33,298 nt of DNA from Candidatus Caribbeanibacter nitroreducens (GTDB lineage Bacteria > Gemmatimonadota > Gemmatimonadetes > Palauibacterales > Palauibacteraceae), in NCBI GenBank assembly GCA_947581645.1, contig CANPVF010000036.1, forward strand, positions 1-33,298, given 5' to 3'. Of this stretch, positions 1-33,298 are shown piece after piece. The translations under genes were made by a program, and so were the position numbers. The notes below the pieces were generated by a model. That model was not told the origin of the DNA. It worked only from the letters and a program-made list of their open reading frames with translations, and made no database searches. Within the stretch, counting starts at the first letter, position 1, and each line of letters opens with the position of its first letter.

Positions 1-97
1 CCTGCGTGCGACTCCCCACGGCTTCTCGCAGCTGACCACGTCCTTCTTCGCCGGCCTGTGCCTAGGCATCCACCGTGCGCCCTTACCTTGCTTGATC
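1..97 (-). rRNA. rrl: 23S ribosomal RNA, 5' end (partial)
   Basis: Read on the minus strand, 97 to 1 begins GATCAAGCAAGG and continues through GCGCACGGTGGATGCC, the conserved start of bacterial 23S rRNA (E. coli has GGTTAAGCGAC...CACGGTGGATGCC). It then follows the first conserved helices (GAAGGACGTGG, GCTGCGAGAAGCC). Only about 97 nt lie in the window; the rest continues past the left edge. The 5' end at 97 is estimated by alignment to the E. coli start. Unusually, no 16S rRNA gene or tRNA-Ile/tRNA-Ala spacer precedes it: the next upstream gene on this strand is protein-coding (519-1208), and a separate promoter and boxA-like site lie between. Confidence 0.93.
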
Positions 98-316
98 CCT
101 CCCGAGCTTCCCTCGCCCCACGCCCACGACCCCATCACGGCAGCCGCGAACCGGGACATCGTCAGGAATCACTCAGGATCGGGATCGATCCAGAACACAC
201 ATACTCCCACTTCTCTCTCAGACGCCTCTCTCGGCTCGACTCTCACAACAACAAAAATACCCACTACACACACACTCGACGAACGACCCGCTCCGGGCCG
301 CTCGCCCACTCCGAAT

Positions 317-327
317 TGTGAAATAGC
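317..327 (-). promoter_or_regulatory. boxA-like rRNA antitermination element
   Basis: The minus strand reads GCTATTTCACA, matching the bacterial rRNA boxA core GCTCTTTNACA at all but one specified position. It lies about 50 nt downstream of the predicted start of transcription and about 220 nt before the 23S 5' end, the leader position where boxA recruits NusB-NusE for antitermination. It is one of few A/T-rich patches nearby. The assignment rests on motif and position only. Confidence 0.6.
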
Positions 328-380
328 TGAGGCCGACCGGTCCGGGCACGGTGGCCCGGGTTCCGTTCGGCGGGCCGGCG

Positions 381-409
381 AACCTACTCCGCGAGCCGGG
401 ACGAGTCAA
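381..409 (-). promoter_or_regulatory. Predicted sigma-70 promoter of the 23S unit
   Basis: On the minus strand a -35 hexamer TTGACT (409-404) is separated by exactly 17 nt from a -10 hexamer TAGGTT (386-381), with transcription expected to start near 374. It lies after the stop codon of the 519-1208 gene and before the boxA-like site and the 23S gene, so it would drive the 23S independently. In a region otherwise almost all G/C, a near-consensus -35 with ideal spacing is a good signal, but it has not been tested. Confidence 0.6.
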
Positions 410-518
410 CTCGATTCAGGGCCCCGGCGCCGCCCGTCGGCGGGCCGCGGAGATGCGTTGGCCGGCCTCCATGTGACCCCGCCCGGCCCGGCGGGTTCCC
501 CGCGGCGTCCGCCGTCCG

Positions 519-1204
519 TCAGAAGGTCAGGCCGGCTCCCGCCGTGAAGTCGCGTCCCATGGTGAAGCCGACCCGGATGCTCCACTCGTCGTTGAACTGG
601 AAGTCGGCGCCGAAGTCCAGGTCCATCCGGACGTCGGTCTCGTCCTCGGCACCGCCCGGACCCGGGCTGTCCTCGCGGAACAGGAAGTCCAGCGCCAGCC
701 GGGGATACAGGTAGGGCGTGACCGTCAGGCTCTCCGCCTCGATCCGCCGGCCGAAGATCAGCCCCAGGGGCACGCGCACGGCCGCCCGGTCCAGCTCGGG
801 CACGGCGCTGGCCCCGATCCCGGTGGCCCAGGAGACGTCCAGCGGAAACTCCTCGTAGGCGGACACCAGCTCGTTCTTCAGGTCCAGGCCGGCGGAGACC
901 CCGACCTCGTCCTCACCGAAGGGCCGCTCCACGTTGGCGATCCCGAGCCGGAGGCCCAGGTCCACGTACTCGCCGGCGGTACGCCACGTACCGACGGCCC
1001 CCACGGCCTCCATGTCCTGGGGGAAGGTGACGTACATGCCGTAGCCGTCCTCCCCGCCCGGCAGGTGGAAGGAGGGGACGTCCCACTCCGGGGACACCTG
1101 CGCCGCCGCGGCCCCGGGGAGGGCCAGCAGGGCGGCGGCCACGGCCGCCAGCGCCCCGGCGTGGAGGAGCCCGGCTCCCGACGAACGGTCCGCCGCCCGG
1201 TCGT

Positions 1205-1208
<4 letters not shown>
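519..1208 (-). CDS. Secreted beta-barrel-like protein of unknown function
   Basis: A 229-residue protein not recognised as a named family. Residues 1-37 form a typical signal peptide: an Arg-containing start, an Ala/Leu core and an AAAAQ cleavage region. The rest alternates polar and hydrophobic residues in short runs separated by acidic turns (for example VGVSAGLDLKNEL, LTVTPYLYPRLALDFLF, IRVGFTMGRDF) and ends in Phe (GAGLTF), the usual C-terminal signature of outer-membrane beta-barrels. An 8 to 10 strand barrel or porin-like protein is the best guess. Its ATG overlaps the atpC stop codon by 4 nt (ATGA), so it is probably translated from the end of the ATP synthase mRNA. A periplasmic beta-rich protein is the alternative. 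Confidence 0.75.
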
Positions 1209-5623
<4,415 letters not shown>

Positions 5624-5644
5624 GATGCCTCGGTGTGGTGTCCT

Positions 5645-6235
5645 TTATGTGTTCGTGCTCTGCGCGCCCCCGGCCGCGGCCCCGGCAGCCGAATCGCCGG
5701 AGTCCAGCAGGCGGCGCTGCAGGTTCTGCAGGCGGCGCCGGAGGGAGCCGTCCATGACCTTGTCCTCGAAGCGGACCAGGATCCCGCCGACGATGTCCTC
5801 GTCCGTCCGGAAGTTGGCCTCGACCTGGCGGTCCAGGAGCGACGAGAGCCGCTCGGTGATCTCCTCCCGGAGCTCGTCGTCGGGCTCCAGGGCCAGCGTC
5901 ACGTTGGCGTGCACCCGGCCGAAGCGCTCGTCCAGCAGGTCCCGGTAGGCCTCCTCGATGCGCGGAATGGAGCGCTGCCGCCGCTTGTCGAGGACCACCA
6001 GGAGGAAGTGGAGGAAGGGCTCCGGAACGCGGTCCGCGAGCACCTCTCGCAGGACCTCCTTCTTCCGACCCTCCGGGACGCGAGGGGTGTCCAGGAAGAG
6101 CCGGAACTGCCCCTCCTCGCGGTAGAGGCTCGCCAGCTCGGCCAGGTACTCTCCGTACGCCTCGGCGGCGTCCCGGCGCGTGGCCAGCTCCAGCAGGGCG
6201 CCGGCGTAGTTCTCGCCGACCGCGGTCTCGCTCAT
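5645..6235 (-). CDS. atpH: ATP synthase subunit delta
   Basis: Delta subunit (196 residues), which fastens the peripheral stalk to the top of F1. It starts MSETAVGENYAGALLELA, like the helical N-terminal domain of the family (NYAxAL near the start), and has FLHFLLVVLDKRR near residue 75 and the C-terminal signature DEDIVGGILVRFEDKVMDGSLRRRLQNL. Its ATG overlaps the atpF stop codon (ATGA at 6232-6235), pointing to coupled translation. A short Ala/Gly tail (GDSAAGAAAGGAQSTNT) is additional. Confidence 0.95.
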   Translation of the reverse strand: MSETAVGENYAGALLELATRRDAAEAYGEYLAELASLYREEGQFRLFLDTPRVPEGRKKEVLREVLADRVPEPFLHFLLVVLDKRRQRSIPRIEEAYRDLLDERFGRVHANVTLALEPDDELREEITERLSSLLDRQVEANFRTDEDIVGGILVRFEDKVMDGSLRRRLQNLQRRLLDSGDSAAGAAAGGAQSTNT

Positions 6236-6816
6236 CCGACCCGGTCGATGTAATCGCGCACCAGGCGCCGGTTCTCCTCACGGTCCATCTCGGACCGCAT
6301 CAGGCGCTCGGCGGCGGAGATGGCCACCTCGACGGCCTCCTGCCGGATCTCGCTGCGGAGCTTCTCGCGCTCGCGCTCCATCTCGCGGCGCGTCCGCTCC
6401 ATCATCTCCTCCCGCTCCTCGCGGGCCTCCTGCAGGATCTCCTCGCGGAGCCGCTCGCCGGCCTCCCGGCCCTCCTGCAGGATCTCCTGCGCCTCCTGGC
6501 GGGCCTTCTCCAGCTGGCGCTGGTGCTCCTCCAGCAGGCGGCGCGCCTCCTCCCGGTCCTCCCGGGCGGAGTCGATGGCCGACTGGATCTTCCTGCGACG
6601 CTCCTCGAGGCTCCCCGAGATCATCGGGAAGACCTTCCACGCCAGGATGCCCAGCGTGACGAGGAAGATGACCCAGGTCCAGACCACCAGACCCAGGTCC
6701 ACGGAGAAGATGGGGCTCCCCCCGCCCTCCTGGGCCAGCGCCGGATCGGCGGCGGCCAGCAGGACCAGCAGGACCGGCCCGGCCGCCGCGGCGATTCGTC
6801 GTGTCAGTGCTCTCAT
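6232..6816 (-). CDS. atpF: ATP synthase Fo subunit b
   Basis: Subunit b, the peripheral-stalk stator (194 residues). It has a hydrophobic N-terminus ending PALAQEGG, which looks like a cleavable signal peptide (1 to about 29), then a single membrane segment (about 42-62, LGLVVWTWVIFLVTLGILAW) and a long, highly charged coiled coil (about 70-180) rich in Glu, Arg and Gln. E. coli b lacks a signal peptide, but such a presequence is known in other bacterial phyla. It lies 5 nt after atpE and overlaps atpH. Only one b-type gene is present, so b is probably a homodimer. Confidence 0.95.
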   Translation of the reverse strand: MRALTRRIAAAAGPVLLVLLAAADPALAQEGGGSPIFSVDLGLVVWTWVIFLVTLGILAWKVFPMISGSLEERRRKIQSAIDSAREDREEARRLLEEHQRQLEKARQEAQEILQEGREAGERLREEILQEAREEREEMMERTRREMEREREKLRSEIRQEAVEVAISAAERLMRSEMDREENRRLVRDYIDRVG

Positions 6817-6821
6817 CTCAT

Positions 6822-7082
6822 CTACTTGATGAAGCCGGCGATGATCAGCCCGAAGAAGGCCACGCCCTCGATGAGGGCGGCGAGGATGATCGCCGCGGTC
6901 TGGATCTGTCCGGCGGCCTCGGGCTGGCGGGCCATGGCCTCGGTCATCTGTTCGCCGATGCGGCCGATCCCGATGCCGGCGCCGATGACCACGGCGCCTG
7001 CGCCGAGGATGGCCAGACCTGCGCCGATGTCACCGGTCAGCCCCGTCGCGCCCTGCTGGAGAAGTGCGAGCATGTTCAGCAT
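6822..7082 (-). CDS. atpE: ATP synthase Fo subunit c
   Basis: Subunit c, the ring-forming proteolipid (86 residues). Two transmembrane hairpin helices surround the polar loop MARQPEAAG (about 50-58). The ion-binding carboxylate is Glu72 in ALIEGVAFF. The Gln of the first helix and the ES/T...Y pattern that mark sodium-binding c-rings are replaced (GIGIG and EGVAFF), so proton coupling is predicted. The first helix carries the Gly/Ala-rich packing motif GAGAVVIGAGIGIG. The N-terminus MLNMLALLQQGATG is short; initiation at Met4 is possible. Confidence 0.97.
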   Translation of the reverse strand: MLNMLALLQQGATGLTGDIGAGLAILGAGAVVIGAGIGIGRIGEQMTEAMARQPEAAGQIQTAAIILAALIEGVAFFGLIIAGFIK

Positions 7083-7207
7083 GGGTCCCTGTCTCCCCTG
7101 TTCGTGTCGTGTTGATGGTCGTCCGATCGATTCGTCGTCCGTCCCCGCCGCCGGCGGCGCGCGGAGAGCGGTGGGGTGCCCGGAGCGGTCTCAGCCCGGA
7201 CGATCCG

Positions 7208-8230
7208 TCAATGTCCGTGTCGGATCAGCCCGATGAACACCGCGGTGAGCACCGTGAAGATGTAGGCGTGGAGGAAGGCCACGAAGATCTCGAGGAACAT
7301 GATGAACAGCCCCAGGACCAGCGCGCCGGCGATGGTCGTGATCCCCGTGGCGGCCGTGAAGCTCCCGTAGGTGATGATGAGGCCGAGCATGGCCAGGAGC
7401 ACGAAGTGTCCCGCGCTCATGTTGGCGTACAGCCGGACGGCCAGGGCGAAGGGCTTCGTCAGCTTCCCCAGCAGCTCCACCGGCGGCATGATGATCGCCA
7501 TCATGCCCTTCATCACCGGATGGAGGTCCTCCGGGATGGCGAAGATCGTCTTCGCGTATCCCTTCGGCCCCAGGGCGACGAAGCCGGCGTACTCGATCAC
7601 CAGCAGCGAGATGAAGGCCAGCGCCCCCGTGACCATGATGCTGGACGTGGCCGTGGCCCCGAAGGGCAGCAGGCCCAGCAGATTCGCGTACAGGATGAAG
7701 AAGAAGAGCGTCACCACGAAGGGCACGAAGCGCTCGCCGCCCTCGCCGATGTTCGAGAGGGCCACGTCGTCGCGCAGGAAGAAGTAGAAGGCCTCGAAGG
7801 CGTTCAGCACTCCCCCCGGCGCCTCTTCCCCCTGCTGCATGTCGCGGGCCTTCGCGGCCGCGTACCAGACGGTGACGATCGTGAGGATCGCCGCCAGGAA
7901 CAGGAAGACGATGTACTTGCTGATCGAGAGGTCGACGGCCAGCGGGCCCAGCTGCAGCGGGTCGAAGGCCAGGGCGTGGAGGTCGATGGTGGCGAACCCC
8001 AGGTCGATGGACTGGGAGTCCGTCACGTGATGGATCATCGTCTCCGTGCCCCACCCCTCGGCGTGGCCGGCCCCGTGGCCGGCGGCCTCCTGCGCCCCGT
8101 GGGCGGCCTCGGCGGCCTGTCCCCCGGCGTGCTGCGCCTCCTGCGCGGAGGACTCCGTGCCGTGCCCGGCCTCCTGTCCGCCGAGGGCGGCGGCGAGGCC
8201 GTTCCATGCTGTGAGAAGGAGCGGTGACAT
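7208..8230 (-). CDS. atpB: ATP synthase Fo subunit a
   Basis: Subunit a, the proton channel facing the c-ring (340 residues). The essential arginine is Arg266 in FALAVRLYANMSAGH, the most conserved stretch of the family. Hydrophobic helices begin near residue 104 and continue to the C-terminus (FLHAYIFTVLTAVFIGL). The first about 65 residues form a long hydrophilic extension rich in Ala, Gly, His and Glu (repeated AGHG/EAAHG-like units) preceded by a short hydrophobic start, so a cleaved signal and a periplasmic His-rich extension are possible. It lies 39 nt after the atpI-like gene, and a 125-nt gap separates it from atpE. Confidence 0.96.
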   Translation of the reverse strand: MSPLLLTAWNGLAAALGGQEAGHGTESSAQEAQHAGGQAAEAAHGAQEAAGHGAGHAEGWGTETMIHHVTDSQSIDLGFATIDLHALAFDPLQLGPLAVDLSISKYIVFLFLAAILTIVTVWYAAAKARDMQQGEEAPGGVLNAFEAFYFFLRDDVALSNIGEGGERFVPFVVTLFFFILYANLLGLLPFGATATSSIMVTGALAFISLLVIEYAGFVALGPKGYAKTIFAIPEDLHPVMKGMMAIIMPPVELLGKLTKPFALAVRLYANMSAGHFVLLAMLGLIITYGSFTAATGITTIAGALVLGLFIMFLEIFVAFLHAYIFTVLTAVFIGLIRHGH

Positions 8231-8269
8231 CGTCCGTTCGTTCGTCGTTGCTGTCTGTGTCGATCGGTC

Positions 8270-8704
8270 CTACGGGTCCGGCGGGGAGACCGGCGTCCAG
8301 AGATCCTCGTTCTCCTCGCTCTTCAGGGCCCGGACCAGCCAGAAGCCCTCGGCCCAGAGGAGCACGATCAGCGTCAGGCCGTAGCCGATCGCCGCCGGAG
8401 CCACGACGGCTCCCGTCAGCCACCCGACGCCCGCGATGGCTCCGAGCCCCGCGACGCGGGCCGTGATCCCGGCGATCCACACACGCAGGGCCCGTTCCCC
8501 GCGCCGGATCGTCCTCCACAGCGGCCAGAACGTGACCGTCTGGAGGCCCCAGGCCAGCAGGCATCCGGCCCACACGTCGGGGCCGGCCCCCCAGCGCCAG
8601 CTGGCGGCTCCCGATCCGACGAGGACCAGGGCCAGGCCGACCAGGGCGTACCCGGCGGGCGAGGACGTGAGACCGGCCGACCCGCCGCTCTCCTCAGCCC
8701 CCAT
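8270..8704 (-). CDS. atpI: AtpI-like membrane protein of the ATP synthase operon
   Basis: A 144-residue protein with about four predicted membrane helices (around 19-34, 45-60, 77-97 and 101-127). Position and topology match the AtpI / ATP synthase I family, which helps assemble the c-ring in some bacteria, but sequence similarity within that family is low and I see no diagnostic motif beyond the arginine-rich cytoplasmic loop WRTIRRGERALRVW. Its ATG overlaps the end of atpZ by 11 nt, so the two are surely cotranscribed. The assignment leans on context. Confidence 0.75.
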   Translation of the reverse strand: MGAEESGGSAGLTSSPAGYALVGLALVLVGSGAASWRWGAGPDVWAGCLLAWGLQTVTFWPLWRTIRRGERALRVWIAGITARVAGLGAIAGVGWLTGAVVAPAAIGYGLTLIVLLWAEGFWLVRALKSEENEDLWTPVSPPDP

Positions 8705-8969
8705 CGTCGTCCTCCCGGCGCTGCTCCAGCACCAGGTCCCGGTACATGGAGTAGAATCCCCCGACGAAGCCGATCGTGGCCCCGAGGATCACGAACAGGG
8801 GTCCCGTGCCGATCAGGCCGTCCAGGAGGTTCCCCAGCCAGGAGAACAGGGCGGTGGCGACGCCGATGGTGAGCCCGTGGCCGCCGTACCGGGCCAGCTG
8901 CCGGCCGGTGCTGGAGGACGACGAGCTGTCCTCCTCCGGCGCCGGCCCCGCGTCGCCAACCCTGTTCAT
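8694..8969 (-). CDS. atpZ: AtpZ-family membrane protein, first gene of the ATP synthase operon
   Basis: A 91-residue protein with a disordered Ser/Glu-rich N-terminus and two membrane helices (about 32-50 and 55-74). The pattern GVATALFSWLGNLLDGLIGTGPLFVILGATIGFVGGFYSMYRDL, read as two helices around a GTGP turn and ending GFYSMYR, is typical of the AtpZ/AtpI-type proteins found just before atpI or atpB. Members are linked to assembly of the ATP synthase and to magnesium or calcium transport, the latter less certain. A promoter and the Rex-like operator lie within 70 nt upstream, making this the operon's first gene. Confidence 0.85.
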   Translation of the reverse strand: MNRVGDAGPAPEEDSSSSSSTGRQLARYGGHGLTIGVATALFSWLGNLLDGLIGTGPLFVILGATIGFVGGFYSMYRDLVLEQRREDDDGG

Positions 8970-9005
8970 GCAGACGTGCTCCTCCCACCAGTTCCAGCAC
9001 CGCCG

Positions 9006-9034
9006 AGACTATCTGCTTGTGAAAATTTTCGCAA
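9006..9034 (-). promoter_or_regulatory. Predicted promoter of the ATP synthase operon
   Basis: On the minus strand TTGCGA (9034-9029) and TAGTCT (9011-9006) are separated by exactly 17 nt, a good sigma-70-type arrangement. Transcription would start near 8999, about 30 nt before the atpZ ATG at 8969; a GGAGGAG ribosome site lies in that leader. The -35 box lies inside the palindrome at 9017-9034. Confidence 0.6.
9017..9034. promoter_or_regulatory. Rex-like operator over the atp promoter
   Basis: TTGTGAAAATTTTCGCAA is an 18-bp inverted repeat matching the Rex consensus TTGTGAA-N4-TTCACAA at 13 of 14 fixed positions (the odd base is G for A in the right arm). Including the flanking C and G it extends to 20 bp with one mismatched pair. 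It covers the -35 box and most of the spacer, where a bound repressor would block RNA polymerase. Rex releases DNA when NADH/NAD+ is high. That family knowledge supports redox control of ATP synthase; binding itself is inferred. No rex gene lies in the window. Confidence 0.6.
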
Positions 9035-9191
9035 GCGGCGACACGGGCCGGCGCCGCGGGCCTCCTGCGCTTGACGGCCTCGCGCACGCTGGCCTAGCTT
9101 TCGGTCACGATGAACGGTCCCCACCGGGCGTTCCGGAGGCCTTCGGCACGCTCCACCGTCCCGACCTCGCGCGGCTGAGCCGCGATCCCAC

Positions 9192-10475
9192 GTGCTCGGC
9201 ACCCTCGCCCTCTTCGGCTTCCTCCTCTTCATGTCGGCGTTCTTCTCCGGCTCCGAGATCGCCGTCTTCTCCCTGACGGAGGCGCGGGCCCGGATGCTGG
9301 TCGAGGAGGAGCGCCGCGGGGCCGAAGCCCTGCTCCAGCTCAAGAAGGACCCGGAGCGGCTCCTGGTCACCATCCTCGTGGGCAACAACGTGGCCAACGT
9401 GGCGGCGGCGTCGGTGGCCACCTACCTGGCCACCCGGGCCCTGGGCTCCGCCGGCGTGGGCGTGGCCACCGGCGTCGTGACCCTGCTCCTCCTGTTCTTC
9501 GGCGAGATCACCCCGAAGGGATTCGCCGCCGCCGAGGCCACCCGGATCTCGCTCTTCTCGGCCCCCATCCTCTCCTTCCTCTCCCGCGCCTTCTTTCCCC
9601 TGATCGCGCCGCTGAGCGCGGTGACCCGGGCGGTGATGCCCCGGGACCTCGGCGCCGCCCAGCAGATCACCGAGGGCGAGATCCGGACGATGACCCGCAT
9701 GGGCCACGTCTCCGGCGACATCGACGAGCACGAGCGGGAGATCATCGAGCGGGCGTTCCTGCTGGACTCGACCCGGGCGTGGGAGGTCATGACGCCGCGG
9801 GTCGAGATCTTCGCCTGGCCCGACGAGGCGCCGCTGTTCACGATCACCGACGAGCTGCAGACCGTGCCCTACAGTCGGATCCCCGTCTACGGCGACACCC
9901 TGGACGAGATCACGGGCGTGCTCTACCTGCGGGACGCGTACCAGGCGCTGATCGGCGGCCGGGACGACATCTCGCTGGGCGAGCTGGCCCTGGACCCGGT
10001 CTTCGTGCCGGGCTCCGTGCCGCTGGTGGAGCTGCTGCAGGACTTCCAGGCCCGGCGGGTGCACCTGGGGATCGTGGTCGACGAGTACGGCGGCACCGAC
10101 GGCCTGGTGACCCTGGAGGACGTGCTGGAGGAGCTCGTCGGGGAGATCCACGACGAGATGGACGTTCCGGAGGAGTCCATCGTGCGGCGGAGCCGGAGCG
10201 AGATCGTGGTGGACGGTTCGGCGAACCTCCGCGCGATCAACCACTTCTTCAACACCTCCTTCCCGCTGCTGGAGCACCGGTCGCTGAACGGCTACCTGCT
10301 GGACGACCTGGGGCGGGTCCCGCGGCCGGAGGAGACGTTCGAGCGGGAGGGCGTGAGGATCGAGGTGCTCGGCGCCACCGACACGCAGGTCACCCGGGCC
10401 CGGCTGGAGCGGCTGCCGGGCCGGGGACGCGCCGGCGGCGTCGGTCCGCCCCGCTCACCGGACAGGGAGGGCTGA
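9192..10475 (+). CDS. CNNM/CorC-type membrane protein (DUF21-CBS-CorC_HlyC)
   Basis: A 427-residue protein with the three-part layout of the CNNM/CorC (HlyC/TlyC-like) family. A DUF21 transmembrane region (about 1-170) holds MSAFFSGSEIAVFSLTEAR and FFGEITPKGFA, the latter around the conserved GE-PK turn. A CBS-domain pair follows (about 190-320; VMTPRVEIF, YSRIPVYG, VDEYGGTDGLVTLEDVLEELVGEI), then a C-terminal CorC_HlyC domain (about 335-410). Family members are linked to magnesium or cobalt efflux; older hemolysin names are misleading. The start is a GTG at 9192, 222 bp from atpZ in the opposite direction, and the next gene begins 4 nt after its stop. Confidence 0.9.
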   Translation: MLGTLALFGFLLFMSAFFSGSEIAVFSLTEARARMLVEEERRGAEALLQLKKDPERLLVTILVGNNVANVAAASVATYLATRALGSAGVGVATGVVTLLLLFFGEITPKGFAAAEATRISLFSAPILSFLSRAFFPLIAPLSAVTRAVMPRDLGAAQQITEGEIRTMTRMGHVSGDIDEHEREIIERAFLLDSTRAWEVMTPRVEIFAWPDEAPLFTITDELQTVPYSRIPVYGDTLDEITGVLYLRDAYQALIGGRDDISLGELALDPVFVPGSVPLVELLQDFQARRVHLGIVVDEYGGTDGLVTLEDVLEELVGEIHDEMDVPEESIVRRSRSEIVVDGSANLRAINHFFNTSFPLLEHRSLNGYLLDDLGRVPRPEETFEREGVRIEVLGATDTQVTRARLERLPGRGRAGGVGPPRSPDREG

Positions 10476-10478
10476 CCC

Positions 10479-11612
10479 GTGTCGGACCGAGAGCCGGACG
10501 TCCTGGTGGTCGGAGGCGGCGTGGCCGGATGCTCGGTGGCGCTGGAGCTCCTGGAGCGGGGCGCCGACGTGACGGTGCTGGAGCCGGGTGCGGAGGGGCC
10601 GTCCACCCGGGCCGCGGCGGGCATGCTCACCGCCCGCTACGAGTGCTCCGACGACGGGGCGCTCCTCCGACTGGGGATGCGGAGCCGGGCCCTCCACCCC
10701 CGCTTCCTCCGTCGCGTGGAGCGGCTCTCCGGAACGGACCTCGGGCTCCGGGCCGACGGGATGCTGGTGGCCAACCCGGACGCCGCGGCCGAGGAGGAGT
10801 CCCGGGAGATGGTGCGGTGGCAGGCCCGCGTGCTCGGCACGTCGGACTCCGGCCCCGAGCCGCGGATGCTGTCCCCGGACGAGGCGGCCTCGCGACACGC
10901 CTGGGCCTCGCGCCAGGTGGAGTCCTACCTGTGGCTCCCCGGCGAGGCCCAGGTGGACGCGCAGTCGCTGGCCGACGCCCTGCCCGCTGCCGTGCGGGCC
11001 GCCGGCGGGGACGTCCGGGACGAGGCCGCGGCGGGCCTGCGGGTGCGGGACGGCCGGGTCGCGGGCGTGGAAACCCGTGCGGGACGGCCGCTGGGCGCCG
11101 GTGTCGTCGTCCTGGCCGCGGGCGCGTGGTCCGGCCGCCTCGAGGGCCTGCCCCGGCCGGTGCCCGTCCGCCCGGTCCGGGGACAGATCCTCCGCCTGGA
11201 TCCCGAGGACGAGCCGCCGACGCCCCTGCTGGCGGACCACCGGGGCCGCTACGCCGTCCCCCGGTCCGACGGGACGGTGGTGGCCGGCTCCACCATGGAG
11301 GAGGTCGGCTTCGACACCGCCGTCACCGAGGAGGGCCGCTCCGCCATCCGACGGGCCGTGGGGAGGCTGGCCCCGCGCCTTCGGGACGCGCCGGCCGTCG
11401 ACGGATGGGCGGGGCTGCGGCCGATCGCCGGGGACGGGCGACCGATCCTCGGCCCGGACCCGGAGGTGGACGGCCTGCACTACGCCACCGGCTACGGCCG
11501 GAACGGGGTGCTGCTGGCGCCGGCGGCCGCCTCCGGGGTGGCGGATCGGATCTCGGGCGGAGGGGACGGGGGCGGAGTGGACCTGGAGCCCTTCCGCCCG
11601 GATCGGTTCTAG
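10479..11612 (+). CDS. thiO: FAD-dependent amine oxidase, probable glycine oxidase ThiO
   Basis: A DAO-family flavoenzyme (377 residues). The FAD-binding Rossmann motif VVGGGVAGCSVALEL lies at about 10-24 with the acidic strand end TVLEPG, followed by TRAAAGML, which fits the ThiO pattern of the region after the first strand-helix unit. The C-terminal part has GWAGLRPIAGDGRPILGP and YATGYGRNGVLLAPA, typical of ThiO-like glycine oxidases. ThiO oxidises glycine to iminoacetate for the thiazole part of thiamine. thiD is 2.7 kb downstream, consistent but not adjacent. A GGGAGG site precedes the GTG start at 10479. A related D-amino-acid or sarcosine oxidase-like role is the alternative. Confidence 0.8.
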   Translation: MSDREPDVLVVGGGVAGCSVALELLERGADVTVLEPGAEGPSTRAAAGMLTARYECSDDGALLRLGMRSRALHPRFLRRVERLSGTDLGLRADGMLVANPDAAAEEESREMVRWQARVLGTSDSGPEPRMLSPDEAASRHAWASRQVESYLWLPGEAQVDAQSLADALPAAVRAAGGDVRDEAAAGLRVRDGRVAGVETRAGRPLGAGVVVLAAGAWSGRLEGLPRPVPVRPVRGQILRLDPEDEPPTPLLADHRGRYAVPRSDGTVVAGSTMEEVGFDTAVTEEGRSAIRRAVGRLAPRLRDAPAVDGWAGLRPIAGDGRPILGPDPEVDGLHYATGYGRNGVLLAPAAASGVADRISGGGDGGGVDLEPFRPDRF

Positions 11613-11643
11613 CGTCCTGCCGACGCCTCCGGCGCTCCGCCGG

Positions 11644-12414
11644 CTACCCGAACGCCCAGGCCCGGTACCACTCCGTCAGGGGCTCGCCGAACAGGAAGGC
11701 CAGCGCCGCCCCCAGGGCCAGGAAAACACCGAAGGGCACCAGCTTGCCGGTCTTCAGGCTGATGGGGCCGAACACGACGGTGCCGGTCAGCGCCCCTAGG
11801 AACAGGGACAGCATGGTGTCGACGGGCCCCAGGAAGGCGCCGATCATGGCCAGCAGCTTCATGTCGCCTCCGCCCATGGCCGGGCGGTCGAGCCACCACT
11901 CGCCGGCGGCTCCCACCAGCCACAGGAGGACGAAGCCGCCGGCGGCCCCGCCCGCCGCCTCCAGGGGGCCCACGCCACCCGGCAGCAGCGAGAGCGCCAG
12001 GCCGGCGGCCAGCCCGCCGATGCTCAGGACGTCCGGGATCAGGTAATGCCGGGCGTCGATGAGGGCGATCCCCAGGAGGAGACTGAAGAGGACCGCCCCC
12101 TCCAGGGCACGCCAGCTCGGCCCGTAGTAGAGGGCCATGCCCAGCCAGATGGCCGCCGTCGACGCCTCCACCAGGGGGTACTGGGCCGAGATCCGCTCCC
12201 CGCAGTGCCGGCACCGTCCCCGGAGCCACAGGTAGCTGAGGACCGGGATGTTGTCGTACCAGGCGATGCGGGCGGCACAGCCCGGACACCGGGAGGGCGG
12301 CCGGACCACGCTCTCCTCCTCGGGCAGGCGGACGACACATACGTTCAGGAAGGAGCCGGTGGCCGCGCCGAGCAGGGCGGCGTAGGTCCAGTAGACCGCG
12401 TCCACCAGGCTCAC
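11644..12414 (-). CDS. pilD: Prepilin peptidase (type IV prepilin leader peptidase)
   Basis: An A24-family aspartic membrane protease (256 residues) that cleaves leader peptides of type IV pilins and type II secretion pseudopilins and can N-methylate the new N-terminus. The start has GSFLNVCVVRLP, the family hallmark, followed by two CxxC pairs (Cys43/46 and Cys68/71) of the zinc-binding cytoplasmic methylase-type loop. The catalytic aspartates are Asp120 (LIDARHYLIPD) and Asp184 (GGGDMKLLAMIGAFLG). Seven or eight membrane helices fill the rest. It overlaps the 3' end of the upstream methyltransferase gene by 4 nt (12411-12414), indicating cotranscription; no pilin genes are nearby. Confidence 0.95.
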   Translation of the reverse strand: MSLVDAVYWTYAALLGAATGSFLNVCVVRLPEEESVVRPPSRCPGCAARIAWYDNIPVLSYLWLRGRCRHCGERISAQYPLVEASTAAIWLGMALYYGPSWRALEGAVLFSLLLGIALIDARHYLIPDVLSIGGLAAGLALSLLPGGVGPLEAAGGAAGGFVLLWLVGAAGEWWLDRPAMGGGDMKLLAMIGAFLGPVDTMLSLFLGALTGTVVFGPISLKTGKLVPFGVFLALGAALAFLFGEPLTEWYRAWAFG

Positions 12415-13202
12415 GCCCCGGCGCTCCCCTCGGCGGCCCGCAGCCCGAAGATCCTGTCCACCAGGAGCGCCCCGGCCACGGCCACGTTCAGCGACTCCAC
12501 CGAGCCCGTGGTGGGCACCCGGACCCGCCGGTGGGCGTCGTCCAGGACCTCCCCGGAGACGCCGCGCCCCTCGTTCCCCAGGACCAGCGCCAGGCGCTCG
12601 GGCGCCGCTCCGCCGCCGTAGACCGGCTCCCCCAGCGGGTCCGCCGCCCAGACCGTCACCTCCATCTCGCGGAGCCGGTCCCGCACCTCCTCCCAGGCCG
12701 CGCTGAACACGGGCAGCCGGAAGGTGGAGCCCGCGGCGGCGCGGACGGCCTTCGGGTTCCAGGCGTCGACGGTCCCGGCGAGCGCCACGACCGCCGACAT
12801 CCCCATGGCCTCGGCCGTGCGCGCCAGGGTCCCGAAGTTTCCCGGATCCTGGACGGCATCGAAGATCAGGAGGCCGGTCGCCGGGAGGTCCCGCGGGTCG
12901 GGGCGGGGGGTTCGGACGGCGGCCAGGAGCCCCTGGGGCGTCACGGTGTCGGCGAACTCCGACAGGGTGCCGGAATCCACGCTCCGGAGCTCCGCCCCGC
13001 GCTCCTGCAGACGGTCGAGGATCCGGCGGCCGGCGTCCCGGGCCGCGACCTCGTCGGTGTGGAGGACCAGCTCCACCTCGAGCTCCGACTCCAGGAGCTC
13101 CCGGGCCAGGTTCGGCCCCTCGGCCAGGAAGAGGCCGTGGCGCTCGCGCCCCTTCCGGCGGCTCAGCGACCGCAGGATCTTCGCTTCTCGTCGACTGGGC
13201 AT
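12411..13202 (-). CDS. SpoU/TrmH-family RNA 2'-O-ribose methyltransferase
   Basis: A SPOUT-class methyltransferase (263 residues) that moves a methyl group from S-adenosylmethionine to a ribose 2'-hydroxyl of rRNA or tRNA. An N-terminal substrate-binding domain (about 1-95, KILRSLSRRKGRERHGLFLAEG) precedes the knotted catalytic domain with motif 1 (DPGNFGTLARTAEAMG), motif 2 (LVLGNEGRGVS) and motif 3 (RVPTTGSVESLNVAVAGALL). Layout is closest to 23S rRNA enzymes such as RlmB or TsnR-like proteins, but the target is not determined by sequence alone. The ATG at 13202 is chosen because GAGG sits 5 nt before it; a GTG at 13208 is possible. Confidence 0.9.
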   Translation of the reverse strand: MPSRREAKILRSLSRRKGRERHGLFLAEGPNLARELLESELEVELVLHTDEVAARDAGRRILDRLQERGAELRSVDSGTLSEFADTVTPQGLLAAVRTPRPDPRDLPATGLLIFDAVQDPGNFGTLARTAEAMGMSAVVALAGTVDAWNPKAVRAAAGSTFRLPVFSAAWEEVRDRLREMEVTVWAADPLGEPVYGGGAAPERLALVLGNEGRGVSGEVLDDAHRRVRVPTTGSVESLNVAVAGALLVDRIFGLRAAEGSAGA

Positions 13203-13434
13203 CGTCACCTCGGACGTGGCGGGGAGCTCGATCGGACTCCTATGCCGCCGCGGGGCGCGTGGTTCCGGCGCACCGGCCGGGTCCCCGCAGGTCCCGGAGC
13301 GCCGAGCGATATGTTATGTTGCGGCCGTCGCCCCGCGTCCCCGGCGCGCCGGGCCGCCGGCCGGATTCGTGGCCGATCGTGACGGACCGCTCACCCGGGA
13401 CGAAGCCCTCCATCTCCTGAACGTTCTGCGCTCC

Positions 13435-14274
13435 ATGAGCCGATCGCGACACATCGCGCCCCTGGCCCTGGCCGCCGCGGCCCTCCTCCTGGCCGGGTGT
13501 GCCCTGGTCTCCGTCTCCCAGCGGGAGGAGATCCAGATGGGCCGGGACTACTCGAGTCAGCTCAACGAGGAGCTCCCCCTGGTCGACGACGACGCGATCC
13601 GGGGCTACGTGGACCGGGTCGGCACCGACATCGCCTCTCGCACCGACCGGCCGGACCTCCCCTACGAGTTCCAGGTGGTGAACACCGACGTCGTCAACGC
13701 GTTCGCCGTGCCCGGTGGCTTCATCTACATGAACCGTGGCCTGCTGGAGGCCAGCGAGAACATGTCGGAGGTGGCCGGCGTGCTGGCGCACGAGGTGGCG
13801 CACGTGGTGGCCCGGCACTCGGCGGAGCAGATGGAGCGGGCCCGGAGCGCGGGACTGGCCCTGGGGGTGGGGTCCATCCTGCTGGGAGAGCCCCGGGGCG
13901 CCGCCCGGGCCGGCATCGGCATCGGGGCCAACCTGTACTTCGCGAGGTACAGCCGGGCCCAGGAGTCGGAGGCCGACAGCCTGGCCGTGGGATACCTGGT
14001 CCGGTCCGGATGGGATCCCGACGGTCTCGTCCGCTTCTTCGAGACGCTGCAGGAGATGAGGGAGCGGCGGCCGAACGCCCTGGAAGCCCTCTTCACGAGC
14101 CATCCCCTGACGGAGGACCGCGTCGAGCACGTGCGTCGGATCATCGACCGTCTGCCGGCGGACTCCCTGCGCGGGCTCCGCACCTCCTCCGGGGAGTACC
14201 GGACCATGAAGGAGGCCCTGGAGCGGCTTCCGCCCCCGCCGGAGGAGTACCGCGTCGAGGGGGACCGGGAATGA
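13435..14274 (+). CDS. M48-family lipoprotein metalloprotease
   Basis: A 279-residue zinc protease of the M48 family, similar in layout to the BepA/LoiP-type periplasmic proteases that handle outer-membrane proteins. A lipoprotein signal ends in LLLAGC, so Cys22 is probably lipidated. The zinc motif is HEVAH (119-123), and the third ligand comes from QESEADSLAV at about 176-185. VNTDVVNAFAVPGGFIYMNRGLL before it and SHPLTEDRVEHV (the family's conserved HP) after it are typical. No TPR repeats follow, unlike BepA. Its TGA overlaps the thiD ATG (ATGA). The reading frame is open farther upstream, but the Met at 13435 just before the signal sequence is the likely start. Confidence 0.93.
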   Translation: MSRSRHIAPLALAAAALLLAGCALVSVSQREEIQMGRDYSSQLNEELPLVDDDAIRGYVDRVGTDIASRTDRPDLPYEFQVVNTDVVNAFAVPGGFIYMNRGLLEASENMSEVAGVLAHEVAHVVARHSAEQMERARSAGLALGVGSILLGEPRGAARAGIGIGANLYFARYSRAQESEADSLAVGYLVRSGWDPDGLVRFFETLQEMRERRPNALEALFTSHPLTEDRVEHVRRIIDRLPADSLRGLRTSSGEYRTMKEALERLPPPPEEYRVEGDRE

Positions 14275-15095
14275 CCGGCGCGGGCGAGCGGGACCCGGAC
14301 GCCCCCCCCGTGGCCCTGACGATCGCGGGGAGCGATTCCGGCGGCGGCGCCGGCGTGCAGGCGGACCTGAAGACCTTTCACGCCTACCGGGTCTTCGGCA
14401 CGTCGGCCGTGACGGCGGTCACCGCCCAGGACACGCGCGGCGTGCACGGGATCCAGCCCGTGGACCCGGAGATCGTCTCCCGCCAGATCCGCGTGGTGGC
14501 GGAGGACCTGGAGCCGGCGGCCTGCAAGTCCGGAATGCTGGCCAACGCCCGGGTGGTCCGCGCGGTGGCCGAAGCGCTCGAGGAGACGGCGCTCCCGAAC
14601 TACGTCCTGGACCCGGTCATGGTGGCGGCCAGCGGCGACCCCCTGCTCGAGGAGGACGCCCTGGAGGCCATCCGGGACGACCTCCTCCCCCTGTGCGCCG
14701 TGGCGACGCCGAACCTGCACGAGACGGAGATGCTGCTGGGGAGGAGCGTCGGGGACGAGGGGGAGATGCGGGAGGCGGCCCGGGAGCTGGTGGAGCTGGG
14801 GGCCGGATCCGCGCTGGTGAAGGGCGGGCACATGAGCGGAGACGAGCTCGTGGACGTCTGGTCCGACGGCGACTCCACCCGCGTGTGGCGGGCCGGCCGC
14901 ATCGAGACGGGGAACAGCCACGGCACCGGCTGCACCCTCTCATCGGCGGTCGCCGCGGGGCGGGCGCTCGGCTGGGAGCTGGAGGACGCGGTGTCCAGCG
15001 GGCTCCACTTCACCCGGCAGGCGCTGGCCACGGCCCCGGGCCTGGGGCACGGCAACGGCCCCCTGAACCACTGGACCGACCCGCGGCGGCCGTGA
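14271..15095 (+). CDS. thiD: Hydroxymethylpyrimidine/phosphomethylpyrimidine kinase
   Basis: ThiD (274 residues) phosphorylates HMP and HMP phosphate to the pyrophosphate used in thiamine phosphate synthesis. The ribokinase-fold signatures are intact: ALTIAGSDSGGGAGVQADLKTF near residue 15-36, TAVTAQDTRGV, LDPVMVAASGDPLL, TPNLHETEMLL and the anion-hole/catalytic segment NSHGTGCTLSSAVAAG. It starts at the ATG overlapping the M48 protease stop codon and is followed 4 nt later by the deaminase gene, so the three form one operon. Together with the ThiO-like gene it suggests partial thiamine synthesis capacity, though thiC, thiE and thiG are not here. Confidence 0.95.
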   Translation: MTGAGERDPDAPPVALTIAGSDSGGGAGVQADLKTFHAYRVFGTSAVTAVTAQDTRGVHGIQPVDPEIVSRQIRVVAEDLEPAACKSGMLANARVVRAVAEALEETALPNYVLDPVMVAASGDPLLEEDALEAIRDDLLPLCAVATPNLHETEMLLGRSVGDEGEMREAARELVELGAGSALVKGGHMSGDELVDVWSDGDSTRVWRAGRIETGNSHGTGCTLSSAVAAGRALGWELEDAVSSGLHFTRQALATAPGLGHGNGPLNHWTDPRRP

Positions 15096-15099
15096 GCCC

Positions 15100-15696
15100 G
15101 TGAGCCCTCCCAAACTGGAGTTCCGGATCCCCGGGTGGCTCGAGGCGGCGTCCCCCGATCCCGACCGCGCGTTCCACGGGCCCGAGGAGCGGATGACGGT
15201 GGCCGTGGAGCTGGCCCGTCGAAACGTCCGCCGGGAGACGGGAGGCCCCTTCGGCGCCGCCGTCTTCGACCGGGACCGGGGGACGCTGGTGGCCGCCGGG
15301 GTCAACCTGGTGGTCCGGGAGCGGTGCTCGGTGCTCCACGCCGAGATGGTGGCCCTGATGCTGGCCCAGCGCTCCCTGGAGTCCCACGACCTGGCGGCGC
15401 CCGGGCTCCCCGAGTGCGAGCTGGTGACCAGCGCCGAGCCGTGCGCCATGTGCTTCGGCGCCGTTCCGTGGTCCGGGGTGACCCGGCTGGTGTGCGGGGC
15501 CCGTAGCTCGGACGCCCGGCAGGTGGGATTCGACGAGGGCGAGAAGCCCTCCGACTGGACGACCGCCCTGGAGCGCCGCGGCGTCGAGGTGCTCCGGGAC
15601 GTCCGCCGGAACGAGGCCCGGTCCGTGCTCCGCGCCTACGCCGAGGGCGGCGGCCCCATCTACAACAGCCGCCGGGGGACGTCCGACGGCGGCTGA
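15100..15696 (+). CDS. CDA-fold nucleobase deaminase, probable guanine deaminase
   Basis: A zinc-dependent deaminase of the cytidine-deaminase fold (198 residues). Zinc ligands are His80 (HAEM, with Glu82 as proton shuttle), Cys115 and Cys118 (PCAMCFGAVPW). GGPFGAAVF, ARSSDARQVGFDEG after the PCxxC and the end PIYNSRRG are typical of the GuaD/GDEase branch rather than TadA. It would convert guanine to xanthine. It is convergent with a purine nucleoside phosphorylase that would release guanine, which supports this. It begins at a GTG (15100), 4 nt after thiD. About 30 extra residues lie before the catalytic domain. Another purine or aminopurine substrate remains possible. Confidence 0.88.
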   Translation: MSPPKLEFRIPGWLEAASPDPDRAFHGPEERMTVAVELARRNVRRETGGPFGAAVFDRDRGTLVAAGVNLVVRERCSVLHAEMVALMLAQRSLESHDLAAPGLPECELVTSAEPCAMCFGAVPWSGVTRLVCGARSSDARQVGFDEGEKPSDWTTALERRGVEVLRDVRRNEARSVLRAYAEGGGPIYNSRRGTSDGG

Positions 15697-15707
15697 GCGC
15701 CTCCTCG

Positions 15708-15730
15708 GCTCCGCCGGGGCGGGCGGGAGC
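15708..15730. terminator. Possible terminator between convergent genes
   Basis: GCTCCGCC (15708-15715) can pair with GGCGGGAGC (15722-15730) with one bulged G, forming a GC-rich hairpin midway between the convergent deaminase and phosphorylase genes. No T-run follows on either strand, so factor-independent termination would be atypical. Confidence 0.3.
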
Positions 15731-15753
15731 GCGGCGCAGAGGGGGAGCAGCGG

Positions 15754-16650
15754 TCAGCGCCCGCCGAGCTCGCCCCTCTCCTCCAGCCTCTCCACGGTGC
15801 GGAGCACCAGCCGCTGGAAGTCCTCGGCCACCCGCTCGGTGGTCTCCAGCACCTCGTCGTGGCTCAGCTCGCCGTGGGCGACGCCGGCGGCGTAGTTGGT
15901 GAGACAGCTCACGCCGACGCAGCGCACCCCCAGGGACCGCGCCGCCAGCACCTCGGGCACGGTGGACATCCCCACGGCGTCGGCGCCCAGCCTCTCCAGC
16001 ATCCGGACCTCCGCCGGCGTCTCGTAGCTGGGCCCCAGCACCGCGGCGTACACGCCCTCGCGGAGCGGGACGCCCTCCTCCGCGGCGGTCTCCCGAACCA
16101 CCCCACGCAGGACCGGGTCCCAGGCGTCGGAGAGGTCCGGCCACCGGCTCTCGTCGTCGGCGGCGGGGCCCGCCAGCGGGCTCCGGAACATGAAGTTCAG
16201 GTGGTCGGCCACGGCCATGAGCTCGCCGGGGCGGAAGTCCCGGTTCACGGCGCCGGCGGCGTTGCTGAGGAAGAGCACGTCGATTCCGAGCCGGCAGAGG
16301 ACCCGGGCCGGAAGCGCCACCACGTCGGGCGGGTGCCCCTCGTACAGGTGGGCGCGGCCCGCGAGGCCCACGGCCGGGACCCCGGCGAGATCGCCCACCA
16401 CGACCCGTCCCGCGTGCCCCGACACCCGGGGCTCGGGCCATCCCGGGATCTCGCCGGCGGGGACCTTCACCGGGTCCCGGAAGCGCTCCTCCAGTCCCCC
16501 GAGGCCCGACCCCAGCACGACCCCGAGCCGGGGACGGACCGGGCGCCCGGCCCGCTCGACCCGCTCGCGCACCGCCCCGGCGGCACGGCGGACGGTGGCG
16601 CCGTCGGCCGCACGCTCCGGTGCCCCCGGCTCCTCCGTCTCCCCCGTCAC
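15754..16650 (-). CDS. Purine nucleoside phosphorylase (trimeric type)
   Basis: A PNP/MTAP-family enzyme (298 residues) that splits purine nucleosides with phosphate to the base and ribose or deoxyribose 1-phosphate. Signature segments are VLGSGLGGLEERF (phosphate site), GRAHLYEGH, FLSNAAGAVN, GPSYETPAEVRML, VGMSTVPE and SCLTNYAAG. The Asn of LTNYAAG is typical of the trimeric 6-oxopurine PNP (inosine, guanosine) rather than the DeoD type. The start is a GTG at 16650 overlapping the transporter stop codon (GTGA), so uptake and phosphorolysis are translationally linked. The first 35 residues are low complexity and may be disordered. Confidence 0.95.
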   Translation of the reverse strand: MTGETEEPGAPERAADGATVRRAAGAVRERVERAGRPVRPRLGVVLGSGLGGLEERFRDPVKVPAGEIPGWPEPRVSGHAGRVVVGDLAGVPAVGLAGRAHLYEGHPPDVVALPARVLCRLGIDVLFLSNAAGAVNRDFRPGELMAVADHLNFMFRSPLAGPAADDESRWPDLSDAWDPVLRGVVRETAAEEGVPLREGVYAAVLGPSYETPAEVRMLERLGADAVGMSTVPEVLAARSLGVRCVGVSCLTNYAAGVAHGELSHDEVLETTERVAEDFQRLVLRTVERLEERGELGGR

Positions 16651-18098
16651 GCCAGGACCCCGGCGAAGGTGGCCGTCATCCACGTGGCCGCCGTGCCGCC
16701 CAGCATGGCCCGCATGCCGAGCTCCGAGAGCTCGGAGCGGCGCGACGGGGCGATGCCCCCGATGCCGCCGATCTGGATGGCGATGGAGCTGAAGTTCGCG
16801 AAGCCGGTCAGGGCGTAGGTGGCGATGATGACCGAGCGGGTGTGCAGCCCGCCGCCGCCCGCCAGCATCTCCGAGAGCTGCTGGAAGGCCACGAACTCGT
16901 TGGCCACCATCTTCACCCCCAGCAGGCTGCCGATCTCCGCCGCGTCCCCCCAGGGCACCCCCAGGAGCCACGCCAGGGGCGAGAAGGCCCAGCCGAAGAT
17001 CCTCTCCAGGGTCAGCCCCTCCACGCCCGCCAGCCCGCCGGCCCATCCCAGGATGCCGTTGGCCATGGCGATCAGGGCCAGGAAGGCCAGGAGCATGGCC
17101 CCGACGTTGAGCGCCAGGCGCAGCCCGTCGGCCGCGCCTCCGGCGGCGGCGTCGATGGCGTTGGCGTGCTCCTCCTCCACTTCCACCGAGATCTCGCCGC
17201 CGGTCTCCGGCTCGTCCGTCTCGGGCCACAGGATCTTGCTCACCACGATGGCCGCCGGCGCCGACATGATGGTGGCGGCCAGGAGGTGTCCCGCGATGTT
17301 CGCGAACTGGTCCGAGAGCATGGCCACGTAGGCGGCCATCACGCCCCCGGCCACCGTGGCGAAGCCGCAGGTCATGATCGTGTTGAGCTCCGAGGTGGTC
17401 ATGCGCTCGATGAAGGGCTTCACCAGGAGCGGCGCCTCCGTCTGGCCCACGAAGATGTTCCCGGCGGCCGAGACCGTCTCCGCGCCGCTGGTCCGGAGGG
17501 TCCGCTGCATCAGCCAGGCCATGCCCTTCACCACGGCCTGCATGAAGCCCAGGTGGTAGAAGAGGGTCATCAGCGACGAGAAGAAGATGATCGTGGGGAG
17601 CACGCTGAACGCGAACTCCGCCCCGACCTGGATCATCCCCCCGCCCGGCGCCTGCAGCCCGCCGCCCACCAGCCCCCCGAACAGGAAGCGGGCTCCCTCG
17701 TTCGTGAAGCCGATCAGCGCGACGAACATGTCGTTCACGAGCCTGAAGAAGGCCCGGCCCCAGTCGGTCTTGAGCACCAGCAGCGCGAAGGCCAGCTGCA
17801 GGCCGAGCCCCTTGCCCACCAGGTCCCACCGGATCGCGTCCCGGCGCCGGGAGAAGGTCCAGGCGACCGCCAGCAGGGCCGACAGCCCCAGCAGCCCCCG
17901 GAGCGCCCGCTGCCAGAAGGGGATGCCCCCTCCCCCCCGGTCCCCGCCCAGCGTGGTGGCCGCCGTGTCGGCGGCGGCCTGCGCCGCGGCGGGCTCGGCG
18001 GTCACCAGGATCAGCGGGAGGGCCAGCAGGGCCGCCAGCAGGAGCCGGGCGCACCGGGCCCCGCGGCCCGCGCTCGTCAGGGAGCGGAGGAGAGGCAC
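16647..18098 (-). CDS. nupC: Concentrative nucleoside transporter (CNT family)
   Basis: A CNT-type cation-coupled nucleoside importer (483 residues). Family signatures include GLQLAFALLVLKTDWGRAFF, NDMFVALIGFTNEGARFLFG, the QTEAPLLVKPF segment of the substrate site, MTTSELNTIMTCGFATVAGGVMAAYV and GVKMVANEFVAFQQL. A signal-peptide-like N-terminus (AEPAAAQAAAD near residue 34-43) lies ahead of the usual core. A hydrophilic acidic loop (ETDEPETGGEISVEVEEEHANAI, shortened here) is also present. It overlaps the PNP gene by 4 nt and is 7 nt downstream of the aldehyde dehydrogenase gene in the same direction. Specificity for purine or pyrimidine nucleosides cannot be read from sequence. Confidence 0.95.
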   Translation of the reverse strand: MPLLRSLTSAGRGARCARLLLAALLALPLILVTAEPAAAQAAADTAATTLGGDRGGGGIPFWQRALRGLLGLSALLAVAWTFSRRRDAIRWDLVGKGLGLQLAFALLVLKTDWGRAFFRLVNDMFVALIGFTNEGARFLFGGLVGGGLQAPGGGMIQVGAEFAFSVLPTIIFFSSLMTLFYHLGFMQAVVKGMAWLMQRTLRTSGAETVSAAGNIFVGQTEAPLLVKPFIERMTTSELNTIMTCGFATVAGGVMAAYVAMLSDQFANIAGHLLAATIMSAPAAIVVSKILWPETDEPETGGEISVEVEEEHANAIDAAAGGAADGLRLALNVGAMLLAFLALIAMANGILGWAGGLAGVEGLTLERIFGWAFSPLAWLLGVPWGDAAEIGSLLGVKMVANEFVAFQQLSEMLAGGGGLHTRSVIIATYALTGFANFSSIAIQIGGIGGIAPSRRSELSELGMRAMLGGTAATWMTATFAGVLA

Positions 18099-18105
18099 CG
18101 AGTCG

Positions 18106-20541
18106 CTACTCGCCGTACGGAACCCAGAGGTTCTTGACCTGCGTCGCCTGCCGCAGGAACTCCCGCCCGCCGCCCTGCTCCGGGTCCGTCCAGTCGCGGG
18201 CCAGACCGTCGTCGACCCAGGTCCGCTTCAGGTTGCCCGTCGACTGCCGCTCGACCATCTCGCTCCCCCCGGCGGAGCCGAAGTACCACATCCCGTCCAC
18301 GTCGTCGTGGGCGGCCAGCACCTCGGCCAGCTCGTCCCGGACGCCGGTGACGATGTTCAGGGCGCCGGCGGGCACGTCGGACGTGTCGAGCACCTGGTAG
18401 AAGTCCGTCGCTGCCAGCGGCCACCGCTGGGAGGGGACGGCCACCACCCGGTTGCCGACGGCCAGGGGCGGCGCGACGGTGGACACGAACCCGAGGAGCG
18501 GGTGCTCCGTGGGAGCGACCACCGCCATGATGCCCAGGGGCTCCGGCATGGCGAAGGTGACGTTCCGGAACGGCGTGCGGTGGACGTCGCCGTCCCACTT
18601 GTCCGCCCAGGCCGCCCAGTGATACAGCCTCTCGATGGACCGGTCCACCTCCCGACGGCCCGGCTCCGGGCCCTCGCCCGTCATGCGACCGATCCGCTCC
18701 GCGAACTCCCCGGCGCGAGCACTCAGGTTCTCGGCGACGTAGTACAGCACCTGCGCCCGGTTGTGGCCGGAGGCCCCGGCCCATCCGTCTCCCTCGCGGG
18801 CGGCCTCCACCGCGTTCCGGATGTCCTTCCGGTTGCCGCGGCCGACCTCGCCCATGCGCCGCCCCTCGGCGTCGAGGACCGGCAGCACGTATTCGGCGTC
18901 GGGACGCGCCTGGGCACCCCCCACGTACATCTTCGGCGTACGGTCGATGGGCGGGGCGTCGCCGTCGCCGTCCCCGCCGTCGGGCCGCGACGCCTCGCCC
19001 ACCCCCACGCCCGCCTCTCCGCCCGGGATCTCGGGGCGGGCGTCCGCTTCCGGCTTCGGCTCGCGGTCGGCCTTCCAGGCGGGCTCCACGTACTCCCAGA
19101 GCCCCTCCCGGCCGCCCTCGCGCCCGAAGCCGCTCTCGCGGTAGCCGCCGAATCCCGCGGCGGCGTCGAACAGGTTGGTCGAGTTCACCCACACGGTGCC
19201 GGCCTCGACGCGGGAGCCCACGTGCAGCGCCTGGTTGATGTTCTCCGACCAGACGCTGGCCGCCAGCCCGTAGCGCGTGTCGTTGGCCAGCTCCACCGCC
19301 TCCTCCGGCGTCCGGAAGCTCATCATCACCACCACCGGCCCGAAGATCTCCTCCCGGGAGATGGTGGCGGCGGAGGAGACGTTGGTGCACAGCGTCGGCG
19401 GATAGAACCAGCCGTCGCGCGGCTCGCTCCACGACGGCTGCCAGATCTCGGCTCCCTCGTCCCGACCCTGCTCGACGAGCCCCCTGATGCGGTCCAGCTG
19501 AACGGGCGCCACGATGGCCCCGACGTCCACGCCCTTGTCCAGGGGATCTCCCATCCGGAGCGTCTCCATGCGGCGGCGGAGCTTCCGCTCCAGCTCCTCC
19601 TCGACGCTCTCCTGGACCAGGATCCGGGATCCGGCGCAGCAGACCTCGCCCTGGTTGAACCAGATGGCGTCCACCACCCCCTCCACGACGCTGTCCAGGT
19701 CGGCGTCGTCGAACACGACGAAGGGCGACTTCCCGCCGAGCTCCAGCGAGAGCTCCTTGCCGCTCCCGGCCGTCGCCTCGCGAATCGTCCGCCCCACCTC
19801 CGTGGAGCCGGTGAAGGCCACCTTGTCCACGTCGGGGTGGCGGACCAGGGCGTCGCCGGTGCGGCCGTCGCCGGTGACGACGTTCAGCACCCCGTCCGGC
19901 AGTCCGGCCTCCCGGCACAGCTCGCAGAACAGGAGCGCCGTCAGAGGGGTGTGCTCGGCCGGCTTCAGCACCACCGTGTTTCCGGTGGCCAGCGCCGGCG
20001 CCACCTTCCACGCCAGCATCAGGAGGGGGAAGTTCCAGGGGATCACCTGCCCGGCCACGCCCAGCGGCCGGTATCCGTCGAGCTCCGTCTCCATGAGCTG
20101 GGCCCAGCCGGCGTGATGGTAGAAGTGCCGGGCCACCAGCGGAACGTCGATGTCGCGCGACTCGCGGATCGGCTTTCCGTTGTCCAGCGTCTCCAGGACC
20201 GAGAACAGCCGGGCGTTCTTCTTGAGCTTGCGGGCCAGCGCGTACAGGTAGCGGGCCCGCTCGTGGCCCGACCGATCCCGCCAGCCCGGATATGCGGCCC
20301 GGGCGGCGCGGACCGCGGCGTCCACGTCCGCCTCGCTCCCGTGTGCCACGGTGGCCAGCGGCTCGCCGGTGGCCGGATTCGGCGATTCGAAGGTCCCGCC
20401 CTCCGCGGGTGGGGTCCACTGCCCCCCGATGAAGTGGTCGAAGGTGGCGTCGCGCTCCTCGAGCCAGGCGCGGGCCCGCTCCGCCGACTCCGGCGCCGGC
20501 CCGTACTCCATGGTCTCGAACAGCTCCCCGATGCGCGGCAT
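18106..20541 (-). CDS. Two-domain ALDH16-type aldehyde dehydrogenase
   Basis: An 811-residue protein carrying two aldehyde dehydrogenase domains, the layout of the ALDH16 family. Domain 1 (about 35-490) is complete: Asn170 (IPWNFPLL), Glu267 (LELGGKSP), the catalytic Cys301 (NQGEVCCAGSR) and the NAD-binding GSTEVG at about 245-250. A Gly/Asp-rich linker (about 505-540) leads to domain 2, which starts KMYVGGAQARPDAEY and contains no cysteine at all; PTEHPLL replaces the PWNFPLL segment, so domain 2 is a pseudo-enzyme. The product is predicted to oxidise aldehydes with NAD(P)+. It lies 8 nt after deoC, pointing to acetaldehyde as the likely substrate. Start ATG at 20541. Confidence 0.94.
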   Translation of the reverse strand: MPRIGELFETMEYGPAPESAERARAWLEERDATFDHFIGGQWTPPAEGGTFESPNPATGEPLATVAHGSEADVDAAVRAARAAYPGWRDRSGHERARYLYALARKLKKNARLFSVLETLDNGKPIRESRDIDVPLVARHFYHHAGWAQLMETELDGYRPLGVAGQVIPWNFPLLMLAWKVAPALATGNTVVLKPAEHTPLTALLFCELCREAGLPDGVLNVVTGDGRTGDALVRHPDVDKVAFTGSTEVGRTIREATAGSGKELSLELGGKSPFVVFDDADLDSVVEGVVDAIWFNQGEVCCAGSRILVQESVEEELERKLRRRMETLRMGDPLDKGVDVGAIVAPVQLDRIRGLVEQGRDEGAEIWQPSWSEPRDGWFYPPTLCTNVSSAATISREEIFGPVVVMMSFRTPEEAVELANDTRYGLAASVWSENINQALHVGSRVEAGTVWVNSTNLFDAAAGFGGYRESGFGREGGREGLWEYVEPAWKADREPKPEADARPEIPGGEAGVGVGEASRPDGGDGDGDAPPIDRTPKMYVGGAQARPDAEYVLPVLDAEGRRMGEVGRGNRKDIRNAVEAAREGDGWAGASGHNRAQVLYYVAENLSARAGEFAERIGRMTGEGPEPGRREVDRSIERLYHWAAWADKWDGDVHRTPFRNVTFAMPEPLGIMAVVAPTEHPLLGFVSTVAPPLAVGNRVVAVPSQRWPLAATDFYQVLDTSDVPAGALNIVTGVRDELAEVLAAHDDVDGMWYFGSAGGSEMVERQSTGNLKRTWVDDGLARDWTDPEQGGGREFLRQATQVKNLWVPYGE

Positions 20542-20549
20542 GCTCCTCC

Positions 20550-21662
20550 TCAGGCCATGGGATGTCGGTGAAACGCCGAGTATCGGCCGGTGACGTGGTG
20601 CTCCAGCTGGCGCTCCAGGTCGGCCAGGAGGGAGCTGGCGCCGAACCGGAACCAGCGGCGATCCAACCACGGCCGCCCCAGCTCGTCCCGGATCAGGTAC
20701 AGCCACTGGAGGGCCTCTTTGGCGGTCCGGATGCCGCCGGCGGGCTTGAAGCCCACCCTGTGGCCCGTGCGGTCGTGATAGCGCCGGATGGCCCTCGCCA
20801 TGACCAGGCCCACGGGAAGCGTGGCGTTGACCGCCTCCATGCCGGTGGACGTCTTGATGAAGTCGGCGCCGGCCATCATCGCCACCTGGCTGGCGCGTGC
20901 CACGTTGCGGAGGGTGCCGAGCTCCCCGGTGGCCAGGATCACCTTCAGGTGGGCGTCGCCGCAGGCCTCGCGGAACGCGCTCACCTCGTCGTAGAGCTCC
21001 GTCCACGCTCCGAGGAGCACCTTCCGACGGCTGATCACCACGTCGATCTCCCGGGCGCCCGCCTCCACGCACCGGCGGATCTCCTCCAGCCGCGTCGGGA
21101 AGGGGGACAGCCCTCCGGGGAAGCCCGCGGCCACGGCGGCGACCGGGATGTCCGACCCCTCAAGGGCCTCGACGGCCGCCGGGACCAGGGCCCCGTACAC
21201 GCATACCGAGCCCACCCGGACGTCGCGGTTTCCGACGCCGAGCTCCCGAAGGATGTCCGGACGAACGGGCTGTCGTGCCTTGGCGCACAACCGTCGCACG
21301 CGTCCGGGAGTGTCGTCGCCCTTGAGGCTGGTGAGATCGAGGCAGGTCACGGCACGGAGCAGCCAGGCCGCCTGCCACTCCTGCTTGACGGATCGGCGCC
21401 GTCCCAGGGTGTCGGCCCGCTTCTCGATGGCGCTCCGGTTCGCCGACGCCCGGGTCACCTCGTCCAGGTCCAGCTCCGTGCCGGGGTTGCGGTCGCCGCC
21501 CCGGGCGTCGCCGTTCCCGCGTTCGCCGGGGCCCGCCGGGGGCGACGGCACCGGTCCGGCCTCCCCCTCGCCGCCGGCCGGACGCTCCGCTGCGGACCCG
21601 GACGTCGACCGGCTCGTCTCCCGCGTCTCCGCCTGCTCCTCGCCTCCTGCGCGCGCACTCAT
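20550..21662 (-). CDS. deoC: Deoxyribose-phosphate aldolase
   Basis: Class I aldolase (370 residues from the ATG at 21662) that splits 2-deoxyribose 5-phosphate into glyceraldehyde 3-phosphate and acetaldehyde. The Schiff-base lysine is Lys270 (ADFIKTSTG), the second lysine is Lys306 (VGFKPAGGIRT), and CLDLTSL carries the conserved Asp. The catalytic domain begins near residue 75. The first about 70 residues are Gly, Glu and Pro-rich and probably disordered, so the true start may be later; a TTG at 21701 with a GGAGG upstream is another candidate. No ribosome site precedes 21662. The longer catalytic domain resembles the eukaryotic/long type rather than the 250-residue E. coli form. Confidence 0.93.
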   Translation of the reverse strand: MSARAGGEEQAETRETSRSTSGSAAERPAGGEGEAGPVPSPPAGPGERGNGDARGGDRNPGTELDLDEVTRASANRSAIEKRADTLGRRRSVKQEWQAAWLLRAVTCLDLTSLKGDDTPGRVRRLCAKARQPVRPDILRELGVGNRDVRVGSVCVYGALVPAAVEALEGSDIPVAAVAAGFPGGLSPFPTRLEEIRRCVEAGAREIDVVISRRKVLLGAWTELYDEVSAFREACGDAHLKVILATGELGTLRNVARASQVAMMAGADFIKTSTGMEAVNATLPVGLVMARAIRRYHDRTGHRVGFKPAGGIRTAKEALQWLYLIRDELGRPWLDRRWFRFGASSLLADLERQLEHHVTGRYSAFHRHPMA

Positions 21663-21671
21663 GGGCCGCTG

Positions 21672-21700
21672 AATATCGTCGCGTTCCCGGTGCGGGAGCA
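21672..21700 (-). promoter_or_regulatory. Weak candidate promoter before deoC
   Basis: On the minus strand TTGCTC (about 21700-21695) and GATATT (21677-21672) are about 17 to 18 nt apart. Transcription would then start within a few bases of the ATG at 21662, giving a nearly leaderless mRNA, which would fit the lack of a ribosome site there. The hexamers are imperfect. Confidence 0.25.
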
Positions 21701-21729
21701 AACGGCGTCCCGGCCTCCGTGCGGCGTCG

Positions 21730-22431
21730 TCAGCTGCGCAGAGAGAGCGCGAACAGCTTCACGGTGGCCAGCCCGGCGACGAAGCCTCCCACGTGCGCCC
21801 AGATGGCCACCCCGGTCCCCGTGCCGCCCAGGAGAACGCCCTGCATGGCCTGGTACAGGAACCAGAGTCCCAGCATCACCCAGGCCGGGAGCACGAGGAT
21901 GCGGAAGAAGACGAAGATCGGTATGAGCGTCACGACCTCGGCCCGGGGATACAGCACCAGGTAGGCGCCCATGACCCCGCTGATCGCCCCCGAGGCCCCG
22001 ACCATGGGGGCGGCGCTGTCCGGGCTCAGGGCCACGTGCGCGGCCACCGCGGCCACGCCCGCCAGCAGGTAGAAGAAGGGAAATCTCGCCGGGCCCAGCG
22101 CGTCCTCGATGTTGTTCCCGAAGACCCACAGGAACCACATGTTCATGATCAGGTGCAGCCAGCTCCCGTGGGCGAACATGGACGTCAGGGTCGCCAGCGC
22201 CGGCGATCCGCCCACCCGGCAGGTCGCCCGTCCGAGGGTGATCGTCTCACCGGCCTCCAGCCCGCCGGTCAGGTAGGCCGGGATGACCCCGAGCCGGCAC
22301 AGGGAGTCCACGAAGCCCGCCCCGCCGCCGGCGTCCTGCATGACGAGCCACACCAGCACGTTGGCAGCGATGAAGGCCACCGTCACGTACGGCGTGCGAT
22401 CCGTCGGGTTCTCGTCCTTCAGCGGGAGCAT
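21730..22431 (-). CDS. Rhomboid-family intramembrane serine protease
   Basis: A 233-residue membrane protease of the rhomboid family. The catalytic serine is Ser147 in GASGAISG and the histidine is His213 in WAHVGGF, giving the Ser-His dyad. The other hallmarks, FAHGSWLHLIMNMWFLWVFG (residues 86-105), follow the first helix. About six membrane helices are predicted. It is likely to cut single-span membrane proteins; its substrates are unknown. The start is ATG 22431, divergent from dnaK, and deoC follows 67 nt after its stop on the same strand. Confidence 0.95.
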   Translation of the reverse strand: MLPLKDENPTDRTPYVTVAFIAANVLVWLVMQDAGGGAGFVDSLCRLGVIPAYLTGGLEAGETITLGRATCRVGGSPALATLTSMFAHGSWLHLIMNMWFLWVFGNNIEDALGPARFPFFYLLAGVAAVAAHVALSPDSAAPMVGASGAISGVMGAYLVLYPRAEVVTLIPIFVFFRILVLPAWVMLGLWFLYQAMQGVLLGGTGTGVAIWAHVGGFVAGLATVKLFALSLRS

Positions 22432-22759
22432 GGCGGTCCGCTACGGTAGACCGGGTCCCGGGGGCGTGCAATCCGGCTGCAGGCCCGGCTCGCGGCCCGC
22501 GCCGGACGGCGCACTGCCGATCTGACACGGCCAGGGACGGGCCGCTTCGGGGACCCGCGGCGGCCGGTGCCAATATGTCGTATTCGGCCCGGCGCGACGG
22601 GGATTCGGCCCGGTCGTGGCCGGGCACATCGCTTGCACCTCATGCCCCCCGGACGGAGAACGCGTCGCCCCGCGTCCCCCCCGCTGCACCGGACGCGGGT
22701 CGATCGTGAAGCGAGCCGACGGCGACCGAGAGACGCACGAAGACCAAGAGGATAGACCC
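22432..22759. other. Divergent non-coding region between the rhomboid gene and dnaK
   Basis: About 328 bases that must hold both promoters. I see an A/T patch near 22571-22587 (CAATATGTCGTATTCGG) with an interrupted inverted repeat GCC-AATA / TATT-CGGC, which could be part of a promoter or operator. No CIRCE element (GCACTC-N9-GAGTGC) and no convincing sigma-32 promoter were found, so how dnaK is regulated is open. A ribosome site (AAGAGGATAGACCC) precedes the dnaK ATG. Confidence 0.4.
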
Positions 22760-24805
22760 ATGGCCAAGCGAAGCGAGAAGATCATCGGCATCGACCTGGG
22801 GACGACGAACTCCTGCGTCGCCGTGATGGAGGGCGGCGATCCGGTCGTCATCCCCAACGCCGAGGGGAACCGGACGACGCCGTCCGTGGTGGCCTGGACC
22901 GACGAGGGCGAGCGCCTGGTCGGTCAGGTGGCCAAGCGGCAGCAGGTGACCAACCCGGAGAACACGGTCCACTCGATCAAGCGCTTCATGGGCCGCAAGT
23001 GCTCCGAGGTGAAGGACGAGCGGAACATCGTCTCCTACGAGATCGAGTGCGACGAGGAGGACCGCCCCGTCGTCAAGGTGCCGAACGCCGAGAAGGACTC
23101 CCACCTCCCGCCGGAGATCTCGGCCATGGTGCTCCAGAAGATGAAGCAGACGGCCGAGGACTACCTGGGGCACGAGGTCGAGAAGGCCGTCATCACCGTT
23201 CCGGCGTACTTCAACGACGCACAGCGGCAGGCCACGAAGGACGCCGGGCGCATCGCCGGTCTCGAGGTGGAGCGCATCATCAACGAGCCCACGGCGGCTT
23301 CCCTCGCCTACGGCCTGGACGACGAGAGCGAGCAGATGGTGGCCGTCTACGACCTGGGCGGCGGCACCTACGACATCTCCGTCCTGGAGCTCGGGGACGG
23401 CGTCTTCGAGGTGAAGGCCACCCACGGCGACACCCACCTCGGGGGCGACGACTTCGACGACCGGATCATCGAGTGGATGGTGGAGGAGTTCAGGAAGGAC
23501 CAGGGGATCGACCTCTCCGAGGACCCCATGGCCCGCCAGCGGCTGCGCGAGGCCGCCGAGAAGGCCAAGTGCGAGCTCTCCTCCACGAAGAAGACCAACA
23601 TCAACCTGCCCTTCATCACGGCGGGCGAGTCCGGGCCGAAGCACCTGAACCTGGACCTGACCCGGGCGAAGTTCGAGCAGCTCGTGGACGACCTGATCCA
23701 GCGCACGAAGGAGCCGATGCAGAAGGCGCTGGACGACGCCGAGCTGAACCCGTCGGACATCGACGAGGTCATCCTCGTCGGCGGCTCCACCCGGATCCCG
23801 AAGATCCAGGAGATGGTGGAGGACTTCTTCGGCCGCGAGCCGAACAAGAGCGTGAACCCCGACGAGGTGGTCGCCATCGGCGCCGCCATCCAGGGCGGCG
23901 TCCTGGCCGGCGAGGTCGAGGACGTGCTCCTGCTCGACGTCACGCCGCTGAGCCTGGGCATCGAGACCCTGGGCGGGGTCATGACCAGCCTCATCGAACG
24001 GAACACCACGATCCCGGCCAGCAAGAGCGAGATCTTCTCCACCGCCGAGGACAACCAGAGCACGGTGGACGTCCACGTCCTCCAGGGCGAGCGGGAGATG
24101 GCCGAGGACAACAAGACCATCGGCCGCTTCCAGCTGACCGGCATCCCGCCGGCGCCCCGGGGCGTCCCGCAGATCGAGGTGGAGTTCGACATCGACGCCG
24201 ACGGCATCCTGAACGTCTCCGCCAAGGACAAGGGGACGGGCAAGGAGCAGTCGATCCGCATCGAGGCGTCCTCCGGCCTCTCCGAGGACGAGATCGAGGA
24301 CATGGTCGAGGAGGCCGAGGAGCACGCCGAGGAGGACGAGCGCCGGCGTGAGCGGATCGAGGCGCGCAACAAGCTGGACTCCCTGATCTATCAGACCGAG
24401 GACAACCTGGAGGACTGGGAGGACGCCATGGACGAGTCCGACCTCCAGGAGATCCGGGACGCCCTGGAGCGCGGCCAGGAGGCCCTCAAGGAGGGCGACC
24501 ACGAGGACATCCAGGCCGCCACCCAGGAGATCCAGCAGGCCGTGCAGTCGGCCTCCCAGGACATGTACGCCCAGCAGCAGGCCGGCGCCGGCGGCGCTGC
24601 GGGCGGCCCCGGCGGACCCGGCGGCCCCGGCGGACCCGGCGGCCCGGGAGCGGCCGGCGGACCCGGTGCCGGCTTCCAGGGCGGACCGGGCGGCGGACAG
24701 CCCGGCGGCGCCGGCTCGGCCAACGGGGGCAGCTCCTCCGGTGAGGAGGAGGACGAGGACGTCGTCGACGCCGACTACGAGATCGTCGACGAGGAGAACG
24801 ACTGA
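22760..24805 (+). CDS. dnaK: Molecular chaperone DnaK (Hsp70)
   Basis: Hsp70 chaperone (681 residues). The ATPase domain begins [17 protein letters not shown] and has [21 protein letters not shown] and [11 protein letters not shown]; the interdomain linker is [18 protein letters not shown]; the peptide-binding and lid domains follow. The C-terminus has an unusually long Gly/Pro tract ([14 protein letters not shown] near 613-627) and an acidic end [10 protein letters not shown] close to the usual DnaK tail EVVDAEYEE. grpE and dnaJ are not adjacent here. The ATG at 22760 is chosen at the start of the conserved region. Confidence 0.98.
24602..24645 (+). repeat. 18-bp tandem repeat in the dnaK Gly/Pro tract
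   Basis: An 18-bp unit GGCGGCCCCGGCGGACCC occurs twice in tandem (24602-24619, 24620-24637), with a partial third copy (24638-24645). It is in frame and encodes GGP units. Such repeats can expand or shrink by slippage, so length may vary between strains. It is a coding repeat, not a CRISPR array. Confidence 0.8.
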
Positions 24806-25139
24806 CCCCGGCGCCCCGGCGCGAGGAGTCCCCGCGCCACGGTCCGGGGAACGGGACGGAGAGCAGGCGAGCGATCTCAGCGCTCGACCCGTGCGACGGA
24901 GGGCGGCGCCCCCGCGGTGCCGCCCTTCGGTACGTCGTGAGCGTCACGGCGGCACGACGGCAGGGACCGCCGAACCGCGGCCGGCGTAGTAGCCACTCCC
25001 GCGTGACTGGACCTCGACCGTCCGACGCCGGAGCCGCGACCGTCCGGCCCTCCGGACAACTCTCGGGACGTCCCGCACGTCCAACGTCGATCCGAGCCCG
25101 CAGCGGACTGCACCCAGGCAGGACCACAGGATACAGAGC
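24806..25139 (+). other. Non-coding region between dnaK and htrA
   Basis: A gap of 334 bases. It contains the hairpin at 24898-24928 and, closer to htrA, a 10-base direct repeat CGACCGTCCG (25015-25024 and 25037-25046, 22 bp apart), an inverted repeat GTCCGG/CCGGAC (25042-25057) and a perfect 12-bp palindrome CGGGACGTCCCG (25064-25075). No clear -10/-35 pair was seen. These repeats could be regulator sites, but in such GC-rich DNA some are expected by chance. AGGA lies 9 to 12 nt before the htrA ATG. Confidence 0.35.
24898..24928 (+). terminator. Possible terminator hairpin after dnaK
   Basis: GGGCGGC (24901-24907) and GCCGCCC (24919-24925) form a perfect 7-bp stem around an 11-nt loop, extended by A-T, a G-T wobble and G-C at the base (24898-24900 with 24926-24928). 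It lies 93 nt after the dnaK stop. There is no following T-run, so it may terminate weakly or act as an mRNA-stabilising hairpin. Confidence 0.35.
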
Positions 25140-26732
25140 ATGAAGATCAACGACGCCCTCAGGGCAAAGCTGAACGTCGTCATCGTCACGGCCGTCGCCT
25201 TCGCCGCCGGGCTGGGCGTGGCCGCCCAGCTGGACCTCACCGCGCCGTCGTTCGCCTCGGGAGGGGCGCTGCAGGAGGGGAGCGTCCAGCTGGGGACCGA
25301 CGCCTCCGTGCAGACGAACACGGCACGGGCGCTGTCGGACGACTTCGCCCAGGTGGCGCGGCAGGTGACGCCGGCGGTGGTCACCGTCGAGGTGGAGAAG
25401 CAGGTCCAGGGGCGTCGGATGCAGCGCCAGTTCCCCTTCCCCTTCAACCCCTTCGGCCAGCAGCCCGAGGGCGAGGACCAGGAGCCGCCGACCCGGCCGG
25501 GCACCGGCTCCGGGTTCATCATCCGACCCGACGGCTACATCATCACCAACAACCACGTGGTGGAGAACGCCGAGGAGATCAACGTCCAGCTCTCCGACCG
25601 GCGTCGCTTCCGGGACGTGGAGCTGGTGGGGCGTGACCCGACCACCGACGTGGCCCTGCTGAAGGTGAACGGCGAGGACCTCCCGGCCGTCTCGCTGGGC
25701 TCCAGCGACAGCACCGAGGTGGGGGAGTGGGTGCTGGCCGTCGGGAATCCGGGCTTCGGCGGGGGCCCCCAGGAGACGCTTCCCACCACCGTCACGGCCG
25801 GCATCGTGAGCGGCAAGGGGCGGAACATCGGCGTGCTGGACCGGCAGTTCCGCGATCAGATCGCCAACCCGGCCATCGAGGACTTCATCCAGACGGACGC
25901 GGCCATCAACCCCGGCAACTCCGGCGGTCCCCTGGTGAACATGCGGGGACGCGTGATCGGGGTGAACACGGCCATCGCCAGCGAGACCGGCTACTACATG
26001 GGCTACGGCTTCGCGGTGCCCATCGAGCTGGTGGAGGAGGTCGTGCAGGACCTGCTTCAGCACGGGGAGGTCCGCCGGGCCGCGCTGGGTGTCACCGTCC
26101 AGCCGGTGGGCCCCGACGACGCCGAGTACTACGGCCTCGACCGGGTGGCGGGCGCCATGGTCACCGGGTTCAGCGAGCTGCAGGGAGGCGCCGAGAGCCC
26201 GGCCCGCGAGGCGGGCATCCAGAGCGGCGACGTCATCGTCTCCGTGGAGGGGCGCCGCCTGCGCTCGGTGAGCGACCTCCAGCGGCGCATCCGGAGCTAC
26301 GATCCGGGCCAGACCGTGCAGGTGACCGTCGTGCGGCGCTCCACGCAGGAGGAGCAGACCGTGGACGTCACGCTGGGCCGGATGGGCACCCCGGGCGAGA
26401 CGGAGCAGCAGCGGACGGAGCAGCAGGCCGACGGCGGCCCCCTGGGGATCGAGGTCCGTGACCTCGCCCCGCAGATCCGGGCCCAGCTCGAGGTGCCCGA
26501 GGAGATCACGGGCGTCGTGGTCACCGGCGTCGACCGGGGCAGCCCGGCGGACCGGGCGGGGCTGAGCACGCGCTTCGTCATCGCCGACGTCAACGGCCAG
26601 CCCATCGAGAGCGTGGACGACTACCGCGAGATCGTATCGCGACTCCAGCCCGGCACCGTGGCCAACCTGAGGGTGTACATCCCGCAGGCCGGCGTGGAGC
26701 AGTTCATCAGCGTCCGCATCCCGCGCGGCTGA
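25140..26732 (+). CDS. degP: HtrA/DegP-type serine protease with two PDZ domains
   Basis: Periplasmic trypsin-like protease (530 residues) of family S1C, which degrades or holds misfolded envelope proteins. An N-terminal hydrophobic segment (about 11-30) serves as signal peptide or membrane anchor. The catalytic triad is His139 (ITNNHVV), Asp170 (PTTDVALL) and Ser261 (NPGNSGGPL). Two PDZ domains follow (about 305-400 and 425-520; GVVVTGVDRGSPADRAGL in the second). An FPFPFNPFG-containing loop before the catalytic His resembles the flexible LA loop region. An orphan MucD/DegQ-like role is equally fitting; symbol degP is by family only. Confidence 0.95.
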   Translation: MKINDALRAKLNVVIVTAVAFAAGLGVAAQLDLTAPSFASGGALQEGSVQLGTDASVQTNTARALSDDFAQVARQVTPAVVTVEVEKQVQGRRMQRQFPFPFNPFGQQPEGEDQEPPTRPGTGSGFIIRPDGYIITNNHVVENAEEINVQLSDRRRFRDVELVGRDPTTDVALLKVNGEDLPAVSLGSSDSTEVGEWVLAVGNPGFGGGPQETLPTTVTAGIVSGKGRNIGVLDRQFRDQIANPAIEDFIQTDAAINPGNSGGPLVNMRGRVIGVNTAIASETGYYMGYGFAVPIELVEEVVQDLLQHGEVRRAALGVTVQPVGPDDAEYYGLDRVAGAMVTGFSELQGGAESPAREAGIQSGDVIVSVEGRRLRSVSDLQRRIRSYDPGQTVQVTVVRRSTQEEQTVDVTLGRMGTPGETEQQRTEQQADGGPLGIEVRDLAPQIRAQLEVPEEITGVVVTGVDRGSPADRAGLSTRFVIADVNGQPIESVDDYREIVSRLQPGTVANLRVYIPQAGVEQFISVRIPRG

Positions 26733-26804
26733 CGGGTGCATCCCGGCGCGGCCTGCCGGTAGGTTCGTCCGCCCCGGCCGCCGGGCGTGGGGACGCCCTG
26801 TGGT

Positions 26805-26888
26805 GCGAAAGTGGCGGAACTGGTAGACGCGCCAGCCTTAGGAGCTGGTGGCCGAGAGGCCGTGGGGGTTCGAGTCCCCCCTTTCGCA
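26805..26888 (+). tRNA. tRNA-Leu (anticodon UAG)
   Basis: An 84-nt tRNA with the long variable arm of the leucine class. Acceptor arms GCGAAAG (26805-26811) and CTTTCGC (26881-26887) pair fully, with A at 26888 as discriminator. The anticodon stem CCAGC/GCTGG encloses the loop CTTAGGA, anticodon TAG at 26839-26841, reading CUN codons. The variable arm is GGCC-GAGA-GGCC and the T arm GGGGG-TTCGAGT-CCCCC. No CCA is encoded. It ends 31 nt before the tig ATG. Confidence 0.97.
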
Positions 26889-26919
26889 CTGACGTTCGAC
26901 TTCAGGCGCAGTTGATCCG

Positions 26920-28185
26920 ATGACCTCAGACTCAACGACAGCGGAGAAGGGCCTCGACGTCACGGTGGACGAGCCCGGTGCCTGGAAGCGCCGGCTCACC
27001 GTCATCGTGCCCGAGGCCCGGGTCCAGGAGGAGCGGGGTCGAGTCCGCTCCCGGCTCGCGAAGCAGCTGGACCTCGACGGCTTCCGGCAGGGCAAGGTCC
27101 CGCCGCAGATCGTCGAGCAGCGGTTCGGCCCCACCATCGACGACCAGACGGTGCAGTCGCTGGTCTCCGAGACCCTGCGGGAGGCGTTCCGTCAGGAGGA
27201 GATCGAGCCCATCGGCGACCCGGAGATCAGCGACATCGGCTTCCTGGCCGACGACCGGCTCAGGTACGAGATCGAAGTCGAGATCATGCCCCGGATCGAG
27301 CTGGACCGGGTCGGTGGCTTCAGGGTGGAGCAGCCCGCCACGGAGGTGGACCCGGACGAGGTCGACGAGGTCCTGGACCGCCTGCGAGAGGACGAGGCCA
27401 CGTGGCGGCCCGCCGAGCGGGAGCCCCGGGAGGGCGACATGGTCACCGTGCGGATCCGTCCCGCCGACCGGGAGGAGGAGCTCTCCAGCGACGACGAGTA
27501 CCAGTTCGAGATGGGAGACGGCAACGCCCTTCCGGACATCGAGGACGCCATCTCGACGCTCGAGCCCGGGGAGCGGGAGACCTTCGACGTGCACTTCCCC
27601 GAGGCTCTGAGGGAGGAGGGGCAGGCCGAGGACCGCGAGCTGGAGATCGAGCTCCGGGACGTGAAGGAGGCCGAGCTGCCGCCCCTGGACGACGAGCTCG
27701 CCTCCCGGGTCGGGGACTTCGAGTCCCTGGAGGAGCTGCGGGAGGCCGTGCGCGAGGACGTGGAGGCGCACCACCGGGACGAGGCGGAAAACGAGGTCCG
27801 GGAGCGCCTCATGGACCACGTGATCGAGGCCAATCCGTTCGAGGTGCCGGAGTCCATGGTGGAGGACTACATGGACCGCATGCTCGACGCCCCGGACGAC
27901 GTCGATCCGGAGGAGCTGGAGCAGGCCCGGCAGCAGGTCCGCCCCCGGGCGGAGCGCCAGATCAAGCGACACCTCATCATCGAGCGCCTCACCGAGCGAG
28001 AGGGCCTGGAGGCCACCGAGGACGAGGTGGACGAGCGGATCCGGGAGATCGCCGACGCCGAGGGCCTGGAGCCCGGCGCGGTCCGCAGGCAGCTGGCCCG
28101 CGACGACCGGATGGAGTCCCTCCGGCGGCAGATCTCGGCGGAGAAGGCCTTCGACTACCTGAAGGAGCAGTCCTCCGTCGAGTGA
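26920..28185 (+). CDS. tig: Trigger factor
   Basis: Ribosome-bound chaperone and prolyl isomerase (421 residues). The ribosome-binding signature GFRQGKVP is at about 54-61 in the N-terminal domain. The FKBP-type isomerase domain lies at about 155-245 (EGDMVTVRI, LEPGERETFDVHFPE), and the helical C-terminal domain follows (about 255-421). The sequence is unusually rich in Asp and Glu, like several proteins here. It begins at the ATG at 26920, right after tRNA-Leu, and precedes clpP and clpX, a common bacterial order that puts chaperone and protease genes together. Confidence 0.96.
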   Translation: MTSDSTTAEKGLDVTVDEPGAWKRRLTVIVPEARVQEERGRVRSRLAKQLDLDGFRQGKVPPQIVEQRFGPTIDDQTVQSLVSETLREAFRQEEIEPIGDPEISDIGFLADDRLRYEIEVEIMPRIELDRVGGFRVEQPATEVDPDEVDEVLDRLREDEATWRPAEREPREGDMVTVRIRPADREEELSSDDEYQFEMGDGNALPDIEDAISTLEPGERETFDVHFPEALREEGQAEDRELEIELRDVKEAELPPLDDELASRVGDFESLEELREAVREDVEAHHRDEAENEVRERLMDHVIEANPFEVPESMVEDYMDRMLDAPDDVDPEELEQARQQVRPRAERQIKRHLIIERLTEREGLEATEDEVDERIREIADAEGLEPGAVRRQLARDDRMESLRRQISAEKAFDYLKEQSSVE

Positions 28186-28341
28186 CCGGCGGCGGGAACT
28201 CCCCCGGCGGTCGCGACGGTGGCGCGGCGACTTTAACTTGAATCATTCCAGAAATCGAGGCCTCGAGGCGGCTCCACGGGCGAACATCCGTGTAGTCAGG
28301 GGTCCGAGGCCGACTGAACACGCAACGCACCCAGGAAGAGC

Positions 28342-28962
28342 ATGACGACTTACGCACCATACGTCATCGAGCGTTCGAGCCGCGGAGAGCGGTCGTACGA
28401 CATCTTCTCCCGGCTGCTGATGGACCGCATCGTCTTTCTCGGCTCGCCGATCAACGACGACGTGGCCAACATCATCATCGCCCAGCTCCTCTTCCTGGAG
28501 GCGGACAACCCGGAGAAGGACATCAACCTGTACATCAACTGCCCGGGCGGCAGCGTGTACTCCGGGCTGGCCATCTACGACACGATCCAGTTCCTGAGCG
28601 CCCCCGTCTCCACGATCTGCATGGGGATGGCGGCGTCCATGGGCGCCTTCCTGCTGGCGGCCGGGACGGAGGGGAAGCGGTCGGCCCTTCCGAACTCCCG
28701 GATCATGATCCACCAGCCCAGCGGGGGCTCCCAGGGCACGGCCGCGGACATCGAGATCCAGGCCAAGGAGATCCTCTACGCCCGGGAGCGGCTGAACAAC
28801 ATCCTGGCCGAGCACACGGGCCAGCCGGTGGAGAAGATCGCCGAGGACGTGGACCGGGACCGGTTCATGTCGCCGGAAGAGGCCAGGGACTACGGCCTCA
28901 TCGACCGGATCATCCAGAAGAAGGGCGAGGTCGTGGACGGCGAGACCCGGGCGGCGAGCTGA
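28342..28962 (+). CDS. clpP: ATP-dependent Clp protease proteolytic subunit
   Basis: ClpP serine peptidase (206 residues, normal length), forming the barrel that ClpX feeds. The catalytic triad is Ser99 ([11 protein letters not shown]), His124 ([10 protein letters not shown]) and Asp173 (DRDRF). [16 protein letters not shown] is the family signature before it. The N-terminus [23 protein letters not shown] is typical of the processed ClpP start. The gap before it (28186-28341) holds an A/T-rich stretch TTTAACTTGAATCATT near 28232-28247 and a perfect 12-bp palindrome TCGAGGCCTCGA (28255-28266); a promoter there is possible but not clear. clpX follows. Confidence 0.98.
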
Positions 28963-28975
28963 CGCTCCCGCCCGT

Positions 28976-28992
28976 CCGGTCCACCGGACCGG
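28976..28992 (+). other. Perfect hairpin between clpP and clpX
   Basis: CCGGTCC (28976-28982) and GGACCGG (28986-28992) pair perfectly around a 3-nt loop, 14 nt after the clpP stop. It could reduce read-through into clpX or protect the clpP mRNA end. No T-run follows, so a classical terminator is not supported. Confidence 0.35.
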
Positions 28993-29064
28993 TCCGCGGG
29001 GAACCCGCGAGCCGGCGCCCGCGACGATCGACCCAGGCTCGACCTCGTTAGGAGGGGGGAGGCC

Positions 29065-30318
29065 ATGTCGAACGACAAGAACCTCCGCTGTTCGTTCTGC
29101 GGAAAGTCCAAGGACAGCGTCCGGAAGTTCATCTCCGGCCCGAACGTCTACATCTGCAACGAGTGCATCGCGCTCTGCAACGAGATCCTCGCCGAGGAGG
29201 AGGAGCGCGAGGCCGAGACGCAGGTGGCGGACGTCCCCACCCCATCGGAGATCAAGAGCGAGCTGGACGAGTACGTGGTCGGGCAGGAGGCCGCCAAGAA
29301 GACCCTCTCGGTGGCCGTCTACAACCACTACAAGCGGATCAACAACCAGAGCATGGTGGACGGGGTGGAGCTCGAGAAGTCCAACGTGCTCCTCCTGGGC
29401 CCCACCGGGGTCGGGAAGACCCTCCTGGCCCAGACGCTGGCCCGGATGCTCCAGGTGCCGTTCACCATCGCCGACGCCACCACGCTCACCGAGGCCGGCT
29501 ACGTGGGCGAGGACGTGGAGAACATCCTGGTGCGCCTGCTCCAGGCCGGCGACTACAACGTCGCCGAGTGCGAGCGGGGCATCATCTACGTGGACGAGCT
29601 GGACAAGGTGGCCCGGAAGAGCGAGAACCCGTCCATCACCCGCGACGTCTCCGGCGAGGGCGTCCAGCAGGCCCTGCTGAAGATCCTGGAGGGGACCGTG
29701 GCCTCCGTGCCGCCCCAGGGCGGCCGGAAGCACCCCCAGCAGGAGTACATCCAGATCGACACGAGCAACATCCTCTTCATCTGCGGCGGCGCCTTCGACG
29801 GCCTGGACGACATCATCGAGCGCCGCATGGGCAAGCGCCAGATCGGGTTCGAGAACACCGAAGAGGACGGCGACCGGCTGGAGGCCTACGACGACGAGAG
29901 CAACCCGCTCTCCCACGCCGAGCCCGACGACCTGCTGCAGTACGGGCTGATCCCGGAGCTGGTGGGCCGTCTGCCGGTGCTCTGCGCCCTGCACGACCTG
30001 GACGAGGACGCCATGGTCCAGATCCTCCAGGAGCCGAAGAACGCCCTCACCAAGCAGTACGAGAAGATGTTCGAGCTCGAGGGCGTGGGCCTCACCTTCG
30101 ATCCGGAGGCGCTGCACGCCGTCTCCCGGCGGGCCATCGACAAGGGCACCGGCGCCCGCGGGCTGCGTGCCGTCCTGGAGCAGGTGATGCTGGAAGTCAT
30201 GTTCCACCTCCCGGACCGGGACGACGTGCGGGAGGTCGTCATCACCCAGGAGACCGTGGAGGACGGAGCCGACCCGCTGCTGATCCTGGAGCCCGAGGCC
30301 CGGCGCAAGGAGGCGTAG
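29065..30318 (+). CDS. clpX: ATP-dependent Clp protease ATP-binding subunit ClpX
   Basis: AAA+ unfoldase (417 residues) that delivers proteins to ClpP. The N-terminal zinc domain has Cys9, Cys12, Cys31 and Cys34. Walker A is GPTGVGKT (112-119), pore-1 loop GYVG (145-148), Walker B IIYVDELD (173-180), RKH (221-223) and the ClpP-docking IGF (260-262, in KRQIGFEN). All key elements are present. A very strong ribosome site, GGAGGGGGGAGG, precedes the ATG at 29065. It lies 102 nt after clpP, with the hairpin in between. Confidence 0.98.
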
Positions 30319-30331
30319 GGCGGCGCGTGCC

Positions 30332-30970
30332 GTGAAGATCCGCTCCGTGGAGTACGCCGGCGAGATCGCCGAGCCCGGCGGCTCGCCGCCCGGCTCCCTC
30401 CCCCAGGTGGCCTTCGCCGGCCGCTCCAACGTCGGGAAGTCCAGCCTCATCAACTGCCTGGTGCGCCGTGACCGGCTGGCGCGGGTGGCCAAGCGCCCCG
30501 GGAAGACGCGGATGATCCACTTCTACCGCGTCAACGACCGCTTCCTGCTCGCCGACCTGCCCGGGTACGGCTACGCCGAGGTCCCGGACGAGATGCAGCG
30601 CTCCTGGGCGCCCCTCATCGAGGGCTACCTCACCTCCGCCGGAGGGCTTCTCGGCGTGGTGCAGCTGGTGGACTCGCGGCACCCGCCCACCGACGACGAC
30701 CGGCGGATGTTCCGCTACCTGGCCGATCTCGGCCTGCCGACCCTCTTCGTCCTCACCAAGATCGACAAGCTGAACCGCTCGGAGCGCCGGGGCGCACGGG
30801 AGCGGGCCCGGGAGGAGATCGGCGTCGGAGAGGAGCAGCTCCTCGTCACCTCGGCGAAGACCGGCGAGGGGCGGGGCGAGCTGCTGGCCGCGCTGGAGGG
30901 GCTCCTGGAGGGGACGGACGCCGACGACGGGGGAGGTACGAGGGAGAGCCGGGGGGCGATCACGCCGTAG
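30332..30970 (+). CDS. engB: Ribosome-assembly GTPase EngB/YsxC
   Basis: A small GTPase (212 residues) of the TrmE-Era-EngA-YihA group, needed for large-subunit ribosome assembly. G1 is GRSNVGKS (30-37), followed by the switch region [18 protein letters not shown]3 DLPG (75-78) in the characteristic [13 protein letters not shown]4 TKID (142-145) and G5 TSAK (about 173-176). The start is a GTG at 30332, 13 nt after clpX, so it probably belongs to the same operon. The last about 20 residues are a short low-complexity tail. Confidence 0.96.
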
Positions 30971-31015
30971 ACAGGTGGCCGCCGTCCTCCGCCGGCCGGC
31001 GGGAACCGGCCTCTA
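30967..31015. terminator. Possible bidirectional terminator between engB and the sigma-54 activator
   Basis: GTAGA near 30967-30971 can pair with TCTAC near 31012-31016, and GGCCG near 30978-30982 with CGGCC near 31007-31011, so the hairpin encloses both stop codons of the convergent pair. A bulge interrupts the stem and no clear T-run is present. Positions are approximate. Confidence 0.25.
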
Positions 31016-32644
31016 CAGGTCGATGTCGTACTCCCGGAGCTTCCGGTAGAGGGTGCGCTCGCCGATGTCCAGCGCCTCGGCGGCCTTGCGGCGGTTGCCG
31101 TCCATGTCCTTGAGCGTGGCGACGATGGCTTCCCGCTCCAGCTCGGACATGGACATGCCGGGCTCGAACTCGATCCGGGAGCGGTCCTCCCCCTCGCCCG
31201 GCTCGCGGGCCTCCGCCTCGACGGCCGCCCGCTCGCGCTCGTCCTCGACGAACTCCTCCAGGGTGGAGACCTCGATCTCCGTGCCGCTCCGGTCGGGTCC
31301 CTCCCCCTCCACGAGCTCGGGGTGACGGCGCCGGTACTCCTGGAACTCCTGCCGCAGGTCCTCGACGTCCATCTTCAGGTCCACCAGGGTGCGGAAGACG
31401 AACTCCAGCTCCGGCGCCTGGACCTCGCCGCTCTGCGCCGAGCGCATCTGCTCCACCGCCTCCGGCACCGTGGCCTCCTCCCGCCGGGCCGGGAGCATGG
31501 CCCCGCCGGCCCCGGACCGGATCTCCGAGGGGATGTCCTCGGGGCGGATCACCGAGCCCGGGGCCAGCACCACCATGGACTCCACCAGGTTCCGGAGCTC
31601 CCGAACGTTCCCCGGCCAGGCGTAGTCCATCATGATCTTCATGGCCTCCGGGGAGATGCCCTTGAACTCCCGGTCGTGGGACTCGCTGAACTCCCCCACG
31701 AATCGCCGCACCAGCAGCGGAATGTCCTCGGCCCGCTCCCGCAGCGGCGGGAGGTCCAGGTGGAGGACGTTCAGGCGGTAGTACAGGTCGCGGCGGAAGC
31801 TGCCGCGCTGCACCGAGGAGCGGAGCTCCTGGTTGGTGGCGGCGATGACGCGGACGTCCACGTCGATCTCCTCGTCCCCGCCCACCCGCATGAAGCTCCG
31901 GTTCTCCAGCACCCGCAGCAGGCGCGTCTGGAGGGAGGGGGGCATCTCGCCGATCTCGTCCAGGAGGATGGTCCCCCGGTCGGCCAGCTCGAACATGCCC
32001 TTCCGCCGCGAGGTCGCCCCGGTGAACGCCCCCTTCTCGTGCCCGAAGAGCTCCGACTCCAGCAGGGACTCGGGCAGCGCCGCGCAGTTGACGGCGATGA
32101 AGGGATCGCCCCGCCGGGGGCTCATGCGGTGGATGGCGCGGGCCACCAGCTCCTTTCCGGTGCCGCTCTCGCCGGTGAGCAGGACCGTGGAGTCCACGGG
32201 AGCGATGAGGTGGATCTTCTCCAGGATCTCCCGCATGGGCTCGGTCCGGCCGACGATGTCCATCTCGAGCTGGAGCTCGAAGCGCTCGAGCTGCTGCTCC
32301 AGGACCATGACCACGTCGTCCGGCGTCGGCGGCAGACCCAGGACCTCGTCCAGGCCGTGCGCCCGCTCCAGGGACTCCAGCTCCTCGGCGGAGTCGGTGG
32401 CCGCCAGCCCGATCACCGGCGGGCGGGGGATGCGGGTCCCGAAGAAGTCCACCAGCTTCCCGGCCTCCTCCCGCCCGAGATCCCCGGTGACGATCAGGGC
32501 GATCTCGTCCTCGCCCTCGCGGAGCCGCGTCTCCACCTCGTCGGCGGTCTCGATCATCTCGATCTCGTGACCGGCGTCCCGCACGGCGTCCCGCACCTCG
32601 ACGGCGGACTCCAGGTCGTGCGTGTCGATGAAGACTCGGGCCAC
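31013..32644 (-). CDS. Sigma-54 activator with degenerate receiver-like domain
   Basis: An NtrC-type enhancer-binding protein (543 residues). The N-terminal domain (about 1-115) has receiver-like alternation, but the acidic pocket is reduced (VFIDTHDL) and no phosphoacceptor Asp aligns clearly ([10 protein letters not shown], Asp55 is offset). The AAA+ domain (about 130-375) is intact: GESGTGKE (158-165), the sigma-54-binding GAFTGA (205-210), TILLDE (225-230) and the DLYYRLNVL region. An acidic, coiled-coil-prone linker (about 378-497) precedes a Fis-type helix-turn-helix (about 500-540, [21 protein letters not shown]). It should activate sigma-54 promoters; its targets are unknown. Start GTG at 32644, without a clear ribosome site. 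Confidence 0.92.
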
Positions 32645-32720
32645 GTTGCTCAGATCCGGATCGTTGGAGGTTCGCTGCTCATGGCGTATGGGGCGCGCAG
32701 GGCCGTGGCGGCGGCCGGGA

Positions 32721-33298
32721 TCAGCGGCTGAGGGAGCCGTCCTCGTAGAAGGGCATCTTCACGATCTCCCCCGCGATCTCCTCGCCCCGGATGCGGACGT
32801 GCATCGCGTCGCCGGGGCCCGCGTCGGCCGGGAAGTACGCCGTGCCGATCCCATACCCCAGGGACGGGCTCACTGTCCCGCTCCGGACCTCGCCGACCTC
32901 CTCGCCGCCGTAGAGCACGGGATACCCCTCGCGGGGGAAGCCGCGCTCGGTGAGGCGGAACCCCTGGAGACGGCGGGTCACGCCGTCGGCCTCCTGGCGG
33001 GCCAGCGCGTCCCGGCCGACGAAGTCCCCCTTGTCCATCTTGACGAGCCAGCCGAGGCGGGCCTCCAGCGGCGTCGTGTCCTCGTCGATCTCGTGGCCGT
33101 AGAGGGCGTAGCCCATCTCGAGGCGCAGGCTGTCGCGGGCCCCGAGGCCGGCCGGGGTGGGCGTGGCCCCCTCGCCGGACTCCAGGAGGGCCCGCCACAC
33201 CTCCGGCGCCCGCTCGCCGTCGACGTAGAGCTCGAAGCCGTCCTCGCCGGTGTAGCCCGTGCGGCTGACCACGGCAGGGGCCCCGGCCGCCCGCCCCT
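32721..33298 (-). CDS. gcvT: Glycine cleavage system T protein (aminomethyltransferase), C-terminal part
   Basis: The final about 192 residues of GcvT, which transfers the methylene group from the aminomethyl-lipoyl H protein to tetrahydrofolate. [47 protein letters not shown] and [20 protein letters not shown] are the C-terminal family signatures. The frame stays open to the right edge, so the start and N-terminal half are outside the window; the Val at 33272 is internal, not a start. It lies upstream of the sigma-54 activator on the same strand, 76 nt away, and other gcv genes are not visible. Confidence 0.94.

Follow-up and report, generated by a model that had tools for sequence, protein, structure and literature searches.

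Unlinked 16S and 23S-5S genes are described in passages of PMC7761764 and PMC8172020. The unlinked systems of Buchnera, Wolbachia, Helicobacter, Pirellula and CPR bacteria resemble the locus studied here in that 16S lies in one unit and 23S-5S in another. Compared with them, the present locus is kept behind atpC across several families, and its promoter can be separated from an apparently inherited boxA by comparison with linked relatives. Thermus thermophilus has a separate 23S-5S operon with its own promoter. That operon belongs to another phylum and has other neighbors.

Among linked operons, the leader of Escherichia coli rrnB (P2-boxB-boxA) has the same order of promoter, hairpin, boxA and rRNA, and the 16S-23S spacer of rrnB carries a hairpin and a TGCTCTTTAAAA boxA 120 nt before 23S. 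A hairpin and boxA ahead of 23S are shared with the solo 23S leaders described below. Unlike here, 16S and 23S are linked in rrnB, with tRNA-Glu between them, and the part of the spacer inspected after the tRNA has no visible TTGAC-TAxxxT promoter, in contrast to most solo leaders. In the standard model, established for E. coli, boxA loads NusB-S10 and the rRNA antitermination complex. According to a passage of PMC10250234, boxB-boxA-boxC sets occur twice, once where the operon begins and once ahead of 23S.

For Gemmatimonadota, PMC11237797 speaks in part of its text of rRNA operons in cultured members. We found no description of unlinked rRNA genes in this phylum in the literature searched, outside of which lies the survey of Brewer et al. 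2020. Unlinked rRNA genes are an already known kind of arrangement, and the locus presented here is a well-defined new case of it; its conserved position at the atp operon, the clear distinction between a boxA that was inherited and a promoter that was acquired, and a relative in a mixed state (G001) are new as far as our searches show.

The window analyzed is the whole 33,298-nt contig C36 of G000, the source genome, a draft of 2.96 Mb in 199 contigs; labels such as f1 and g7 stand for provisional family and genus groups. Very probably, the lineage has unlinked rRNA genes and the window carries the 5' part of a 23S-5S unit that is transcribed separately, from its own promoter and with its own hairpin and boxA, 16S being located elsewhere under the same module.

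Organization of the 23S leader

The features of the window are collected in Table 1. As the preliminary description had stated, the 23S 5' end is preceded by protein genes, an outer-membrane-type ORF and then the atp operon, and the promoter hexamers and boxA do follow one another in the right order and on the right strand. A boxA downstream of promoter-like hexamers and ahead of 23S is the layout of an antitermination leader. The 23S end shows 84 to 88% identity to the 23S 5' ends of near relatives, and the 18-nt hairpin between -10 and boxA has counterparts at the same place in relatives. ORFs weakly similar to the outer-membrane-type ORF lie behind atpC in the f1 genera g2 and g5, in f5 and in f3/f4 genomes. 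The window AtpG is 54% identical to that of two MAGs labeled Gemmatimonas sp., the only near relatives retrieved from the public genome collection by atp similarity, the next best matches being at ca. 40%. The organism therefore probably belongs to Gemmatimonadota. In these two MAGs, atpC is followed by an OMP-like ORF, and a 23S match is absent from the stretch examined.

Table 1 Coordinates of the features found in the window
Feature	Position	Strand	Evidence or remark
23S rRNA 5' end	1..97	-	Rfam RF02541 (LSU_rRNA_bacteria), 58.1 bits, model 1-96; cut at 3' by contig start
Pre-23S leader, boxA to 23S	98..316	-	Sequence; trailer partner lies outside the contig
boxA-like element GCTATTTCACA	317..327	-	boxA at equivalent place in relatives' solo leaders and linked spacers
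Hairpin CCGGGC-CACCGT-GCCCGG, between -10 and boxA (boxB-like position)	342..359	-	Fold of the stretch from -10 to boxA
-10-like hexamer TAGGTT (TAxxxT class)	381..386	-	TAxxxT lies 15-17 nt from -35 in most solo leaders
-35-like hexamer TTGACT	404..409	-	17 nt from TAGGTT
Outer-membrane-type ORF, last gene ahead of 23S promoter	519..1208	-	Open reading frame
atpC-atpD-atpG-atpA-atpH-atpF-atpE-atpB, co-directional with 23S	1205..8230	-	ORFs; as queries, they match orthologues in the same order in relatives

The promoter had been called near-consensus. Its elements and the 17-nt spacer are in place and the -35 matches the consensus at 5 of 6 positions, but with 3 of 6 in the -10 (8 of 12 in total) this grading was too strong, and a simple promoter scanner that needs 9 of 12 reports none at TTGACT/TAGGTT. 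Measured against E. coli, this -10 is weak, and the scanner misses the promoter; the case for it rests on comparison with relatives. For this comparison, an ordered module was defined as TTGAC and TAxxxT separated by 15 to 17 nt and followed, after 15 to 130 nt, by a boxA with up to 2 mismatches to GCTnTTTGACA. The 420-nt leader of the window contains it, as did none of 300 dinucleotide shuffles. Over the whole 33 kb, the promoter pattern (spacer of 15 to 18) occurs twice and boxA (up to 1 mismatch) once, the two coming together only at the 23S leader. The window boxA has C at a position where relatives have G.

No 16S gene was found within the 33 kb upstream of the window 23S. Since the 16S of G000 is nowhere in the assembly, the earlier statement that no 16S is linked to this 23S stands for this copy, over 33 kb, and does not extend to the rest of the genome. 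Rfam models reported neither 16S nor 23S in the G000 contigs, despite the presence of the 97-nt 23S end, whose escape indicates that this search misses short rRNA ends. When G000 was searched with DNA combining 16S and spacer, the known 23S end was the only match, with no 16S fragment and no second 23S. The tRNA-His/ychF place was located on contig C106 with no 16S adjoining. Locating all 16S and 23S genes in the genome, which had been proposed as a check, yielded one 23S end and no 16S.

Conservation of the locus in family f1

Family f1 comprises 35 genomes, including G000, and a 23S 5' end was detected in 24 of them. In 22 of these 24, atpC precedes 23S on the same strand; the other two are G028, with a solo 23S among other neighbors, and G007, in which only a linked copy was seen. 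Matches to atpC were obtained in 6 of 12 further f1 genomes searched. Promoter and boxA are present behind atpC in G006, G015, G019 and G021, with no 23S match before the contig end, while the G016 contig stops soon after atpC and G017 has no 23S match in the 9.1 kb downstream of atpC.

The 16S gene of f1 is found behind tRNA-His, with ychF beyond tRNA-His in several genera, and ahead of era in G030, G009 and others. In G030, it is era and not 23S that follows 16S, and both rRNAs are interior to their contigs. Along similar lines, 16S and 23S are apart in genera g4 and g7, with no linked copy seen. Relatives, which share the locus and the ordered elements and have 16S elsewhere, bear out the notion that this 23S is unlinked and has a promoter and boxA of its own.

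Distribution across the phylum

In a phylum sample of 297 genomes, 16S 3' ends were matched in 102 and 23S 5' ends in 113. Both ends were matched in 84 genomes, 48 of them linked (23S no more than 3 kb after 16S) and 36 with the genes apart, among which are 7 from f4 where contig breaks, and not true unlinking, may be the cause. Families f3 and f4 are mostly linked, and separate genes occur in f1, f5, f6 (part), f7 and f9. Four f3/f4 genomes (G066, G116, G268 and G280) have at least 7 kb after 16S without a 23S match.

We fetched 20 stretches around 23S genes that were unjoined to 16S by coordinates. In 14 of them atpC lies upstream of 23S (four from f5, eight from f6, one from f7, plus G133), and the atp-23S locus recurs in three families beyond f1. 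Four genomes (G050, G123, G198 and G256) have a solo 23S without atpC upstream, and the stretches of G188 and G210 are too short to tell. The G133 stretch (L313, G133:C39) is an f1-like atpC-23S contig inside an f3 bin, probably a binning error. The 20 fetched 16S 3' flanks, 19 of which run at least 2.9 kb and one ca. 0.6 kb, gave no 23S match; nor did 15 other genomes (11 with linked 23S, 4 with solo 23S elsewhere), each represented by one stretch behind atpC, in the 1.6 to 5.4 kb fetched.

On the 23S gene tree, the solo or linked label changed 4 times in a first run, which had a long G102 branch, and 5 times in a rerun with G102 cut to 553 nt, G294 dropped for its long branch and G133 dropped because its 23S, from an f3 bin, is f1-like. 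This tree does not separate dual-copy ancestry from relocation, as gene conversion may act between the copies of one genome.

Promoter and boxA in solo leaders, linked spacers, and 16S leaders

The same promoter-boxA layout had been suggested as something to look for before 23S in related genomes. We recovered the ordered module from 36 of the 41 solo 23S leaders, against 0.01 expected from shuffles over all 41, a set whose members are not independent, many coming from genus g7. The five leaders without the strict pattern are those of G001, G002 and G004, whose spacer is 18 nt, of G028, whose -10 lacks the TA, and of G023, whose boxA stands in a different register.

Linked 23S genes gave a different picture. 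None of their 22 spacers has the promoter pattern, whereas all 22 have a boxA match, sensibly placed in 21 and located at the start of an 827-nt spacer in G294; in five of these spacers (G052, G076, G115, G172 and G220) no 23S start motif was located, so that they were truncated at a set length of 400 nt and include some 23S. The same promoter-boxA module stands in 14 of 14 16S leaders (scanned with a spacer of 15 to 18 and up to 1 mismatch in boxA). With boxA in every linked spacer and the promoter in none, the boxA of solo 23S genes is most readily interpreted as spacer sequence that was inherited, and the promoter as an acquired addition of the solo state. Of the promoter-boxA-23S architecture, which had been put forward as worth recording, the boxA proves ordinary given the E. 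coli rrnB spacer and the linked spacers; the promoter is the notable part.

The 23S-5S unit and its processing stem

The preliminary description had 23S transcribed on its own, which does not agree with the relatives: 5S follows 23S in all 13 complete solo units, 6 of 6 in g7 and 7 of 7 in f5, f6 and f9, so that these units are 23S-5S. In g7, 58 to 59 pairs can form between the 23S-5S spacer and the sequence immediately downstream of boxA, above all 100 shuffled trailers in each of 3 units. The one f9 unit has 38 leader-trailer pairs versus a maximum of 36 in 100 shuffles. The pairing did not exceed shuffles in 7 of the 11 units, most of which have a long leader or spacer; the shuffling was crude, and the test carries conviction for g7 and f9 only.

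A search for RNase III (TIGR02191) detected none in the 35 f1 genomes, G000 included, and was positive in 9 of 14 controls. The genomes covered were those of f1 and the controls, so that the non-detection may reflect the phylum as a whole or the search itself. It agrees with a passage of PMC7761764 that, citing Brewer et al., reports fewer RNase III genes in unlinked taxa.

Alternative explanations

Given that 23S and the atp genes are co-directional, 23S could in effect be the last cistron of the atp operon, with read-through making most of the 23S and the TTGAC/TAxxxT match being of minor weight. The minus strand of the window has no terminator-like site between 97 and 519, and in 10 of the 14 g7 leaders measured the -35 begins 24 to 27 nt past the atpC stop, a distance too short to accommodate an intrinsic terminator. 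The promoter is nevertheless kept where the gap to atpC reaches 0.3 to 2.9 kb, where atp is 1.2 to 3.5 kb off and in the four genomes named above whose solo 23S is not near atp, and the same module precedes 16S. We thus find it quite unlikely that the atp promoter makes most of the 23S, although the short distances in g7 indicate that read-through may add transcripts. An assembly artefact, that is, a chimeric join of an atp contig with a 23S end, can hardly account for the locus. The contig does stop inside 23S, a usual trouble spot in assembly, and the genome is a fragmented draft, but the same junction is found in 22 f1 genomes and in other families, in some cases deep within contigs with a full 23S-5S downstream.

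It is also possible, if rather unlikely, that the window 23S is a second copy and that G000 has in addition a normal 16S-23S-5S operon, lost in binning. A window that stops inside 23S would allow for this, as would the linked copy of G007, which belongs to a sister genus. A further precedent would be G001, where one contig reads atp-OMP-23S and another 16S-23S with a 168-nt spacer. The ends of these contigs share exactly 127 nt, which is what a single assembly path common to two copies would produce, and there are 2 differences in the last 200 positions, which span boxA into 23S. Two copies that exchange sequence and so stay alike would account for this state, as could a bin made up of two strains. 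Against a second copy in G000, neither a 16S fragment nor a second 23S turned up there, and g4 and g7 keep the two genes separate with no linked copy. A more elaborate history, which we regard as improbable, would start from an ancestor that had a 16S-23S operon and, where its atp operon ends, a solo 23S-5S as well; its 23S copies would have exchanged sequence from boxA on, and one or the other would have been lost per lineage. The solo unit would then be fed by its own promoter-boxA together with atp read-through, and its precursor, with a stem of more than 50 pairs, would be released without canonical RNase III.

Proposed functioning of the unit

For a separate 23S-5S unit in an unlinked lineage, the reading that we prefer, the following sequence of events can be envisaged. 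Transcription of a leader RNA would begin near 374 from a sigma70-type promoter (TTGACT-17-TAGGTT). This RNA may fold the hairpin and expose boxA, and boxA would load NusB-S10 and the rRNA antitermination complex. The antiterminated polymerase could then cross ca. 3 kb of untranslated 23S, and then 5S, without Rho termination. From boxA onward, the leader would be former 16S-23S spacer and would give the 5' strand of the 23S processing stem, the 3' strand being provided by the 23S-5S spacer; this putative leader-trailer stem would frame processing. With 16S elsewhere under the same promoter-hairpin-boxA module, both rRNAs might be kept in step. The start site, Nus binding and the co-regulation of 16S and 23S are inferred.

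A 23S gene out of the operon would thus appear to keep the spacer boxA and, where clearly tested, the processing stem, and to gain a promoter. The presence of linked and unlinked relatives in one phylum offers a natural test of how the arrangement changes, of the balance between 16S and 23S output and of whether unlinking goes with RNase III loss. Unlinked 23S genes also affect methods that amplify or assemble across 16S-23S.

Other features of rRNA genes in relatives

On C1, the single contig of G009, pieces are joined by 100-N runs, which leaves the rRNA pieces at scattered coordinates. A second, divergent 23S after tRNA-Ala, with no 16S in the stretch, is present in G034 (L171, G034:C15) and is either contamination or a second rRNA unit. 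The 3' half of the G017 23S (L230:2567-5668) takes up ca. 3.1 kb for ca. 1.5 kb of the model, indicating a large insertion, and the 23S of G030 (L175:14666-15330) is interrupted by a group I intron (Rfam RF00028, 59.2 bits).

Follow-up and report, generated by a model that had tools for sequence, protein, structure and literature searches.

A probable Rex operator within the promoter of the ATP synthase operon in Gemmatimonadota, conserved across the class and lost together with rex

The atp locus and its promoter

The window, i.e., the whole stretch of 33,298 nucleotides that was analyzed, carries on its minus strand an ATP synthase operon that begins with an atpZ-type gene and is flanked by a divergent neighbor of the CNNM/CorC type (Table 1). 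The source is a Gemmatimonadota metagenome-assembled genome, with its nearest named relatives among metagenome-assembled genomes of Gemmatimonadales/Gemmatimonadota, Palauibacter species included. The ATG of atpZ at position 8969 is preceded by the ribosome-binding site GGGAGGAG. A second, distant AtpB-like match in the source genome (G000:C138:25624-26040, 28% identity) possibly belongs to another ATPase.

Table 1. Features of the atp locus; coordinates refer to the window.
Feature	Coordinates	Strand	Remarks
Rex operator (predicted)	9017..9034	-	reads TTGCGAAAATTTTCACAA on the atp sense strand; kept in relatives
-35 box TTGCGA	9029..9034	-	doubles as upstream Rex half-site; TTG kept with or without rex
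-10 box TAGTCT	9006..9011	-	17 bp from -35; TAnnnT kept at the same spacing
CNNM/CorC-type gene, divergent neighbor of atp	9192..10475	+	
atpZ-type gene, first in atp operon	8694..8969	-	PF09527
144-aa ORF between atpZ and atpB (atpI position)	8270..8704	-	no Pfam hit
atpB, subunit a	7208..8230	-	PF00119
atpF, subunit b	6232..6816	-	PF00430
atpA, alpha subunit	3938..5623	-	PF00006 and PF00306
atpD, beta subunit	1516..2925	-	start set from TIGR01039 match; listed ORF longer

Upstream of atpZ lies the 18-mer TTGTGAAAATTTTCGCAA (9017-9034, read on the plus strand), which agrees with the Rex consensus TTGTGAAN4TTCACAA at 13 of the 14 fixed positions, as the first-pass annotation had noted. The palindrome, which can be extended to 22 bp (GCTTGTGAAAATTTTCGCAAGC), is imperfect because of one mismatch, a G for A at position 15. 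That annotation had further placed the site over the -35 box and spacer of a predicted atp promoter, and this position is borne out, since on the minus strand the operator spans the -35 box and most of the 17-bp spacer and stops 5 bp before the -10 box; the span of 9006-9034 originally given comprises the operator plus the -10 box. A chance match was thought unlikely, and the counts agree: the window holds no second match with three or fewer mismatches (expected number 0.11), and this site is the sole match with at most one mismatch, for which 100 shuffles of the sequence gave none.

Rex and its predicted regulon in the source genome

According to the Rex paradigm, the NAD+-favored form of the repressor binds DNA and NADH releases it. 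A single clear Rex gene, on contig C63, is present in the source genome (2.96 Mb, 96% complete), which answers the search for rex that had been proposed with the annotation. The encoded protein scores 262 bits against the NCBIfam model NF003995 (cut-off 126), matches Rex chains in the PDB at E 1e-47, and retains both the QVRKDLSxFG helix of the recognition region and the GAGKIG NAD motif. Pattern searches of the whole 2.96 Mb for Rex boxes with at most two mismatches returned four palindromic sites, located before rex, atp, nuoA, and a TetR gene, and the reversed control pattern gave no hit. Genome-wide, only the box that overlaps the start of rex is perfect, and autoregulation is predicted for this gene; the box at nuoA lies 26 bp ahead of the gene, just downstream of a plausible promoter. 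Further boxes before energy genes, another of the proposed checks, are thus found at nuoA, and also before rex itself. The predicted regulon of this genome amounts to about 3-4 sites, none of which is at cyd or hem. The remaining box, with one mismatch (G000:C42:1586-1603; L072 site 1501), precedes a TetR-family gene that adjoins an RND efflux pump and may be a regulon member or a chance match.

Conservation of the atp box across the class

The atp-type pattern TTGCGN5TTTCACAA is present in 143 of 198 genomes of the class, while the reversed control gave two matches in total. In 113 of the 115 site-bearing genomes where atpB could be placed, the box is on the same strand as atpB and 442-1025 bp upstream of it, and conservation in related atp promoters, which had been left as a point to check, therefore extends class-wide at the same promoter position. 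The aligned promoter reads GC-TTGCGA-N17-TAnnnT, with the -35 box and the spacer filled by the operator. The TTTCACAA half is invariant in all 28 distinct training promoters, which were preselected for resemblance to the Rex box (at most three mismatches) plus TTGCG. Genomes that have rex but lack the exact pattern mostly carry close variants in the same place, with left halves such as TTGTG, TTGAG, TTGAA, or TTGCT and a mostly intact right half.

The half-site that overlaps the -35 box is imperfect in most genomes, unlike the boxes at rex, atpA, and many other genes, which keep TTGTG. At atp, the upstream half may be constrained to TTG[C]G by its second role as a promoter element. We tentatively read the class-wide atp operator as asymmetric, with a perfect downstream half TTTCACAA and a weak upstream half TTG[C]G that might give leaky, graded repression. 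If true, ATP synthase would be tuned by NADH and not switched off. Tandem Rex boxes occur upstream of atpB at several loci (L030, L036, L042, L027, L028, and L084), with a spacing of 33 bp in the Palauibacter-like genus g6 and of 34 or 56 bp in family f8.

Loss of rex and of the atp box

Among the genomes with atpB, the atp site is present in 141 of 170 with rex vs. 2 of 19 without (Fisher p = 3e-10, shared ancestry ignored). A search with the full-length Rex protein upheld the absence of rex throughout the rex-less set except in G130, where a rex fragment lies close to the edge or a break of a contig; G130 was left out of the count because no atpB was found there. The losses of rex, which affect all six g27 members sampled, are spread over about 10 genera (about 15 genomes), and the box is gone as well; contrasts in the presence of rex and box are found even within genera (g6, g17, and g66). 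Since the site is absent in relatives that lost Rex, the link between Rex and atp is very probably real. There are exceptions in both directions. G121 (99% complete) has no detectable rex and retains a perfect atp-type box, and the rex-less G094 carries a variant box whose position relative to atp was not placed. Conversely, G060 has rex and no box, and G021 encodes a divergent Rex (36% identity) and has no box. Incompleteness of the metagenome-assembled genomes may explain some of these cases (G121, G060, and G021).

The box sits between the CNNM gene and atp, and the CNNM gene adjoins atp in a number of relatives, so that the box could control this divergent gene, instead of or besides atp. 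We regard this as improbable, since the atp box is also present where the fetched flank showed no CNNM gene (e.g., G029, G048, G051, and G057), its spacing to the atp -10 box is fixed, and the rex-less G024 and G058 have kept the CNNM gene and lost the box. CNNM control as the main role was rejected.

It is still less probable that the conserved sequence is a core promoter only, made up of the -35 box and an AT-rich spacer without operator function. TTG and TAnnnT are indeed conserved in rex-less genomes too; however, promoter spacers are normally not conserved. When the rex-less promoters were scored on the -35 and -10 boxes alone, ignoring the right half, 8 of 11 regions yielded a candidate between -900 and -650 (binomial p = 7e-5), with TTG, 17 bp, and TAnnnT at the same distance kept. 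Of the eight TTTCACAA bases, which are invariant in the preselected training promoters, only 2-5 are left in these promoters vs. 7-8 in genomes with rex. Because the promoter remains recognizable in the rex-less relatives but the TTTCACAA half is gone, the operator is separable from the promoter, having been lost where the latter persists, and the reading as a plain core promoter was rejected. Equally improbable is that a Crp/FNR-type regulator reads the site, even though the Rex box includes TGTGA-N6-TCACA, a core compatible with the Crp box: Crp-HTH matches in the source genome are marginal and partial (best 27.2 bits), its perfect box overlaps rex, and relatives that lack rex but encode clear Crp proteins (G019, G022, G024, G026, G119, G149, and G194) have no box, so that box presence does not track a Crp regulator and the co-loss follows rex.

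Proposed control of atp by Rex and comparison with known systems

The site with its position, the presence of rex, a small set of boxes in the genome, the class-wide conservation, and the co-loss with rex were all computed here, and they make it highly probable that Rex, an NADH-sensing repressor, uses the site as its operator within the sigma-70-type atp promoter. The prediction, first made from the window alone, has withstood all three computational checks: the search for rex, the search for further boxes, and the test of conservation. The upstream half-site would serve also as the -35 box (TTGCGA), with the downstream half TTTTCACAA occupying the spacer. At high NAD+, a bound Rex dimer would hide the -35 box and block RNA polymerase, and upon a rise in NADH/NAD+ Rex would be released and atp expressed along with nuo and rex. 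Binding, repression, and release by NADH at atp are expected here by analogy with the Rex family.

Control of atp by Rex is of a kind already known from Streptomyces. In Streptomyces avermitilis, the Rex footprint at atpI extends from -50 to -22, over the -35 box, the operator in the atpI promoter is TTGTGATACGGTTCACGA, atpI transcription is higher in a rex mutant, and NADH lowers the binding of Rex to target promoters (PMC5355995). The earlier statement that atp operons belong to some Rex regulons is correct in the light of this example. Both systems have the Rex box over the -35 box and spacer of an atp operon and a regulon that includes nuo and rex, with relief of repression by NADH demonstrated in S. 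avermitilis. They differ in phylum, and in the present case the -35 half has the sequence TTGCG, atpZ is the gene that follows the box, and the small regulon of the source genome lacks cyd and hem sites.

The Rex box of Staphylococcus aureus is TTGTGAAWWWWTTCACAA, and the targets of Rex in Bacillus subtilis are mainly fermentation and nitrate-respiration genes. Such genes are also the main Rex targets in S. aureus (PMC5355995), and the B. subtilis box is WWTGTGAANTNNTNNNCAAW (quoted in PMC5355995). The core of both boxes is the same as here, and the B. subtilis consensus likewise tolerates one degenerate half.

Comparative work on Rex regulons was reportedly carried out by Ravcheev and colleagues in 2012. 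We found no published work on Rex in Gemmatimonadota in the open-license literature. Two elements are new, the phylum and the asymmetric operator form that is fused to the promoter throughout the class. Direct control of ATP synthase by Rex, as known in Streptomyces, would thereby extend to a phylum that is poorly cultured. The findings suggest that control of ATP synthase by NADH belongs to the core features of the class and is not a curiosity, and the genera without rex and box provide a ready-made natural experiment.

Rex boxes at other loci in relatives

Four genomes from two families have a second Rex box 33-90 bp before a separate atpA gene (L184 in G048, L187 in G051, L188 in G057, and L195 in G054). 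This box is TTGTGATWAWTTTCACAA or the close variant TTGTGATTATTTTCACAA and has the symmetric form TTGTGA...TCACAA. As these genomes have two atp loci, each with a Rex box, they give independent support for the link between Rex and atp.

In family f7 (L182 and L193), Rex boxes are located 39-45 bp before multiheme cytochrome c7/c3-like genes, which possibly represent an alternative complex III operon. The complete genome G030 contains 25 Rex-like boxes, vs. 2 to 5 in most relatives, and its Rex regulon seems greatly enlarged. The neighbors of these boxes are mixed, including rex, a GH3-type gene, a thyX-like gene with an intein, an FAD oxidase, and others, and many of the ORFs are small or uncertain. 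The intein-interrupted thyX-like gene lies downstream of a Rex box at L171 (1360-2499).
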